64,000 bases of DNA from Bacteroidota bacterium (lineage in GTDB: Bacteria > Bacteroidota > Bacteroidia > Sphingobacteriales > Sphingobacteriaceae). The position numbers were made by a program, and so were the translations under genes. Each line of letters opens with the position of its first letter. Within the stretch, counting starts at the first letter, position 1. The stretch lies in NCBI GenBank assembly GCA_026224775.1, contig JAMFRP010000006.1, positions 124,001 through 188,000 on the forward strand, in the 5' to 3' direction. Below are positions 1 through 64,000 of this stretch, in pieces. Under the pieces are notes generated by a model. The model was not told the DNA's origin and did no database searches. It worked only from the letters and a program-made list of their open reading frames with translations.

Positions 1-399
1 ATATTTGTACTTGGCAGAATGGAGATTGTTGAAGCAAAAGGTGATGGGCAATTACAAGAGCTTGTATTATGCAACATCGACACTAAAGAACAACAAACGT
101 GCCCGGCATCAGCACTATATATTTTTATTGGCGCAAAGCCTTTTACCGAGTGGATACAATTAGATATTATAAAAGATGATAAGGGCTTTTTAGAAACCGG
201 CAGAGATTTGAAAGTATATGAAGATTTTACCAAAATATGGAAAGAATCTCGCGACCCTTACTTGTTGGAAACAAGCTGTCCGGGTATTTTTGCCGCTGGC
301 GACGTACGTTCGGGTGCTATGAATCGTGTGGCTGCAGCTGTGGGTGAAGGTTCGATGGCCATTAGTTTTGTACATAAATATTTAGCGGAGGTAAAATAA
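1..399 (+). CDS. Thioredoxin-reductase-like FAD/NAD(P) oxidoreductase, C-terminal part (partial)
   Basis: The reading frame is open from the first base, so the gene begins outside the window and only about 132 C-terminal residues are visible. They end in the FAD-binding motif of the thioredoxin reductase fold: PGIFAAGDVR, followed by RVAAAVGEGSMA and a terminal helix. An ALYIFIGAKP segment closes the NAD(P)-binding domain. In this family the enzyme passes electrons from NAD(P)H via FAD to a disulfide or similar acceptor. The catalytic CxxC region would lie upstream, so true thioredoxin reductase activity cannot be judged. The long tail after the GDVR motif resembles the oxidoreductases often fused to cyclic-nucleotide-binding domains, but that fusion cannot be seen here. 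A hairpin follows the stop and separates the gene from the convergent MFS gene. Confidence 0.85.
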   Translation: MFVLGRMEIVEAKGDGQLQELVLCNIDTKEQQTCPASALYIFIGAKPFTEWIQLDIIKDDKGFLETGRDLKVYEDFTKIWKESRDPYLLETSCPGIFAAGDVRSGAMNRVAAAVGEGSMAISFVHKYLAEVK

Positions 400-447
400 T
401 TGGATAGAGATTGGTGATATTAGAACTTTTTTAGTGATTCAACAGAT

Positions 448-490
448 AAGTATCGGTCGGTGTTGTTTAAACAACATCAGACCGATACTT
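448..490. terminator. Long hairpin between convergent genes
   Basis: The arms (AAGTATCGGTC and its complement) enclose a perfect inner palindrome, TGTTGTTTAAACAACA, with one bulged base in between. The hairpin overlaps the last codons of the minus-strand MFS gene and lies just past the plus-strand oxidoreductase. It probably terminates transcription from both sides, although neither side has a strong T tract. Confidence 0.55.
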
Positions 491-1682
491 CAATTTGTTT
501 CTTTCGGGTATTGATGATAAGTGCTAAAACCAAACCTGTAAAAACCATTAACATACTAAACAGAAATATATACGTCATTCCAAAATGACTTGCAACAGCA
601 CCTACTAATGGCCCTGTTAAACCTAATGAAATATCTAAAAAGAGCCCATAGCCTCCAAGTGCTGCCCCTTTATTTGAACTTGGCACTATTTTAACAGCCT
701 CAACTCCCAAGGCCGGAAACACCAACGAAAACCCTAATCCGGTAACACCTGCACCTATTAAAGCCACATGAGGCACATAAGCTAACCATATTATTAACAA
801 ACCTATGGTTTCGAGGGCGATGCAGCATATTGCTATTTTCATGCCGCCATATTTATCTATTGAATTAGCAAATAAAATACGACCAACAATAAACATTGAG
901 CTAAATACAGACAAACATAAAACCGCACTTTGCCAATGTAAATAAGCATAATACAGTGTAATAAAAGTAGAGATTGTACCAAAGCCTAAGCCGCTTAATG
1001 TTAAACAAATACCATAAGGACTTACTGCTTTTAAAACCTTCAAGAATGATTCGCCTGGTATACCCGCATTTCCTTTCAAGGGAGTTTTATTTTTAGCGTA
1101 GATAAAGCCTGCTATACCAATAAAAAAAATCAATATTCCGATACTGCCAATACCATAACCGTTATGCAATAAAATGCCTACCGGTGCACCGGCAGCAAGT
1201 GCACCATAACTGGCTATCCCATTATATGATATTGCTTTAGCCGTATTTTTATCACCAACGGCTAGTATTGCCCAATTTATAGGGCTTGCGCCAATCAATC
1301 CTTCACCAAAGCCTGTCATTAATCGTGTTATAACTAATATGATCAAGCTTAATGTTGTATGTGCCCTTAAAGCGTATACTGCAAACAATAAGATCCCACT
1401 TAAAGTGAAGCCAATCATACCTAAAACAACTGCGGGTTTAGGCCCTTTTTTATCTACAATATTCCCGGCATATCCTCTAAAAAGAAAAGTAGTAACATAT
1501 TGCAGGCTGATAACTATCCCTGCAATCATGGCATTGTAGCCGAGTTGCTGATGGATAAAAACAGGTAATACCCCAAGCGCTAAACCAATAGTAAAATAAC
1601 CTAAAAAGGTAAATACCACATAGCTTGCTATAGTGACTCCTACTTTTGATAATGAAGTATCTGTAACTGTTTGTGCCCGCAT
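477..1682 (-). CDS. MFS transporter
   Basis: This 401-residue protein is almost entirely hydrophobic and has about 12 predicted membrane segments, the usual major facilitator layout. The loop between segments 2 and 3 carries GNIVDKKGPKPAVVLG, which fits the family motif GxxxDRxGRR. A second copy of the motif pattern occurs mid-protein (NSIDKYGGMK). MFS proteins of this size usually export drugs or metabolites, or import sugars, using the proton gradient. The overall look is of the YfcJ/YhhS-like branch, but the substrate cannot be read from sequence. It is transcribed alone, opposite to the oxidoreductase. A TAnnTTTG box lies 16 bases before the ATG. Confidence 0.85.
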   Translation of the reverse strand: MRAQTVTDTSLSKVGVTIASYVVFTFLGYFTIGLALGVLPVFIHQQLGYNAMIAGIVISLQYVTTFLFRGYAGNIVDKKGPKPAVVLGMIGFTLSGILLFAVYALRAHTTLSLIILVITRLMTGFGEGLIGASPINWAILAVGDKNTAKAISYNGIASYGALAAGAPVGILLHNGYGIGSIGILIFFIGIAGFIYAKNKTPLKGNAGIPGESFLKVLKAVSPYGICLTLSGLGFGTISTFITLYYAYLHWQSAVLCLSVFSSMFIVGRILFANSIDKYGGMKIAICCIALETIGLLIIWLAYVPHVALIGAGVTGLGFSLVFPALGVEAVKIVPSSNKGAALGGYGLFLDISLGLTGPLVGAVASHFGMTYIFLFSMLMVFTGLVLALIINTRKKQIEVSV

Positions 1683-1698
1683 AAAGTTAAATACTATA

Positions 1699-1735
1699 CA
1701 AAGCTACTCAGATTAGAGATTACACCATAGTGTAA
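1699..1735 (-). promoter_or_regulatory. Likely promoter and operator of the MFS gene
   Basis: On the minus strand, TAGCTTTG (1699-1706) matches the Bacteroidota -7 consensus TAnnTTTG and lies 16 bases upstream of the ATG. The exact -33 TTTG is absent, but an inverted repeat TTACAC-N4-GTGTAA (1720-1735) occupies that position. It could be an operator covering the -33 region. Seen by eye only. Confidence 0.4.
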
Positions 1736-1862
1736 AATTGACACTTTACTTTCGCTTAACATTTAACAGGAAATAAATCCTCCCCCCGGGCAATAGTGTC
1801 AACTCTGATGTTTACTTCTTATTCCTTTATATCTCGCAACTGAGTTAATTAGCTAAGCAACC

Positions 1863-2348
1863 TTACAATTCCTTTGCCATCCAGATAGTACAGGCAAAAT
1901 GCCCCGAATTACCCAAAGCGCCAGCCAAAGGTTTAAAGCCAGCCTTTTCATAAATGCTTACTGCTTTTGCTAATTGCGGGAACGACTCGAGGTACAAATG
2001 TGTATAGCCCATCGCTTTAGCTGCTTCGTAACATTTGTCCATCATCATTTTGCCTATACCCCGGCCACGTGTGGCGTTTGTAAGGTATAACTTTACCAGT
2101 TCGGCATATCCGGTGGGTAATCCTGGTGTTGGGTATACGCCGCAGCCGCCAATTAAGGCGCCGTCTTCTTCGGCTACAAAATAGCAGCTGGCGGGCGACT
2201 CTTCAAACATTTCGAACAAGCGATCGGTGTCCGGATCAGAATATACCGTGCCGATTTTAGGCACATCAAACTCAACCAACGATGCGCGGATGATGCGCGC
2301 TAACTCTTCGTTATCTTCTTTCTTTATATTTCTTAATGTAACAGGCAT
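1863..2348 (-). CDS. GNAT family N-acetyltransferase
   Basis: A 161-residue single-domain GNAT protein. The acetyl-CoA pyrophosphate loop is visible as TRGRGIGKMM at about residues 90-99 (family Q/RxxGxG/A), and the final strand-helix unit (HLYLESFPQLAKAVSIYEKAGF) is typical. The family transfers an acetyl group from acetyl-CoA to an amine on a small molecule, peptide or protein. The substrate is unknown. It is on the same strand as the downstream MFS gene but separated from it by about 180 bases, and about 65 bases downstream of the MarR gene, with which it may be cotranscribed. Confidence 0.85.
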   Translation of the reverse strand: MPVTLRNIKKEDNEELARIIRASLVEFDVPKIGTVYSDPDTDRLFEMFEESPASCYFVAEEDGALIGGCGVYPTPGLPTGYAELVKLYLTNATRGRGIGKMMMDKCYEAAKAMGYTHLYLESFPQLAKAVSIYEKAGFKPLAGALGNSGHFACTIWMAKEL

Positions 2349-2414
2349 AATAATAGGTGTTGTATATTGATAATTATTTCTTTATAGCGATGTGTTTAAA
2401 ACTCATCACTGATG

Positions 2415-2918
2415 TTAAAATTCTTCCTCGTCTTTCAATTCATTAGCCGCCATAATAACCTTGGCGCGTTGGTAAAAACTTTGCAGTTCCATTTGTTGTT
2501 CCACCTCTTCTATAGCCTTCATCAGGTTGTTTTTGGTTTCGGTTAATTGTGTTGAGGCGGCTATCATTACTTGCCAAACAGGCTTCATCTGGTTTATGAG
2601 CGCCTTCCCTTTTTCAGTCAACTGCACCAGGCGCTTGCGCTCGTCAGTTTTATCCTTTCCTGATTTTATCATTTTTTGTTTTTCCAGCTCTTTTAATAAG
2701 GTTATGGTGGAAGGATGCGAGTACCCGATCTCGGTAGACAACTCAACCACGCTCAAAACCGGCTTAACATGCAACGTATAAATTACCGGGAACCACTTAG
2801 GTTCGAAATCTACACCATGAGCTTTATAAATCAGCAGTCCATCCTTGCGCATCTGCTCAGCGAGGCGCTGTAAACGGGTGGCAATGGCCAGTATACCCAA
2901 TTCATTGATAACATTCAT
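2415..2918 (-). CDS. MarR family transcriptional regulator
   Basis: The 167-residue protein has a winged-helix DNA-binding domain in its middle: a recognition helix near SHPSTITLLKELEKQKMI, then the wing with the DERKRLVQLTEKG signature of MarR proteins. Helices at both ends would form the dimer interface. MarR dimers bind palindromic operators and are usually released by small phenolic or oxidant ligands. Its ATG overlaps the stop of the upstream GNAT gene (ATGA), so the two are translationally coupled. A perfect 40-bp palindrome immediately before that GNAT gene is the obvious candidate for its operator. Confidence 0.9.
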   Translation of the reverse strand: MNVINELGILAIATRLQRLAEQMRKDGLLIYKAHGVDFEPKWFPVIYTLHVKPVLSVVELSTEIGYSHPSTITLLKELEKQKMIKSGKDKTDERKRLVQLTEKGKALINQMKPVWQVMIAASTQLTETKNNLMKAIEEVEQQMELQSFYQRAKVIMAANELKDEEEF

Positions 2919-3424
2919 AGCGCGGTTTGTTTATCCAGATGCAATTGATAAAACATATTGTCAGTAATCATGAGAGGGAAATAAGCGGGCAGATCGGCAA
3001 CGGCTATCGGCGTAAAACTATTACGCTCATAAAACCGGTGCGCGGCTTTTAGCTGGTGAACCGTGCCTAAATATATATCTGTGATTTCCTTCTCGCTGCA
3101 ATATTGCAGCAATGTATTGAGCAATTGTTGCGCAGTGCCCGGTTCCTTACCCCGATATTCCTTTTTAACAAACATCTTACGGATACAAGCCGAATTATGC
3201 CCACAATTGATCAGTGCGATAGTCCCAATCAGTTTGTCGTCCATAAAAGCCCCCCAGAAATTCCCGCCATCCTGATGATAATTGGTTTCCACATCCAGCA
3301 GATCAAGTTGCTGATTAATAGTGATAGTTAGTCCAAATTCTTTTTGCTGGATGGATAAGATCAGATCTATGATCTTATCACAATAATCGTTGTAAATGGG
3401 TTTGATAATTAGTGTATTTTCCAT
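2915..3424 (-). CDS. GNAT family N-acetyltransferase, first gene of the marR operon
   Basis: A 169-residue GNAT-fold protein. The CoA-binding loop is degenerate-looking (EYRGKEPGTAQQLLN), but the motif A strand before it (ACIRKMFVKKEYRG) and the C-terminal AAHRFYERNSF segment are characteristic. It overlaps the following marR gene by four bases. Acetyltransferases paired with MarR regulators often modify a toxic metabolite or drug, but nothing here identifies the substrate. The ATG sits 12 bases from a 40-bp palindrome, which makes the gene likely to be repressed by its partner. Confidence 0.8.
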   Translation of the reverse strand: MENTLIIKPIYNDYCDKIIDLILSIQQKEFGLTITINQQLDLLDVETNYHQDGGNFWGAFMDDKLIGTIALINCGHNSACIRKMFVKKEYRGKEPGTAQQLLNTLLQYCSEKEITDIYLGTVHQLKAAHRFYERNSFTPIAVADLPAYFPLMITDNMFYQLHLDKQTAL

Positions 3425-3436
3425 ACTGAATTATTT

Positions 3437-3476
3437 ATGTCCAAATATATGTAGTTAACTACATATATTTGGACAT
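3437..3476. promoter_or_regulatory. Perfect 40-bp palindrome, candidate MarR operator and promoter
   Basis: Each 20-base half is the exact reverse complement of the other, centred at GTT|AAC (3456/3457). The half proximal to the gene contains TATATTTG, a match to the TAnnTTTG -7 box, 17 bases before the GNAT start codon. Because the site is palindromic, the same box points the other way too. Position and symmetry suit a MarR dimer or pair of dimers that would block the promoter. Confidence 0.7.
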
Positions 3477-3571
3477 TTTCTTTATTTTTTTATCCCAGAA
3501 ATTTCACACTTAAAACATTGTAATGATTTCTCTGCCGCTTACTTACCGACGGCAATTGACAAAATGCAGTT

Positions 3572-4384
3572 CTATTTACCTAAAAGTGATGGCGACACAC
3601 CAAAAGCCTTTTTAAAAGCAAATGAGAAATGGGAAAGATCTTTAAATCCAACCTCCAGGTAAACATCTGATGTACGTTGACCTTTTTCTTTGATGAGATA
3701 CCAGGCATCATTTAATCTTTTCTGCTGTAACCAGCGATTGGGCGTTTGCTTGAAGATACGCTCAAAATCACGTTTAAAGGTTGCCGGGCTGCGCCCTGTT
3801 AAATAGGCAAAACGAGTAAGATCAACATTGAATTTGTAATTTTCGTTCATATAAGCTTCAAGATCTATCTTACCAGGTTCGCTGAAATCGAATAACACAT
3901 CCTTTAATTCGGGATTGGTTTGGAGTAATATCATCACAGCTTCTTTTACCTTTAATCCGGTTAAAGCTTTATTGCTACTTTCAGCATTATCAAGATATGG
4001 CGTTAATGAGTCAATATAATTTTTGAATAGCGCATTGGGTTTGAGGATAAGGCAGTTATCTCCTTTATATTGCTTGTTGGCATGCAAATCATACTCTGCA
4101 CTAATATTTCGTAAGGTTTGTTGATCGATCCGTATCGAAATGGATTTATACTCACCATTTACCGGTGGATATTTTATGTACTTAGTTAGCTGATTCTTTC
4201 TAAAAAAGCGAAAATCACCCTCCTTAAACGAATATGTTTTACCACCGATGTAAGATTCTGATCCACCGGAAATAACATACCCAAACACATGTTCGGATAT
4301 GAATTGTTCTCCTTCCCTGCTAATGTGACTATAGCAGGAATATAATATTTGTTTTGGATCTTTTTCAGTTTCCTTTATCGGCAT
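3572..4384 (-). CDS. AraC family transcriptional regulator
   Basis: 270 residues from the ATG. The TTG two codons upstream is less likely. The N-terminal half is a cupin-like ligand-binding region (VFGYVISGGSESYIGGKTY and SFKEGDFRFFRKNQL). The C-terminal 100 residues hold two helix-turn-helix units: DLTRFAYLTGRSPATFKRDF and SDVYLEVGFKDLSHFSFAFK, ending in the family signature FGVSPS. It follows the SDR gene by 8 bases and is surely cotranscribed. Regulators of this type often control the neighbouring dehydrogenase in response to an aldehyde or aromatic compound. A direct repeat upstream of the SDR gene is a candidate binding site. Confidence 0.9.
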   Translation of the reverse strand: MPIKETEKDPKQILYSCYSHISREGEQFISEHVFGYVISGGSESYIGGKTYSFKEGDFRFFRKNQLTKYIKYPPVNGEYKSISIRIDQQTLRNISAEYDLHANKQYKGDNCLILKPNALFKNYIDSLTPYLDNAESSNKALTGLKVKEAVMILLQTNPELKDVLFDFSEPGKIDLEAYMNENYKFNVDLTRFAYLTGRSPATFKRDFERIFKQTPNRWLQQKRLNDAWYLIKEKGQRTSDVYLEVGFKDLSHFSFAFKKAFGVSPSLLGK

Positions 4385-4392
4385 AATCAAAT

Positions 4393-5283
4393 TTAATTAT
4401 TGCCTTTGATATTCATAAACGTTTTTGCGGCTTCCGTATCCAGAAAATTGGTTGCTTCATCATGGTCGGTAGATAAACTTACCGGCAGCCATTTCTCCAT
4501 TTCTTCTTTTCGTTGCTCATCTGCCATTTTTAATATATTTATGGCTTCGCTACCCAGCACTAAATGTACCGGAGGTTCTACACTATCAATTAAATCGATC
4601 ATCGCTTTAGCGGCCTTATCGGGATCACCCATCGGAACAAATTTCCCGCTTTTGAAAAAATCATAGCGTTTATCTACAGTTTCTTCATATCCTTCAACTT
4701 TAGGCGCATAGCTCATGGATGCACCGGCCCAATCCGTACGAAAACCACCGGGCTCAACACAGGTTACATGTATACCTAATGAACTAACTTCTTTTGCTAA
4801 TGCCTCGCTAAAACCGCCTAAGCCAAATTTAGCGGCCTGGTACATGGTTAATCCGGCATTACCAACCCGCCCACCGACTGAGCTTATCTGCAAGATATGC
4901 CCTGAGCGTTGTTTGCGCATGTAAGGCAATACCGCGCGTGTAATTTCAATTGGGGCATATAAGTTGGTTTCTAATTGGCTGCGTACCTGTTCTTCTGTAA
5001 AAGCCTCCGCAGCTCCAATTATTCCGAAGCCGGCATTGTTTACCAACACGTCAATCCTACCAAAATGCTTTACAACACCTGCCACTGCGAGTTTAACTTC
5101 AGCATAATCGGTAACGTCAAGCTTAATGGGATATACCTGATCTTTATATTTTTCAACCAAATCATTCAATGCTTCGGGGTTGCGGGCTGTTGCTGCAACT
5201 TTATCACCATTAGCTAACACCGCTTCTGTAAGGCTTCGTCCCAACCCTCTGGAACTACCTGTTATGAACCAAATCTTTTCCAT
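4393..5283 (-). CDS. SDR family NAD(P)-dependent oxidoreductase
   Basis: 296 residues from the ATG at 5283. A TTG eight codons upstream also opens the frame, but the family begins with the short MEKIWFITG strand. The Rossmann glycine motif is TGSSRGLG, the structural NNAG motif is LVNNAGFG, and the catalytic Ser-Tyr-Lys set is ISSVGG...YQAAKFG. The C-terminal region (VHLVLGSEA) resembles the classical SDRs often annotated as short-chain reductases acting on small aldehydes or ketones. It forms an operon with the araC gene immediately downstream. Confidence 0.9.
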   Translation of the reverse strand: MEKIWFITGSSRGLGRSLTEAVLANGDKVAATARNPEALNDLVEKYKDQVYPIKLDVTDYAEVKLAVAGVVKHFGRIDVLVNNAGFGIIGAAEAFTEEQVRSQLETNLYAPIEITRAVLPYMRKQRSGHILQISSVGGRVGNAGLTMYQAAKFGLGGFSEALAKEVSSLGIHVTCVEPGGFRTDWAGASMSYAPKVEGYEETVDKRYDFFKSGKFVPMGDPDKAAKAMIDLIDSVEPPVHLVLGSEAINILKMADEQRKEEMEKWLPVSLSTDHDEATNFLDTEAAKTFMNIKGNN

Positions 5284-5304
5284 ATCCTTTATTTTATTGT
5301 TAAA

Positions 5305-5312
5305 CAAAGGTA
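5305..5312 (-). promoter_or_regulatory. -7 promoter box of the SDR-araC operon
   Basis: TACCTTTG on the minus strand matches TAnnTTTG, 21 bases before the SDR ATG. No TTTG exists at the -33 position, which fits a promoter that needs an activator. The direct repeats at 5334-5371 begin just at that position. Confidence 0.45.
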
Positions 5313-5333
5313 GGCTATGATACAGTGTTGTGT

Positions 5334-5371
5334 TTTGTTAAAAAGCTCAATATAGTTTGTTAAAAGGCTCA
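5334..5371. promoter_or_regulatory. 16-bp direct repeats, candidate AraC-type operator
   Basis: TTTGTTAAAAAGCTCA (5334-5349) and TTTGTTAAAAGGCTCA (5356-5371) differ at one base and are offset by 22 bp, about two helical turns. The near copy abuts the -33 position of the SDR-araC promoter. Tandem half sites with this spacing next to the promoter are the usual architecture for AraC-family activators. Confidence 0.6.
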
Positions 5372-5377
5372 CGAGTA

Positions 5378-7159
5378 TTATTTTTCATCAGTCATCGCTG
5401 CCATAGCTTGCAGATACCAAGCCGCATGTGGAATCCACTGCTCAGTCCAGCGCCATTCGTTACCAGCATCTTCGGTTTTATAGTCTATACCGCTACCATC
5501 GCCGTTACCTTCTTTACCGGTGACACCATTGGATATTCCGCCCCGTTCGGAACCATGCCCGAAATTTGAATGCATATAAGGTACATTATTTCTAACGAAA
5601 TAATACATAAAGCAAACTTCATAAGGATTATCGCCCAAAATCCAATTGATCTGATTATAAGCAAACGTCATTAAAGCTTTTTTCTGCTTGATTTGATTTG
5701 GAGAATTATAAACCAATCTTGAACCAATAATAGCTGCAGTAGCCAACGAGCTTAAACGAGCATTCTCACCCTGCCACCACCAGCCGGTCTCATTATCATG
5801 TGGTATGAAGAAGCCGTTTTTAATGTTGTCTTTATACCGAAATGTTTGCCTTGCATAGCCAAACGGGTTACTTACATCAGTGGTTACTTTTAATTCATAA
5901 TCCAAAGCTGTTTTAATAGTTTGCAATGCACTTGATCTATAAACAGGGTCTTTTTCTACTGTCAGATACCTTGCGAGAGCGATAATAGGCAAACCGGCAT
6001 CGGATGCATGCCAATATGGGCGAGTATCATCATCAGCAATAAAATACCCACCCTTTGATAACCGCATCGCCAGATGATGCGCTCTTTTACGTGCTTCAGT
6101 TTTATAAATATTTTTATTCGTAGCTATCCAAAGTTCGGTAGAAGCCATCAGTGCGCAGTAATCATCAATTATATTTTCTTTATGATCATCATCGTATTTT
6201 GTGTTGTAGATGAGTAAGTGAGCAAAAGCCCGTTCGGCACCATCAAGATATTGTTTTGAGGTAAAGTCGCCATGCTTTTTCCAGCGGGAAATACGGGCCA
6301 ATGCAGCTATTGCCATGCCACCACCCTCCCGGAAGGCACATTGATACTCATTGGTGGTTATGCTATTGGCATGCAGCCCTACTATTCTACGAGCAGCAGG
6401 GTTTTTATTAAAATAACTAAACACGGTCATATAGAAATAGTCACTGTCTGACAGTGAACGCATCATATAATCAGCGCCCCATAAAGCTTCATTTTCTAAT
6501 GAATCTTTTACGCCCAGTTTGGTTAATAAACCGGGGATAGCTTCATCAGCACTGATCATTGACCAGGTAACCAGCGGTGTTTGCTGCGGCGACATAAAAT
6601 TGGCATAAGCCAGATGTGAGAAATATTTACTTACATCACCGGAGGCATCACACCATCCGCCATGAACATCAACAGTTTTATCACTGCCAAAAAGTTTCAT
6701 TTTCGAGTCGGCGGCAAGTTCAGCAGGTGTATTTGCCCGTTGTTTGTGATAATAATGTATTACTGATGGGATAGTGAGTTTAGCTAACTCATTAACATCG
6801 ATATTAAATGTATCTGAAGTGTATGTTTTGCCCGATAGGGTTATAGATAAACGATATTTACCTATTTGTGTGAAGGCACTAAAATCAGCTTGGTAAAAAT
6901 GTTTGCCGGGTGCCCATTCGGTTATTTGCATCTCGTGACCGAGTTTACCGGTAAAAACTATTTTGTGGGTATTTACTGATACTAAGACAAAACCTGGATT
7001 ATCTGTAAAACTTTCATCATCACCAATTAATGCGATTTTTGGTGCATCGCTGTTAAAAGCAACCTGGTTAATATAAATTATTGGTTTTGCGTTAGTGACG
7101 AACGACAACAGGCATCCGCATAAAACAAACAATAATTTGATAGACTTAATTTTTGACAT
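5378..7159 (-). CDS. Glycoside hydrolase family 9 (endoglucanase-type), secreted
   Basis: 593 residues. An N-terminal signal peptide (about 1-24, ending in TNA) is followed by an Ig-like CelD-N domain (about 26-120, IYINQVAFNSDAPK is the typical opening) and an (alpha/alpha)6 barrel of GH9. The nucleophile-activating pair sits in GGWCDASGD (D171 and D175, family DAGD), and the general acid is probably E568 in the terminal GNEWRWTEQW segment. HDNETGWWWQGENARL and ILGDNPY are further GH9 landmarks. The family inverts beta-1,4 linkages in cellulose, xyloglucan-type glucans or related oligosaccharides. Export to the periplasm or surface is expected. It is a single gene, not in a SusCD locus. Confidence 0.9.
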   Translation of the reverse strand: MSKIKSIKLLFVLCGCLLSFVTNAKPIIYINQVAFNSDAPKIALIGDDESFTDNPGFVLVSVNTHKIVFTGKLGHEMQITEWAPGKHFYQADFSAFTQIGKYRLSITLSGKTYTSDTFNIDVNELAKLTIPSVIHYYHKQRANTPAELAADSKMKLFGSDKTVDVHGGWCDASGDVSKYFSHLAYANFMSPQQTPLVTWSMISADEAIPGLLTKLGVKDSLENEALWGADYMMRSLSDSDYFYMTVFSYFNKNPAARRIVGLHANSITTNEYQCAFREGGGMAIAALARISRWKKHGDFTSKQYLDGAERAFAHLLIYNTKYDDDHKENIIDDYCALMASTELWIATNKNIYKTEARKRAHHLAMRLSKGGYFIADDDTRPYWHASDAGLPIIALARYLTVEKDPVYRSSALQTIKTALDYELKVTTDVSNPFGYARQTFRYKDNIKNGFFIPHDNETGWWWQGENARLSSLATAAIIGSRLVYNSPNQIKQKKALMTFAYNQINWILGDNPYEVCFMYYFVRNNVPYMHSNFGHGSERGGISNGVTGKEGNGDGSGIDYKTEDAGNEWRWTEQWIPHAAWYLQAMAAMTDEK

Positions 7160-7178
7160 ATAATTGGTTTAATACCAC

Positions 7179-7186
7179 CAAATTTA
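7179..7186 (-). promoter_or_regulatory. -7 promoter box of the GH9 gene
   Basis: TAAATTTG on the minus strand matches TAnnTTTG and lies 19 bases upstream of the ATG. The -33 region falls inside the hairpin at 7203-7232 and has no TTTG. Confidence 0.4.
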
Positions 7187-7202
7187 AACACATAAAATGA
7201 GA

Positions 7203-7232
7203 TAAGTGCTGACAGTAGTTTGTCAGCACTTA
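7203..7232. promoter_or_regulatory. 12-bp inverted repeat between the DAC and GH9 genes
   Basis: Perfect 12-base arms (TAAGTGCTGACA and its complement) surround a six-base loop. It lies past the end of the DAC-protein gene, so it may be its terminator, but no T tract follows on that strand. It also overlaps the -33 position of the GH9 promoter and so could be an operator. The core TGACA-N6-TGTCA recurs at 48723-48738. Confidence 0.5.
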
Positions 7233-7267
7233 AATATTGTCCCTACAAATGCACTTCTTATTAAACT

Positions 7268-8431
7268 TTATATTAATAGCGTATCAACACGGTGTGCTAG
7301 CACAATTTGATCGCAAGGCGACCAGGAAAAAATAGTAAAACGGCCGTCCTGAGATGCCACAAGAGCAAATGCATCATGTTGATCATATACAAACTGGGCC
7401 GCCGAGAAATGGCGTGTACCGCCATCGCTTGAAGGTGGTATAATTACAGCGGGTGTGTTGATTATGGGTTCGGTAACCATTATCTGCCTAACGGTTTCAT
7501 GGCCGGGCGAACGGGATATTTTAGCACCAAAGGCTAACAATTCATGTCTATCGTTAATAATAGTTGCGCCATCTACCGCGGTAAGGCCTCCTATCAGTTC
7601 AATTTCATCGTTTAGCTTTTCCTGCCAGGCTGATAAATCCTTCTCATTTACTTTTTGTTCCATCAAAACCGACAAAGTATTAAAAGCCGGTAAGACAGGA
7701 TATGACATAGGATGAATGATGGATTTACGCCACTCTTCGTGGTCGGATGGGACGATCAATAATGTACCCCCGTGCCCATGTGCCCGCATAGATACAGCAA
7801 GCTGTACATGAAGGTTTACCGCATTATTATGCGTAAAAGTATTAGTAAAGCCAAGTAATGAATTGAGCATACCCGGGCAATCAGGCATGTTGATGCTATC
7901 TTCATCAACAATTTTAACTTCATCACCTTTTAGCACTGCCACGTTAACGTATTTACCAAAGCCATCAACACGACGGTGCTTAACAACCAGTAAACCTGGT
8001 TCAACAACTTCCAGCACAAAGCAAAAACCAGGGATTATTTGTGTAGTACCCCAGATGTATAATTCATTATCGTGCTGCCACACGCCGAGGTGAATGCCTG
8101 GGCGTTCAACTGCGGGAGCAAGTTTTGTTAGGATGTCGGCAGTTAAAGCAAGTGGATATTCGAATATGAGTGGTTGGCTTGTACTCTCAGGGGGAAGAAA
8201 GGCCAGCGATATTTTTGGTGAGCGCCCTTCCTCTTTTCGTAAGCTTGCCCAAAAAGCAGTATCTATGATGGATGCTATTACTTGTTTATCTGGTTTTGGG
8301 GCAAGGTTTTCTTCGCCACGTGATTGGGCTTGTTGTTGCTGATGTTCAAAATGCGCTTCAATGCCGGCAGAAGCACTAATGGCTGCTTTATAAGTAGGTT
8401 GCGGTAAAGATTGTTGAATTTGGCTTTCCAT
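7268..8431 (-). CDS. DisA-type diadenylate cyclase (DAC) domain protein with N-terminal sensor-like domain
   Basis: 387 residues. The C-terminal part (about 205-370) has the layout of a DisA_N/DAC domain: GGTLLIVPS, then DGATII at 286-291 (family DGA), then GTRHFSAAQF at 338-347 (family GTRHRAA), followed by FALVASQDGRFTIFSW as the last strand pair. DAC domains join two ATP molecules to make cyclic di-AMP. The first 190 residues are unlike DisA, CdaA or CdaS and would be a sensor or accessory domain, resembling the DAC-linked families named by Burroughs and Aravind (DACNV type, from memory). The third residue of the RHR motif is Phe here, so activity is uncertain. No signal peptide or membrane segment is seen; cytosolic. 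Monocistronic. Confidence 0.7.
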   Translation of the reverse strand: MESQIQQSLPQPTYKAAISASAGIEAHFEHQQQQAQSRGEENLAPKPDKQVIASIIDTAFWASLRKEEGRSPKISLAFLPPESTSQPLIFEYPLALTADILTKLAPAVERPGIHLGVWQHDNELYIWGTTQIIPGFCFVLEVVEPGLLVVKHRRVDGFGKYVNVAVLKGDEVKIVDEDSINMPDCPGMLNSLLGFTNTFTHNNAVNLHVQLAVSMRAHGHGGTLLIVPSDHEEWRKSIIHPMSYPVLPAFNTLSVLMEQKVNEKDLSAWQEKLNDEIELIGGLTAVDGATIINDRHELLAFGAKISRSPGHETVRQIMVTEPIINTPAVIIPPSSDGGTRHFSAAQFVYDQHDAFALVASQDGRFTIFSWSPCDQIVLAHRVDTLLI

Positions 8432-8530
8432 ATTTTATAATGGTATAAAATTAGGCCTTATTCGCCTTTATACAATAATAGCTATAAAATATGACGTCAG
8501 AATGCCAGTATAAAAATTTGTGGGGATAAA

Positions 8531-8560
8531 AAAAGCCTTTCAACTATTTGAAAGGCTTTT
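8531..8560 (-). terminator. Rho-independent terminator of the small lipoprotein gene
   Basis: A perfect 13-base stem (AAAAGCCTTTCAA and its complement) with a CTAT loop lies 14 bases past the stop at 8575. On the minus strand it runs into a T-rich tract. Confidence 0.8.
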
Positions 8561-8574
8561 AAACGTTTATATTT

Positions 8575-8727
8575 TTATTGAGCGTAATGGCCAGGCACCC
8601 AGTGCGTACCATGAGGGCCGTCTTCATAATGCCCTCTAACATATACTCCACCACGTGATCTCACTACGCATGAGCTAAAACTTGCGGCAATAGCAACAAG
8701 TATTACCATATATCTTATTGTTTTCAT
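8575..8727 (-). CDS. Small predicted lipoprotein, 50 residues
   Basis: A short frame in an otherwise empty 400-base gap. The ATG at 8727 starts a classical lipoprotein signal: a short basic start (MKTIR), a hydrophobic core (YMVILVAIAA) and the lipobox SFSSC, with Cys at residue 20. The 30-residue mature part is rich in Gly, His, Tyr and Val and ends in HWVPGHYAQ. That ending resembles the aromatic repeats of YXWGXW proteins such as the one at 20416-21468. A strong terminator follows at the right distance, which supports a real gene. Function unknown. Confidence 0.7.
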   Translation of the reverse strand: MKTIRYMVILVAIAASFSSCVVRSRGGVYVRGHYEDGPHGTHWVPGHYAQ

Positions 8728-8831
8728 TTTTGGGTTGATATTGTTTTACATATCAGACCAACTAATGTGCCAAAGGATTAATTCGGCTCAATAATACAAT
8801 CAATTAAAAATAAATTGATTACATCACATTA

Positions 8832-11800
8832 TTAATGCTTTTCACCACCGGGATGTAAACCCTTTTTCTCTCTTTCTAATTTATTTTGCTCACGCGATTC
8901 GGCTATTTCATATTCCAACTCCGGATCAATATTTTGTTCCTCTACTTTTTTGGCTTTTTCCAATAGCAATTCATGGTTTGCTTGTAGCCATTCCAATTGT
9001 TTTTTACCATAGGAAAAACGTGTAAAGAAGACAAACAACACCGGCACAACAAATATTGAAATGGTTGAAGAAGCTACCATCCCGCCCAAAACGGTTACAC
9101 CAATAGTGTTTCTTGACGCGCCACCCGCTCCTGTTGCCAGCGCCAATGGTAATACACCTAATATAAATGCCATTGAGGTCATGATGATTGGCCTTAAACG
9201 TAAGCGGACCGCCTCCAATGTAGCCTCCAATAACTCTATACCTTGGTCGACACGTATTTTGGCGAATTCGACAATCAGGATTGCATTTTTAGCGGATAAA
9301 CCGATAAGTGTGATCAACCCAATTTGAGCATACACATTGTTCGTAAGTTGATTTTGTGTAACAAGCGGCCATAGCGTTAAGAAAACGATTGCACCAAAAG
9401 CACTTACCGGTACCGCAAGCATTACCGAGAATGGTACCGACCAACTCTCATATAACGCGGCCAGGAATAAGAATACGAACACGATGGAGAACATGAAAAT
9501 GTAAACCGTGAGCGATCCTGCTTTTATCTCTTCATAGCTTAAGCCTGAAAACTCAAAGGTATAACCACGTGGCAATACAGTCTCGGCAAGATGTGTTAAT
9601 TCATCCAACGACTGTCCGCTACTATATCCATCTGGTATTGATCCATCAACTTCAGCTGAACGGAAGATATTAAAGTGACTGATCAGCGGTGCAGCTATAG
9701 TAGGCTTGTAGCTAATAACGCTGCTTAAAGGCGTCATGTTGCCTACAGAATTACGCACATAGTATTTATCCATGTTTGATATCAATGCACGATATTGCGT
9801 ATCCGCCTGTATAACAACATGATATGTTCTATTATATAACGTAAAGTTGTTTACAAATAAACTACCCATATACGCTTGCATAGTTGAAAACACGTCTGAA
9901 ATATTTATACCCAACTTCTCGCACTTAGCCCTGTCGACGGTTAAATCGTAACTTGGCGTATGAGCTGAGAAATAACTGAATGCCGTAGATGTAGCAGGAT
10001 TTTTTTGAGCTGCCGCTACAAACTTGTGTACGGCGGTCTCAAACTGATGTATATTATCAGTTGAATTTCCCTGCTCAATTTGCATGCTGAAACCGGCTGC
10101 AATACCGATACCCCTTATTGGCGGCGGTTGTATAACTACAACACTGGCATTTTTTATGCCAGCCTTGGCAAATTTGGTTGTAAGCACTTTCATTATTCCG
10201 GGGAACATGGTACCTGGTGTTGTACGTTCGTCCCAAGGCTTAAGCATCAGGAACATAGAGCCACTGTTTGAGGTAGCACCACCATTAAGAATATTGAAAC
10301 CCGAAGAAGCTGTATAATGCAGAATACCCGGTGTTGTGCTTACCACCTTCATTAATTTATTCATCACCTCAACAGATTGAGATGTTGACGATGCATCGGG
10401 CAACTGGTAAGTTACATATAACCTACCTCCATCTTCTGAAGGTACAAAGCCCGATGGCTTTAATTTAAACAGATATATAGTAGCTACGCAAATACCTGTC
10501 AGAAGTAGAATTACTACCCAGGTATATTTAATAGATCGCCTTACCCCATTTACATAACGGGCTGTGACTTTATCAAAAGTATTATTAAAGAAATTGAAAA
10601 ACTTCTCTATCCAATTTGCGACAAAATTGGACTTAGCTTCGTGATGTGACGGCCTCAATAGCAATGTACACAGAGCAGGTGTTAAAGATAATGCAACAAA
10701 TGCTGAGATAATAACTGATATAGCTATAGTTATAGCGAATTGTTGATACAATCGACCCACTATACCAGGTATAAAGCCTACAGGGACGAATACAGAGGCC
10801 AGTATGAGCGCGATAGCGACTACCGGTGCTGATATTTCCTTCATGGCTTGATAGGTAGCCTCCTTAGGTGACATGTGTTGTTCGTCAATATAATGCTGAA
10901 CGGCTTCGACCACAATAATAGCATCATCCACTACGATACCTATCGCCAATACGAAACCAAACATGGTTAAGGTATTTATGGTAAACCCAAGCGGTATAAA
11001 GAAGATAAACGTAGATAGTATGGACACCGGGATGGCAACTATAGGTATGATGGTAGACCTCCAGTTTTGAAGGAATAATAATACCACTATGGCAACCAAA
11101 CCTAAGGCTTTTAGCAGAGTGCCGACCACTTCATCCATTGATACCTTGATGATGGTAATCGATTCAAATGGCACACTGTAATCAACATCCGCCGGGAATG
11201 ATTTTTTTAATAGAGCAAGCTCTTTATAAACGTTATCTGCGGTTTGTAATGCGTTACTGCCCGGCGACTGGAAGATCTGTAATATAGACGCTCGTTTACC
11301 GCCATCTACAAATGAGTTACTGGCAAAAGTAAATTTACCTAATTCAACCCGGGCTATATCTTTTAAATAAACCATTGCCCCGGTGGCTGGGTTTGTTTTA
11401 ACAACTATCTTTTGGTAATCAGAAGCTTTGTTAAGCATACCGTTCACTAGAATACCGGTTTCAAAGGATTGTGAACTGCGTTGCGGCGGAGATCCTACTG
11501 CACCGGCGGCTACATAAACGTTTTGTGCAGTTAGGGCCGAATCAACATCGCCGGTGGTAATATTATAGGATGCCATTTTATCCGGATTCATCCAGATACG
11601 CATACTAAACTGATCCGCACGGGCGGTAACATCACCTACGCCAGGCACACGTAGTATAGCATCTAAAATAAACGTGTTGGTATAGTTATCCAAAAATGTA
11701 ATGTTGTGCATGGCTTTTGGCGAAAATATCGCAACCAACATTAGCATATCCGGGTTACTCGCACGTACGGTTAAACCTAATTTACTAACTACTGCAGGTA

Positions 11801-12155
11801 AAGATGGGCTTGCTATACCAACCCTGTTTTGAACGTTTAAGGCCGCTATCTGTACATTGGTACCAATATTAAAGGTAACCCTTATGCTCATACCGCCACT
11901 ATTGGTGTTGGTGCTTTGCATATACTCCATACCCGGTGTACCGTTTACCTGTTCCTCTATCGGCGTAGCTACGGTTTGCTCAACAGTTTCTGCATCAGCG
12001 CCGGTATACGAACCTGACACAGAAACGCTTGGCGGAGATATATTAGGATACTGATCGACTGCCAGATTAAAAAGACATATCAACCCGGAAATCATTAAAA
12101 CCAGGGAGATAACAATAGCAGTTACAGGCCTTTTTATAAATGTGTTAGCGATCAT
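8832..12155 (-). CDS. RND efflux permease (HAE1/AcrB type), second of a tandem pair
   Basis: 1,107 residues. The start MIANTFIKRPVTAIVIS is the typical first membrane helix of HAE1 pumps, and two large periplasmic loops alternate with 12 helices. The proton-relay residues are present: paired Asp in GIVVDDAIIVVE (helix 4) and Lys in GLSAKNAILIVEFA (helix 10). The protein would form the inner-membrane pump of a tripartite exporter for lipophilic or amphiphilic drugs. Its ATG overlaps the stop of the preceding permease (ATGA), and the two proteins are closely similar along their full length. The charged C-terminal tail is longer than in AcrB. It is the last gene of the operon. Confidence 0.95.
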   Translation of the reverse strand: MIANTFIKRPVTAIVISLVLMISGLICLFNLAVDQYPNISPPSVSVSGSYTGADAETVEQTVATPIEEQVNGTPGMEYMQSTNTNSGGMSIRVTFNIGTNVQIAALNVQNRVGIASPSLPAVVSKLGLTVRASNPDMLMLVAIFSPKAMHNITFLDNYTNTFILDAILRVPGVGDVTARADQFSMRIWMNPDKMASYNITTGDVDSALTAQNVYVAAGAVGSPPQRSSQSFETGILVNGMLNKASDYQKIVVKTNPATGAMVYLKDIARVELGKFTFASNSFVDGGKRASILQIFQSPGSNALQTADNVYKELALLKKSFPADVDYSVPFESITIIKVSMDEVVGTLLKALGLVAIVVLLFLQNWRSTIIPIVAIPVSILSTFIFFIPLGFTINTLTMFGFVLAIGIVVDDAIIVVEAVQHYIDEQHMSPKEATYQAMKEISAPVVAIALILASVFVPVGFIPGIVGRLYQQFAITIAISVIISAFVALSLTPALCTLLLRPSHHEAKSNFVANWIEKFFNFFNNTFDKVTARYVNGVRRSIKYTWVVILLLTGICVATIYLFKLKPSGFVPSEDGGRLYVTYQLPDASSTSQSVEVMNKLMKVVSTTPGILHYTASSGFNILNGGATSNSGSMFLMLKPWDERTTPGTMFPGIMKVLTTKFAKAGIKNASVVVIQPPPIRGIGIAAGFSMQIEQGNSTDNIHQFETAVHKFVAAAQKNPATSTAFSYFSAHTPSYDLTVDRAKCEKLGINISDVFSTMQAYMGSLFVNNFTLYNRTYHVVIQADTQYRALISNMDKYYVRNSVGNMTPLSSVISYKPTIAAPLISHFNIFRSAEVDGSIPDGYSSGQSLDELTHLAETVLPRGYTFEFSGLSYEEIKAGSLTVYIFMFSIVFVFLFLAALYESWSVPFSVMLAVPVSAFGAIVFLTLWPLVTQNQLTNNVYAQIGLITLIGLSAKNAILIVEFAKIRVDQGIELLEATLEAVRLRLRPIIMTSMAFILGVLPLALATGAGGASRNTIGVTVLGGMVASSTISIFVVPVLFVFFTRFSYGKKQLEWLQANHELLLEKAKKVEEQNIDPELEYEIAESREQNKLEREKKGLHPGGEKH

Positions 12156-15100
12156 GCTTGACCCGGTTTATTCAGTTCACGAGATTTTTGTATCTCAAAT
12201 TCAAGTTCAGGATCAATATTTTGCTCTTCAACCTTCTTAGCTTTTTCCATTAACTCTTTATGGTGAGATTTCAGGTATTCCAGTTTTTCCTTACCATAAG
12301 AGAACTTGGTAATAATTACATACAGTACCGGAACCACAAATATGGCTATAGTAGATGCCGCAAGCATCCCGCCCAATACGGTGTAACCTATAGTTCGCCT
12401 TCCAACGGCACCGGCACCTGTTGCCAACACCAATGGTAAAACACCCAATATAAAGGCTAAAGACGTCATGACAATAGGGCGTAAACGTAAGCTAACTGCG
12501 TCCAGTGTTGATTTGAGTAATTCCTCACCCCTATCTACACGCACTTTGGCAAACTCTACAATCAGGATAGCGTTTTTAGCAGCCAGACCGATCAGTGTAA
12601 TTAAACCTATTTGCGCATATACGTTATCTGTTAAGTCAGGTACGCATACTAATGCCAGTATGGCCCCAAAAGCACCGATAGGAACCGCTAATAATACCGA
12701 GAACGGAACAGACCAACTTTCATACAAAGCAGCCAAGAATAAGAACACAAACGTGATTGAGAACATGAAAATATAAATGGTGGTTGAACCAGCTTTTATT
12801 TCCTCATAACTCAAACCTGAAAATTCGTATGCATATCCTGTAGGTAAATCTTTCGCTGCTAGTTTTTGCAAAGCATCCAGCGCTTGTGTGCTGCTGTATC
12901 CCGGTTTGTTAGCCCCATCAATCTCGGCTGAACGGAAAATGTTAAAATGCGATATTAATGGTGCGGCAACCGTTGGCGAATAACTAACCAAAGTCCCTAA
13001 TGGCACCATTGTACCTGCCTGGTTACGTACATAATATTTGTCAACGTCTGATATCATGCCACGATAAGCTGTATCAGCCTGAACTACTACGTGGAATGTA
13101 CGGGCATAAGTAGTAAAGTCATTAATATACAAACTGCCCATAAATGCCTGCAAGGCAGTAAATACATCGTTGATGTTAACTCCGAGTTTCTCGCATTTTT
13201 CCCTGTCGACCGTTAAATTATAATTCGGTGTGTGCGCTGTATAAAAAGTATATGAACTTGTAATAGCCGGATCTTTATTAGCATCAGCAACAAACTTATT
13301 CATTACAGTTTCAAATTGCTGCAAATTATCATTTGTGCTACGCTGTTCAACCTGCATACTGAAACCTACAGTTGCCCCTACACCCGGTAATGGTGATGGT
13401 TGTATAACTTCTACAGCAGCATTTTTTATACCCGCCGAATCTATACGTCTTTGTAGTTCACCAACAATACCCGGTACCTGCTCTGTTGATTTGCTACGCT
13501 CATCCCATGGAGAAAGCTGGCAGTAGATTGTACCGTTGTTGGAGTTACTTGCATTGGTAACTACGTTTAAGCCTGATAATGCCGCGTAATGCGCTACACC
13601 CGGTGTGGTGCCAACAACTTTCATCAGCTGCTGCATAACATTTGTTGCAGCCACTGTTGATGATGCCGGTGGTAACTGATAGGTAACATACAGGTTTCCA
13701 TCATCCTCTGAGGGAATAAAGCCGGTTGGCTTAGCTTGAAACAGAAAATATGCTCCAACACATACACAAACTAATAATATAACTATGTATTTAGCACCGG
13801 CAATACATCTTCTTACACCTTCAGTATAGCTATCGGTAATACGTTGAAACCAATCATTAAATTTGGTGAAATATTTGGTGAGGCCTTTATTTTTCTGGCT
13901 TTCATCAGTAGGTTTTAACAGTAACGTACAAAGTGCCGGTGTTAATGATAAAGCTATAAATGCTGATATGATAACTGATATGGCGATGGTTATTGCAAAC
14001 TGCTGGTATAAACGGCCTACAATGCCGGGGATGAACCCAACAGGAACGAACACAGCCGCCAGGATCAACGCGATAGCGACAACCGGGGCTGATATATCTT
14101 TCATAGCCTGATAAGTTGCTTCCTTAGCCGACATTTTATCATGATCGATATAGTGCTGTACCGCTTCTACCACAATAATGGCATCATCCACCACAATACC
14201 TATCGCCAACACAAAACCAAACATGGTTAATGTATTGATACTAAAGCCTAATGGAATAAAAAAGCAGAATGTACCAAATATAGATACCGGGATAGCCAAA
14301 ATAGGGATAAGCGTTGAACGCCATGTTTGAAGGAATAAAAACACTACGACCCCAACCAAACCCAGGGTTTTTAATAAGGTGCCAACAACGTCTTCCATCG
14401 AAACCTTTACCACTGTAACCGCTTCAAACGGAACACTGTAGGTTACATCAGATGGGAAGGTTTGTTTTAACTTGGCAAGTTCATCATAAACACCTTTTGC
14501 AGTTTGTAATGCGTTACTACCCGGCGCCTGATATATTTGTAAATATGATGCGCGGTGCCCATCAACAAATGAGTTACTTGAGAAGGTAAACTTGCCTAAC
14601 TCAACCCGGGCTACATCTTTAAGATATACTAAAGCACCTGTAGAAGGTATGGTTTTAACAATGATGTTTTCAAACTGGGGTACTGTGCTTAAACGGCCAT
14701 TTACCAAAATACCTAACTCGTAGGTTTGACTTGATGACTGTGGTGGTACACCGGCAGTACCTGCGGCAACCTGCACGTTTTGTGCATTTAACGCATTTAT
14801 AACATCTGTTGGTGTTAAGCTGTAGGATGCCATCTTATCCGGGTTCATCCAGATACGCATACTGAAATCATCAGTAAACTTGCTGATACTACCTACACCA
14901 GGTACACGTAAAAGCGCATCCTGTATAAAAATGTTGGTGTAATTATCTAAGAAAGTAATATTGTGTGTGCCTTTAGGTGCATAAATTGCCACCATCATCA
15001 GCATACTTGGATTTACCGCACGTACAGTAAGGCCTAAACGGCTTACAACGGCAGGTAATAATGGAGTGGCAATACTTACACGGTTTTGCACATCAAGCGC

Positions 15101-15412
15101 GGCAACATCAATGTCGGTACCTATTTTAAAGGTAACATTCATTTGCATCAGCCCGTTATTGGTACTGTTGCTCTGCATGTATTCCATGCCAGGTGTACCG
15201 TTTACCTGTTCTTCTATCGGGGTAGCCACTGTTTGTTCAACAGTTTGGGCATCGGCACCTGTAAACTGGCCGTTCACCTGTACAACAGGCGGCGTAATAT
15301 CAGGGTATTGGTCAATAGGCAAAACAAGGATACTAACGATCCCCGTGATCACCAATACAATAGATATAACTATAGCAGTTACCGGTCTTTTTATAAAAGT
15401 ATTAGCAATCAT
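12152..15412 (-). CDS. RND efflux permease (HAE1/AcrB type), first of a tandem pair
   Basis: 1,086 residues with the same architecture as its downstream neighbour: opening helix MIANTFIKRPVTAIVIS, porter domains, GIVVDDAIIVVE with the two proton-relay Asp residues, and GLAAKNAILIVEFA with the Lys. The pair shares long identical stretches, for example around ATPIEEQVNGTPGMEYMQS and the C-terminal KAKKVEEQNIDPELE, so the genes arose by duplication. Encoding two permeases behind one adaptor and one channel is like MdtB-MdtC, where the pump is a mixed trimer. Whether that is so here is inference. Confidence 0.95.
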   Translation of the reverse strand: MIANTFIKRPVTAIVISIVLVITGIVSILVLPIDQYPDITPPVVQVNGQFTGADAQTVEQTVATPIEEQVNGTPGMEYMQSNSTNNGLMQMNVTFKIGTDIDVAALDVQNRVSIATPLLPAVVSRLGLTVRAVNPSMLMMVAIYAPKGTHNITFLDNYTNIFIQDALLRVPGVGSISKFTDDFSMRIWMNPDKMASYSLTPTDVINALNAQNVQVAAGTAGVPPQSSSQTYELGILVNGRLSTVPQFENIIVKTIPSTGALVYLKDVARVELGKFTFSSNSFVDGHRASYLQIYQAPGSNALQTAKGVYDELAKLKQTFPSDVTYSVPFEAVTVVKVSMEDVVGTLLKTLGLVGVVVFLFLQTWRSTLIPILAIPVSIFGTFCFFIPLGFSINTLTMFGFVLAIGIVVDDAIIVVEAVQHYIDHDKMSAKEATYQAMKDISAPVVAIALILAAVFVPVGFIPGIVGRLYQQFAITIAISVIISAFIALSLTPALCTLLLKPTDESQKNKGLTKYFTKFNDWFQRITDSYTEGVRRCIAGAKYIVILLVCVCVGAYFLFQAKPTGFIPSEDDGNLYVTYQLPPASSTVAATNVMQQLMKVVGTTPGVAHYAALSGLNVVTNASNSNNGTIYCQLSPWDERSKSTEQVPGIVGELQRRIDSAGIKNAAVEVIQPSPLPGVGATVGFSMQVEQRSTNDNLQQFETVMNKFVADANKDPAITSSYTFYTAHTPNYNLTVDREKCEKLGVNINDVFTALQAFMGSLYINDFTTYARTFHVVVQADTAYRGMISDVDKYYVRNQAGTMVPLGTLVSYSPTVAAPLISHFNIFRSAEIDGANKPGYSSTQALDALQKLAAKDLPTGYAYEFSGLSYEEIKAGSTTIYIFMFSITFVFLFLAALYESWSVPFSVLLAVPIGAFGAILALVCVPDLTDNVYAQIGLITLIGLAAKNAILIVEFAKVRVDRGEELLKSTLDAVSLRLRPIVMTSLAFILGVLPLVLATGAGAVGRRTIGYTVLGGMLAASTIAIFVVPVLYVIITKFSYGKEKLEYLKSHHKELMEKAKKVEEQNIDPELEFEIQKSRELNKPGQA

Positions 15413-15457
15413 ATATTAAATTTCAATGGATAGAAGCTGTATATAATCATCCGGTAA

Positions 15458-16636
15458 TTATCTTTTTTTACCACCTGCTGATGGTGGTACTTTATTAGCA
15501 GTTGTAATTGGCGCGCCATCGTGTAACGTTTGGACTCCGTCAGTTACTACCCTATCGCCTACATTAATACCGCTTTTTATAATAATGTTGCCGCCGATAA
15601 CCTGGCCAACCTGTACTTTTTTCTCTATTGCAATCAGCTCTTTCTTTTTGTCTTTAGCGGAGTCAGCTTTGGCTGCCGGATTGTTAACCATGGTGTCTTT
15701 GGCCATGTAAATAAAATATTCACCCATTTGCTCCACAACTGCTTTATTCGGGATCACCATTTGAGGCGCCTGATCCTGGTTATGCACCCTTACCAAACAG
15801 CTCATACCTACCCTTAAATCTCCATTAGGATTAGGGAATACCAACCTAATCCTGATAGCGCCTGTTTGAGAATCAACCGCACGGTCAATAACCGAGATTT
15901 TTCCTAAATAGGGATAAATTGAATTATCAGGCAAAGCGATGGTAAACAATGAATCAACAGGTTTTTTATTATGCAGCATTTTTTCAAACTTTGGCAATTG
16001 TTTTTCGTTGATGATAAAATCAACCGCCATTGGGTTATCAGTTGATATGGTATTTAATATAGTAGTGTTAACCGATACTACATCACCCAATTTAACATTA
16101 CTGAAACCGATTGTACCATCAAACGGCGCGTAAATTGTTGCAAAACTTAAATTTGTTTTTGCTGATTTTACTGCTTGTGCCGATGCTTTAACCTGGCTTT
16201 TTGAATTAACAAGTGTGATTACAGCATGATCATACAACTGTTTGGCTACAGCGTTATATTTATTCAAATATTCATAGCGATCGGCATCTTGTTGAGATTG
16301 CACCAATGTACCTTGTGATACCTTTAAGTTGGCTACTGCCGCGTCGTAGTTATCTTTGTAGATTTTTGAATCTATATCATATAATTTCTGGCCTTTTTTT
16401 ACGTGGGAACCTTCTGTGAAGAATATTCCAGTAACATCACCTTGTACTTGGGGTAATATGTTAACCTGCATTAATGCCTGTGTAGTTGAAGGGTATTTAT
16501 CATAATACAACACCGTTTGTGCTTTAACCTTCATTAAATTAACGGGGACCTCATTATTTTGAGGGGGTTGTTTTTTACCGCAAGCACTTAGAATTAAGCA
16601 GCTTGCAAAAACCATATTTAAAATTACTTTGTTCAT
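15458..16636 (-). CDS. Efflux RND periplasmic adaptor subunit (lipoprotein)
   Basis: 392 residues. The signal ends in a lipobox (LILSAC, Cys at about 19), so the adaptor should be anchored by lipid. The barrel-sandwich (lipoyl-like) halves are visible as LPQVQGDVTGIFFTEGSHVKKGQ and ATIYAPFDGTIGFSNVKLGDVV, either side of a helical hairpin, followed by the beta-barrel and membrane-proximal domains. It would bridge the RND permease and the outer-membrane channel encoded upstream. The C-terminus is basic (PPSAGGKKR). Confidence 0.93.
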   Translation of the reverse strand: MNKVILNMVFASCLILSACGKKQPPQNNEVPVNLMKVKAQTVLYYDKYPSTTQALMQVNILPQVQGDVTGIFFTEGSHVKKGQKLYDIDSKIYKDNYDAAVANLKVSQGTLVQSQQDADRYEYLNKYNAVAKQLYDHAVITLVNSKSQVKASAQAVKSAKTNLSFATIYAPFDGTIGFSNVKLGDVVSVNTTILNTISTDNPMAVDFIINEKQLPKFEKMLHNKKPVDSLFTIALPDNSIYPYLGKISVIDRAVDSQTGAIRIRLVFPNPNGDLRVGMSCLVRVHNQDQAPQMVIPNKAVVEQMGEYFIYMAKDTMVNNPAAKADSAKDKKKELIAIEKKVQVGQVIGGNIIIKSGINVGDRVVTDGVQTLHDGAPITTANKVPPSAGGKKR

Positions 16637-16656
16637 GCCAGGTTGTGATTTTTGCG

Positions 16657-18099
16657 TTAGTATGTGATGGTGCCCATTGCTTTTTGCAGGTCGATCTTGT
16701 TAGATAGTACCGTAAATAAAGCGTTTAGATAACTGATTTCTGATGATATTAAATTGGATTCGGCTGTGATAACGTTCAAATATGCCACAATGCCTTGTTT
16801 ATATTGTAACTGAACAACGAAGTAAACCCGTTTGGCCAATGTTACATTTTTTTGCAAAAGCTCAAGGTTATACATATTTCCCTTATAATTAGCTAATGAC
16901 GACGTGTATTGAGAATAAATCTGAGATTTTAAGTCGACGGCATCCCAGTCTAATTGCCTTTCCTGTAATCTGGCTTTGCGTAGATTGTTTGTACGGTAAA
17001 AGCCTGTAAAAATTGGTATACTGACTGATAAACCAATCAATGATGTTGGATAAGAACTATTAAACAGCTCGGAAGCTTTGTTATTTTGAAAATCAAGATC
17101 GTAATTATAGAAGGCTGATACTGTAGGCAGGAATGATAACCGGTAATAATTAACCAACTGATTTTGTAGTGCCAGTTGTGTTTTTACTTGTTGAACTTCA
17201 ATGCGTTTTTCATAATCCAGTTGCTGAGTGGTATCAATATGAATATCCCGCATCATTTGCAACGTATCAAAATTCACATTAAATTGTTTCGCAGGCGGAT
17301 AGCCCATGTATTGCTTTAATACAGCATACTCAGGAACAACATTTTCATTTGCCTGTTTAAGTTGAGCTTTTGAGTTATTTAAAGATATTTCAGCCTCTTC
17401 ATAATCAGTTTCGTCAACAATACCACCAACATATTGATGATAAGAATCGCGCAAACTCCGGCCTAATCTGGCGGTGTCTTCTTTTAAAACATTAATTTGT
17501 TCCAGCGTAAGCAGCACATTATAAAACGATTTGCTTACTGTAGATACAATAAATATTTTAGTACTATCACTTACTTGTTGTGCTTGCTGTATGTAAAAAG
17601 GCGCGCTTTTGGCGGCATACAACAAACTTGGGTTAAAAATAGCCTGTGACACCTGTAATTCGGGTACGAATGTATTACCATAGGTGGTACGCGTGCTTGT
17701 TGCAGATGATCCTGTTGATGTACCAGCTGTTGGTACAGTAGAGCCATTGCTGCTTTGTTGTATATAATGTACCAGATCACCATTGGCGCTAACCTGTGGC
17801 AGCCATCCTGATAAATTTATCGAGTTTGTTGCATGCGCAATATCAACACCTATCAATGCTTTGTTTATTGAAGGTTGATGTTCAAAGGCGTAGTTGATAC
17901 ATTGCCTAAGGGTGAGATAATCAACAGCCTTGTTGCTGGTGTCTCTGCCAATGGGTACAAATAATTTATTTGTATCGGGGGTTTGTGCAAAGCTATGGCT
18001 TACTACAATTGAAAGACAGGCAATTAACAAAACCCTGCGGGTTAGGGTACCTGGAAAATCATTGATTAATTTAGCTAAGCAGGATAGTTTGTATTTCAT
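16657..18099 (-). CDS. TolC family outer-membrane efflux channel
   Basis: 480 residues; first gene of the operon, followed after 20 bases by the adaptor. A long N-terminal stretch leads to a signal sequence (RRVLLIACLSIVVSHSFAQ), and two TolC/OEP repeats follow, each with a beta-strand segment and a long heptad-rich helical pair. The mature N-terminus has the YLTLRQCINYAFEHQPSINKA segment that opens OEP domains. It would form the trimeric outer-membrane exit duct. Confidence 0.92.
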   Translation of the reverse strand: MKYKLSCLAKLINDFPGTLTRRVLLIACLSIVVSHSFAQTPDTNKLFVPIGRDTSNKAVDYLTLRQCINYAFEHQPSINKALIGVDIAHATNSINLSGWLPQVSANGDLVHYIQQSSNGSTVPTAGTSTGSSATSTRTTYGNTFVPELQVSQAIFNPSLLYAAKSAPFYIQQAQQVSDSTKIFIVSTVSKSFYNVLLTLEQINVLKEDTARLGRSLRDSYHQYVGGIVDETDYEEAEISLNNSKAQLKQANENVVPEYAVLKQYMGYPPAKQFNVNFDTLQMMRDIHIDTTQQLDYEKRIEVQQVKTQLALQNQLVNYYRLSFLPTVSAFYNYDLDFQNNKASELFNSSYPTSLIGLSVSIPIFTGFYRTNNLRKARLQERQLDWDAVDLKSQIYSQYTSSLANYKGNMYNLELLQKNVTLAKRVYFVVQLQYKQGIVAYLNVITAESNLISSEISYLNALFTVLSNKIDLQKAMGTITY

Positions 18100-18506
18100 A
18101 ATTTCATAGCGGTACTAATTGTGCTTTATATACACCCGTAAACCGTAACTGTTTGCAAAAATGATAAAATAGCTGATTATAATAAGTAACAATATTGTTA
18201 AGTGCTCAATAATAAACTATAGATATAAGATTGTTACTTAATAATATAAACAATATCCTTGTTCATATGATGTTATTGTTGTTATTTCTATTACCTATCT
18301 AACATTGAAACAAGCACTTATTTGGTTTTTCCTATTAAAAAATGCAGCTCAATAATCATTGAGATTTAATAGAAATATAATTTGCGGCATACCTGTTTTA
18401 TCCATCGTTTTATATCTCAAAACCTGAGGTTTTATAAAGAACCGGCATAGAAACAGCGAAATTGAAATATAACATATACCTTAGTATACTCTAATTGACT
18501 TTATAA
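18100..18506. other. Divergent intergenic region between efflux operon and histidine kinase
   Basis: About 400 bases without a plausible gene, very AT-rich. It must hold the promoters of the efflux operon (minus) and of the kinase (plus). No exact TTTG-N19-TAnnTTTG was found on either strand. The only clear structure is the repeat at 18183-18240. Confidence 0.6.
18183..18240. promoter_or_regulatory. Inverted repeat and palindrome upstream of efflux operon
   Basis: TAAGTAACAA (18183-18192) is repeated exactly inverted at 18231-18240, and the 14-bp palindrome TAACAATATTGTTA occupies 18187-18200. The three TTGTTA-like half sites are arranged like an operator for a dimeric repressor, about 85-140 bases before the channel gene. 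No regulator gene lies in this operon. Confidence 0.4.
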
Positions 18507-19727
18507 TTGTTTTATCAGGATCAACCCAATTCCACGCCCCTATCTTTAAATGAAAATGAGCGATTAGCAGCGCTTCGTTCATATAATATACTAGATACCG
18601 CTGCAGAAAAAGATTTTGATGATCTAACAACATTAGCTTCTTCGATTTGCCAAACACCAATAGCATTAATAAGTTTAGTTGACACAGGACGTCAATGGTT
18701 TAAATCACATATAGGTTTAGCAGCTTCTGAAACGCCCATAGAACAATCGTTTTGTGCACATGCCATCGTTTCTTATAATGAGATTATGATAGTTGATGAC
18801 GCGCGTAAAGATGAACGTTTTGCAGATAATCCATTAGTTACCGGTAACCCTAAAATAGTATTTTATGCTGGCGTGCCATTAATTAATGAAGATGGCTTTG
18901 CACTGGGAACACTTTGCGTTATTGATCAGAAGAAAAAACAGTTAAGCGCCGAACAAACTATTGCTTTAAAAGTGGTGGCTAAACAAGTGGTTGACAAATT
19001 AGAGTTAAGAAGAAAGATTACGGATTTGCAAATTGCTAACCAGGAGCTAAGAGACGCGAACGTGTTTATACAGAAGTTTGCTTCGACAGCGGCCCACGAT
19101 ATTAAAAACCCTTTAAGTAGCATATTGTTAACATCACAGGCATTAAAAATTCGCCTGCAAAAATTACAGGATGAAGGCTGTAGTCGCCTTATTGATCTCA
19201 ATATCACTTCAACAACACGTTTAATTAGCCTGCTTGATGAAATGTTGGATTACTCAAAAGATCCATCGTTGCTATTAGTTAAAAAATCTGAAATAGATTT
19301 AAAGCAAGCTATAAATAAAGTTGTCAGTATGATTAATATACCTGATAATCTTGAAATTATTTTACCGGATACTAATCCTAAATTAACACTTTCTATAGTT
19401 GCTTTTGAGCAGATATTTATCAATTTAATAAGTAATGCTATCAGGTATAATGATAAAAATCAAACCATAATAGCTATTCGTTTTGCAGAAGACGACGGGT
19501 ATTACAAATTTGAGGTAGAGGATAATGGAATTGGCATAGCAGAGGCTTATCACGAAAAGATATTCAGCAATAGCTTTACCTTAAAAATAACTGATCGTTA
19601 TAATAAAAAAGGTACAGGAATTGGATTGGCAACCGTAAAAGATCTTGTTACGGTCTTAAAAGGCAACATCTACGTAAAATCTACTCAGGGTATAGGCACT
19701 ACATTTTTTGTATCTATAAAAAAATAA
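18507..19727 (+). CDS. GAF-domain sensor histidine kinase
   Basis: 406 residues. Start is probably TTG at 18507: an in-frame stop lies directly before it and no ATG exists before the GAF domain. Residues 20-165 form a GAF domain of the type common in cytosolic kinases (NILDTAAEKDFDDL, QSFCAHAI, FYAGVPLI, LGTLCVIDQ). The HisKA dimerisation helix has the phospho-acceptor His at about 197 in AAHDIKNPLSS. The ATP-binding domain shows the N box NLISNAIRYND, G1 DNGIGI and G2 GTGIGLATVKDL. No membrane segments, so it senses an intracellular signal. No response regulator is adjacent; the nearest receiver and Hpt genes are about 3-4 kb downstream. Confidence 0.92.
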   Translation: MFYQDQPNSTPLSLNENERLAALRSYNILDTAAEKDFDDLTTLASSICQTPIALISLVDTGRQWFKSHIGLAASETPIEQSFCAHAIVSYNEIMIVDDARKDERFADNPLVTGNPKIVFYAGVPLINEDGFALGTLCVIDQKKKQLSAEQTIALKVVAKQVVDKLELRRKITDLQIANQELRDANVFIQKFASTAAHDIKNPLSSILLTSQALKIRLQKLQDEGCSRLIDLNITSTTRLISLLDEMLDYSKDPSLLLVKKSEIDLKQAINKVVSMINIPDNLEIILPDTNPKLTLSIVAFEQIFINLISNAIRYNDKNQTIIAIRFAEDDGYYKFEVEDNGIGIAEAYHEKIFSNSFTLKITDRYNKKGTGIGLATVKDLVTVLKGNIYVKSTQGIGTTFFVSIKK

Positions 19728-19734
19728 GATGCTC

Positions 19735-20036
19735 CTATTTCTCAGGCCTGCCATAAAGCTTACGCAGTTTATTCTTTGCTTTTTCGAGCGGGCTTTTTGC
19801 GATTTGGTTAAGTTTTTCCCAGCCCTGTTTTCATAAAAATCAAGCATTGACATAGCACTTTGAAACGGCGAAGCCTTACGTTTGTGGCTTTCATCGGCTG
19901 AATGTTTTAATGAGGTAGCTATTTTAGCAGGATCTTCCGATTTAAAAACATCTTTTTCCAAATCAAGTGCGGCACTATGCTCAGTTACATTAGCCGACCA
20001 TTTTTTGGTTTTCCCACTTTTTGTTTTCGTTGCCAT
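19735..20036 (-). pseudogene. DUF3175-like gene with a one-base frameshift
   Basis: The first 80 residues match the small DUF3175 family: KKWSANVTEHSAALDLE, FKSEDPAKIATSLKHSA, SPFQSAMSMLDFYENRAGKNL. After TKSQK the frame drifts into unrelated sequence that would run into the kinase gene. The expected C-terminus (SPLEKAKNKLRKLYGRPEK and a TAG stop at 19735) is present in the next frame. One extra A in the run of five (T5 at 19794-19798 on the plus strand) would restore a 100-residue protein that ends 7 bases from the kinase stop. This is either a recent inactivating deletion or a homopolymer sequencing error. The function of the family is unknown. Confidence 0.75.
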
Positions 20037-20055
20037 ATCAACACTTATTTTAATT

Positions 20056-20295
20056 TCACCTCTTAATACTGGTATCGCGCTTAATTAAACCCGATCCACC
20101 ATTGGCGCTGTAATCCATTGATTGGCTATCGCCGGTATATCTGATAATATTCGTGGTGTCACCCTTGGTTTTATCGGCAGGTACCTGATAAGAATTTTGC
20201 GCGGTATCCTGGCCACTTCCAACACCATGATCGCCGATACATCCGGTAAAAGCTGCTGTAGCCAATAGGGCAAGTACTATTTTTATGTTTTTCAT
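20056..20295 (-). CDS. Small predicted lipoprotein
   Basis: 79 residues from ATG 20295; a TTG seven codons upstream is less likely. The signal MKNIKIVLALLATAAFTGC has a lipobox (FTGC) with Cys at 19. The mature part is polar, rich in Gly, Asp, Ser and Thr, with no recognisable domain. It lies just upstream of the DUF3175-like gene on the same strand (gap 19 bases) and may be cotranscribed with it. Function unknown. Confidence 0.65.
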   Translation of the reverse strand: MKNIKIVLALLATAAFTGCIGDHGVGSGQDTAQNSYQVPADKTKGDTTNIIRYTGDSQSMDYSANGGSGLIKRDTSIKR

Positions 20296-20355
20296 GATTT
20301 TTATAATATATAACAACTATTTAGTTACACAGTTTTAGCTAATTAAATTCTATTA

Positions 20356-20388
20356 AACAACAGCGCCCGGCTAATACCAGGCGTTGTT
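20356..20388 (-). terminator. Probable terminator of the YXWGXW gene
   Basis: Arms beginning AACAAC pair with the complementary arm around a CTAATA loop, with a three-base bulge and one mismatch. It lies 28 bases past the stop at 20416. A short T-rich tract follows on the minus strand. Confidence 0.5.
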
Positions 20389-20415
20389 AAAAATGTAATT
20401 CTATTCTATTAACGG

Positions 20416-21468
20416 TTATCTACGATGACCGCCGCCGCCACCACCACCATGACCGCCGCCGCCTGCCGGACGACCTCCTCCCCCTCCTGCTGGGCGACCG
20501 CCACCGCCCATAGGACGAGCCTGCTGCCTTTGCTGTTGCATTTGTGGACGAGCCTGCTGTTGTGGGCGGGCTTGCTGTTGCCTTTGTTGAGGGCGAGCTT
20601 GCATACGTTGTTGCTGCGCCTGATGACGTACAGCTGTATTTGGTTGACTACGCTGAACTTGTGCATTCCTTTGCGGAGCAGCGGCACGATGCGAAGCTGT
20701 TCCGGCATTACGAGTTGCACCACCTCTATTAGTGGCATGCGTTGCAGCGGGAGCAGCGTGCCCCTGAGCGCCCAACCTGCTACCATTAGCCCTGTTCATA
20801 GATGCAACTGAAGGCCTGCCCTTATTTACTGAGGCACGTTGATTGCGGTTACCTCTGGCGCTGTTTTGAACAGCCACCTGATTACGTGTAGCCTGAATAT
20901 GATGACCACGTGCGGCTAAAGCATCCTGCCTTGTTGGCCTTGCATTTGAACCGCCTGGGCCGTTAAAGCTGTAACGATTATTATTACGTGCAAAATTGTT
21001 GTTAACGTAAGTATTACGAACCACACGCGAATTTACTCTCCACGCAGCAGTATTATACCTAAATCTGCCGCCAGACCACATGCCGCCATAAAACCCAATA
21101 CCGCCATAACCGAAGCCATAATTAATACCTCCATAATAGCCTACACTTAAGCCCCAATAACCTGCATGGAAACCATAATAACCACCCGCATAAGCCCAAT
21201 AAGGAGGGGTCCATAAATAACCTGGATCCGGCGGGGCTACCCAAACACCCGGAACCCAGTAATAGTCATTATTATTATTGTCCCAGGCCCAATAACCTGG
21301 AGTCCACAGATAGCCATCAACAGGGCATTCGGGTTGTACATAAACAGGTATAGCAGGGGGCGCTATACGAGCTGAAATTCCTATACCCACACTTACCTGG
21401 GCATAGGTACAGGGCGCTGCTATTGCAAGGCCTGTAATTAACAGTATACTTTTTATTATCGTTTTCAT
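20416..21468 (-). CDS. YXWGXW repeat protein, secreted, basic Gln/Arg/Gly-rich tail
   Basis: 350 residues. The signal peptide (1-23, ending CTYA) is followed by a compact aromatic region with repeats of the YXWGXW type (DGYLWTPGYWAWDNNNNDYY, PGYLWTPPYWAY). Then come glycine/tyrosine runs (YYGGINYGFGYGGIGFYGG) and a long low-complexity tail of Gln-Arg-Ala-Pro blocks that ends in Gly-Gly-His. The aromatic part is common in Bacteroidota and Proteobacteria envelope proteins of unknown role. The tail is strongly basic and could bind polyanions or the cell wall. Low-complexity sequence makes any closer prediction unsafe. Confidence 0.8.
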   Translation of the reverse strand: MKTIIKSILLITGLAIAAPCTYAQVSVGIGISARIAPPAIPVYVQPECPVDGYLWTPGYWAWDNNNNDYYWVPGVWVAPPDPGYLWTPPYWAYAGGYYGFHAGYWGLSVGYYGGINYGFGYGGIGFYGGMWSGGRFRYNTAAWRVNSRVVRNTYVNNNFARNNNRYSFNGPGGSNARPTRQDALAARGHHIQATRNQVAVQNSARGNRNQRASVNKGRPSVASMNRANGSRLGAQGHAAPAATHATNRGGATRNAGTASHRAAAPQRNAQVQRSQPNTAVRHQAQQQRMQARPQQRQQQARPQQQARPQMQQQRQQARPMGGGGRPAGGGGGRPAGGGGHGGGGGGGHRR

Positions 21469-21595
21469 TATAGTATGTTTTTTATATGAACACGATAATT
21501 ACGTAAAGGTTTAAGATACTGGTTTATTAATTATAATTTATATTAAAAGTTTATCTTTAACTTTTAAACCAGTATGATTTAATTGATCAATTATT

Positions 21596-21952
21596 ATGAA
21601 ATTTTTAGAAGTTATATCGGTTCCTGTTAGTAACCAGGAGGCATCAAAACAGTTTTATTTAACTATTGGATTTGAGGTAATTATTGAGGCGCCGATGGGT
21701 GATGGAAATACCTGGATACAATTAGGCATTCCGGGGCAGGCCACTTCCATTTCGCTGGTAACCTGGTTTACTCAAATGCAGCCCGGCGGATTAGCCGGTG
21801 TGGTAATAAAAACAGAGGATATTGAAAAAGACGTAGCCGAACTTAAGGCTAAAGGTGTAAATATTCAAGATATTGATCCAACACCATGGGGTAAATTCGC
21901 GACTTTTTATGATCCGGACGGTAACAGCTTTGTTTTACGCGAAGGCGAATAA
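21596..21952 (+). CDS. VOC superfamily (glyoxalase/dioxygenase fold) protein
   Basis: 118 residues, a single vicinal-oxygen-chelate module pair: FLEVISVPVSNQEASKQFY opens the first beta-alpha-beta-beta-beta unit, and WGKFATFYDPDGNSFVLRE closes the second. The latter is the usual C-terminal motif, whose Glu is a metal ligand in active members. Members include glyoxalase I-like enzymes, antibiotic-binding proteins and aromatic dioxygenases. Metal ligands are only partly evident, so the activity is open. Single gene. Confidence 0.85.
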   Translation: MKFLEVISVPVSNQEASKQFYLTIGFEVIIEAPMGDGNTWIQLGIPGQATSISLVTWFTQMQPGGLAGVVIKTEDIEKDVAELKAKGVNIQDIDPTPWGKFATFYDPDGNSFVLREGE

Positions 21953-22014
21953 TCCAGGTAAAATATCATCATTACAAGTACAAATAAGGAATTGTTTATT
22001 TAATACACCGCTTG

Positions 22015-22821
22015 ATGCGCCCCCTAAAAATCCCCTCATATATAAACAGTTATTTAAAACTCGACTATTTTTCAAAAGATGTGTTAGCGGGCATTAATAA
22101 GCTTTATCATAATTTATTAAAGGGCGAACCGGAAGTTTCAATAGTTATGCCCGCTTATAACGAGGAAACCAATATTGTGCAAACACTTGCATCCCTTTGC
22201 AATAATGTAACAGGCCGGTCTGTTGAGATAATTGTGGTGAATAATAACTCGAAGGATAAAACGGAAGAATTGGTTAAAGCCTGTGGTGTTACCTGCATAT
22301 TAGAAACTACGCAGGGCATCACCCCTGCCCGTAACACAGGATTAGCAAAAGCTACCGGTAAATATATTTTGAATGCCGACGCTGATACTATCTACCCAAA
22401 AGATTGGATAGAGGAAATGGTAAAACCTTTGGATAATGATGCTAACGCTATTACTTATGGCCGATTCTCGTTTATCCCTGTGGGCAGCACAGGCAGGGGT
22501 ACCTATTTTTTTTATGAATATCTCTCTGATCTAAGTAAATTATATAATAAACACTTTAAAACCGAGGCTGTAAATGTTTATGGTTTTAATTCGGGTTTCA
22601 GGCGTGAGCAGGGTTTGCAGGTTGATGGGTTTAACCATCCGCCGGGATCAAACGAAGACGGTTACCTGGCACTAAAATTAAACAATAAAGGGTTTGGAAA
22701 ACTTTACCAGGTAACCAACCCCAAGGCTATAGTTTGGACAACCGACAGGCGTATACAAATTGATGGCGGCCTAATAAAAGGAACAATAAAACGTATAAAA
22801 AGGATATTTAATATTACTTAA
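22015..22821 (+). CDS. Family 2 glycosyltransferase
   Basis: 268 residues from ATG 22015 (a TTG lies directly before it). The GT-A fold opens with VSIVMPAYNEETNI at about 41-54 and continues with EIIVVNNNSKDKTEE. The metal/nucleotide-binding DxD equivalent is NADADT (D122 and D124). The acceptor side shows GFNSGFRREQG and NEDGYLALKL (ED-like catalytic motif). GT2 enzymes transfer a sugar from a nucleotide donor to a lipid-linked or protein acceptor. It lies convergent with the Hpt gene, overlapping it by 8 bases, close to a sugar transferase, which suggests a role in surface glycan assembly. Confidence 0.88.
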   Translation: MRPLKIPSYINSYLKLDYFSKDVLAGINKLYHNLLKGEPEVSIVMPAYNEETNIVQTLASLCNNVTGRSVEIIVVNNNSKDKTEELVKACGVTCILETTQGITPARNTGLAKATGKYILNADADTIYPKDWIEEMVKPLDNDANAITYGRFSFIPVGSTGRGTYFFYEYLSDLSKLYNKHFKTEAVNVYGFNSGFRREQGLQVDGFNHPPGSNEDGYLALKLNNKGFGKLYQVTNPKAIVWTTDRRIQIDGGLIKGTIKRIKRIFNIT

Positions 22822-23167
22822 ACACAGCCGGGAATTCTTCTTTTAAACCCATTAACACATTACCCATCACATTATCAAGTTGATTTACCATCGCTTTAAG
22901 ATAGGATAGATCTGTACCACTGTTATGTTCTAATCCACGTATAACATCTGTTAAGGATGTTATACCAAAATGGCTTAATGAGGGTTTTATTTTGTGTGCC
23001 AACTGGCCAACTTCGGGCCAGTTATTGTTATCGGCTGCAACCTTAAGGGCTGTAATATCATTACTTACAGCATCCGTAAAAACAAGTAAAAGCTTTTCTA
23101 AAAATTCTGGATTATTATCACTTATAGCGTATATGGTAGTTAAATCGTAGGGTTTATTGGTGCTCAT
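22814..23167 (-). CDS. Hpt (histidine phosphotransfer) domain protein
   Basis: 117 residues, a single four-helix Hpt module. The phosphorylatable histidine is H58 in QLAHKIKPSLSHFG, which matches the family pattern HxxKxxxxxxG. Such proteins relay phosphate between receiver domains. The gene is convergent with and overlaps the glycosyltransferase 3' end by 8 bases, and is divergent (about 200 bases) from the response-regulator gene. The position points to a phosphorelay with that receiver. Confidence 0.85.
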   Translation of the reverse strand: MSTNKPYDLTTIYAISDNNPEFLEKLLLVFTDAVSNDITALKVAADNNNWPEVGQLAHKIKPSLSHFGITSLTDVIRGLEHNSGTDLSYLKAMVNQLDNVMGNVLMGLKEEFPAVFK

Positions 23168-23368
23168 TACTTTGTGTAGTTTCAGATAAATGTATAAACT
23201 TTTATCAAGCTAAAAAATATCATTTACAACATTTCTAATGGAACATTTTAACGCTACTTTACGTATGCAAATCATAATAAAAGCATTCTTATGCGCTGTA
23301 ACTTTGTTAATATTAAATAAAAATACAGCGTTTTTTACTTACATTAGCTACATCGTTTTAATTTATAT

Positions 23369-23767
23369 ATGAACCCAACTACAACTACTAAGCAAATCAA
23401 AATTCTTATTGTTGAGGATGATTTATATATGCAGCTTATTTTAAAAGAGTTTTTAAGCAATCAATATAAAACCGAAATATTTGTTAATGGTATGGATGCT
23501 TTAGCCTCTATACAAAACGGTAACATTCCAGATTTGATCATCTCAGATTTAAATACCTCTAAAATTACAGGTCTTGAATTACTTGCGCAATTGCAGGCGA
23601 GTGACTTTTTTAAATCGATACCGGTTATAATTGTTTCAGGCGAAGACAGTTCTGAAAAAAGAATATTATGTTTGAATAGCGGCGCTGATGATTATATAGT
23701 TAAACCATTTAACCCCGCCGAACTAGAAGCAAGAGTGAGAGTAGTTTTAAGAAGAGTTGGTAAATAG
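23369..23767 (+). CDS. Single-domain response regulator (CheY-like receiver)
   Basis: 132 residues, one receiver domain with no output domain. The acidic pocket is ILIVEDD (D17 and D18), the phospho-acceptor is D60 in DLIISDLN, and the conserved S90 and K112 (VIIVSGED, DYIVKPFNP) are intact. It should be phosphorylated and act by protein contact. It ends 13 bases before the sugar transferase, which itself carries an inactive receiver, so the two are cotranscribed and may interact. Confidence 0.93.
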   Translation: MNPTTTTKQIKILIVEDDLYMQLILKEFLSNQYKTEIFVNGMDALASIQNGNIPDLIISDLNTSKITGLELLAQLQASDFFKSIPVIIVSGEDSSEKRILCLNSGADDYIVKPFNPAELEARVRVVLRRVGK

Positions 23768-23780
23768 TCCCCTTAATACC

Positions 23781-24983
23781 ATGACGGATAGTGCTGTGAT
23801 TGCTAAAGGCGATCAAATAATTGCTTTATTGCGTGCCGATGAAGATTTGTACGCAACCCTTGCAAACGAGTGTGATTTTGGTGGCCGCCAGCTTATCAAT
23901 TTCAAAGATGATGAGGAGTTATTTTCGGAGTGGGAGCAAAAAAAGCACAACATAGTAGCTATAATTTCCAAGAGCGATATACTGGGTAGATATGGTGTAA
24001 ACCTGATTGAAAGCCTTAATAAGCGGCATTTTAATGAGGTGCCGGTACTGTTGATTGGCAAACACATAGACAAAAACCTGCGTAAGATTGCATTAGATGC
24101 AGGAATTACTGATTTCTTCGCAAGGCCTATCAAAGTTAAGAACATTGAAAACAGGGTTAATTTTTTAATTGACCATTGGGGTGAAATACATGTTAAATTA
24201 AAAAAGAACAACCAGGTAGTATATAAAAATCCATTTGGCAAACGCGCGTTTGATATATTTTTTTCCGGGATGGCACTGTTCTTTTTGTCGCCGATATTTT
24301 TGGTAGTTTATATCTGGATAAAATTAGAATCAAAGGGCCCTGCCTTTTATTACTCGTATAGGGTTGGCACAGGTTACCGGGTATTTAAATTTTACAAATT
24401 CAGATCGATGTATGTTAATGCGGATAAACGTTTAAAAGATCTTAAGCATTTAAACCAATACGACATAGAAGCAGGAACGGGAGAAAAAATAACAAATGAC
24501 AGTGGCTTTTTATGTAACGATTGTACCATTTACGGTAAATGCCAGTTCCCGTTATATGCAGATAAGATAAGATGGTGCGAAAAACAGTACCAGGACTCGA
24601 GAAAATTGATTCACGATTCTGCATTTTTTAAGATAAAGAATGATCCGAGGATCACCAAAATTGGCAATTTCATCAGAAATTCGAGTATTGATGAGCTACC
24701 GCAGCTTTGGAACGTATTTATTGGCAACATGAGCATTGTTGGCAACAGGCCCCTACCCTTATATGAAGCTGAAAAACTAACCACCGATAAATATGCCCTA
24801 CGCTTTGCTGCTCCCGCAGGAATAACAGGCCTATGGCAGGTTGAAAAACGCGGTAAGGGCGATATGAGTGAAGAAGAAAGGTTAATGCTCGATAACACTT
24901 ATGCTCAAAATCACAGCATGATTAACGACCTGAAGTTGATATTCAAAACCATCCCCGCCCTATTACAAAAAGAAAACGTTTAG
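23781..24983 (+). CDS. Bacterial sugar transferase fused to a degenerate receiver domain
   Basis: 400 residues from ATG 23781. Residues 12-130 look like a receiver fold, but the phospho-acceptor position is K64 (ISKSD against ISDLN in the neighbouring regulator) and the conserved Lys is Arg (ARPIKV), so it cannot be phosphorylated normally. From about 152 it is a polyisoprenyl-phosphate hexose-1-phosphate transferase of the WcaJ/EpsL type: one hydrophobic helix (about 158-180), KFYKFRSM, DELPQLWNVFIGNMSIVGNRP and GITGLWQV. The usual VGPRP is VGNRP here. An insertion of about 65 residues between KFRSM and the KNDPRIT segment carries C245, C248, C254 and C266. The enzyme would start glycan synthesis on the lipid carrier. 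Confidence 0.88.
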   Translation: MTDSAVIAKGDQIIALLRADEDLYATLANECDFGGRQLINFKDDEELFSEWEQKKHNIVAIISKSDILGRYGVNLIESLNKRHFNEVPVLLIGKHIDKNLRKIALDAGITDFFARPIKVKNIENRVNFLIDHWGEIHVKLKKNNQVVYKNPFGKRAFDIFFSGMALFFLSPIFLVVYIWIKLESKGPAFYYSYRVGTGYRVFKFYKFRSMYVNADKRLKDLKHLNQYDIEAGTGEKITNDSGFLCNDCTIYGKCQFPLYADKIRWCEKQYQDSRKLIHDSAFFKIKNDPRITKIGNFIRNSSIDELPQLWNVFIGNMSIVGNRPLPLYEAEKLTTDKYALRFAAPAGITGLWQVEKRGKGDMSEEERLMLDNTYAQNHSMINDLKLIFKTIPALLQKENV

Positions 24984-25044
24984 TTTAAACTAATTTTCTT
25001 TCTACATTATTTGTATTTGCTAATATTTTTAGCAATTTTGTTGT

Positions 25045-26403
25045 ATGAATCAAAACTCCATACAAGTAAAGGCTGAAGCGAGGGTGTTGTTTGTGGATAT
25101 GAACAGCTTTTTTGCCCGTTGCGAACAACAGGTAAATTACTGGCTGCGCAACCGCCCTATTGGTGTATGCGTTTATACCGGCAAATATGGTTGTGTGATT
25201 TCACTATCTACCGAAGCAAAGGCATTAGGTATAAAAGCAGGCACACGTTTAAACGATGTAATGGCTTTACACCCTGATTTTATCCCCGTTGAAAGTAACC
25301 CTGCCCGTTATCGCCAGTTTCACACCAAAATAATCAACGTATTACAGCAGTATTGCCAGGATGTTGTGCCTAAAAGCATTGACGAAGCGATCATCAACCT
25401 AACCAATTACGAACATACCGACCCGCTAACCATTGCCAGGCAAATTAAGCGGGATATTTTAACCCAGGTTGGCGATTGGCTGGAATGTTCCGTAGGAATA
25501 GCTCCCAATGCATTTCTGGCTAAACTGGCTTCTGTTCGCGGCAAAAAAACAGGTGGATTGATGATGATCACCCCGCAAAATATTGATAGTATTTTGAGTG
25601 AATTGAAGCTAGGTGATCTGCCGGGTATCGCGGGTAATATGTCGTACAGATTGGAGCGTGCCGGAATTAAAACTCCGCTTGAAATGCGCTATGCAACGCC
25701 GCAGCGTTTAAAAGGTATTTTTAAAAGTATTGATGGCATTTATTGGCACTACCGGTTAAACTTTATTGAAACTAATATAGTGACGCATGATTACAAAGGC
25801 ATGCAGGCCATGCGGCAGATCTCCGCAGAAAAAAGAAAACAGCCTGAATATATAGAGCAATTATTCATGACACTTTGCCTCACTTTGGAGAAACGCATGG
25901 TATATCACAAATTTTATTGTAAGTCGATAGGCTTTACTGCCCGTTATGAGGATGGTACCCGCTGGGATGATGGCTTTGCTATAACCCTACCCGTACAGGA
26001 TGCGGTAAGCCTGATGCGCATGATAAAATTAAGAGCAGATAAGTTTGAAAAGTTAACCGGTACCGGTCCTATCTTCAATAACAATATTACCCAAATGCGG
26101 GTGGCTGTAACCAACTTTGTGAATACCGGCAATATGTTTTACAGCCTTTTTGATGACATGGAGCGCCAGGATACCGCGCTAAAAACCATGCACGAGATAA
26201 AGAACAAATTCGGCTCTGATAAACTGATCCGTGCTATGGAAATGACCGATGGTAAGGTTATTAAAGATGTTATCGGCTTTGGTTCGGTAAAAGATTTAAC
26301 GGAATTGGATTATAAAATGCCATCTGTAGCGACCAAAAACTTATTACCTGACGAAGATTTTTTGATCAGAGATATTAATATAGATGAGGGTTTACGTGCT
26401 TAA
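25045..26403 (+). CDS. Y-family (DinB/UmuC-type) DNA polymerase
   Basis: 452 residues. The palm motifs of translesion polymerases are intact: VLFVDMNSFFARCEQ with the first metal-binding Asp, and PKSIDEAIINL with the SxDE pair. The finger region VCVYTGKYGCVISLSTEAK and little-finger domain follow. It lacks the long C-terminal ImuB-type tail and has catalytic acids, so an active error-prone polymerase is likely. It lies about 45 bases before lepA but appears to have its own short upstream region. DinB and UmuC cannot be separated with certainty by eye. Confidence 0.88.
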   Translation: MNQNSIQVKAEARVLFVDMNSFFARCEQQVNYWLRNRPIGVCVYTGKYGCVISLSTEAKALGIKAGTRLNDVMALHPDFIPVESNPARYRQFHTKIINVLQQYCQDVVPKSIDEAIINLTNYEHTDPLTIARQIKRDILTQVGDWLECSVGIAPNAFLAKLASVRGKKTGGLMMITPQNIDSILSELKLGDLPGIAGNMSYRLERAGIKTPLEMRYATPQRLKGIFKSIDGIYWHYRLNFIETNIVTHDYKGMQAMRQISAEKRKQPEYIEQLFMTLCLTLEKRMVYHKFYCKSIGFTARYEDGTRWDDGFAITLPVQDAVSLMRMIKLRADKFEKLTGTGPIFNNNITQMRVAVTNFVNTGNMFYSLFDDMERQDTALKTMHEIKNKFGSDKLIRAMEMTDGKVIKDVIGFGSVKDLTELDYKMPSVATKNLLPDEDFLIRDINIDEGLRA

Positions 26404-26433
26404 ATCGGGCTTTTATTATCCGCCTAAAAACCC

Positions 26434-26441
26434 TACTTTTG
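26434..26441 (+). promoter_or_regulatory. Promoter box directly before lepA
   Basis: TACTTTTG matches TAnnTTTG and ends only 7 bases before the lepA ATG. A TTTT lies 19 bases upstream in the -33 position (26411-26414). The geometry implies a leaderless or nearly leaderless transcript. Confidence 0.45.
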
Positions 26442-26448
26442 CGCTTCA

Positions 26449-28236
26449 ATGAAGCACATTCGTAATTTTTGTATCATAGCGCATATTGACCACGGTAAGA
26501 GTACTCTTGCCGATAGGTTATTAGAATATACTAACACTATCACTCAACGCGAATCACAAGCACAATTGCTTGATGATATGGACCTTGAGCGTGAGCGTGG
26601 CATCACCATAAAAAGCCATGCCATACAGATGGATTATGAAATGGATGGGCAAAAGTATACGCTCAACCTGATCGATACCCCGGGACACGTTGACTTTTCA
26701 TACGAAGTTTCACGCTCAATAGCTGCCTGTGAAGGTGCGTTATTGATTGTGGATGCAGCGCAAGGTATACAGGCGCAAACCATATCAAACCTGTACTTAG
26801 CTTTAGAAAACGACCTGGAGATTATCCCGGTACTTAATAAAATGGACCTGCCCGGTGCTATGCCAGAGGAAGTTAAAGACCAAATTGTTGAGTTGATCGG
26901 TTGTAAACGCGAAGATATTTTAGCGGCATCAGGCAAAACAGGCATGGGTGTGCATGAAATATTGCGTGCCATTGTTGATCGTGTCCCTGCTCCTGTTGGC
27001 GACCCGGACGCGCCGTTACAAGCTTTGATATTTGACTCTGTGTTTAACTCGTTCCGTGGTATTATCGCCTACTTTAAAGTGGTGAACGGCGAGATCCGCA
27101 AAGGCGAAAAAGTAAAATTCGTAGCTACTGAAAAGCAATATTTTGCTGATGAGGTAGGTACTTTAAAACTAAAACCACTTGCTAAGGATGTAATTAAAAC
27201 CGGTGATGTAGGTTACATCATATCCGGCATTAAAGAAGCCCGTGAAGTTAAGGTTGGTGATACCATTACCAGTATTGACCGCCCTTGCGAAGTGGGTATA
27301 CAAGGCTTTGAAGAGGTAAAACCGATGGTCTTCGCCGGTATTTACCCGGTCGATACCGATGATTTTGAAGAATTGCGCGAATCAATGGGTAAACTGCAAT
27401 TAAATGATGCCTCTTTGGTTTTTGAACCGGAATCATCAGCGGCGTTAGGCTTTGGTTTCCGTTGCGGTTTTCTGGGCATGTTGCACATGGAGATCATTCA
27501 GGAACGTTTGGAGCGTGAATTTAACATGACGGTAATTACTACCGTACCCAACGTTTCCTATGTTGCGCATACCACCAAGGGCGACCCAATAATAGTAAAT
27601 AACCCATCAGACCTACCCGACCCAAGCAGGATAGATTATGTGGAAGAACCATACATCAAGGCCACAATCATTACCAAATCTGAATTTGTAGGTTCGGTAA
27701 TGTCGTTGTGTATCCAAAAACGTGGTTTTATCAAAAACCAATCGTATTTAACATCCGATCGTGTCGAGTTAATATTTGAGATGCCGATGGGCGAGATCGT
27801 TTTCGACTTTTACGATAAACTAAAAACTATATCTAAGGGTTATGCCTCGTTTGATTATCATCAGATCGGTTACCGCCAGTCGGATTTAGTTAGGTTGGAC
27901 ATCCGTTTAAATTCGGAACCAGTTGATGCATTATCATCATTGATATACCGCGGTAACTCATTTGATTTTGGTAAAAAAATATGCGAAAAGTTGAAGGAGT
28001 TAATTCCGCGCCAGCAGTTCGAAATCATTATACAAGCATCTATCGGCGCTAAAATTATAGCCCGCGAAACGGTTAAAGCTTTACGTAAGGATGTTACCGC
28101 CAAATGTTACGGTGGTGATATATCGCGTAAGCGTAAATTGTTGGAAAAACAGAAAAAAGGTAAAAAACGCATGCGCCAGGTTGGTAACGTAGAGATACCA
28201 CAATCGGCGTTTATGGCGGTGTTGAAACTGGATTAA
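26449..28236 (+). CDS. lepA: Elongation factor 4 (LepA)
   Basis: 595 residues, the normal length for LepA. G motifs are clear: AHIDHGKST (P loop), [12 protein letters not shown] (switch I), DTPGHVDF (G3) and NKMD (G4). The LepA-specific domain 4 is absent as in all members, and the C-terminal [20 protein letters not shown] tail is the family hallmark. It is a ribosome-associated GTPase that remodels stalled or misassembled ribosomes. Single gene; folD follows after an inverted repeat. Confidence 0.98.
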
Positions 28237-28237
28237 G

Positions 28238-28331
28238 CCCCCCAGCCCCCTGAAGGGGGAGCGACTAGCACGCTGCGGGAGCTATAAAAATATTTATTCA
28301 TTATTCTTCCCCCTTCAGGGGGTTAGGGGGT
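28238..28331. repeat. C/G-rich inverted repeat between lepA and folD
   Basis: Arms of about 23 bases built around CCCCCTGAAGGGGG lie at 28238-28260 and 28308-28331, inverted, with one or two mismatches, and enclose about 47 bases. The element fills the whole gap between lepA and folD. It looks like a dispersed intergenic repeat (REP/MITE-like) rather than a simple terminator. Its right arm ends 4 bases before the folD ATG. Confidence 0.65.
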
Positions 28332-28335
28332 TACA

Positions 28336-29217
28336 ATGCAATTACTTGACGGAAAATACGTATCAGAAAAACTTAAGGTTGAAATAGCTGAAGAAGCGGC
28401 TAAAATATTGGCAAACACTGGCCGTAAACCACATTTGGTTGCGGTATTGGTTGGCCACGATGGCGGCAGTGAAACCTATGTTGCCAGCAAAATAAAGAAT
28501 TGCGAGAACGTAGGTTTTAAATCGAGCCTGGTGCGTTATGAGGATACCGTTACCGAAGAAGAACTGCTTAAAAAAGTTGAAGAGCTAAATGCGGATGCGG
28601 ATATCGACGGTATCATCGTACAACTTCCCCTGCCCAAACATATTGACCCTGAAAAAGTAACTGAGCGCATTGATTACCGCAAGGATGTTGATGGTTTCCA
28701 CCCGGTTAATTTAGGCCGCATGCAGCGTAACTTGCCATCATTCATCCCGGCAACTCCTTATGGCATTACTTTGATGCTAAAAGAATACGGTATTGAGACC
28801 GCAGGCAAGCATTGCGTGGTTGTTGGTCGCAGTAATATTGTAGGTTCGCCAATGAGTATTTTAATGGCGCGTAACGCTAATCCGGGGAATTGCACCGTAA
28901 CTATTTGTCACAGTCGCACACCAGATATTAAGAAATTCACATTGGACGGCGATATCCTGATCGTAGCTATCGGTAAAAAGAATTTTATCACTGCCGATAT
29001 GGTAAAACCAGGCGCAGTGATCATCGACGTAGGTATGAACCGCGAAACATCAACCCTAACTAAATCAGGCTTTAAGCTTTATGGTGATGTTGATTTTGAA
29101 AACGTAGCACCAAAAGCATCATGGATAACCCCGGTACCGGGCGGTGTTGGCTTGATGACTATTATTGGGTTGTTGAAGAACACTTTAGCTTCGGCTAAAA
29201 AAGAAGTTTATAAATAA
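28336..29217 (+). CDS. folD: Bifunctional methylenetetrahydrofolate dehydrogenase/cyclohydrolase
   Basis: 293 residues, the normal length for FolD. Signatures are present: [14 protein letters not shown] (with the catalytic Lys), the PYGITLML segment, [10 protein letters not shown] in the NADP-binding domain and [11 protein letters not shown] at the C-terminus. It interconverts 5,10-methylene-, 5,10-methenyl- and 10-formyltetrahydrofolate using NADP, supplying one-carbon units for purines and formyl-Met-tRNA. Start is the ATG 4 bases after the repeat. Confidence 0.97.
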
Positions 29218-29230
29218 CAATATTACATCC

Positions 29231-29557
29231 ATGACTAATATAGCAGTTGAAAATAACTATTTAACATTAATTAATGTTTTTACTGTTGAACCTGCTAATC
29301 AGCAAGAATTGGTTGATCTTTTAATATTAGCAACCGACGGTACTATTACTAAAGTCGCAGGATTTATTTCTTCAAGCCTGCATAAAAGTCTTGATGGAAC
29401 TAAAGTTACTATGTATTCTCAGTGGAAAAGTATTGAGGACTATCAAAACATGCGAAATAATCCGACTGCATCGCCATATTTAGAACAAGCATTAAAGATA
29501 GCCACTTTCGCACCCGGTATGTACGAAGTTGTAAAAACATTCAACTCAGAAATTTAA
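29231..29557 (+). CDS. Antibiotic biosynthesis monooxygenase (ABM) domain protein
   Basis: 108 residues, a single dimeric ferredoxin-like fold of the ABM superfamily (NYLTLINVFTVEPANQQELV, then HKSLDGTKVTMYSQWKSIEDY). Members include small quinol/heme monooxygenases and many uncharacterised proteins. It lies 13 bases downstream of folD and is probably cotranscribed, though no functional link is evident. A hairpin follows its stop. Confidence 0.75.
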   Translation: MTNIAVENNYLTLINVFTVEPANQQELVDLLILATDGTITKVAGFISSSLHKSLDGTKVTMYSQWKSIEDYQNMRNNPTASPYLEQALKIATFAPGMYEVVKTFNSEI

Positions 29558-29559
29558 TA

Positions 29560-29585
29560 CAGAGACGCAAGAAATCGCGTCTCTG
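29560..29585. terminator. Hairpin between ABM and Rieske genes
   Basis: CAGAGACGC (29560-29568) pairs perfectly with GCGTCTCTG (29577-29585) around an eight-base loop, exactly between the two convergent stop codons. It probably serves as a bidirectional terminator. The GAGACGC motif may also belong to a dispersed repeat. Confidence 0.65.
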
Positions 29586-29586
29586 C

Positions 29587-29925
29587 TTATTTAAAGGCTT
29601 GTTTTATTTTTTCCCAAAAGCCGGTTATACCGATGTAAATATCATCGCCCTTAATTTCAACCGGATAGGTTTCCACATAATCATTTTGGCCTTCACTCCC
29701 TCTGCCTGTATGTAAATTGAAAGAGAAACGATGCACAGGGCAAACAAGCTTTCCTTCAGCACACCATCCACGGCTTAAATCTTCGCCTGCATGCGGGCAT
29801 ATTGCTGATAAAGCAAATAGCTCACCCTCATACCCCACTAAACAAATGCTTTTGTTGGCGACTTTTACTTTTTTAATGAATGGCTGATCTGTTTTCTTTA
29901 TATCCGGTATTTTATACCACTTCAT
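29587..29925 (-). CDS. Rieske [2Fe-2S] domain protein
   Basis: 112 residues, a stand-alone Rieske ferredoxin. The cluster ligands are CPHAGEDLSRGWC...CPVH (C-x-H and C-x2-H), the spacing usual for nitrite-reductase small subunit or dioxygenase ferredoxin-like proteins. It would carry electrons to an oxygenase or reductase; no partner oxygenase lies nearby. It follows a lipoprotein gene by 3 bases on the same strand. Confidence 0.88.
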   Translation of the reverse strand: MKWYKIPDIKKTDQPFIKKVKVANKSICLVGYEGELFALSAICPHAGEDLSRGWCAEGKLVCPVHRFSFNLHTGRGSEGQNDYVETYPVEIKGDDIYIGITGFWEKIKQAFK

Positions 29926-29928
29926 TTA

Positions 29929-30696
29929 TCAAAAATCAATCTTTAAATTCATAACTGAAGGATCTTTTATTACAGCATCCATATTAGTTATTAATGTTAC
30001 CCGTTTCCTATCGGCAGAAACTATGGCTTTGGAATTTGATACCTTTTTAACAGGCTTAGCAAAGTTAAGCACCACCTTGTAAGGCATATCAATTAGCATA
30101 GCCTTAGCCATGGCGAGTGTTGATTGTGTTTTCTTTAAAAAAGTATTAAATTTCACTTTATCAATTATGCGATAAAATCTGTGTGGGGTAATGTCGTACG
30201 AGTAATAGTCCTGCCCGGCAACAAGTTCCTGCGCGTCGAAACCATTTGAAGGACCGCTTTCTTTAGTAACTGAGTTAAGTTGCTTGCTGCTCATCGATAT
30301 TTTTGAGATGTGCTGTAAATAGTATTGCAGATCGGCGGTATTTTTTGAAAAATGGTTGATACTTACTTTCATCACACTTTTTTGTAGGTCCATTTTAACA
30401 TTTAAGGTGCTGCTTTTAGCCATGTTGATATCATCCAGGTTCATTTTCATCTGGGTGCTATCGGGCAGGGCACTATAAAAGTTGAGGGAAGTATCTTTTT
30501 GTATGGCGAATTGCGGTGTCGCGCGAACGGAATCAGACATCAGGTTCATCAACACTGATACGGCTTTACCCATGTCAAACGTATATACTACGTTGCATGA
30601 TCCATCAGCCTTAAAATCATAATGTTCTTCAATATCCACGCATGAGCTGAAGCTAATCAGCACTAAAAAACCAAGTAAGATTCTGATTTTTTTCAC
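29929..30696 (-). CDS. Predicted lipoprotein of unknown function
   Basis: 255 residues. A lipoprotein signal (MKKIRILLGFLVLISFSSC, Cys at 19) leads into an extracytoplasmic domain of alternating strands, with DIEEHYDFKADGSCNVVYTFDMG near the start. The remainder shows no motif I can name. It is immediately upstream of the Rieske gene (3-base gap), so the two form an operon. It is divergent from queE. Confidence 0.75.
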   Translation of the reverse strand: MKKIRILLGFLVLISFSSCVDIEEHYDFKADGSCNVVYTFDMGKAVSVLMNLMSDSVRATPQFAIQKDTSLNFYSALPDSTQMKMNLDDINMAKSSTLNVKMDLQKSVMKVSINHFSKNTADLQYYLQHISKISMSSKQLNSVTKESGPSNGFDAQELVAGQDYYSYDITPHRFYRIIDKVKFNTFLKKTQSTLAMAKAMLIDMPYKVVLNFAKPVKKVSNSKAIVSADRKRVTLITNMDAVIKDPSVMNLKIDF

Positions 30697-30823
30697 AGCG
30701 TAAAATTTAAGTAATAATAAATAAAAATAACAACAATTAAAACACCAAGTAACTGAAACATATTAGATTATCATTAGAAAACCACCTTTTACCTTTCAAC
30801 TTTAACCTTTCGGCTTAAAAAAG

Positions 30824-30831
30824 TACCTTTG
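30824..30831 (+). promoter_or_regulatory. Promoter box directly before queE
   Basis: TACCTTTG matches TAnnTTTG and ends 9 bases before the ATG. A TTTA sits 19 bases upstream (30801-30804) at the -33 position. The leader would be only a few bases long. Confidence 0.45.
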
Positions 30832-30840
30832 CGGCTTATT

Positions 30841-31464
30841 ATGGCACACCAAATACCGGACGACGGCACATTGCTTCCTTTAATGGAAGAGTTTTATACC
30901 ATACAGGGAGAAGGATACAATACCGGTAAGGCAGCATATTTTATACGCCTTGGCGGCTGCGATGTTGGTTGCCATTGGTGTGATGTAAAAGAAAGCTGGG
31001 ATGCTGAATTACACGCGCTTACTGCTGCCGATGTAATTGTTGAAAATGCGATGCAACATCCTGCTAAAGCGGTTGTAATTACCGGTGGCGAACCGTTGAT
31101 CTATAACATGGATTACCTTACCGCGCAACTACAACAAAATGGGATCAAAACATTTATTGAGACATCGGGTGCTTATCCCCTTTCGGGTAGCTGGGACTGG
31201 ATTTGCTTGTCGCCAAAAAAATTTAAGGGCCCAACGATCAGCGTAGCGGAAAAAGCACATGAGCTTAAAGTTATCGTGTTTAATAAATCAGATTTTGAGT
31301 GGGCCGAGCAGCATGCTAAACTGGTATCACCTGATTGTAAGCTATATCTGCAACCGGAATGGTCGAAATCAAAAGAGATGACCCCGCTTATTGTGGAGTA
31401 CGTAATGAACAACCCACACTGGGAAATATCATTACAAACACACAAATATTTAAATATCCCTTAA
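30841..31464 (+). CDS. queE: 7-carboxy-7-deazaguanine synthase (radical SAM)
   Basis: 207 residues from ATG 30841; a TTG four codons upstream overlaps the promoter box and is rejected. Opening MEEFYTIQGEGYNTG and the radical-SAM cluster motif CDVGCHWC (C-x3-C-x2-C) are diagnostic. VVITGGEPLIYN is the GGE SAM-binding motif. QueE rearranges 6-carboxytetrahydropterin to 7-carboxy-7-deazaguanine in queuosine synthesis. No other queuosine gene is in the window. Confidence 0.95.
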   Translation: MAHQIPDDGTLLPLMEEFYTIQGEGYNTGKAAYFIRLGGCDVGCHWCDVKESWDAELHALTAADVIVENAMQHPAKAVVITGGEPLIYNMDYLTAQLQQNGIKTFIETSGAYPLSGSWDWICLSPKKFKGPTISVAEKAHELKVIVFNKSDFEWAEQHAKLVSPDCKLYLQPEWSKSKEMTPLIVEYVMNNPHWEISLQTHKYLNIP

Positions 31465-31503
31465 TAAATGTAACTTAGGGTACAAAATATCGTATCAACA
31501 ACG

Positions 31504-33402
31504 ATGAAGATTGTATTCTGTTCGGTTATTCTTATTTTCTTATCAATTTTCAGTTTTGGCCAGGGCCATTATTCGACCACAAACGAACAGGCTATAAAGC
31601 ATTTCGCGTTAGCCAGCCAGAGTTTGGATTACCATGAGTTTGAAACGGCGGTAACCGAATTAAAAAAGGCGATTGACGAAGATTCAAATTTTATTGAAGC
31701 CCACGAACAATTAGCTGATGTTTACGGCTTACTTCATCAAAACAAAGAGGCCATCAAAGAGTACCTGACTGTTATTAGACTTAACCCTGATTTCACCCGC
31801 GCTGTATACCTGAAATTAGGAACCATGGAAATCAGCATGGCGCAATATGAGCAGGCACAACAACATCTGCAGAAATACCTCACCTATCCGAATATCACTG
31901 ACCAAAACATCTTTCTTACTAAAAAGCTACTAAAAGACTGTGAGTTTAGCATTGAGGCCATCAAACACCCGGTACCCTTTACCCCTGTTAACATGGGGCC
32001 TGCGATAAATACCGCAGATGATGAGTATCTACCGGAAGAAACAGCTGACGAAAGCACTTTAATATTTACCCGCCAAATAAACCATAACGAGGATTTTTAT
32101 CAAAGTGTTAAGGTTGATGGCAAGTGGCAAACCGCTACTTATTTAAGCAGTAATATTAACACACCTAATTATAACGAGGGGGCGCAATCTATATCACAAG
32201 ATGGAAAATATCTGTTTTTTACCGGATGTAACCGACCTGATGGTTTGGGCAGATGTGATATTTATATAGCTAAAAAAGAGGGTGAAGGGTGGGGCAAACC
32301 CTATGACCTTAATCCGCCGGTGAATACACCTGGGTGGGAATCGCAGCCATCAATCAGTTCTGACGGGCGGACGCTTTATTTTGTGAGCAATCGTAAAGGC
32401 GGTTACGGTGGTTATGATATTTGGAAATCAACCGTTACAGATAAAGGCTGGAGTGAACCTGAGAATCTGGGGCCCAATATCAATACTTCGTTTGATGAGC
32501 AGTCGCCTTATATACATGCTGATGATAGTACTTTATATTTTTGTTCAGATGGTTGGCCAGGTTTAGGCGGTAAGGATTTATTCATGAGCCGGTTAGGCAA
32601 AGATGGTAAATGGCAAAAACCAACTAACCTGGGATATCCGATCAATTCCAGCGGAGATGAGAACGGGCTGAGTGTTACGCCAAGCGGGCAATACGCCTTC
32701 TTCGCATCGAACAAATTAGATGGCTATGGTGGGTTTGATATTTATACTTTTGAATTACCTGTTGTTGATCGCCCTCACGTGGTAACTTATGTTAAAGGGA
32801 TAGTGATAGATGCCAAAACCAGGCAACCATTGGAAGCCGCTGTTGAAATTATTGACCTTGAAAAAAACATACCTGCTTACCAAGATTACAGCTCGGCTGA
32901 ATACGGCGACTTTTTGGCTACACTTACCGCAGGGAAAAACTATGGATTGAATGTTTCCAAGGACGGGTACTTGTTTTATTCAGCTAATTTCTCGTTGGTT
33001 GGGCGTGAAACGAAAGATCCCTTTAATATTGTTGTTGAACTATCGCCAATTGAGGTCGGTAATAAGGTGATCTTAAATAACATATTTTTTGATACCAATA
33101 AGTATGATATTAAACCGGATTCAAAAGCTGAATTACAGAAACTGATAGACTTTTTAACACAGAACCCTACCATCCATATTGAAATTTCGGGCCATACCGA
33201 TGATGTGGGCAATAGTCAATTAAACCAGGTATTATCTCAAAACAGAGCAAAATCTGTTTATCAATATCTGGTAACTAGCGGCATAAGCCCAACCAGATTG
33301 GTTTACAAAGGTTATGGCGAAACTCAGCCTATTTTATCCAATACCAGCGATGAGAACCGCAGTAAAAACAGGCGTACAGAGTTTAAGATAATAGCTAAGT
33401 AG
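31504..33402 (+). CDS. PorE-like protein: TPR, PD40 propeller, CarboxypepD-like and OmpA domains
   Basis: 632 residues with a signal peptide ending near SFGQ. Order of domains: TPR repeats (about 25-140), a beta-propeller of PD40/WD40-like blades (about 160-415, repeated SxDGxxLYFxS motifs such as ISSDGRTLYFVSN), a carboxypeptidase-regulatory-like fold (about 425-510) and a C-terminal OmpA peptidoglycan-binding domain (FFDTNKYDIKPDSKAELQ, SGHTDDVGNSQLN). This is the architecture described for PorE, a T9SS component of Porphyromonas gingivalis that contacts peptidoglycan. The same architecture occurs in several paralogues per genome, so the T9SS role is inference. The convergent XRE gene overlaps its end by 8 bases. 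Confidence 0.85.
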   Translation: MKIVFCSVILIFLSIFSFGQGHYSTTNEQAIKHFALASQSLDYHEFETAVTELKKAIDEDSNFIEAHEQLADVYGLLHQNKEAIKEYLTVIRLNPDFTRAVYLKLGTMEISMAQYEQAQQHLQKYLTYPNITDQNIFLTKKLLKDCEFSIEAIKHPVPFTPVNMGPAINTADDEYLPEETADESTLIFTRQINHNEDFYQSVKVDGKWQTATYLSSNINTPNYNEGAQSISQDGKYLFFTGCNRPDGLGRCDIYIAKKEGEGWGKPYDLNPPVNTPGWESQPSISSDGRTLYFVSNRKGGYGGYDIWKSTVTDKGWSEPENLGPNINTSFDEQSPYIHADDSTLYFCSDGWPGLGGKDLFMSRLGKDGKWQKPTNLGYPINSSGDENGLSVTPSGQYAFFASNKLDGYGGFDIYTFELPVVDRPHVVTYVKGIVIDAKTRQPLEAAVEIIDLEKNIPAYQDYSSAEYGDFLATLTAGKNYGLNVSKDGYLFYSANFSLVGRETKDPFNIVVELSPIEVGNKVILNNIFFDTNKYDIKPDSKAELQKLIDFLTQNPTIHIEISGHTDDVGNSQLNQVLSQNRAKSVYQYLVTSGISPTRLVYKGYGETQPILSNTSDENRSKNRRTEFKIIAK

Positions 33403-33616
33403 AAACTGATTCCAGTAAATTAACAATATCTATTTCCAGTACATTACATATTAAGGAGAGCCTACAGATGGTGAGTTTTACTTTGTTGGATTCGATTTTG
33501 CTGTAAACATTTTGGGTAGTATGTATTTTTTCCGCAACAAACGTTTGGGAATAGCCTAATTGCGATCTTCTCCTTTTTATGGTGGCTAAAATTTTATTTA
33601 TTTCCTTTTTGTACAT
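33395..33616 (-). CDS. Small XRE-family helix-turn-helix regulator
   Basis: 73 residues, essentially one Cro/C1-type HTH: IKRRRSQLGYSQTFVAEKIH and NVYSKIESNKVKLTICRLSLICNVL, followed by a short helix. Its 3' end overlaps the PorE-like gene by 8 bases in the convergent orientation. There is no partner toxin gene beside it, so it is more likely a housekeeping or phage-derived regulator than an antitoxin. Confidence 0.85.
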   Translation of the reverse strand: MYKKEINKILATIKRRRSQLGYSQTFVAEKIHTTQNVYSKIESNKVKLTICRLSLICNVLEIDIVNLLESVST

Positions 33617-33714
33617 AATTGATTAAGTAGTTGTATAAATACATATACGAAGCTTAATCAATAATAATTTTATAATTAATTTATTTTTTTTATAATTAAT
33701 TACTCTGTGGCGAT

Positions 33715-34149
33715 TTATGCAATCTGATCCAGGTGATGCTGCATATGTCTAATGTAATCTTCTGCCAGCCATTTAACGGAGTGTGATTTAACTTCGGCTT
33801 TGCCGATGTCACAGGTTATTTCTAATCGGTCTTCCGGATAGTTAATTAAAACTCTGATAATTTGCCGGTTAAGTAAAATCCACAAATCCAACACTTCTTT
33901 AATATCCGCATTTTGGTAATGCGCGGCGGCTACCCACTCATCCTGGGCATATACTAGTTTAAAATCCTGTTCATAGGTGCAACGTACAAAACGCTGAAGA
34001 TTAATCTGTGCACTGTCAATTAAATGCCCGATAATCTCTTTGTTCGACCATTTTCCCTCTCTGATCTTAAAATCCCAGTCGATGTTTTGTTGTTCAATTT
34101 TTAAAAAATTGTCAATCGCTTCCGCTAAATTTTGTACTATCTCTTCCAT
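33715..34149 (-). CDS. DinB superfamily (DinB_2/YfiT-like) metal-dependent protein
   Basis: 144 residues with the four-helix-bundle pattern of the DinB/YfiT superfamily: GKWSNKEIIGHLIDSAQIN carries the first histidine, and WLAEDYIRHMQHHLDQI carries the final histidine pair, which form the usual three-histidine metal site. Members include thiol-dependent transferases and damage-inducible proteins. It is unrelated to the DNA polymerase also called DinB. The specific reaction is unknown. Confidence 0.8.
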   Translation of the reverse strand: MEEIVQNLAEAIDNFLKIEQQNIDWDFKIREGKWSNKEIIGHLIDSAQINLQRFVRCTYEQDFKLVYAQDEWVAAAHYQNADIKEVLDLWILLNRQIIRVLINYPEDRLEITCDIGKAEVKSHSVKWLAEDYIRHMQHHLDQIA

Positions 34150-34227
34150 ATCAGTATGTGCCTAAAGTTTGATAATTTACCAATAATTATTAAAAAACAA
34201 TTATCTTCAAGCCTTCAATAGCATATA

Positions 34228-35466
34228 ATGGCGCTTAATTATATCTGGGTATTCTTCTTTTTGATCGCTTTTGGAATCGGACTGGTTAAGTTGATTTTTT
34301 TTGGCGATACCGAGATTTTTAGGCTGATGGCAGATGGCACCTTAGATTCAGCCAAATCTGCTGTGATGGATATCGCGCTGCCATTGGTCGGCATTATGTC
34401 ATTATGGTTGGGTATTATGCGCATTGGCGAGAAAGCCGGAGCTGTAAATTTCTTATCCAGAATTGTAGGTCCATTTTTTAACAAGCTTTTTCCTGAAGTA
34501 CCTAAAAATCACCCCGCTATAGGCCAAATGATGTTGAACTTTTCGGCTAATTTATTAGGCTTGGATAACGCAGCTACCCCACTGGGCTTAAAGGCTATGA
34601 GTGATTTACAGGAGCTTAATCAGGATAAGGAAACCGCCTCCAATTCGCAGATCATGTTTTTGGTGTTACATGCTTCGGGGCTTACTATTTTGCCTATTGC
34701 AATTATAGCACAGCGAGCAATTTTCCATTCTAAAGATCCAACGGATATTTTTATACCCTGTATTGTTGCTACTTATGTAGCTACAGTTGCTGGTTTGATT
34801 GTTGTATCCATCAAACAAAAAATAAATCTTTTTGATAAGGTTGTTTTAAGCTGGCTACTGGGCATAAGTGCGTTTTTAGGTTTGTTGATATGGTATTTTA
34901 CAGCATTCTTGAATAAGTCGCAGATTAGTACATTTTCAGGCGTATTCAGTAATATGATGTATCTGGGTATACCGGTTATTTTTATTTTGGGCGGATTACG
35001 CAAAAAAATAAATGTATTTGAAGCTTTTATTGAAGGTGCGAAAGAAGGTTTTGAAATATCAGTCAAAATAATGCCTTATTTGGTGGGTTTGCTGGTAGCG
35101 GTAAGCTTATTTCGTACCAGCGGTGCTTTAACTTATTTGGGTGATGGTTTTAAATGGTTTTTTAGCCATTTTAATATGGATACCCGTTTTGTTGATGTAT
35201 TACCGATTGCTTTACTGCGACCATTGAGCGGTTCAGGTGCCAGGGCATTGATGCTGGATAACTTGAAAATTCATGGGCCGGATAGCTTTATAGGGCATAT
35301 GTCGAGTGTTTTATATGGTACTGCTGATACCACGTTTTACATTGTCGCCTTATATTTCGGTGCGGTTAATATTAAAAAAACACGATACACTGTACCAGCA
35401 ATGCTCATTGCTGATTTTGCAGGAATTATTACAGCAATATTAATTTCTTATCTATTTTTTGGTTAA
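34228..35466 (+). CDS. Nucleoside-recognition (SpmA/SpmB) membrane protein
   Basis: 412 residues with about 10 membrane segments and two gate-like 'nucleoside recognition' domains in tandem, as in fused spore-maturation proteins SpmA and SpmB. Landmarks are GLDNAATPLGLKAM in the first half and RPLSGSGARALM with YGTADTTFYIVALYFGAV in the second. In non-sporulating Bacteroidota the protein is common, with no established substrate. Its role is presumably transport or export of a small molecule. Confidence 0.85.
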   Translation: MALNYIWVFFFLIAFGIGLVKLIFFGDTEIFRLMADGTLDSAKSAVMDIALPLVGIMSLWLGIMRIGEKAGAVNFLSRIVGPFFNKLFPEVPKNHPAIGQMMLNFSANLLGLDNAATPLGLKAMSDLQELNQDKETASNSQIMFLVLHASGLTILPIAIIAQRAIFHSKDPTDIFIPCIVATYVATVAGLIVVSIKQKINLFDKVVLSWLLGISAFLGLLIWYFTAFLNKSQISTFSGVFSNMMYLGIPVIFILGGLRKKINVFEAFIEGAKEGFEISVKIMPYLVGLLVAVSLFRTSGALTYLGDGFKWFFSHFNMDTRFVDVLPIALLRPLSGSGARALMLDNLKIHGPDSFIGHMSSVLYGTADTTFYIVALYFGAVNIKKTRYTVPAMLIADFAGIITAILISYLFFG

Positions 35467-35641
35467 ACTGACAGGTAATCCTGCAGCAGAAAATTTTAAC
35501 TAATCATTAAATTTTCGCAACAAGAATACATTCTCTTTCGTATAAAAGGCCACTGATAAATAGCAACATACGATATGTTTATGCATTGCTATTTTTATTG
35601 ATAAGCGAAGACTAATTTTTAGCTGAAGCCGGTGTAAGTTG

Positions 35642-38600
35642 ATGAATAGGATTTTTATCAAAAGTGTATTTCTTGTTATACCCCTATTGTTTGCATTTAC
35701 CTCATTAATTGCGCAAACAGTTACTGTTGGTAGTGTTGATCCGGGTCCGTATGGTAGCGGTTCAACTATTGCAGTACCGTTCCATGTAAATGATGCCTCA
35801 GGATGTATACAGCAGGATAACGTGTATAACCTGTATTTATGCGATGCATCGGGTAACCCATTACCAGGCCCCGCTGTTGATACCATCAGGAATTTTTATG
35901 GTACCTTTTTTAATTATACAGTTCCGGCGGGTTTAGCACCGGGAACATATACTTTTTTGATCCAATCATCTGATCCGGCGGTAAGCAGCAACGTGTCAAA
36001 TACGTTTACGGTTACGGCAACCGCGGGAGGAACAGCTTCGGTAACCTGCTCATCAACACAAATTGATAACGCTACTTATCCCCAGGTATTCGGATCATGC
36101 AGCGGCACCAATAACATGCCGTATAATTTTACCAATACTTCATCAAATGGCTCAGCTGCCACAGTTACCTTTTTAAATGAATCGACACAAACAACCGAGG
36201 TTAGCAATGCCAGTTTAGCGCCGGATTATACTTTTACAGCTAAAACTGCCAATTATACTGTAACCGTGAAGGCTGTAAATGGCAGTAATATTGTAAGTAC
36301 CTACGCTTATCAACTGATAAACAACGTTGTAAACGTAACCCTGGGGGCTACAGGTAACCCATCAGTTTGCCTTGTTAACGGGCAGGCACCCCTTACTTAT
36401 AACGTTGATGTATCATCGGCTACCGGTATACAAAATAATTATCCGGGTGACTTATATACATTTAACTGGGGAGATGGTACCAGCAGTACTTATACCCTCT
36501 GCCAAATATTGGCATTCAATGGGCAGATTACGCATATATATACTAAATCATCATGCGGGATTACCTCCAATAGCAGGGTAAATTCATTTGAAATAGATTT
36601 TCAGGCAACAAATTTATATTGCGGAAATATCGGTTCAGCACCTACCAACTACGCAAGGGTATTTCAACAGCCTATAACTAGCTTTACCGGGCCTAAGTTT
36701 GCCTGTACAGGTACCGCTACCTCGTTCATAAATACTTCGCAACCGGGGCCTAACCCTAACGCAACTACAAGCAATTGTACTGAAAACCCAAATGCTTTAT
36801 ATCAATGGTCGGTAGATGGTGTTGTTAAGGAGAGCGATTATCATATAGCTAATAATTTTGTTACCACACTTACCGAAGGTACCCACACGATATCACTTCA
36901 TTTGGAAAACCCTAATACCGCATGTACGCCGAATGATTCAACAATAACTATTTGTGTACAAAATCCACCTAAACCAAGCTTTACTATAACACAAAAAAAT
37001 ATTTGCATAGGTGACGGGCCTATAACACCAACAAACACATCTGTTATTGATTCAACCTGCAACAATCAAAATACTTATAAATGGACTGTGACGCCATCTG
37101 CAGGTGTCACTTATAACGCCAGCAGCGCCCAACCTGCAATAACATTTACTAAATCGGGGATATACACAGTTGGCATGTCGGTAACAACGGTTAGCTGCGG
37201 AACGGTTGTTGCATCTGCAGTTGATACTATTGTAGTAAACACAACTCCGGTAGCAACTTTATCCGCTGATTTTTCTACATGTGGAAATAACCAGACGTTA
37301 AGTTTTGATTCCGTAACTACACGACAAACTTATACCATTTTAAGCGGCACAACACAACCGCAGGCGAATACCTATACATGGAACGTTACAGGCGGCGCAT
37401 TTAGCTATGCTGCCGGATATACCCAGAATAGCAAATACCCTCATATTATTTTTAATGATTATGCTACTTACACTATTACAGTAACACAGCAAAACAATTG
37501 CGGATCAACCACATCGGCACCACAGCATATTACATTTCAGCAAGCCCCTACTGTTGTTGCAGGCAACGATACTACCATTTGCGCGGGTACATCGGCTCTT
37601 TTAAGAGGCAAAATTACCGGGAGCGGATTGCTTAGTTATAAATGGATAGGTGGCAACGGCACTTATACGCCTAGTCCCGATTCATTAAACACAACTTATA
37701 CTCCATCCGCTGCTGAAGTTAGCGCCGGGCATGTAACCATTACTTTGCAAGCCACCACATCGGTAGCCGCGCCTTGTAATTTGGTAAACAACAGTCTGAT
37801 CATCACTATAACCCCAACTGGAAAGATCACCAGTGCACTCAATAAAACTATTTGCACTAATCAAGAGCTAAATTACCAGATCACATCAAGCAGTTCCCCG
37901 AGCACTTACACCTGGACAGCACAACTTATATCAGGGTCGGCAAGCGGCTTTTCGGCATCGGGCACCAGTAGTAAGATTACCGACTCGCTCATCAACACTG
38001 ATCCTACGGCGAGCACAAATGCTGTTATCGCTTATACTATCACCCCTATCAGCAGTTTGGGGTGTGTCGGAACGCCATCAACCTTAAATGTTACGGTAAC
38101 ACCGCTACCAATTCTTACGGCTACTGCAGCAAACCCGCTTATATGCAGTAACCAGCCTGCCAATATTACCTTAACAACAAAACTTAGCGGTGCAACTTAC
38201 ACCTGGACAAGTACTGCACCGACAAACATCACCGGTAACTCAAACCAAACCACCACTGTAAATACAGCTGAAATAAAAGACTTGTTGGTTAATAACGGCA
38301 CGACCCCGGCAATCGTTACTTATGTTATTACCCCTCTTAGTAGTAGTGGTTGCCAGGGTGCACCTATAACGGTGTCTATAACCGTACAACCCTTGCCCGT
38401 AACTGCTTACGCGGGTCCGGATGCAGCTATATGCGGTATTAGCACCTATACACTTCAAGGTAATTCACCGGGGTTTGGAAGTGGTAAATGGACTGTAATT
38501 TCAGGTAGTAACGTTACTTTCACTAATGATACCATACCTAATACAACTGTAAACGGCCTTGTTGGCGGAAATATTTACCAATTTCAGTGGACAATTACGG

Positions 38601-40846
38601 CTGCGCCGGGATGTCAGTCGCAAAATACAGTAACTATAACTGTTAATCAAGCCACTGTTCCGGGTGTAACAAGTTCGACAAATCCAACAACCGTTTGCGC
38701 GAATAGTAACAGTGGATTAATATCGCTTACGGGCCAAACCGGAAAGGTATTACACTGGCAAAAATCGATAGATAATGGTGTAACTTTTCAAACCATCACT
38801 CCAATAAATACTACAAACTCACTTATATATAATAACTTAACTCAAACCACAAAATACGAGGCTGTGGTACAAAATGCCAGTTGCGATATCTTAACATCTA
38901 CCCCTATTACCATTACGGTAAACCAGCCCGCACCAACATCAATTGCCGGTAAGGATACAGCACTTTGCAGCGCAACCAGCTATCAGTTAAACGGCAATAA
39001 CCCGGGCACCTTCGCGGCAGCGTGGAGGCAAACTTCGGGGCCAGCGGTAGCTTTGGCCGATTCAACGAATTATCAAACCGTTGTAAGCGGTTTACAAGGC
39101 GGCAACGTTTATACATTTACCTGGGTGATAAAAGGCGTATCGCCATGCTCTGATAGCCAGTCGCAGGTTAATATTACCGACAATGCCGATGTAATAGCAA
39201 GTTTTACGGATAATGTTATTAACTCATGCGGTTCACAAACGGTTACCTTTACAAATACATCAAACAATCAATCCGGGGCTTCATTTTTATGGAATTTTGG
39301 TGATGGGACAACATCAACCTCGGCAAGTCCACAGCATTTTTTTAAAGAAACAACAGATGGTACTGATACTGCTTATGTAGTATCAGTAAGCGTAATAAGT
39401 AACTGTAAGCAACGTCCGCTGGTTTATGATACCGTACACATCAAATCCGACAAGGTAATAGCCGCGATTCTACCGCAACAAACAACAGGGTGCGCACCGT
39501 TCACTTTAGATGTACGAAACGTTTCGCCGGGCAACAACATATCGTACAAATTTTATTTATATAGCGGCAATACATTAGTGCAGGAAATAGATAAAACGGA
39601 CAAAACCGATGCCATATTTACCTCCATTAATGTAAACACGCCTACACAATATGCCGTGTATATGACAGCAGTTGGACCTTGCGGCACATCGGCGACAACT
39701 AATAATATACCAATAGTAGTTTCTCCGCCAACAGTAACCCCGCAAATGTATATCTTAAACAATGTACTTTCCGGTTGCGTACCGTTGAGTGTATCATTTG
39801 TAAATAATTCAAACGGTGGCAGTTTTTATCATTATAATATTTATGATGCTAACGGAAATTTAATTGAACAACCAGTTGCGGGCACTGCTAATTTATCTTA
39901 CATATTTACTAACCCGGGCAGTTATTCAGTAAGCATAACGGCGGCAAACGATTGTTCGCCACAAGGCATTGAATCAGCAAGAACAGCTGTTACGGTTTAT
40001 CCTGTCCCGCAACCGGCGTTTGCGGCAAGTGCCGATTGTGCTGCCACGGTATCTTTTTTAAATACCACTACCCAAAACGGTACTACCCCACTCGGATCAT
40101 TAAGTTATACCTGGAATTTTGGTGACGGATCGACACCGGAGTATAGCTTTACTCCCAAACCGCATCATTATGATTTTAAGAAATCGCCATTTACGGTTAC
40201 GTTAACGGCAACTAATACGGTTAGCGGTTGTGCTGATTCAACAGTACAAACTATAAATGTGAATGCCCCTTTAATTGCGCAGTTTACCGAACAACCTGAT
40301 AGTGTAGTTACTATACCCAACTATGAGTTCTCGTTTATTGATCAAAGTACAGGTCCGCCATCTGGCTGGGCATGGGATTTTGGTGATGGTACAACCTCTA
40401 CAACCCGAAACCCCTCGCATCGTTATTCTGACACTGGTTACTACCAGGTAAAGCTGATCATTACCAATAATGGATTATGCAACAGTGAGGTTACACATAT
40501 TGTAAGAGTTACCGGTACACCTGGCCAACTATTTTTACCCAACGCCTTTATGCCAACCGGTTCCGCTTATGACTTGCGGTTATTTATGGCTAAAGGCGCA
40601 GGTATTAAAACATGGGAGCTACAAATATTCAATAATTACGGGCAATTGCTTTGGGAAACCAATAAACTTGATAGCAAGGGATCGCCGGTTGAGGGTTGGG
40701 ATGGCACATTCAGAGGTGTATTGATGCAGCAAGGGGCATATATATGGCAGGCATCGGCCACTTTTATAAACGGGTCGGTTTGGAAGGGGATGTCCTACAA
40801 TAATTCTTTACCCAAAAGAACGGGAACAGTTAATTTAATAAGATGA
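35642..40846 (+). CDS. Large PKD-repeat protein with CHU_C/gliding-motility C-terminal domain
   Basis: 1,734 residues from ATG 35642 (TTG directly before it). A signal peptide of about 24 residues (ending SLIAQ) is followed by many Ig/PKD-like modules; WNFGDGTTSTSASPQ, WNFGDGSTPEYSF and WDFGDGTTSTTRNPS are clear PKD cores. Two modules of about 105 residues near the middle repeat the pattern AGxDxAxC...YxLxGNxPG...GLxGGNxYxFxW. The last 95 residues (LFLPNAFMPTGSAYDLRLF ... GVLMQQGAYIWQASATF) are the CHU_C type B sorting domain that directs T9SS secretion. The protein should be a surface adhesin related to SprB. The next gene overlaps its stop (ATGA). Confidence 0.92.
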   Translation: MNRIFIKSVFLVIPLLFAFTSLIAQTVTVGSVDPGPYGSGSTIAVPFHVNDASGCIQQDNVYNLYLCDASGNPLPGPAVDTIRNFYGTFFNYTVPAGLAPGTYTFLIQSSDPAVSSNVSNTFTVTATAGGTASVTCSSTQIDNATYPQVFGSCSGTNNMPYNFTNTSSNGSAATVTFLNESTQTTEVSNASLAPDYTFTAKTANYTVTVKAVNGSNIVSTYAYQLINNVVNVTLGATGNPSVCLVNGQAPLTYNVDVSSATGIQNNYPGDLYTFNWGDGTSSTYTLCQILAFNGQITHIYTKSSCGITSNSRVNSFEIDFQATNLYCGNIGSAPTNYARVFQQPITSFTGPKFACTGTATSFINTSQPGPNPNATTSNCTENPNALYQWSVDGVVKESDYHIANNFVTTLTEGTHTISLHLENPNTACTPNDSTITICVQNPPKPSFTITQKNICIGDGPITPTNTSVIDSTCNNQNTYKWTVTPSAGVTYNASSAQPAITFTKSGIYTVGMSVTTVSCGTVVASAVDTIVVNTTPVATLSADFSTCGNNQTLSFDSVTTRQTYTILSGTTQPQANTYTWNVTGGAFSYAAGYTQNSKYPHIIFNDYATYTITVTQQNNCGSTTSAPQHITFQQAPTVVAGNDTTICAGTSALLRGKITGSGLLSYKWIGGNGTYTPSPDSLNTTYTPSAAEVSAGHVTITLQATTSVAAPCNLVNNSLIITITPTGKITSALNKTICTNQELNYQITSSSSPSTYTWTAQLISGSASGFSASGTSSKITDSLINTDPTASTNAVIAYTITPISSLGCVGTPSTLNVTVTPLPILTATAANPLICSNQPANITLTTKLSGATYTWTSTAPTNITGNSNQTTTVNTAEIKDLLVNNGTTPAIVTYVITPLSSSGCQGAPITVSITVQPLPVTAYAGPDAAICGISTYTLQGNSPGFGSGKWTVISGSNVTFTNDTIPNTTVNGLVGGNIYQFQWTITAAPGCQSQNTVTITVNQATVPGVTSSTNPTTVCANSNSGLISLTGQTGKVLHWQKSIDNGVTFQTITPINTTNSLIYNNLTQTTKYEAVVQNASCDILTSTPITITVNQPAPTSIAGKDTALCSATSYQLNGNNPGTFAAAWRQTSGPAVALADSTNYQTVVSGLQGGNVYTFTWVIKGVSPCSDSQSQVNITDNADVIASFTDNVINSCGSQTVTFTNTSNNQSGASFLWNFGDGTTSTSASPQHFFKETTDGTDTAYVVSVSVISNCKQRPLVYDTVHIKSDKVIAAILPQQTTGCAPFTLDVRNVSPGNNISYKFYLYSGNTLVQEIDKTDKTDAIFTSINVNTPTQYAVYMTAVGPCGTSATTNNIPIVVSPPTVTPQMYILNNVLSGCVPLSVSFVNNSNGGSFYHYNIYDANGNLIEQPVAGTANLSYIFTNPGSYSVSITAANDCSPQGIESARTAVTVYPVPQPAFAASADCAATVSFLNTTTQNGTTPLGSLSYTWNFGDGSTPEYSFTPKPHHYDFKKSPFTVTLTATNTVSGCADSTVQTINVNAPLIAQFTEQPDSVVTIPNYEFSFIDQSTGPPSGWAWDFGDGTTSTTRNPSHRYSDTGYYQVKLIITNNGLCNSEVTHIVRVTGTPGQLFLPNAFMPTGSAYDLRLFMAKGAGIKTWELQIFNNYGQLLWETNKLDSKGSPVEGWDGTFRGVLMQQGAYIWQASATFINGSVWKGMSYNNSLPKRTGTVNLIR

Positions 40847-41886
40847 TGGATTTGAGAAAGCGATATATATATTATTTTATTATTGTTTTGCTATTTGCAG
40901 GATTTAATGCCCGTGGGCAGGATCACTTGTATTCGCAATATTTTAATGCCCCGGTGTATCTAAACCCGGCTTTAAATGGCCAGTTTCAGGGTGATTTTAG
41001 GGCGAATTTTAATTATCGTACACAATACACCACGTCTGGTAGTCCGTCCAATTATTTTACCGCCGAGATGGATTATAATATTCCTCAATTTGGTGGCGGC
41101 GTAGGCTTAATGTTTAACCGAAGCAGCGAGGGTGGCCAATTTTTGAATACAAATAGCATAGCAGGCATATACTCGTATAGTGTGGGGTCTGATGATTATA
41201 TACTATCGTTCGGGATACAGGCGGGTGTTGGCAACAGGAATATTGATTACAGTAAGTTGGTATTTGATGACCAAATAGATCCGCAACTCGGGATAATTCC
41301 GGGTGCTTCGTCAGCGGCAGATGCTTTAGCATTTAACAATAAATATTATTTTGATACCGGTGCCGGGATTAACCTGGTGATCGGAAATTTTATGGTTGGC
41401 GGGGCAACGCAGCATCTTAACAGCCCTAATGATTCATTTACAGGCGTACCCGTTAAACTACCATTCCGTACTACGGCCTATATGACATACCGGCTGGACC
41501 TGGACCCTGATGAGAATATGACCGATGATGAGAAATCCTATTTAATCCCCTCTGTAGTGTATTACAGGCAATCTTCGTCACAGTCAACAGCTGCAGGGCT
41601 TGAATATAAGCACCGCAGTGTAAGCGCCGGGTTAATGTATCGTTCTGGCGGGCAAAGTGGCCCGAGCGCGCTTGTACTATCGCTTGTGTTTGATCTGTTC
41701 GTAAACAGAGACTCGGGAGAGAAATTCAGATTGGGAGTAAGCCATGATGCGCAAGTTTCAGGTCTGGGTTACGGCGGCACAAGCGGCAGCAGCGAAGGAA
41801 GTTTAAATTATCAAACCGTAAACCCTAATCGTGTGGACACACCTCCTAAATTTGAGGGTAGTACACATTGTTATGATTTTTATTAA
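40843..41886 (+). CDS. PorP/SprF family type IX secretion membrane protein
   Basis: 347 residues. A signal peptide (ending NARG) is followed by the family opening DHLYSQYFNAPVYLNPALNG and a series of amphipathic strands ending in an aromatic residue, consistent with an outer-membrane barrel. PorP/SprF proteins are typically paired with the T9SS substrate they attach to the cell surface. Here the start codon overlaps the adhesin stop by four bases, which supports that pairing. Either of two adjacent ATGs (40843 or 40846) could be used. Confidence 0.93.
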   Translation: MMDLRKRYIYYFIIVLLFAGFNARGQDHLYSQYFNAPVYLNPALNGQFQGDFRANFNYRTQYTTSGSPSNYFTAEMDYNIPQFGGGVGLMFNRSSEGGQFLNTNSIAGIYSYSVGSDDYILSFGIQAGVGNRNIDYSKLVFDDQIDPQLGIIPGASSAADALAFNNKYYFDTGAGINLVIGNFMVGGATQHLNSPNDSFTGVPVKLPFRTTAYMTYRLDLDPDENMTDDEKSYLIPSVVYYRQSSSQSTAAGLEYKHRSVSAGLMYRSGGQSGPSALVLSLVFDLFVNRDSGEKFRLGVSHDAQVSGLGYGGTSGSSEGSLNYQTVNPNRVDTPPKFEGSTHCYDFY

Positions 41887-41921
41887 TTTTATAAGATAAT
41901 AGTAGCCTTACAACAATTTTA

Positions 41922-42341
41922 ATGGAGCCGCAAAAGAATTATCTTGCTCAAAAAAAACAGAAGAAAAAATCAGCTGTAAAAGCGGTATGGATAATATTGG
42001 CTTTAGCGGTAATATTTATAGTGATAGTTGCCAGGTTTGCCTTATCGGGCGATAATGATATAAACACCTTATTTACTGGCATGCCATCAAGCAACGAGGT
42101 GTACAATATTGCTAAACAATTTGTACTGCCAACATTAAAAGGGAACGGCGCCAGCTTTTCTGAAGATGGTTATGAATATGGCAAGAAGACTGATTCCGTT
42201 TTTATTATACGTTCAGTTGTTGACACTAAAACCAGCGGTGGTGATCCTTTAAGAACAAACTTCGAAATAACATTAAAATACAAGGGTGGCCCAGTAGCTG
42301 ATGAAAGTAGCTGGGAGCTTTTAAATCTGAATGAAAATTAA
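41922..42341 (+). CDS. Single-pass membrane protein of unknown function
   Basis: 139 residues. A lysine-rich cytoplasmic start (KKQKKKSAVK) precedes one hydrophobic helix (VWIILALAVIFIVIVARFAL). The remainder is an extracytoplasmic domain with no motif I recognise. It follows the PorP/SprF gene by 35 bases and precedes a terminator, so it is the last gene of the adhesin operon. An accessory role in that surface system is possible but unproven. Confidence 0.7.
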   Translation: MEPQKNYLAQKKQKKKSAVKAVWIILALAVIFIVIVARFALSGDNDINTLFTGMPSSNEVYNIAKQFVLPTLKGNGASFSEDGYEYGKKTDSVFIIRSVVDTKTSGGDPLRTNFEITLKYKGGPVADESSWELLNLNEN

Positions 42342-42349
42342 AAAAAAAC

Positions 42350-42375
42350 AGACCGAAAGAATAATCTTCCGGTCT
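42350..42375 (+). terminator. Hairpin after the adhesin operon
   Basis: AGACCGAAAG pairs with CTTCCGGTCT (one mismatch) around a six-base loop, 8 bases past the stop of the small membrane protein. An A-rich run precedes it and an AT-rich tail follows. Confidence 0.65.
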
Positions 42376-42681
42376 ATTATCAATCACTCTAAACAACCAC
42401 TTCTAACCAAAAAGTAGTACTTATAGTATCTTAATTTAAGATTTGTAAACCTATTTGAAACCTCGTTCCTAAGACGCCCAAAATTACCAATTTATTGTAC
42501 GCGCGCACGTATACAATAGGTTTTTTACGTACGTTTGACAGTTGTTATTTTTTTATGCTATTTAGATAAATTCCACTCCTGCCCATACAACTAAAGCTTC
42601 ACACAACTACATGAATTATTTGGTCGAGAAGTTTAGTTTTTCATCAGTTATTTTGTGCAATAAAAAACTTAAGTATATAAA
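42376..42681. other. Intergenic stretch between convergent operons
   Basis: About 300 bases between two terminators and two converging gene ends, which is longer than needed. No open frame with a credible start was seen. Around 42491-42514 there is an ATTGTACG...CGTATACAAT inverted repeat with a GC-rich centre. A small RNA could lie here, but nothing identifies one. Confidence 0.4.
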
Positions 42682-42713
42682 AAGAGCCACTCCGATCGAA
42701 CGGAATGGCTCTT
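42682..42713 (-). terminator. Terminator of the second efflux operon
   Basis: AAGAGCCACTCCG pairs with CGGAATGGCTCTT (one mismatch) around ATCGAA, 18 bases past the RND stop. On the minus strand it is followed by a short T/A tract. Confidence 0.75.
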
Positions 42714-42731
42714 AAATTATGTAGCATAATA

Positions 42732-45700
42732 TTACGCTGGTTTAACTTCAGTTGTATCTTCTGTTTTACCTCTCCATTTATTTATCCTGGCTTTTAAATT
42801 ATATCTTATCAGATACATACAAGGTACAAGTATTAACGTGATTATAGTAGCAAAACCTAAACCAAATATCATTGTCCATGCTAACGGGCCCCAGAAGGCT
42901 ACGTTATCACCACCGAAGTGTATGTGAGGTTGGAAATGTGTGAACAGCCCCACAAAATCAATGTTAAAACCAACAGCTAATGGTATTAAACCCAAGATGG
43001 CTGATGTTGCTGTTAAAAGTACCGGCGTCATACGTGTATGGCCTGCTTCAACAACGGCATCATGAATACTTAAACCCTGCTCAAGAAGCATATCGGTAAA
43101 TTCAACCAGCAGGATACCATTACGTACCACCACCCCGGCTAAGGCAATGATACCTACCCCCGTCATTACTATTGATATAGTCATTTTAAAAATACTTACC
43201 CCTAATAGTACACCAATAATACTAAACAAAATCTCGCTTAATATAATAAGCGTTTTACCAACAGAGTTAAACTGGATCATCAGGATAATTAATATCAACC
43301 CAAATGAAGTAGCCAATGCACCTAATAAGAAGTTCATCGCTTCTGCCTGGTCTTCTTGTCCACCACCCATTTTAATGGTAATGTTATCCGGCTTTTTAAA
43401 GTTATTTATAGCACGTTGTATATTAGCATTTACCTCGTTTATATTGTATGGTTTAATAACATTTGAGCCCAGTGTAAGCACACGCCTTTGTTGCTTGTGC
43501 TTGATATTACTATAAGTAGTGGTGTAACGCACATCAGTAAATGCTGAGATAGGAACCTGGCGTATTATCCCTCCAGAACCCAAATCACGGTAGGTAATTT
43601 TCAGGTTCTTCAAGGCCTCAAGACTGCTGCGTTGATCCTCCTCGGCACGCACCATGATCTGATAGTTGTCCTCCTTTGTATTTCTAAAATCGGCTGCTTT
43701 ATAACCATATACAGCTGTAAATAAATTTTGGGTGATTTGGCTTGTACTGATACCCTCGCGATTCGCACGCTCACGATCAACATCAAACACAATTTCCGGT
43801 TTATCGCTCTGCACATCAGGAATCAGATTTTCTATTCCGGCAATATTTTGCTTGCCCAGGTAATTCTTTAACCTATCGCTTGTTTTTACTAACGAATCCA
43901 GATTATCACCTGCAATTTCAATACTAATATCTTTTTGTACCGGCGGGCCGCTATTTTCCTGAGCTACGGCTATTTTAGCTCCCGGTACTACACCTTGTAC
44001 TACGTTACGAATGTTGGCCATTACAGCCTTTGTATCCTTACCATTACGTTTGCCAAATTCCACAAAAGCAACAGTGATTTTTCCCTTATTTTCATAATCT
44101 CCCTGATCTTCATCAGATGGATCAGCTACAGATTTTGTAACGTTTGATATTATAGACGAAACAATATCCTTATCGGGTTCAACTACAGTGGCAACACGTT
44201 TTTCTAGTTTTTGAGTAACCTCATTAGTATACGCCTGGTCGGTACCGATTGGCATCGTGATATAAACATATACAAAGTTAGGATCGCCCGAAGGGAAGAA
44301 CTCTACTTTTGGCGACCTTGCGGCCATAAAGAATATGGTAAATATAAATAAACCGATAGTACCTAATAGTACCCAAACCGGCCCATGTACAGCACGTTCG
44401 AGCCATCTTGCATACCAATCCTTAAATCGTGGCCAAAGATTGTTTTGGAAGCTATCAATGGTTCTTAATAAAATAAAATGGTTTAACAGGTAAAGTATTA
44501 TTACCAATACCATAAAGTTACCGAAACCAACATTTATTAAGTAACCAACAACAGTTGCTATAGCCAGATAAATTAAAGAGCGTTGAAGCTTTTTATCAAA
44601 TTTTGGATGATCATGTTCACCTTCAATGTGCGGTTTCATAAAATCAACCGCGAATACCGGGTTAAATAAGTAAGCCACTACCAATGATGCCAATAGCGTA
44701 ATAATTAGCGTAATTGGCAGGAAGAACATAAAGTGACCTATTAAGCTATTCCAAAAAGCTAAAGGAACGAATGGTGCAAGAGTGGTCATGGTACCTGAGA
44801 ATACAGGTAAAAACACCTCGCCTGCGGCCATTTTAGCGGCTTGTTTTATTGGTATTGCTCCGTTGTTGAATATTCTGTGTGTGTTTTCAATTACCACAAT
44901 GGCATCATCCACCACAATACCCAAAGCGAGCAGGAAGGAGAATAGCACGATCATGTTTAAAGTGAACCCGATAGCAGGCATCACCAAAAAGGCAATGAAA
45001 CAGGATAGCGGTACCGATAGCGCAACAAATATGGCATTGGTACTACCCATAAAAAACATCAGGATAACAGTTACCAGTATAAACCCAATAACGATGGTGT
45101 TAATTAAATCGTTAAGAGTAGTACGGGTTTTATCGGATTGGTCGCCTGTTACAGTTATGTGCAAACCTTTAGGGAATACAGTTTTTTCTTTTTGGGCGAT
45201 TAGTGCATTGATCTTGTCAGAAGATTCAATCAAATTTTCGCCAGCGCGTTTACTTACATTTAGGGTAATAACGTTTTTAAAATCCTGGCTGTTAGGCGTT
45301 TTTAAGCGCGCATAACTTTCTTGTTCTAAAAACGAATCTTTTACTTGTGCAATGTCACGTAAGTAAATGGCCTGTCCTTTAGGGTTACGAATAACCATAG
45401 CTGCTACTTCATCAGCATTTTTGTAATCCTTTTTAATGTCGATACTGCGGCGTACGCCATCGGTTGTTACGGTACCTGCAGATGATATGATGTTCTCGTT
45501 ACCGATTGCCTGGGCAATATCATTAAAGCTAAGTTGAACTGCTGCCATTTTATTCATGTCAACATTTATCTGTATTTCAGGTGTTAAGGCACCAATCTCA
45601 TCAACTTTTGATATTTCTTTAAAGCTTTCAATATCATCCTTTAAATTGTCGGCATATTCCTTCAATTTTTTCAAATCATAATCGCCCGAAATATTCACAT

Positions 45701-46148
45701 ATAAAATTGGTAAATCGGCAACGTTGATATCAGAAATAGTAGACTCCTTTAAATTCACATCTCCCTGTGGCAAATCCTGCTGAGCTTTATCAACAGCTTC
45801 TTTCACATCCTGTTTAGCATCCCTTATATTAACATTGGCGTTAAACTCGCATGTTATTGAGGACACATTTTGTAGTGAATTTGATGTTACCTTTTTTAAG
45901 CCTTTTAATGATTTTAGTTGCTTTTCGAGCTGTCTTGTAACGAGTAACTCAATATTTTGAGGTGATTGACCATTATAAACGGTTGTTACGAAAACTTTTG
46001 ATTGCGCTATATCAGGAAAATTTTCCTTCGGCAGATTATTGTAACTGACAAGCCCTAATACGGTAATCAAAAATATCAGCACATAAATGGCTGTTTTATT
46101 TTCGATTGCCCAGCTTGATGGTTTAAACTCTTTGTTGAGATCTTTCAT
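42732..46148 (-). CDS. RND efflux permease of the second operon
   Basis: 1,138 residues. Twelve membrane helices and two porter loops as in AcrB-type pumps. Helix 4 has GIVVDDAIVVIENTH with both proton-relay Asp residues. At the helix-10 position the usual Lys is replaced in GVVVRNGILLVEFTDM, where Arg follows the Val run. That pattern is common in a branch distinct from the tandem permeases at 8832-15412, and sequence similarity to them is low. Extra hydrophobic segments near residues 530-570 (YLAIATVVGYLINVGFGNF) lengthen the central linker. It is the last gene of the tetR operon. Substrate unknown. Confidence 0.93.
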   Translation of the reverse strand: MKDLNKEFKPSSWAIENKTAIYVLIFLITVLGLVSYNNLPKENFPDIAQSKVFVTTVYNGQSPQNIELLVTRQLEKQLKSLKGLKKVTSNSLQNVSSITCEFNANVNIRDAKQDVKEAVDKAQQDLPQGDVNLKESTISDINVADLPILYVNISGDYDLKKLKEYADNLKDDIESFKEISKVDEIGALTPEIQINVDMNKMAAVQLSFNDIAQAIGNENIISSAGTVTTDGVRRSIDIKKDYKNADEVAAMVIRNPKGQAIYLRDIAQVKDSFLEQESYARLKTPNSQDFKNVITLNVSKRAGENLIESSDKINALIAQKEKTVFPKGLHITVTGDQSDKTRTTLNDLINTIVIGFILVTVILMFFMGSTNAIFVALSVPLSCFIAFLVMPAIGFTLNMIVLFSFLLALGIVVDDAIVVIENTHRIFNNGAIPIKQAAKMAAGEVFLPVFSGTMTTLAPFVPLAFWNSLIGHFMFFLPITLIITLLASLVVAYLFNPVFAVDFMKPHIEGEHDHPKFDKKLQRSLIYLAIATVVGYLINVGFGNFMVLVIILYLLNHFILLRTIDSFQNNLWPRFKDWYARWLERAVHGPVWVLLGTIGLFIFTIFFMAARSPKVEFFPSGDPNFVYVYITMPIGTDQAYTNEVTQKLEKRVATVVEPDKDIVSSIISNVTKSVADPSDEDQGDYENKGKITVAFVEFGKRNGKDTKAVMANIRNVVQGVVPGAKIAVAQENSGPPVQKDISIEIAGDNLDSLVKTSDRLKNYLGKQNIAGIENLIPDVQSDKPEIVFDVDRERANREGISTSQITQNLFTAVYGYKAADFRNTKEDNYQIMVRAEEDQRSSLEALKNLKITYRDLGSGGIIRQVPISAFTDVRYTTTYSNIKHKQQRRVLTLGSNVIKPYNINEVNANIQRAINNFKKPDNITIKMGGGQEDQAEAMNFLLGALATSFGLILIILMIQFNSVGKTLIILSEILFSIIGVLLGVSIFKMTISIVMTGVGIIALAGVVVRNGILLVEFTDMLLEQGLSIHDAVVEAGHTRMTPVLLTATSAILGLIPLAVGFNIDFVGLFTHFQPHIHFGGDNVAFWGPLAWTMIFGLGFATIITLILVPCMYLIRYNLKARINKWRGKTEDTTEVKPA

Positions 46149-46171
46149 GTTAGATCAATATTTTATAAAAA

Positions 46172-47278
46172 TTAATTAACGGACTGAATAACTCTCACTC
46201 TATCGCCATCTTCCAAATCAGACGCGCCATCAGTTATTAGCTGATCGCCATTTGAAAGACCTGTTTTTATTTCAGTAAGGCCGTTAGAGGTAGCTCCTTC
46301 GGTAATAGATATACGTTTTGCAACACCGTTGTTGTTAACAAAAACATAATCACCATTTTCAGATTTTTGAATACTACTTACCGGGATAGCAAAAGCGTTA
46401 GGCTTTGAATAATTAGCGATCTTAATAACGGCAGTCATGTTAGGGCGAAGATCCATGCGATGAGGAAGTTTAACCTCTACGGCAAAACTACGTGACGAAG
46501 GGTCAATAACCTTTGCAGCGAACGAGATACGGGTTCTAAGCGAATCATTTGCATCGGGTACCAATACGTTAACGCTATCGCCCTGATTTACGCTACCTGA
46601 ATAAGATTCGGGTACATCTGCCTTTACTTTTAACACATCAGCATTTACAATGCGAATACCTGTTGAGCCCGGTGCGGCAACCTGTCCAAGTTTTAAATCC
46701 ATCTGATCAACAGTGCCATTGATTGGTGATACGATACGGTACATATCTGCTTGCTGGCGTAGAGAAGAAACTTGTTTTTGAGCCGTTTGTAATTGCGTTT
46801 GTGCCTGCAAAAACTGAACTTCGGTACCAATTTTTTGATCCCAAAGATTTTTTTGGCGTTGATATAAGGTATTAGATAAATTTTCTTGTGCCTGCGCCTG
46901 AGCAATATTTTGTACGAGTACGCTATTATCTAATTGTGCCAGTACTTGTCCTTTGTGCACATGATCGCCAACTTTCACATTAATAGCAGTTATAATAGCA
47001 TTTGCTTGCGGATATGCGGTTACATTATCCTGGGCATCTATCCTACCTTGTATTTGCACATAATTGGTAAACTGCCCCGACTTTATAGCTATAACACTTA
47101 TATCAGCGATTTTTGATGAATCCTGGCCGCCGATTTGAGCCTGTAATGCAGTAATTTTTGAGTTTAATTCGGCTTGTTGCTTTTGCAGATCAGCTAATTG
47201 AGCCTTTTTATCCTTGGGTTGGTTGTTTGAGCATGCTGCCAGAAACAGTACTGCTGATATGTATAATATTTTTTTCAT
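46172..47278 (-). CDS. Efflux RND periplasmic adaptor subunit (lipoprotein)
   Basis: 368 residues. Lipobox LAAC with Cys at 16, then a heptad-rich N-terminal coiled coil (AQLADLQKQQAELNSKITAL), the lipoyl-like halves (ANAIITAINVKVGDHVHKGQ and SPINGTVDQMDLKLGQVAAP) and a beta-barrel domain. It would connect the RND permease encoded 23 bases downstream with the channel encoded 27 bases upstream. The N-terminal coiled coil before the first lipoyl half is unusual for classic AcrA but occurs in many Bacteroidota adaptors. Confidence 0.92.
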   Translation of the reverse strand: MKKILYISAVLFLAACSNNQPKDKKAQLADLQKQQAELNSKITALQAQIGGQDSSKIADISVIAIKSGQFTNYVQIQGRIDAQDNVTAYPQANAIITAINVKVGDHVHKGQVLAQLDNSVLVQNIAQAQAQENLSNTLYQRQKNLWDQKIGTEVQFLQAQTQLQTAQKQVSSLRQQADMYRIVSPINGTVDQMDLKLGQVAAPGSTGIRIVNADVLKVKADVPESYSGSVNQGDSVNVLVPDANDSLRTRISFAAKVIDPSSRSFAVEVKLPHRMDLRPNMTAVIKIANYSKPNAFAIPVSSIQKSENGDYVFVNNNGVAKRISITEGATSNGLTEIKTGLSNGDQLITDGASDLEDGDRVRVIQSVN

Positions 47279-47305
47279 GTGTCTTATTTTAATATCGTGA
47301 TATGT

Positions 47306-48664
47306 TTATTGAATACGTCCGTAAGCCTGGTCAAGGTCAACTTTACTAACTAAAGCGTCATATAAGCTTTGGATGTATGAGTTGTCCGCGCTATCAAGGT
47401 CGGTTTGTGCCTGAGTAACCTCAATGCTTGAACCAACGCCCTGTGAATATTTAATTTTCGCTACCCTTAACACTTCTTCGGCAAGGCCCATATTTTCTTT
47501 CTGACTTTTTAGGGATTGTAAACCATTAATATAAGTGATACGGGCTTTGTTAGCCTGCAAACCTATTCCGTTACGAAGGTTAAACAAGTCGTTTTCGGAT
47601 TTTATGATGGCGATTTTCGATTCCCTAACCTGATTAAGGTGTTGAAAGCCTGAAAAAATCGGCACATTTAAAGTTAAGCCGATATAACTGGATGGGTAAT
47701 TAGCGGAATATAAATTACCAAATGAATTGTTTTGAAAACTTGTACCGTAATTTGCAAACCCTGATAGGCTTGGTAAATACTGCGCTTTTTTGCTCTTTAG
47801 ATCATATTCATTTAATCTTTTCTGCGTTTCCAGTAAGCCGTATTCAACCCTGTTGTGATAGAAGGATGTATCAGAACTATTTGCTATGGCATCATCAAAA
47901 TTGATATTTTCCAGTTTATCGGTTAGTGTAAGCTCATCGGTAATAGCCATTCCCATTTGGAATTTCAACAGCTCGTTATTCAGTTCCAGTAGTCTAACAG
48001 TATTATCCCTCGACGTAACCAGGTTGTTGTATTGAACAGTTAACCGTTGTACATCTATTCGCTCAGCCAGGCCTTGTTTGTTTTCGGCAGTGGTTTGATC
48101 TAATTGCTGCTTTAACTGTTTGATGTTGGCATCAAGCAATTTGATCTGCTCGTCACTTACCAAAACCTGATAATAGGCTTTAGTTACACTAACGTTAGCT
48201 TCGATGCGAGAACGTGTTAAACTTCGTTCGTAAAGTTCTTTATAAGTTTTACTAGCCTTTACACCAACCAGATAATTACCATCAAAAATCTTTTGGGTAA
48301 GATTTAAAGCGGCAGTAGTTTGATAATTTAAACCAAGCTTAAATGGCGCTAAAGTACCTTTAGGTACGCTTGGTTCAAATGAAGATACATCAACCAACGT
48401 TACCGGCAGTCTAAGGTAATCCTGAAATTGCGCCGTTCCACTAATTTGCGGTAAACCCTGGCCAATGGTTTCTTTAACTTTATAGCCGGCGCTTTTCACA
48501 TCTAAACCTGCGTTTACCACAGAGTCCTGGTGTTGGTAGGCATAGCTTATACATTCGGCCAGGCTATAGTTATGAGTGTGTCCGGTATCAGGTGGGGCTT
48601 GTTGGGCGTAGCTTTTAACAGCTATGCCACAAAGTAAAGCTCCGGCAATAATTAATTTTCTCAT
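47306..48664 (-). CDS. TolC family outer-membrane efflux channel
   Basis: 452 residues from ATG 48664. An upstream in-frame start would add 14 residues before the signal peptide and is rejected. Signal peptide MRKLIIAGALLCGIAVKSYAQ, then HNYSLAECISYAYQHQ opening the first OEP repeat and NGIGLQANKARITYINGLQSLKSQ in the second helical pair. The protein is the outer-membrane duct of the second tripartite pump. It lies 83 bases after tetR. Confidence 0.92.
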   Translation of the reverse strand: MRKLIIAGALLCGIAVKSYAQQAPPDTGHTHNYSLAECISYAYQHQDSVVNAGLDVKSAGYKVKETIGQGLPQISGTAQFQDYLRLPVTLVDVSSFEPSVPKGTLAPFKLGLNYQTTAALNLTQKIFDGNYLVGVKASKTYKELYERSLTRSRIEANVSVTKAYYQVLVSDEQIKLLDANIKQLKQQLDQTTAENKQGLAERIDVQRLTVQYNNLVTSRDNTVRLLELNNELLKFQMGMAITDELTLTDKLENINFDDAIANSSDTSFYHNRVEYGLLETQKRLNEYDLKSKKAQYLPSLSGFANYGTSFQNNSFGNLYSANYPSSYIGLTLNVPIFSGFQHLNQVRESKIAIIKSENDLFNLRNGIGLQANKARITYINGLQSLKSQKENMGLAEEVLRVAKIKYSQGVGSSIEVTQAQTDLDSADNSYIQSLYDALVSKVDLDQAYGRIQ

Positions 48665-48722
48665 TTGTATATATGTGTGAATAGGGTATTTATTTAATTT
48701 TCTCAAATATGTTTAGCGGGAT

Positions 48723-48738
48723 TGACAGCAGTATGTCA
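48723..48738. promoter_or_regulatory. TGACA-N6-TGTCA inverted repeat between tetR and tolC
   Basis: Five-base perfect arms with a six-base spacer lie in the 83-base gap between the tetR stop and the channel gene. The plus-strand right half extends to TGTCAGCA, as in the longer repeat at 7203-7232. It could be an internal operator of the efflux operon or part of a weak attenuator. Short, so tentative. Confidence 0.3.
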
Positions 48739-48747
48739 GCAGTCTTA

Positions 48748-49359
48748 TTAATCCGGTTTATTGTTTTTATATTGATCTAAAAGTTTATAACCTTCTAGTG
48801 TACATACGCCATAGTTAAAATGCTCCTGAAACTGTTGTTGTACCTTCCAGGTATTATATTCAGCTATTGGAAATACTGATGCGTCAAACCCAAGTTCAAT
48901 CTGATTCACCCGCATTCTGGATATTATTTTAACATCAATGTCGGGCCTTATATAACCCTGGGTTATCCCCTTGGTTAACAGCTCTTCCAGCGTTTGTATT
49001 ACTACACCTGATTTAAAGTTTTGAAACTCTTTCCATGCCTGTGGATGATACTTTTGCATATCATGGATCACAATAGGATTAATCCGGGAAATTATTTCTT
49101 CAGAACAATTCATCATATTGATCATTTCCTCTATCACATTGCCCGACTTGCTGATAATCTCAGCCATATCGTCTTCATCTTCCTTCAGCTTCTTTTTAAC
49201 CAGGGCAATAACCAAATCATTTTTGTCCTTGAAAAAGTGATAGATAGTTTTTTTTGATATTCCCAAATGCCTGGCGATATCATCCATGGTAACGCTTTTT
49301 ATGCCAGCCTTTAAAAAAAGCTCTTCGCCACCCTCAATTATTCTCTCTATTGTGATCAT
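48748..49359 (-). CDS. TetR family transcriptional regulator
   Basis: 203 residues from ATG 49359. An upstream ATG at 49413 is rejected because a perfect promoter lies between the two. The N-terminal HTH is clear: GIKSVTMDDIARHLGISKKT followed by IYHFFKDKNDLV, the usual TetR pattern. The C-terminal ligand domain is all-helical with no close signature. First gene of the efflux operon, so it most likely represses the operon and itself until an effluxed ligand binds. Confidence 0.92.
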   Translation of the reverse strand: MITIERIIEGGEELFLKAGIKSVTMDDIARHLGISKKTIYHFFKDKNDLVIALVKKKLKEDEDDMAEIISKSGNVIEEMINMMNCSEEIISRINPIVIHDMQKYHPQAWKEFQNFKSGVVIQTLEELLTKGITQGYIRPDIDVKIISRMRVNQIELGFDASVFPIAEYNTWKVQQQFQEHFNYGVCTLEGYKLLDQYKNNKPD

Positions 49360-49374
49360 CTGTAATTTCCGGAA

Positions 49375-49413
49375 CAAAACTATGGAAACATTTTTAGATT
49401 TCAAAGTTTCCAT
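49375..49413 (-). promoter_or_regulatory. Exact Bacteroidota promoter with flanking inverted repeat, tetR operon
   Basis: On the minus strand TTTG (49402-49405), a 19-base spacer and TAGTTTTG (49375-49382) match the consensus TTTG-N19-TAnnTTTG exactly, 15 bases before the tetR ATG. Inverted arms ATGGAAAC (49382-49389) and GTTTCCAT (49406-49413) flank the spacer, so a bound dimer would cover both promoter elements. This is the arrangement expected for TetR autorepression. Confidence 0.8.
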
Positions 49414-49449
49414 TTCAAATTACTTTTTACAGACAATCGGCATAATTGT

Positions 49450-49457
49450 TACCTTTG
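49450..49457 (+). promoter_or_regulatory. -7 promoter box of purB
   Basis: TACCTTTG matches TAnnTTTG, 15 bases before the ATG. A TTTT lies 21 bases upstream instead of TTTG at 19. Confidence 0.4.
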
Positions 49458-49472
49458 CAAAAAAATATATTT

Positions 49473-50816
49473 ATGTCACTTTCTCCACTTTCAGCTATAT
49501 CGCCAATTGATGGTCGTTATCACAATGCAACCGCTCAATTAGCCGGCTACTTTTCTGAATACGCATTAATTAAATACCGGGTATACGTTGAAATTGAGTA
49601 CTTCATCGCCTTATGCGAGCACCCTTTACCTCAATTACAAAACTTTGATAGAAATATAACAGAAAAGTTACGAAACATCTACAAAAATTTTAGCGAAGTT
49701 GATGCGCAAAGTATAAAAGACATAGAAAAAGTAACCAACCACGATGTTAAAGCGGTTGAGTATTTTATAAAACAGGAGTTTGACAAGCTTAATATTGCTG
49801 AATATAAAGAGTTCATCCACTTTGGCTTAACCTCACAGGATATTAACAATACGGCTATTCCCTACAGCTTTAAATTGGCTTTGGCTGATGTTTACTATCC
49901 TTTGTTTGATGAGTTGATTGGTGTGTTAAAAGTATACGCTGCCGACTGGGAAAAAATCCCTATGCTGGCCCACACGCATGGCCAACCTGCATCACCGTCT
50001 CGTTTGGGTAAGGAGATACAGGTTTTTGTGGAGCGTTTGGAAAACCAGTTACACCTGTTAAAGCAAGTACCCTACTCTGCTAAGTTTGGTGGCGCTACAG
50101 GTAATTTTAACGCGCATAACATTGCTTATGGCAGCATTGACTGGAAAACATTCGGTAATAACTTCGTAGATAATATTTTGGGATTGAAACGTTCGCAGTT
50201 CACTACCCAGATTGAGCACTACGATAACTTCGCTGCACAATGTGACGCATTGAAAAGGATCAACAACATCCTGATCGATTTGGACAGGGATATGTGGGCA
50301 TATATCTCCATGAACTATTTCAAGCAAAAAATAAAGGCTGGCGAAGTTGGATCATCAGCTATGCCGCACAAGGTAAACCCGATAGATTTTGAAAACTCTG
50401 AAGGTAACTTAGGTTTGGCTAACGCAATATTTGAGCATTTGGCGGCTAAGTTGCCGGTATCAAGGTTACAACGTGACCTTACCGACTCAACCGTATTGCG
50501 TAATATTGGTGTGCCGATTGGCCATACAGTTATCGCCATGAAGTCGACCATTAAAGGTTTAAATAAACTATTATTGAATGAAGGTGCCATCAGCGCCGAT
50601 TTGGAAGCTAACTGGGCTGTTGTTGCCGAGGCGATACAAACCATTTTACGCCGCGAGGGCTATCCAAACCCATACGAAGCTTTAAAAGAGCTTACCCGCA
50701 CCAATACACATATTAACGCGGATACTATCGCCGAGTTTGTGCATACTTTACAGGTAAGTGATAGCGTTAAAGAAGAGATTAAGAAGGTATCGCCATCGAA
50801 TTATACAGGGATTTGA
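49473..50816 (+). CDS. purB: Adenylosuccinate lyase
   Basis: 447 residues from ATG 49473 (MSLSPLSAISPIDGRY, the family opening); an earlier TTG is rejected because it falls on the promoter box. The fumarate-lyase signature is SSAMPHKVNPIDFEN, and HTHGQPASPSRLGKE carries a catalytic histidine. Length and motifs fit the E. coli-type PurB. It splits SAICAR to AICAR and adenylosuccinate to AMP with release of fumarate in purine synthesis. Divergent from tetR, 113 bases apart. Confidence 0.97.
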   Translation: MSLSPLSAISPIDGRYHNATAQLAGYFSEYALIKYRVYVEIEYFIALCEHPLPQLQNFDRNITEKLRNIYKNFSEVDAQSIKDIEKVTNHDVKAVEYFIKQEFDKLNIAEYKEFIHFGLTSQDINNTAIPYSFKLALADVYYPLFDELIGVLKVYAADWEKIPMLAHTHGQPASPSRLGKEIQVFVERLENQLHLLKQVPYSAKFGGATGNFNAHNIAYGSIDWKTFGNNFVDNILGLKRSQFTTQIEHYDNFAAQCDALKRINNILIDLDRDMWAYISMNYFKQKIKAGEVGSSAMPHKVNPIDFENSEGNLGLANAIFEHLAAKLPVSRLQRDLTDSTVLRNIGVPIGHTVIAMKSTIKGLNKLLLNEGAISADLEANWAVVAEAIQTILRREGYPNPYEALKELTRTNTHINADTIAEFVHTLQVSDSVKEEIKKVSPSNYTGI

Positions 50817-50823
50817 TTTTAGG

Positions 50824-50899
50824 ATGTGCGAATATGCGGATGTGAGGATATGCAGATTTAGAAATTTAATGTCATTTGCATATCAGCACATTTGCACAT
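50824..50899. repeat. Imperfect inverted repeat downstream of purB
   Basis: ATGTGCGAATATGC and GATATGCA on the left are mirrored by TGCATATC and GCACATTTGCACAT on the right. It lies between purB and nifU-like genes and could be a terminator for purB or a dispersed element. The arms have several mismatches. Confidence 0.4.
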
Positions 50900-50987
50900 G
50901 TCATACCCCGGTCATAACAATTTAACAGTGTTAAATAAATCAAAAAGCTACCTAAATTTGTTAAAGAATATTTAAAGCGTAATCAAG

Positions 50988-51542
50988 ATGAATATCAACG
51001 TATATACTGAGTCTACCCCGAACCCGGCAACAATGAAGTTTATTGTAAACAAGTTGCTGATTAACGGTAGTGCCGATTTTGCCACTAAAGAAAGTGCTGA
51101 AAAATCACCTTTTGCTAAGGAGCTTTATAAGTTTTCGTTTGTGAACGGTGTTTTCTTCGCCAGTAACTTTGTTACGGTAACCAAAACCGAAGGCAGCGAC
51201 TGGGATGACCTTTTACCAATACTGAAAGAGTTTGTTAAAGGTGCTGTTGAAGCTGAATTGGCTGTTCAACTGGAGGAACAACCTGAACAAGGCGATTTTG
51301 AAGGATCGGATATTGAGGTTAAAATACAGCAGATACTACACGATTATGTACGCCCTGCTGTTGAATCAGACGGTGGCGCTATCACTTACAAATCATTTGA
51401 TGACGCAGGTGTGGTTACTGTTGAACTTAGAGGTTCATGCAGCGGATGCCCGTCATCAACTGTTACTTTGAAGGCTGGTATTGAAAGCTTATTGAAACGT
51501 ATGGTGCCTGAAGTTACCGAGGTGGTTTCGGAAGCGCTGTAA
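50988..51542 (+). CDS. Nfu-type iron-sulfur cluster carrier protein
   Basis: 184 residues. N-terminal Nfu_N domain (YTESTPNPATMKFIVNKLLI, about 3-90) and C-terminal NifU domain (about 105-180) with the cluster-binding motif GSCSGCPSSTVTLK (C-x2-C). Such proteins assemble and pass [4Fe-4S] clusters to client enzymes. A TAAATTTG box lies 27 bases upstream (50953-50960). Single gene. Confidence 0.92.
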   Translation: MNINVYTESTPNPATMKFIVNKLLINGSADFATKESAEKSPFAKELYKFSFVNGVFFASNFVTVTKTEGSDWDDLLPILKEFVKGAVEAELAVQLEEQPEQGDFEGSDIEVKIQQILHDYVRPAVESDGGAITYKSFDDAGVVTVELRGSCSGCPSSTVTLKAGIESLLKRMVPEVTEVVSEAL

Positions 51543-51623
51543 TTTAGGCTTTAACAGATTTTTATTGATTACACCGATTATTTGCTAAAAGTGATCGGTG
51601 TTTTTGTTTATTCTTATTTAGCA

Positions 51624-51720
51624 CGTCATTGCGGGGAACGAAGCAATATCTACATAGGCAGGTCGAACTTACAAGTTTTCTCTGTATAGCATAGAGATTC
51701 CTTCGTTCCTCGCAATGACG
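51624..51720. repeat. Inverted-repeat element (type CGTCATTGCG)
   Basis: Arms of 28 bases, 51624-51651 and 51693-51720, are reverse complements with about four mismatches; the outer ends are CGTCATTGCG and CGCAATGACG. The 41-base centre is unrelated. The element sits between the convergent nifU-like and IMPase genes. It resembles dispersed REP-like sequences reported in Bacteroidota and could fold into a long hairpin. Confidence 0.75.
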
Positions 51721-51729
51721 GTCTAAAGA

Positions 51730-52521
51730 TTATTTAAAATACTTTTTAATATAATCCAATAACTCAGCTGTTATCTTGCCATTGGTGGCAACAAGTTCAC
51801 GGGTATCAATTACTTCATCTCCGCCGCTGAAGTTTATTACGTCCCCTCCAGCTTGTTTTACGATTAGTATACCTGCGGCTACATCCCAGGCGTTTAGATT
51901 ATATTCATAGAAAGCTTCAAAACGTCCACAAGCGGTATAAGCCAGATCAACGGCTGCTGAACCCATACGACGCAGGCCATGGGAGTTTTTCATTAATTCG
52001 GTGAATAGGTTGATATAGGCCGCTTGCTTGGTAAAATCGTAATACGGGAAGCCTGTAGCTAATAAACTACCAGCAACGGTATCAATATTACTTACTTTAA
52101 TTTCTTTACCATTTAAATAGGCGGGTGAACCTTTGCTGGCGTAAAAGCATTCGTCCTGATTAACTTCGTATACTACGCCTACTACCAGCTCATCATATTC
52201 TTTAAGCGCGATACTTACTGAAAACACAGGCAAGCCATGTATAAAATTGGTGGTACCATCTAAAGGATCAATTATCCAGTTAAAACGTTCGCCAATTTTG
52301 GTTTTTGTTTTTTCTTCGGTGATGAAGCCAGCTTCGGGAAGGATTTCTTCCAGTCCGGCTACAATGATCTGCTCGGCGGTCTTATCTACATAAGAAACCA
52401 AATCGTTTAATCCCTTGTATTCTATTTTAACAGGATCGAATGTTTTTCTTTGTTCGCGGATGAATGCGCCGGCTTTTTTGGAAACCTCAATAACTTTATT
52501 GGTTATCTGGATGTACTGCAT
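51730..52521 (-). CDS. Inositol monophosphatase family protein
   Basis: 263 residues. Metal-site motifs are complete: FITEEKT, WIIDPLDGTTNFIHG and AWDVAAGILIVKQAGG. Members remove phosphate from inositol-1-phosphate, fructose-1,6-bisphosphate, PAP or related substrates. SuhB or CysQ-type identity cannot be fixed by eye. Its start lies 26 bases inside the preceding GtrA gene, so translation is coupled. Last gene of the mtaB-lgt-gtrA-IMPase run. Confidence 0.9.
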   Translation of the reverse strand: MQYIQITNKVIEVSKKAGAFIREQRKTFDPVKIEYKGLNDLVSYVDKTAEQIIVAGLEEILPEAGFITEEKTKTKIGERFNWIIDPLDGTTNFIHGLPVFSVSIALKEYDELVVGVVYEVNQDECFYASKGSPAYLNGKEIKVSNIDTVAGSLLATGFPYYDFTKQAAYINLFTELMKNSHGLRRMGSAAVDLAYTACGRFEAFYEYNLNAWDVAAGILIVKQAGGDVINFSGGDEVIDTRELVATNGKITAELLDYIKKYFK

Positions 52522-52966
52522 GGTGCCTTAGTGACAAGCTGAATGAGAATAATTTATGTACAAAAAAGCTGGCAAAAAACAAACTTAGCGCAGCTGCGAT
52601 ACGTGCTACCGGGGGATACATATTAAAATCCTGGATCAGTATTTTAATAGCACCCAAATTGGCAAAAAAACCAATTGTAGCAACAGAAATGAATCGTGCG
52701 AATTGTTTATAGGGTGCCAGTTTTGATTCAGTAAAAACAAGATACCGGGTGATTAGAAAATTCACCATCACACCCAAAAAAAATGATATAGCTAATGATA
52801 TGGTTGAATTACGCACAGTAGCATTAAAAATATGATAAGTTTTTTCGGTAAGCAGATTATGATAAAAAAGGTAAAAAGCACATATATCTACCACAAAACC
52901 AGCTCCTGCCGAAAGCACAAATCGTACAACCTGGTTATTAATTAGTTTTTTTGTAGTACTAACCAT
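52496..52966 (-). CDS. GtrA-like membrane protein
   Basis: 156 residues with four hydrophobic helices in the GtrA layout: [22 protein letters not shown] opens the first, and FLITRYLVF is the family marker after helix 3. GtrA proteins flip undecaprenyl-phosphate-linked sugars or transport related lipids. It overlaps lgt by 8 bases on one side and the IMPase gene by 26 on the other. Confidence 0.85.
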
Positions 52967-54125
52967 GTTTCACTTCGTGCTTTTTATTGGATTTCAATCC
53001 GGGTATAACTAAAATTATGCCTGCTATAAAAAGGCAAACAGCTATCAATTGTGCTTGTGGAAAAGAGAAATCGCCGATATGGTACCTTGTATTTACCCGT
53101 ATAAACTCTATTAAAAACCGCTCTATACCATTAAGGATTAAATAAATACCAAAGAATACGCCCGGCGTTTTAATTCTATCACGTATGCTCCATAAAAACA
53201 GGAACAATAATATACAGGTAACACATTCATAGAAAGATGTTGGCCAAACCGGTGCAGGTAAAACATGGCAAAACTTGCCTATGCAACCCGGTATCTGGAT
53301 ACCTTCGTCGTTTACGTTATGCGGGAAACTGAATGACCACATCCAATCGGGTAGCCAGCTTAATAAATGGGGTTTAGGTAATAAATTTACTTTTCCCCAA
53401 TCGCCGTCGCCACTCATTTGGCAACCTATACGGCCTAAGCCGTAGGCTAGCATCATACCAGGGCCACCAATATCCAGCATGGTTAATGGTTTTATGCCAT
53501 GCTTATAAACAATATATAGCACTGCTGCACCACCGCAGATCAACCCACCATAAAAAGTAAAACCACTGGTACCTATCAGCATACCAACCGGGTCTTTCAC
53601 AAAATCGTCCCAGTTCTCCAATCCGTTAAACAATTTGGCACCTACAAAACCGCAAATGGCAGCCCAAAGTAAAATACTCCCCATTAACTCATGAGGATGT
53701 ACATTAACAACTTGTTCTTTTGGCTGAGGTAATACCTGCTTTTTGTTTTCGGCGTAAGCCCAATAAATTAAAACGGCCGCCATAATAATGCCGCCAATCC
53801 AGTTACCTTTTAATGATAATAGAAAGTCCTGTGGATCATCAATAAGTGCATGGTAATTAAATATGGCATCGACTATTTTATAGCCAATGATAAAGCCAAA
53901 CACACCGTTACCAACCAGTTCGGCCGCTGAAATTGGTTTCCCAATCGTAATAGTTTTTTTGAATAAATGTATAACGCCTAATTTCTCTTTGCGTTTAAAC
54001 TCTTCGCTAAAAGCCCAATAAGCGCCTACAAAAGCAATGGCTACAAAAAAGCCAAATGTTTGTACGGGGAGCAAAATTGTGACACCAAAAAAGTAATATA
54101 TAAGCGAGGTTAAGTTTGGGAACAT
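52959..54125 (-). CDS. lgt: Prolipoprotein diacylglyceryl transferase (Lgt), divergent
   Basis: 388 residues, longer than the about 290 of E. coli. Several membrane helices, the Lgt signature region [30 protein letters not shown], and [17 protein letters not shown] near the end. The enzyme transfers diacylglyceryl from phosphatidylglycerol to the lipobox cysteine of prolipoproteins. The extra length lies in a long N-terminal half and a linker around 135 ([17 protein letters not shown]). Such long forms are usual in Bacteroidota. Numerous lipobox proteins in this window are its likely substrates. Confidence 0.85.
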
Positions 54126-54152
54126 GTAGTATAATTTGTGGCAATATAGCCT

Positions 54153-55472
54153 TTAATGCGCTAATATCTCTTCAGACTCTGTTATTTCAACATCACCATC
54201 CGGTGAAATTTGTGTTAAATGAACCGTTTTCAATTCGTTAACTAAAACAGGATCGTATTTGGTTTTAACTTTTACATAGTTACGGGTAAAACCATGCATA
54301 AAACCATCTTTAATATCACCCTCAAACAACACCTCGTCCGTTTTGCCTAGCTGGGTTTCGTAAAAAGCGCGGCGTTTTTTGTCAGACAATATATGCAGCA
54401 TTTTACTCCGCTCAGCACGGGTTGAACCCGGTACTGTACCTTTCATTTCACTTGCGGGGGTATTTTCCCGTTCAGAGTAAGTAAATACATGCAGGTAAGA
54501 AACGTTCAGATCGTTTAAAAAATTGTACGTATCGATAAAATCCTCGCGTGTTTCGCCAGGGAAGCCAACAATCACATCCACCCCTATGCAGCAATCTGGC
54601 ATTAGCTGTTTTATTTTAGCTACGCGATTGGCATATAATTCCCTTTTATAACGGCGGCGCATCAGTCCCAATATCTTATCAGAACCGGATTGCAGCGGGA
54701 TATGAAAGTGCGGTACAAAACGTTTTGATGTAGCCACAAATTCTATGATCTCGTCTGTCAAAAGGTTTGGTTCGATAGATGAGATACGGATGCGGTCAAT
54801 GCCTTCAACTTTATCCAGCGCTTTAACCAGGTCGAAGAATTTATCTTCGCGTTTACCATCACGAATGCCGAAATCACCCAGATTTACACCTGTTAATACA
54901 ATTTCTTTTACACCTGATGCCGCGATCTCTTCGGCCTGCTTTACCGCATTTTCGATGGTATCACTACGACTTGCACCACGGGCCAAAGGGATTGTACAGA
55001 AGGTGCAAGAGTAATCGCAACCATCCTGAACCTTTAAAAAGGTACGGGTACGATCGCCAATTGACCATGCGGAAACAAACTGATTAGCTTCGGTTACTGG
55101 TTGGTTATAAACTACCGCTTTGGGATTTTTGGTAAGATCGGTGATGTAATCAACGATCTGAAACTTTTCTGCAGCGCCTAAAACCATATCAACGCCGGGT
55201 ATTTCGGCAATTTCTTTTGGCTTTAATTGCGCATAGCAACCTACAATAGTTACATAAGCGTTAGGCGATATTTTAAGGGCTTCCTTAACTACCTTTTTAC
55301 ACTTTTTATCGGCGTTTTCAGTAACCGAACAGGTGTTGATCACGAATACATCGGGGGTATCGGTAAAATCAACTGTGCTAAAGCCCGCATTGTTAAATAA
55401 ACGGCCAATAGACGATGTTTCTGAATAATTCAGTTTACATCCCAGTGTATAAAAAGCTACCTTCTTGTCCAT
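54153..55472 (-). CDS. mtaB: tRNA ms2t6A methylthiotransferase (MtaB)
   Basis: 439 residues. The N-terminal UPF0004 domain has its cluster cysteines in TLGCKLNYSE, NTCSVTENADKKC and VGCYAQLKP. The radical-SAM cluster is GCDYSCTFCTIPLARG (C-x3-C-x2-C). The GCKxN opening favours MtaB over MiaB or RimO. It adds the methylthio group to t6A37 of tRNAs that decode ANN codons. First gene of the lgt operon; lgt follows after 27 bases. Confidence 0.92.
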   Translation of the reverse strand: MDKKVAFYTLGCKLNYSETSSIGRLFNNAGFSTVDFTDTPDVFVINTCSVTENADKKCKKVVKEALKISPNAYVTIVGCYAQLKPKEIAEIPGVDMVLGAAEKFQIVDYITDLTKNPKAVVYNQPVTEANQFVSAWSIGDRTRTFLKVQDGCDYSCTFCTIPLARGASRSDTIENAVKQAEEIAASGVKEIVLTGVNLGDFGIRDGKREDKFFDLVKALDKVEGIDRIRISSIEPNLLTDEIIEFVATSKRFVPHFHIPLQSGSDKILGLMRRRYKRELYANRVAKIKQLMPDCCIGVDVIVGFPGETREDFIDTYNFLNDLNVSYLHVFTYSERENTPASEMKGTVPGSTRAERSKMLHILSDKKRRAFYETQLGKTDEVLFEGDIKDGFMHGFTRNYVKVKTKYDPVLVNELKTVHLTQISPDGDVEITESEEILAH

Positions 55473-55548
55473 TTTGAAGCCGCAAAGATAGGAATTTTAA
55501 ATATTAGTTGCTTGCCACTTAACAATGAAGTGCATGATCTGTTAAAAT

Positions 55549-55582
55549 TTTCAGTCGCCAATTAATTAACCGGCGACTGAAA
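55549..55582. terminator. Terminator of the TM2/SHOCT gene
   Basis: TTTCAGTCGCC and GGCGACTGAAA form a perfect 11-base stem around a 12-base loop, just past the stop at 55595 on the minus strand. Confidence 0.75.
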
Positions 55583-55594
55583 TTAGAAGTATTC

Positions 55595-55969
55595 TTAGGC
55601 CAATACTTTACCTTTTTGTATATTATATTCCTCTTCGCTGATAATGCCTTTTTCTTTTAGCTCGTGCAATTTATGTAATTGCTCTGTCACACTTGGTTGA
55701 GCTGCTTGTTGATGTTGGCCCGGAACATTAACCACAATATTATTTACATTGTTATTGTGATTAGCCCCCATTTGCCTGATGAATAAAGCATTGTTATAAG
55801 CATCGACCTGGCTACCTAAGGTAAAAAGATCGATAAGCCAGCCTATGCCAAATAAACCAAATGTAAAAAAATAGAGTATGCCGATGCTTACTTTGTCTAG
55901 GTAAAACTTATGGACACCTAAAAACCCCAGGAAAAACCATAAAATGTAAGCTGTAGATTTTGATTTCAT
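55595..55969 (-). CDS. TM2 domain protein with C-terminal SHOCT motif
   Basis: 124 residues. Two adjacent hydrophobic helices with the TM2 signature (FLGFLGVHKFYLDKVSIGIL, then FGLFGIGWLIDLFTL) followed by a linker and a SHOCT motif (LHKLHELKEKGIISEEEYNI). Both are widespread small modules; SHOCT often marks membrane proteins linked to short coiled or oligomerisation elements. The cellular role is unknown. Confidence 0.88.
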   Translation of the reverse strand: MKSKSTAYILWFFLGFLGVHKFYLDKVSIGILYFFTFGLFGIGWLIDLFTLGSQVDAYNNALFIRQMGANHNNNVNNIVVNVPGQHQQAAQPSVTEQLHKLHELKEKGIISEEEYNIQKGKVLA

Positions 55970-56069
55970 AATTGCAATAAATAAGGTTAAGTGAGCAATA
56001 TAAAAATATTAAAAATAGTATTGAAAAAATTATACTATTTTTTTCAATAAAGCTTATTTACCATATTAG

Positions 56070-56636
56070 CTATTCCTCTCCCCAGCGGTAACTTTCGTTT
56101 TCAAGACCTGTCAGATCAATTATCCGGTTTACAACCGTCATGGCTAACTCTTCAATTGTTTTTGGTTTGCTGTAGAATGATGGTATCGCCGGGCAAATGA
56201 TCCCCCCTGCCTCGGTAACGGTTTGCATATTGCGGATATGGATCAGGTTAAATGGGGTATCACGGGCTACCAGTATCAGTTTGCGACGCTCTTTTAAGAC
56301 AACATCCGCTGCGCGACTGATCAGATCATCAGATATGCCACCGGCTATACGGCCTAAAGTGCCCATGGAACATGGTACGATGATCATGGTATCAAACCGG
56401 GCTGAGCCTGACGCGAAGGGCGCCATAAAATCATATTTAGAATAAAATTTAAAGGGGTAGTTTTTGTAATCCTCGTTATCCAGCTCTACTTGCCATACTT
56501 GCTTTGCATTATCGGACATTACGATGCCTACCTCGGCAATCTGCGCGCTTAGTTGCTGTAATTTATCCAGTAATAATTTGGCGTAAATGGCACCGCTGGC
56601 ACCGGTAATTGCCAAAACAATTTTCTTCTTCATCAT
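56070..56636 (-). CDS. UbiX-type flavin prenyltransferase
   Basis: 188 residues. Opening AITGASGAIYAKLLLDKL is the flavin-binding motif, and SMGTLGRIAGGISDDLISRAADVVLKERRKLILV is the UbiX core with the phosphate-binding site. UbiX attaches a dimethylallyl group to FMN to make the prenyl-FMN cofactor of UbiD decarboxylases. No ubiD gene is in the window. Either ATG at 56636 or 56633 may start it. Confidence 0.93.
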   Translation of the reverse strand: MMKKKIVLAITGASGAIYAKLLLDKLQQLSAQIAEVGIVMSDNAKQVWQVELDNEDYKNYPFKFYSKYDFMAPFASGSARFDTMIIVPCSMGTLGRIAGGISDDLISRAADVVLKERRKLILVARDTPFNLIHIRNMQTVTEAGGIICPAIPSFYSKPKTIEELAMTVVNRIIDLTGLENESYRWGEE

Positions 56637-56674
56637 AAATATTGTGGCAAGATAGGCAGATAAAAATCAGGGCA

Positions 56675-56707
56675 CAAAAAAAGGGTCGAATATAAATACC
56701 CGACCCT
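56675..56707 (-). terminator. Rho-independent terminator after ppx
   Basis: On the minus strand AGGGTCG and CGACCCT form a seven-base stem, followed directly by seven T residues. It separates ppx from ubiX. Confidence 0.8.
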
Positions 56708-56796
56708 ACATCTACCTATGAAAAACATGCCCTAAAAGGGCACTACAAATGTAGTAAAACAGTTTGTTAATTTTTTAATAATTAATTAAAATAATT

Positions 56797-57684
56797 TTAA
56801 TATGATTTCGTAAAGTTCTTCTCAATAAGGGTTTGTATAATTCCATCAACCATACCAACGCTTGGTACGTAAATATTTTTAATGTTTGCCCACTTTAAAA
56901 CGGTTATATAAATTTCGCAAGCCGGAATAATCACATCTGCCCTATCCTGGTTTAGGCCGAGCACATTGATGCGGTCTTTCAGCGAGAACGAATTTAAATA
57001 ATTATAAAGTGTTTTGAGTTTTGCAAATGACAATGGCAAGCCGTTTTTCTCTTCAGATAGTTTGTATAGTTTATTGATGTTACCACCGGTACCAATACCG
57101 TAAACGCCTTTAAATACCTTAGTATGTTCGCGGATAAAATCGTGCATTTCGCTCCAGGTTTCTTCTTTATCCTGGTTATCGAGCATACGAATGGTGCCGA
57201 TATTAAATGATCGCGAAGCAAATAGCTCACCATCTGAAAACAAGGAAAGTTCGGTGCTACCGCCACCTACGTCAACGTATAGATAGGTTTTATTTTTATC
57301 GATAGTTTGCTCAGCATGACTGGCGTAGATGATCTTGGCTTCTTTTTGACCGTGGATGATCTCCAGATCGATGTTACCTTCGTTTTTAACACGGGCAACA
57401 ACTTCATCTCCATTCTTCGCTTCGCGCATGGCAGATGTGGCAAAGGCCATGTAATCTTTTACCTTGTAAACATCCATCAGGTTGCGGAAGGCATGCATAG
57501 ATTTTACCAGATCATCCGCCTTTTTATCAGAGATATGCTGATTGAGAAACGCGTCGTCGCCTAAACGTAAGGGTACCCTTATAAGTGTGTTTTTTTTGAA
57601 TGATACCGAACCATTGTTTTCAATAATATCGGCTATCAGAAGCCTTACGGCATTAGATCCTATGTCAATCGCGGCGTATCTCAA
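56797..57684 (-). CDS. Ppx/GppA family phosphatase (exopolyphosphatase)
   Basis: 295 residues, the short form: an actin-like ATPase fold with MRYAAIDIGSNAVRLLIAD at the start and YVDVGGGSTELSLF (DVGGGS phosphate loop) in the middle. The extra C-terminal HD-like domain of the E. coli enzymes is lacking. It hydrolyses polyphosphate from the chain end, or pppGpp. The upstream neighbour is ppk1 (3-base gap), so a polyphosphate role is favoured. Confidence 0.9.
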   Translation of the reverse strand: MRYAAIDIGSNAVRLLIADIIENNGSVSFKKNTLIRVPLRLGDDAFLNQHISDKKADDLVKSMHAFRNLMDVYKVKDYMAFATSAMREAKNGDEVVARVKNEGNIDLEIIHGQKEAKIIYASHAEQTIDKNKTYLYVDVGGGSTELSLFSDGELFASRSFNIGTIRMLDNQDKEETWSEMHDFIREHTKVFKGVYGIGTGGNINKLYKLSEEKNGLPLSFAKLKTLYNYLNSFSLKDRINVLGLNQDRADVIIPACEIYITVLKWANIKNIYVPSVGMVDGIIQTLIEKNFTKSY

Positions 57685-57687
57685 TTT

Positions 57688-59736
57688 TTATTTGGTTTTG
57701 TTTTTAAGGTAGTTGTAAATATCTATTTGTGCCCTGCTCGGTATCTCGCTTTTTGTTTTGTGGTATTTGTTGGTATTATGGCTGTTTATTTCGCGCGCTT
57801 TGGTGTTGTCGCTTAGTTGTATGTTGATGATTTCCTTAACTTCTTTACGCAAGTTTTCATCATAAATCGGGAAACCAACCTCCACCCTGTTATCAATATT
57901 GCGGGTCATGAAATCAGCCGAAGTAAGGAACAGCAACTCTTTACCATCATTGCAATAAATATGCACGCGGGCATGTTCCAGGTATTTATCTACAATACTG
58001 ATCACCTCTATGTTCTCGCTGTAGCCTTTGATGCCCGGTATCAGGCAGCACATGCCTCTTACAATCAGTTTTATTTTTACGCCGGCATTGTTTGCCTGGT
58101 ACAACTTGGCAATCATTAGCTCATCGGCCAGGCTATTCATTTTGAAGATCATGTAGGCTTCTTTACCAGCCTTCGCATTCTTCATTTCGTTGTCGATCAA
58201 CCTGTAAATCGCAGGTCTTGAATCTATTGGCGATACGATCAGATGCTTTAACCCTTCGGCTAAAATTCCTCTACTTAAAGCCTTGAATACTTTCACCAGA
58301 TCGCCGGTCAACCTTTTATCAGCAGTGAGCAGGGTGTGATCGGCATACATTACCGCTGTTTTTTCGTTAAAGTTCCCGGTAGATAAGCAGGAATAATAAG
58401 CGGCTTTGCCTTTTTCCATACGCTTAACCAGGCATATTTTGGAATGCACTTTATAGTTTTCGATACCGTAAAGTACATTCACACCTTCATCTTCTAACTG
58501 ACGGCTCCAGCCGATATTATTTTGCTCATCAAACCTGGCCCTTAGTTCAACTAAACAGGTTACCTTTTTGCCATTTTTTGCAGCGTTAATCAAAGCATGT
58601 ATTACCCTTGAATTTGAGGCGAGGCGATAAACCGCGATACTTATTTCTACTACTTTTGGATCGATGGCCGCTTCGCGCAAAAAGTGGATTACGTAATCAT
58701 ATGATTGGTATGGACTGCTGATAAGATAATCCTTTTTAGCGATCATGCTCATTAAGCTTTTACCAAAGGATAATCCATTAACAGGTAGCGGCAGGTATTT
58801 CTGATATTCCAATTCCGGCCGACCGACGTTAGGAAACTTGATAAAATCCTTAAAATTATGGTAGCGATTACCCGGGATGAGGCTTTCGCCATGCAATCCC
58901 ATCTTTAGCACCAGGCTTTTAAGCATGTCCAGCGGCATTTCGGTATCATACAGCAAGCGCATGGGCTTACCTTTGCGGCGTTTTTGTAGGCTTTTAGCTA
59001 GCGAATCGATGAATTTACCGCTCACTTCTTTATCTAAATCAAGCTCCGCGTCACGAGTAAGCTGTATGGAGTAAGCCGAAATACTATCGTGCTCAAAAAT
59101 AAAGAAGATGTCTTCGAGGCTGTACCGTAATACGTCATCCAATAAAATAAGAAACTTTAAATTATTGGTTTCGGGTAGTACAATAAACCTTGAAAGGTTA
59201 TCGGGTATTTCTATCAGGGCATATCTTACCTTTTTTTTATTAACGAGCTTAACGTAAAAATAAACAGCACGGTCTCGTAGCTCAGGCAATGGCCTGTCTT
59301 CATCAAGCATGATGGGCACCAGCATGGGTAACAGCTTTTCCCTGAAATATTTTTTAACGAACTCGCCGCGTGATACGTTAAGCTGGGTATCATTCAAAAT
59401 AAATATCTTTTCTTCGGCAAGCTGCTTTACAATGATGTTTTCGTACAGGTTGTTAAACTTGCGTTCCTGCCTTACTACGATGGTTTTTATTTGGTTGAGG
59501 ATCTTTTTAGGGTTATAACCTAAAATCTCTTTCGCTTTCTCGTTCAGGTTAGATAACCGACTAAGCGTTGCTACCCTAACACGGTAAAATTCATCGAGGT
59601 TTGAAGAGAATATGGCTAAAAACTTGATCCGTTCAATCAGCGGGACGGTTGGGTCGGCAGCTTCCTGCAAAACCCGGTCGTTAAAATAGAGCCAGCTTAT
59701 TTCCCTGTTAATTAGAGGTATGTGTTTAATATCCAT
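57688..59736 (-). CDS. ppk1: Polyphosphate kinase 1
   Basis: 682 residues, the usual length. Opening INREISWLYFNDRVLQEA, and two conserved histidines at 431 (YKVHSKICLV) and 592 (ARVHIYCND), the positions that correspond to the autophosphorylated histidine and its partner in E. coli. LSTGNFNEKTAVMYADHTLL is the surrounding PLD-like motif. It makes polyphosphate from ATP reversibly. It is first of a two-gene unit with ppx. Confidence 0.96.
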   Translation of the reverse strand: MDIKHIPLINREISWLYFNDRVLQEAADPTVPLIERIKFLAIFSSNLDEFYRVRVATLSRLSNLNEKAKEILGYNPKKILNQIKTIVVRQERKFNNLYENIIVKQLAEEKIFILNDTQLNVSRGEFVKKYFREKLLPMLVPIMLDEDRPLPELRDRAVYFYVKLVNKKKVRYALIEIPDNLSRFIVLPETNNLKFLILLDDVLRYSLEDIFFIFEHDSISAYSIQLTRDAELDLDKEVSGKFIDSLAKSLQKRRKGKPMRLLYDTEMPLDMLKSLVLKMGLHGESLIPGNRYHNFKDFIKFPNVGRPELEYQKYLPLPVNGLSFGKSLMSMIAKKDYLISSPYQSYDYVIHFLREAAIDPKVVEISIAVYRLASNSRVIHALINAAKNGKKVTCLVELRARFDEQNNIGWSRQLEDEGVNVLYGIENYKVHSKICLVKRMEKGKAAYYSCLSTGNFNEKTAVMYADHTLLTADKRLTGDLVKVFKALSRGILAEGLKHLIVSPIDSRPAIYRLIDNEMKNAKAGKEAYMIFKMNSLADELMIAKLYQANNAGVKIKLIVRGMCCLIPGIKGYSENIEVISIVDKYLEHARVHIYCNDGKELLFLTSADFMTRNIDNRVEVGFPIYDENLRKEVKEIINIQLSDNTKAREINSHNTNKYHKTKSEIPSRAQIDIYNYLKNKTK

Positions 59737-59844
59737 ATTATTACCGGCTTTATGGGCGCGATTTTACAAAGCTGCTTATTTATTTGTTAACTTAATATTA
59801 ACTTCTTGCTATGTTAAGTGTTTTTAAGATACGAAGAAATCCGT

Positions 59845-59873
59845 TTACTTTCTTTTTCCGCAAAAGAAAGTAA
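59845..59873. repeat. 12-bp inverted repeat upstream of ppk1 and yajQ
   Basis: TTACTTTCTTTT and AAAAGAAAGTAA are perfect complements around a five-base loop. No T tract or gene end is near, so it is not a simple terminator. It may be the end of a dispersed repeat. Confidence 0.6.
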
Positions 59874-60078
59874 CAAAGAAAACTCCCGGCTGCGCCTGCC
59901 TCTATTATTGTTAGTGCTTTTAGTTGGGTCTGTGCTAGCCGAGCCAGACGATGCCGGTTTTTTAGGTTAATAATGGGTTGTGCTTTTGCAGTGGTTGGCT
60001 CCCTGTTCTATTCTTTTTGTCATTGCGGAGAGTTTGTAGCAAAAAATAGAATTCGGTACTCATTGACATAGTTTTTGC

Positions 60079-60086
60079 TAATTTTG
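60079..60086 (+). promoter_or_regulatory. -7 promoter box of yajQ
   Basis: TAATTTTG matches TAnnTTTG, 22 bases upstream of the ATG. No TTTG at the -33 position. Confidence 0.35.
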
Positions 60087-60108
60087 TTTAGTTAATAAAT
60101 AAACCATT

Positions 60109-60603
60109 ATGCCAACTTTTGATATTGTAAGCAAAATTGACGGCCAAACGCTTGATAATGCTATCAACATAGCCAAAAAAGAAATTTTGAACCGTTATGA
60201 TTTTAACGACTCGAAAAGCACCATCGACCTTGATAAAAAAACTAACGTAATTACCGTGCTTACGGAGAATGACATGCGCCTGAAAGCTATTCAGGATGCG
60301 ATCATCAGTCGTATGGTTAAACAACAACTTGATCCTAACGCATTAGATTTGGATGGCAACCAACAGGCGGCTTCGGGTAATATGATTCGTAAGGAGATCA
60401 AGATCAAAGAAGGCATTGAGAAAGAGGCTGCTAAAAAGATCATCAAAAAAATAAAAGACAGCGGCTTAAAGGTACAGGCATCTATTATGGATGACCAGGT
60501 GCGTGTGCAGGCTAAAAAAATCGATGATTTGCAAGCGGTAATCAGTCTTTGCAGGAGTGATAACTTTGGGCAGCCTTTGCAGTATATTAATATGAGGAAT
60601 TAG
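60109..60603 (+). CDS. YajQ family protein (DUF520), nucleotide-binding
   Basis: 164 residues, full family length: MPTFDIVSKIDGQTLDNAIN start, RYDFNDSKSTIDLDKK, and VQASIMDDQVRVQAKKIDDLQAVISLCR at the end. Two ferredoxin-like domains are expected. Members bind cyclic di-GMP or nucleotides in some Proteobacteria; the role in Bacteroidota is not known. Single gene, followed by an inverted-repeat element. Confidence 0.93.
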   Translation: MPTFDIVSKIDGQTLDNAINIAKKEILNRYDFNDSKSTIDLDKKTNVITVLTENDMRLKAIQDAIISRMVKQQLDPNALDLDGNQQAASGNMIRKEIKIKEGIEKEAAKKIIKKIKDSGLKVQASIMDDQVRVQAKKIDDLQAVISLCRSDNFGQPLQYINMRN

Positions 60604-60623
60604 TACTCATTATCCTCTTTAAC

Positions 60624-60711
60624 TTGTCATTCTGAGCGAAGCGAAGACTCTATCGATAGGCATTTGCGCCATATATAACGGATAGATTCTTCGCTTCGCT
60701 CAGAATGACAA
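60624..60711. repeat. Inverted-repeat element (type TTGTCATTCTGAGCGAAG)
   Basis: Arms of 31 bases, 60624-60654 and 60681-60711, are reverse complements except for one or two bases; the centre is 26 bases. It lies between yajQ and the hsp20 terminator. A different family from the 51624-51720 element, though similar in size and place. Confidence 0.8.
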
Positions 60712-60748
60712 ATCTTTTTAGTTTATAGAAAACTTAATAATATCCCAC

Positions 60749-60779
60749 AAAAAAAGACCGCCCCTTGCGGAACGGCCTT
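60749..60779 (-). terminator. Terminator of the hsp20 gene
   Basis: On the minus strand a ten-base stem (with G-T pairs) and a GCAA loop is followed by seven T residues, 40 bases past the hsp20 stop. Confidence 0.8.
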
Positions 60780-60818
60780 CTATCAAACTAAACCACTTAT
60801 TATGAAAACAAAACCTTA

Positions 60819-61256
60819 TTACTTTACAGCTATTTCTCTGCTTTGAAACTTAGCTTCTTCTCTTTTTGCCACTGTTAATTTTAATACGCCGTCGGTATAT
60901 TCAGCGTCAATTTTTGAGTGGTCTACTGTTTCAGGCAAGGTGAATGACCTTGTGAATGAAGTGTAGTTATATTCGCGTTTGCTAAATTTTGTTCCTTCAA
61001 CAGTTTCTACTTTTTTATCAGCAGATACGCTTAGTACGTTTTTATCTAAGTTAATTTTAAAGTCTTCCTTTTTTAAGCCAGGAGCGGCTAATTCAATATG
61101 GAACTCATTTTCGTTCTCTGCAATATTCACTGCAGGTACGCGTGATATTAATTTATCACCAATAAATGTGTCGTTTAAAATGCTATCGAACACATCATTA
61201 AAGAATGGGTTAACCGGGTAATTTTTTTGTCCGTTTCCAAATTTCACTAAAGTCAT
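60819..61256 (-). CDS. Hsp20/alpha-crystallin family small heat-shock protein
   Basis: 145 residues. The alpha-crystallin domain runs from about VPAVNIAENENEFHIELAAP to the final TVAKREEAKF, with GVLKLTVAK as the family G-x-L motif. Short N-terminal arm with the usual amphipathic start. Holdase chaperone that binds unfolding proteins in the cytosol. Preceded by an unusually strong Shine-Dalgarno sequence, suggesting high or heat-regulated expression. Confidence 0.95.
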   Translation of the reverse strand: MTLVKFGNGQKNYPVNPFFNDVFDSILNDTFIGDKLISRVPAVNIAENENEFHIELAAPGLKKEDFKINLDKNVLSVSADKKVETVEGTKFSKREYNYTSFTRSFTLPETVDHSKIDAEYTDGVLKLTVAKREEAKFQSREIAVK

Positions 61257-61262
61257 TTTTAT

Positions 61263-61270
61263 ATCCTCCT
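61263..61270 (-). promoter_or_regulatory. Strong Shine-Dalgarno sequence of hsp20
   Basis: AGGAGGAT lies with its AGGAGG core 8 bases from the ATG. Most other starts in the window lack any such site, so this one stands out. Confidence 0.8.
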
Positions 61271-61392
61271 AAAGTTTTGTTTTTATTACTTTCGTAAACA
61301 TACTGTTCAACTGTTGTACCAATGCCCTAAAAGGGTGTTCTTGCAGACATTATGACGGTTAAAACCAAATCTTTACCGACTTTTTGACACCT

Positions 61393-61839
61393 ATGGCTGA
61401 AAATCTTTCTAAATACAAGTACAAAACACCTATCGCTATCCGCTTTTCGGATATGGATGCTTACGGGCACGTGAACAATGCTGTTTATTTAACTTATTTT
61501 GAGATAGCGCGATCGCACTATTGGAAGGATGTAGCGAAATGGGATTGGAATGAAAGTGGTGTTATTTTAGGCCGGTCGGAAATTAATTACCTGAAACCTA
61601 TTGTAATGCACGATGAAATTGCCTGTTATGTACGCGTTACCCGCATAGGCAACAGTAGTTTTGATGTAATGCACGTATTGGTTAAAATAACTCCTGAGGG
61701 CGAAGAAATTTGCACTACCGGCAAAACGGTATGCATTAGTTATAATTATACAGCCAATAAATCGATAACCATACCGGCGGCTCAAAGGCAACGCATGATT
61801 GATTATGATGAGCCGGGATTAATATCCAATACTCACTAA
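61393..61839 (+). CDS. Hotdog-fold acyl-CoA thioesterase (4HBT/YbgC type)
   Basis: 148 residues from ATG 61393; a TTG three codons upstream is rejected. The 4HBT active-site motif is RFSDMDAYGHVNNAVYLTYF, with the catalytic Asp in DMDAYGH. The VILGRSEINYLKPIV strand follows. Members hydrolyse acyl-CoA or acyl-ACP thioesters. Convergent with mgtC, overlapping by 4 bases. Confidence 0.92.
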   Translation: MAENLSKYKYKTPIAIRFSDMDAYGHVNNAVYLTYFEIARSHYWKDVAKWDWNESGVILGRSEINYLKPIVMHDEIACYVRVTRIGNSSFDVMHVLVKITPEGEEICTTGKTVCISYNYTANKSITIPAAQRQRMIDYDEPGLISNTH

Positions 61840-62468
61840 AAAGATTTGATATGAGGCGTAATTAACAACTCCTGACTAAGCTTGTTAATGTGTTTTTTAT
61901 GCCCCGTAACCATTACGGCTGCATGTAGGTTATCATTTTGCTTATTTACCCTTATCACCCGCACTGTAAGGTTGTGCGCCTTGGCGCGGTCTTCCATATT
62001 AAGTAAATGACTATATTCTGTATCATCAAAAACGATGGTGTACAACCTGTCGTGGTGTATTTTATCCAGGTAGTTCTCTAAAAAATGGAATACAGTTAGC
62101 ACAAAAATAGTAATCACCGATGAAAGGATGCCGAGCAGGTAATCGCCAGCCCCTACCGCCATACCGATGGCAGCTGATATCCAGATAACAGCCGCGGTTG
62201 TTAAACCTGTTACGGCAATATCATCCTTAAAAATAACACCTGCACCTATAAAACCTATGCCAGTTATTACGTTGATGTTTACACCTAAACCCGCACGTTG
62301 TGCTATTAATGTAAATATGGCCGAGCCAAGGCAGATCAGGATTATAGTCCTGAAACCGGCGGTTTTGTTTTTGTACTGACGCTCAATACCTAAAATACCG
62401 CCGCATAAAATAGCGACGCCTATTTTCATAAGATCTTCATTAGCAATATGAAATTCGGCTGGGCCCAT
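61836..62468 (-). CDS. MgtC/SapB family membrane protein
   Basis: 210 residues. N-terminal four to five helices carry the family motif GGILGIERQYKNKTAGFRT and TGIGFIGAGVIFKD. The C-terminal 70 residues form a soluble ACT-like domain. MgtC proteins act in magnesium limitation and control the F1Fo ATPase in Salmonella; SapB members are less studied. Its ATG overlaps the stop of the oxidase gene by one base, so the pair is cotranslated. Confidence 0.9.
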   Translation of the reverse strand: MGPAEFHIANEDLMKIGVAILCGGILGIERQYKNKTAGFRTIILICLGSAIFTLIAQRAGLGVNINVITGIGFIGAGVIFKDDIAVTGLTTAAVIWISAAIGMAVGAGDYLLGILSSVITIFVLTVFHFLENYLDKIHHDRLYTIVFDDTEYSHLLNMEDRAKAHNLTVRVIRVNKQNDNLHAAVMVTGHKKHINKLSQELLITPHIKSF

Positions 62469-63865
62469 TAAAATATTTTTTCGGGGTTTAAGATATTGTT
62501 TTTATCGAACACTTGCTTTATGCCTTTCCATAAAGCGAAATGCACATCGGTATATTTTATCAGCATAAATTCCTTTTGAACGAGGCCGATGCCGTGTTCG
62601 CCTGAAATAGTACCACCTAAAGATACAGTTAATTCAAAAATTTCACGGATGCCTTTATCCAATTCATTGGCCCAATCATCATCGCTCATGCTTCCCTTTA
62701 CTATATTTAAGTGCAGATTGCCATCCCCTGCATGGCCAAAGCAAACAGAATCAAAGCCGAACTTATCACCTATTTGCTTAATACCCTTTATCAATGCAGG
62801 TAATTCGGCGCGGGGAACTACCATATCTTCTTTTTTGTAAACGGAATTTATCTTAACTGATTCGCCTATGGTGCGCCTGATCTTCCATAGATTGTTTTTT
62901 TGCGCTGTGGTGTCTGCAAATAACACATCCTTGCAGCCAATTTTTTCCAATACCAGGTTTATCTTTTCGCATTCGGAAAATATCACATTCTTGTCGGTTC
63001 CATCTACTTCAATCAGCAGGAAGGCATTATCCCCATCCTTCAAATCGAATACTATGTTACTGTATTCAATCACCCATTCAATACATTTACGCTCCATATA
63101 CTCCACAGCAGATGGCACTACACCCGCCATAAATATTTCTGCTACGGCGGCGCAGGCGCTTTCGTTGGTAGGGAATGGCGCCAGCATTAAAACATCGGCT
63201 TGGGGATGCGGGATAAGTTTGGTAACGATTTTTGTAACGATGCCCAATGTACCTTCGGAACCGATCATCAGTTGGGTTAAGTTATAGCCGGAAGCATATT
63301 TTAGGGTATTTGCGCCCGTCCAGATGATGTCGCCGGAAGGCAAAACAACCTCCAGGTTCAAAATATACTCGCGGATAGTACCATATTTAACCACCCTTGG
63401 GCCGCCTGAACCATGAGCCACATTGCCGCCGATAAAGCAACTGCCCTTACTCGCCGGGTCGACAGGGTAATATAAACCCTTTTCGGCAACCGCATCCATA
63501 AATACTTCGGTAATTACGCCGGGCTCAACAGTAGCTTGCAGGTTTCGCTCATCGATGTTTAGGATCTGATTAAAGCGCTCCATCGAGATCAGCAAACCAC
63601 CCAAAACGGATAACGCGCCGCCGCTTAAGCCTGTGCCTGCACCTCTCGGTGTAACGGGAATCAGATATTGATTACATAGTATTAAGAGTTGAGAAATTTC
63701 AGCGGTAGAACGTGGTTTTACAACTACTTCGGGATAATAGCTGAGGTCTTCTGTTTCATCGTGGCTATATTTCTCCAAATCATCGTGATTGGTAATAACC
63801 GCATCGCTACCCACAATAGCGGTAATTTTTTGGAGAATATCGGCTGTTATTTTATGATAAGCCAT
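62468..63865 (-). CDS. FAD-linked (GlcD-type) 2-hydroxyacid oxidase/dehydrogenase
   Basis: 465 residues. N-terminal FAD_binding_4 domain with PVTPRGAGTGLSGGALSVLG and the SKGSCFIGGNVAHGSGGPR segment, then a FAD-oxidase C-terminal domain with CFGHAGDGNLHLNI and SGEHGIGLVQKEFM. This is the layout of the glycolate oxidase subunit GlcD and D-lactate dehydrogenases. No GlcE or GlcF partners lie beside it, so the substrate (glycolate, D-lactate or another 2-hydroxyacid) is open. Confidence 0.93.
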   Translation of the reverse strand: MAYHKITADILQKITAIVGSDAVITNHDDLEKYSHDETEDLSYYPEVVVKPRSTAEISQLLILCNQYLIPVTPRGAGTGLSGGALSVLGGLLISMERFNQILNIDERNLQATVEPGVITEVFMDAVAEKGLYYPVDPASKGSCFIGGNVAHGSGGPRVVKYGTIREYILNLEVVLPSGDIIWTGANTLKYASGYNLTQLMIGSEGTLGIVTKIVTKLIPHPQADVLMLAPFPTNESACAAVAEIFMAGVVPSAVEYMERKCIEWVIEYSNIVFDLKDGDNAFLLIEVDGTDKNVIFSECEKINLVLEKIGCKDVLFADTTAQKNNLWKIRRTIGESVKINSVYKKEDMVVPRAELPALIKGIKQIGDKFGFDSVCFGHAGDGNLHLNIVKGSMSDDDWANELDKGIREIFELTVSLGGTISGEHGIGLVQKEFMLIKYTDVHFALWKGIKQVFDKNNILNPEKIF

Positions 63866-63882
63866 GAGTGTAAGATTCTATA

Positions 63883-64000
63883 TCAACCTAAAATAACCAC
63901 GCTGGAGTGGCCAACTTTTCCTTTTAGCGGGGGATTTATTTTTTGTACTGATACCCTGCTATTTTTTACAAACGGATATTTTTGTTTGATGGTATCGGCA
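63883..64000 (-). CDS. folB: Dihydroneopterin aldolase, C-terminal part (partial)
   Basis: The frame on the minus strand is open from the window edge to a TGA at 63883, giving about 39 C-terminal residues. Their pattern (ADTIKQKYPFVKNSRVSVQK then NPPLKGKVGHSSVVI) fits the end of FolB: a helix, a strand ending in a lysine, then the conserved NPP-G segment. FolB converts 7,8-dihydroneopterin to 6-hydroxymethyl-dihydropterin in folate synthesis. Only 39 residues can be judged, so identification is good but not final. It lies 17 bases upstream of the oxidase gene on the same strand. Confidence 0.7.
   Translation of the reverse strand, partial: ADTIKQKYPFVKNSRVSVQKINPPLKGKVGHSSVVILG

Follow-up and report, generated by a model that had tools for sequence, protein, structure and literature searches.

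The locus described here raises the question of how the first step of glycan synthesis might be tied to a phosphorylation signal. In the window (the whole stretch of 64,000 nucleotides of Bacteroidota DNA that was analysed), a single-domain response regulator is encoded directly upstream of a sugar transferase whose N-terminus resembles a second receiver, degenerate at the site of phosphorylation. Undecaprenyl phosphate, the predicted acceptor of this enzyme, is shared with cell-wall synthesis, and it therefore matters where the cell spends it. The gene pair is real, conserved and easy to assay, and comprises the following:

23369..23767, + strand: single-domain response regulator (PF00072, E 7e-24)
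23781..24983, + strand: pseudo-receiver/phosphoglycosyl transferase coding sequence, 400 aa

The initiating transferase

The earlier note had placed a sugar transferase at 23781-24983, and the open reading frame, its frame and its ATG were confirmed, together with a match to PF02397 (Bac_transf) at E 3e-58. The start at ATG 23781 is right, because the upstream alternative, TTG 23757, would run into the preceding gene, and because the closest named homologues, from Mucilaginibacter sp. L196 and E4BP6 (98% identity across residues 1-400), align from M1. A scan for promoters and terminators returned no more sites than were found in shuffled sequences. Two features define the enzymatic half of the protein:

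24234..24971, + strand: monotopic phosphoglycosyl transferase (monoPGT) catalytic domain, residues 152-397 (PF02397; match to PglC, 8e37)
24690..24695, + strand: catalytic dyad Asp304-Glu305

The catalytic half of an AlphaFold2 model of the protein matches PglC (8e37) with VIA Z 19.3 at 2.6 Å over 179 residues, and the residues of the active site are intact; the fusion of a pseudo-receiver to such a transferase, proposed in the earlier note, is supported. Each member of the dyad is present in 99 of 100 aligned rows, D158 and P171 of the DX12P re-entrant helix motif occur in all 100, and the substrate-orienting residues K206 and R299, which were equated with K59 and R88 of PglC by our own numbering offset, are each found in 99. 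These motifs, including the DE dyad, which is named from PglC, are defined as in PMC12802240. The re-entrant helix itself spans residues 152-183 in the model. Ahead of it lies just the receiver fold: the four-helix transmembrane bundle is absent from the model, and a Pfam scan of the protein at E up to 1 returned no DUF of the WbaP/EpsZ type. Lacking both bundle and DUF, the enzyme is thus classed as a small monoPGT and not as a large monoPGT of the EpsZ type. By domain match and model, the 400-residue protein is a small monoPGT (PF02397) behind a receiver fold, predicted to transfer sugar-1-phosphate to undecaprenyl phosphate. It resembles WbaP (8t53) and PglC in the fold of the catalytic domain and in active-site residues; PglC, however, consists of the catalytic domain alone, to which the window protein adds the receiver fold. 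A sugar transferase encoded on Synechocystis pSYSM matches residues 48-399.

A receiver fold without its phosphorylation residues

N-terminal to the catalytic domain are the following elements:

23808..24179, + strand: pseudo-receiver domain, residues 10-133, a (beta-alpha)5 fold (AlphaFold2, VIA, hhalign)
23970..23972, + strand: codon of K64, at the phospho-acceptor Asp position (alignment to receivers and homologues)
24135..24230, + strand: elongated alpha5 (model helix 119-144) and linker to residue 150 (model secondary structure)

The Pfam Response_reg profile finds the N-terminus at E 4.9e-6 with 27.1 bits, below its curated cut-off of 30.2 bits; it also matches 13 of the 60 members of alignment A1 at E 0.001, and 3 of the 15 members of a mixed alignment, A2, at E 0.01. 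The AlphaFold2 model, which was built from a 60-row alignment (pLDDT 78.1 and pTM 0.57 for the whole), renders residues 12-144 as five strands and five helices in the alternating (beta-alpha)5 order, with a block pLDDT of 88-96 for residues 11-130. Solved receivers match this domain, among the matches listed, at VIA Z 13.3-14.5 with 115-145 residues aligned, so that the receiver fold for which the earlier note had sought a structure prediction is indeed predicted. In the model, alpha5 and the linker form the junction between the receiver fold and the re-entrant membrane helix.

The relationship of this domain to the regulator encoded upstream is a distant one. It had been suggested that the N-terminal ~130 residues align with the upstream receiver; pairwise alignment does not bear this out (BLASTP E 14), and the kinship holds at the level of the profile (hhalign 97.3%) and of the fold only, so the domain is not a recent tandem copy. 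A recent tandem duplication of the upstream receiver, considered as an origin, is ruled out by the same lack of pairwise similarity. Elsewhere in the family, the N-termini of a group of 360-residue transferases match the receiver profile well (hhalign 96.9%), despite the few Pfam matches in A2. Those of a Bacteroidales type (L119, L120, L139, L190-L192) match it weakly (hhalign 37%), and can be described as receiver-like on placement and pattern alone.

The key residues of receiver phosphorylation are missing from the N-terminal fold. In the window protein the Asp position is occupied by K64 and the conserved Lys position by R115, and both replacements reported in the earlier note were confirmed. 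Among 97 distinct close homologues (the window included, the more distant rows L032-L034 excluded), position 64 holds Q in 50, E in 12, Y in 10, N in 9, K in 6, H in 3, V, A and D in 2 each and F in 1, and position 115 holds L in 50, I in 10, Q in 9, R in 6 and K in 5, along with other residues. What is conserved across close homologues at position 64 is therefore the avoidance of Asp (95/97) and not the Lys (6/97). Neither outcome that would have refuted the earlier note, a missing receiver fold or homologues that retain the Asp, was observed. The two close homologues that keep the Asp, from Ferruginibacter (L110) and a Ferruginibacter-type organism (L113), both lack the acidic pair. Their pseudo-receivers retain Asp together with Lys, a state that is possibly an intermediate in the decay of a receiver.

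A wider comparison covered 134 distinct transferases, the window included, that have a receiver-length N-terminus and a neighbouring regulator. Excluded were L009, L031, L038, L039 and L041, which the motif pattern missed, the split frames of L121 and L122, and also L081 and L108, at which no regulator was counted. None of the 134 N-termini has the acidic pair, Asp, Ser/Thr and Lys all together, and the Asp occurs in 11, every one of them without the acidic pair; these counts come from a single MAFFT alignment, and the placement of the most divergent N-termini in it is uncertain. The domain thus appears phosphorylation-dead, as had been claimed, and the trait of the family is the absence of the phosphorylation set, K64 being one of several replacements. 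In a sister type of 345-371 residues, Glu stands at the Asp site in 6 of 11 distinct members. Glu at this site can mimic phosphorylation.

A conserved pair of regulator and transferase

The regulator encoded upstream is complete, with E16, D17 and D18, the phospho-acceptor D60 (codon 23546-23548), S90 and K112, and its stop codon lies 13 nt from the ATG of the transferase. Across the 134 distinct pairs, the acidic pair, Asp, Ser/Thr and Lys are found together in 132 regulators, and a KPFNP sequence after beta5 is common to 130. At 78 of 80 named loci, which come from Mucilaginibacter, Pedobacter, Filimonas, Sediminibacterium, Ferruginibacter and others, the gene immediately 5′ of the transferase has the same orientation and encodes a single-domain response regulator. 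One of the two exceptions, L108, is at a contig edge with 170 nt of upstream sequence, and the other, L081, has a disrupted regulator frame. The latter (L081:5300-6050), which comes from a metagenome assembly, precedes a transferase of full length and may be either a real loss or an assembly error. In L121 and L122, by comparison, the transferase is apparently split over two frames 3′ of a full-length regulator.

The earlier note had proposed a search for the receiver-transferase fusion in other Bacteroidota, and such fusions were found, 134 distinct ones with a neighbouring regulator being counted, the window included. In a phylum sample of 30 loci, the window's own among them (from a search at E 1e-60 that had matches in 29 of 296 genomes), all 20 loci whose transferase has a receiver-length N-terminus also have the regulator, as do 4 of the 10 other loci (Fisher p 3.5e-4, in a test that ignores phylogeny, related genomes not being independent, and on loci picked by similarity to the transferase family). 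A class sample (49 matches at E 1e-95, spread over 47 of 395 genomes) added 23 newly numbered loci, all with the regulator, two of these proteins being already in the set; some of the other matches had been covered before. Within the window's own genome, the 465-795 nt examined upstream of its two large transferases contain no such regulator. No frame that fuses regulator, pseudo-receiver and transferase was seen among the matches listed, the longest of which is 465 aa, and among the papers listed by our search of the open-access literature none was recognised as a description of regulator-transferase pairing in Bacteroidota. Records labelled Phocaeicola massiliensis, Parabacteroides distasonis, Bacteroides finegoldii and Hymenobacter yonginensis also contain pairs of regulator and sugar transferase (L190-L193), the Hymenobacter enzyme (279 aa by annotation) being too short for a receiver domain.

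The association is not confined to transferases with the N-terminal domain. The regulator also adjoins enzymes without a receiver-length N-terminus at L137, L140, L141, L147 and Hymenobacter L193, and the pseudo-receiver is therefore not required for the association; it may be an added docking surface rather than the original one. These same loci lend some credit to an alternative in which the direct target of the regulator is the catalytic domain, or some other pathway protein, and the pseudo-receiver serves as a structural spacer or dimerisation module. So does the EpsZ-EpsW model of PMC12802240, in which EpsW contacts both the DUF and the catalytic domain of its partner. We nevertheless regard such an arrangement as unlikely: regulators are in excess at sampled loci with a receiver-length N-terminus, and profiles still recognise the domain as a receiver across large divergence, if weakly in the Bacteroidales type.

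It could also be that the two genes share an operon for reasons of expression, and that the degenerate domain is a drifting relic. Pair spacing is short, mostly <35 nt, as co-transcription predicts, and both alpha1 (1.29 bits) and the linker past alpha5 (1.41 bits) are poorly conserved. Against this, the strands (2.04-3.10 bits) and helices alpha3, alpha4 and alpha5 (2.41-2.61 bits) are conserved, with alpha2 at 1.88 bits, and the pair is retained in differing gene contexts and in Bacteroidales; co-transcription of a relic is accordingly the most improbable of the readings considered here.

Co-divergence of the two partners is less informative than it first appears. Given the catalytic domain, the partial correlation between regulator and pseudo-receiver distances is 0.64 over the 134 distinct pairs, a value reached in 0 of 200 permutations. 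In six subsets that offer a control neighbour gene the correlation is 0.39-0.59, and the control genes themselves give 0.25-0.61 when paired with the pseudo-receiver, and 0.22-0.68 when paired with the regulator. They are comparable to the regulator in 5 of the 6 sets; in the largest (n=49) the gene gives 0.25 versus 0.48 for the regulator. Since neighbouring genes attain like partial correlations, the co-divergence of regulator and pseudo-receiver is not specific.

Upstream signalling

Divergent from the regulator gene is a further candidate component of the pathway:

22814..23167, - strand: stand-alone HPt phosphotransfer protein (PF01627, E 9e-8)

A protein resembling the window HPt is encoded no more than 1.5 kb 5′ of the transferase start at 23 of the 80 named loci, in addition to the window; among these 23 neighbours, 20 are divergent and 3 lie on the same strand. 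The window HPt resembles the HPt ends of hybrid kinases found at the same place in relatives, such as that of L064, which has the order PAS-PAS-HisKA-HATPase-receiver-HPt. In the lineage of the window, the HPt part alone occupies the position of the kinase. A clear ortholog of the relatives' hybrid kinase was not found in the genome, in which the best-scoring match is 36% identical over residues 196-761 of 931.

Known systems and a proposed mechanism

In Myxococcus xanthus, phosphorylated EpsW (EpsW~P) is reported to activate EpsZ post-translationally, on evidence from proximity labelling, heterologous activity and a modelled 2:2 complex, and the authors proposed wider occurrence of such control (mBio 2025; PMC12802240). 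As in that system, a phosphorylatable single-domain regulator accompanies an initiating monoPGT in the window, where the pairing is one of gene adjacency. EpsW and EpsZ belong to an exopolysaccharide pathway that is controlled at its first committed step, a form of control that is putative here. EpsZ, moreover, is a large monoPGT with a four-helix membrane bundle and DUF, whereas in the window enzyme, a small monoPGT, a pseudo-receiver takes their place. Further points of difference are the position of the regulator gene directly upstream, the four-Cys mobile loop described below and an organism within Bacteroidota. That small monoPGTs can carry receiver domains has been noted before (O'Toole, Imperiali and Allen, 2021, PNAS, as cited in PMC12802240).

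A second precedent is PleD of Caulobacter, which consists of receiver, pseudo-receiver and diguanylate cyclase, and in which the phosphorylated receiver is described as acting through the adjoining pseudo-receiver (PMC12632262). The route proposed here, from phosphorylated receiver to pseudo-receiver to enzyme, is similar. PleD, however, is a single chain with a cyclase as its output, and the window has two genes and a transferase; the arrangement is not of the PleD type, because receiver and pseudo-receiver reside in separate genes.

The conserved gene pair and the EpsW~P/EpsZ case together suggest contact control, and by this analogy we consider it moderately probable that the neighbouring phosphorylated regulator controls the transferase through contact with its pseudo-receiver. 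The two genes would then form a switch that acts on glycan initiation. The regulator would be phosphorylated at D60, in the genome of the window probably by way of the divergently encoded HPt protein, which would in turn receive phosphate from a hybrid kinase with its gene at another locus. Because the regulator has no output domain, it would act by docking, and its target would be the pseudo-receiver of the co-operonic transferase, which has kept the receiver fold and lost the phosphorylation residues. Docking could be relayed via the elongated alpha5 to the catalytic domain in the membrane, where it would most likely favour an active, perhaps dimeric, arrangement. In this manner it would set the amount of sugar-1-phosphate that is committed to undecaprenyl phosphate, and the sign would be activation if the analogy with EpsW~P and EpsZ holds. 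The putative dimerisation step has a consideration against it, since small monoPGTs are described as functional monomers, in which control may not involve dimer formation (Discussion of PMC12802240).

Conceivably, the pseudo-receiver could instead be an autonomous sensor of a small ligand (a nucleotide or c-di-GMP, for example), with the regulator directed at another target. There is precedent for this in the DUF of WbaP, which is reported to sense uridine nucleotides, UMP being an inhibitor of full-length WbaP (PMC10942596), and in the binding of ligands by some pseudo-receivers (PMC12632262). We think it rather unlikely for the present family, as it leaves the near-invariable adjacency of a stand-alone receiver unexplained.

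If contact control is correct, the kind of control would itself be one already published, for a single myxobacterium in 2025 (PMC12802240), in which a single-domain regulator acts post-translationally on the initiating enzyme. The present pair would be a variant from Bacteroidota, in which a pseudo-receiver replaces bundle and DUF. The candidate breadth is considerable, with the regulator-transferase pair occurring across much of sampled Bacteroidota, including records labelled as gut Bacteroidales. As the candidate docking domain could probably be produced in isolation, the idea of contact is testable.

A four-cysteine insertion in the mobile loop

Between the KFRSM and DPR motifs of the catalytic domain is an insertion of ~55 residues:

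24447..24617, + strand: insertion in the active-site mobile loop, residues 223-279 (WbaP alignment; PMC10942596)

It contains Cys245, Cys248, Cys254 and Cys266 (codons 24513-24578), which, together with His223 and Asp261, are invariant in 97 of 97 close homologues. Conservation is 3.00 bits over residues 244-268 versus 1.16 bits over residues 228-243 before the cysteines, the least conserved of the stretches measured, and AlphaFold2 pLDDT is about 38-60 over the insertion. By our own mapping, which shifted the construct numbering to set the DX12P Asp at 284, the insertion corresponds to WbaP 344-358 and would therefore lie in the active-site mobile loop. Residues 337-369 of WbaP are described as analogous to the PglC mobile loop, which is implicated in formation of the substrate pocket (PMC10942596). 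WbaP, by contrast, is reported to have a helix-turn-helix in the loop where the window family has the Cys insertion.

The four invariant cysteines are probably a metal site, and constitute a candidate second control point open to experiment. A matching four-Cys pattern is found in small transferases without an N-terminus of receiver length and without a regulator next to them (L136, L142, L143 and L144), and is missing from several that have both (L130, L131 and L148, for example). The pattern is thus distributed independently of the pseudo-receiver. A more elaborate scheme, which we put forward as a doubtful one, would be a coincidence gate present throughout Bacteroidota. The phosphorylated stand-alone receiver would provide one input by docking on the pseudo-receiver, as in a PleD divided between two genes, and a metal or iron-sulfur site formed by the four cysteines of the mobile loop would provide the other. 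If true, the four-Cys site would make the transferase metal- or redox-responsive, and a polymer would be started when the two inputs agree.

Gene context and a candidate polymer

A frequent neighbour of the pair is the following:

22012..22821, + strand: family 2 glycosyltransferase (its cluster is found in 54 of 81 stretches)

In Sediminibacterium loci, the genes 3′ of the pair encode an outer-membrane efflux protein, a Wzc-like protein, a family 2 glycosyltransferase and a Wzy_C protein; the Wzc-like assignment is our own reading, Pfam giving a weak match to CbiA (22.1 bits, cut-off 25.4). A matching cluster, with flippase, Wzy_C-type, Wzc-like and efflux genes, is located in the genome of the window at a distance of about 120 kb on its own contig (C50:14-34 kb, L187). 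No initiating transferase of the window type was seen in the stretch that contains this cluster, and a search of the genome at E 0.001 gave only three transferase places among the matches listed. It seems plausible from these observations that the window transferase serves the polymer of the C50:14-34 kb cluster.

Near the transferase in several relatives (L037, L041, L045, L064 and L109), three consecutive genes encode a receiver-SpoIIE phosphatase, a STAS protein and a small protein that has no match in Pfam, which looks like a partner-switch set and would be a second candidate layer of control. Beside the polysaccharide cluster of the window's own genome (edge of L187, C50 near 14 kb) lie the small protein and a portion of the phosphatase. 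Farther downstream in the window, at 35639-41886, a gene for a 1735-residue PKD-repeat protein is followed by one for a PorP/SprF-type protein, an order that we take to be a common arrangement of type IX secretion.
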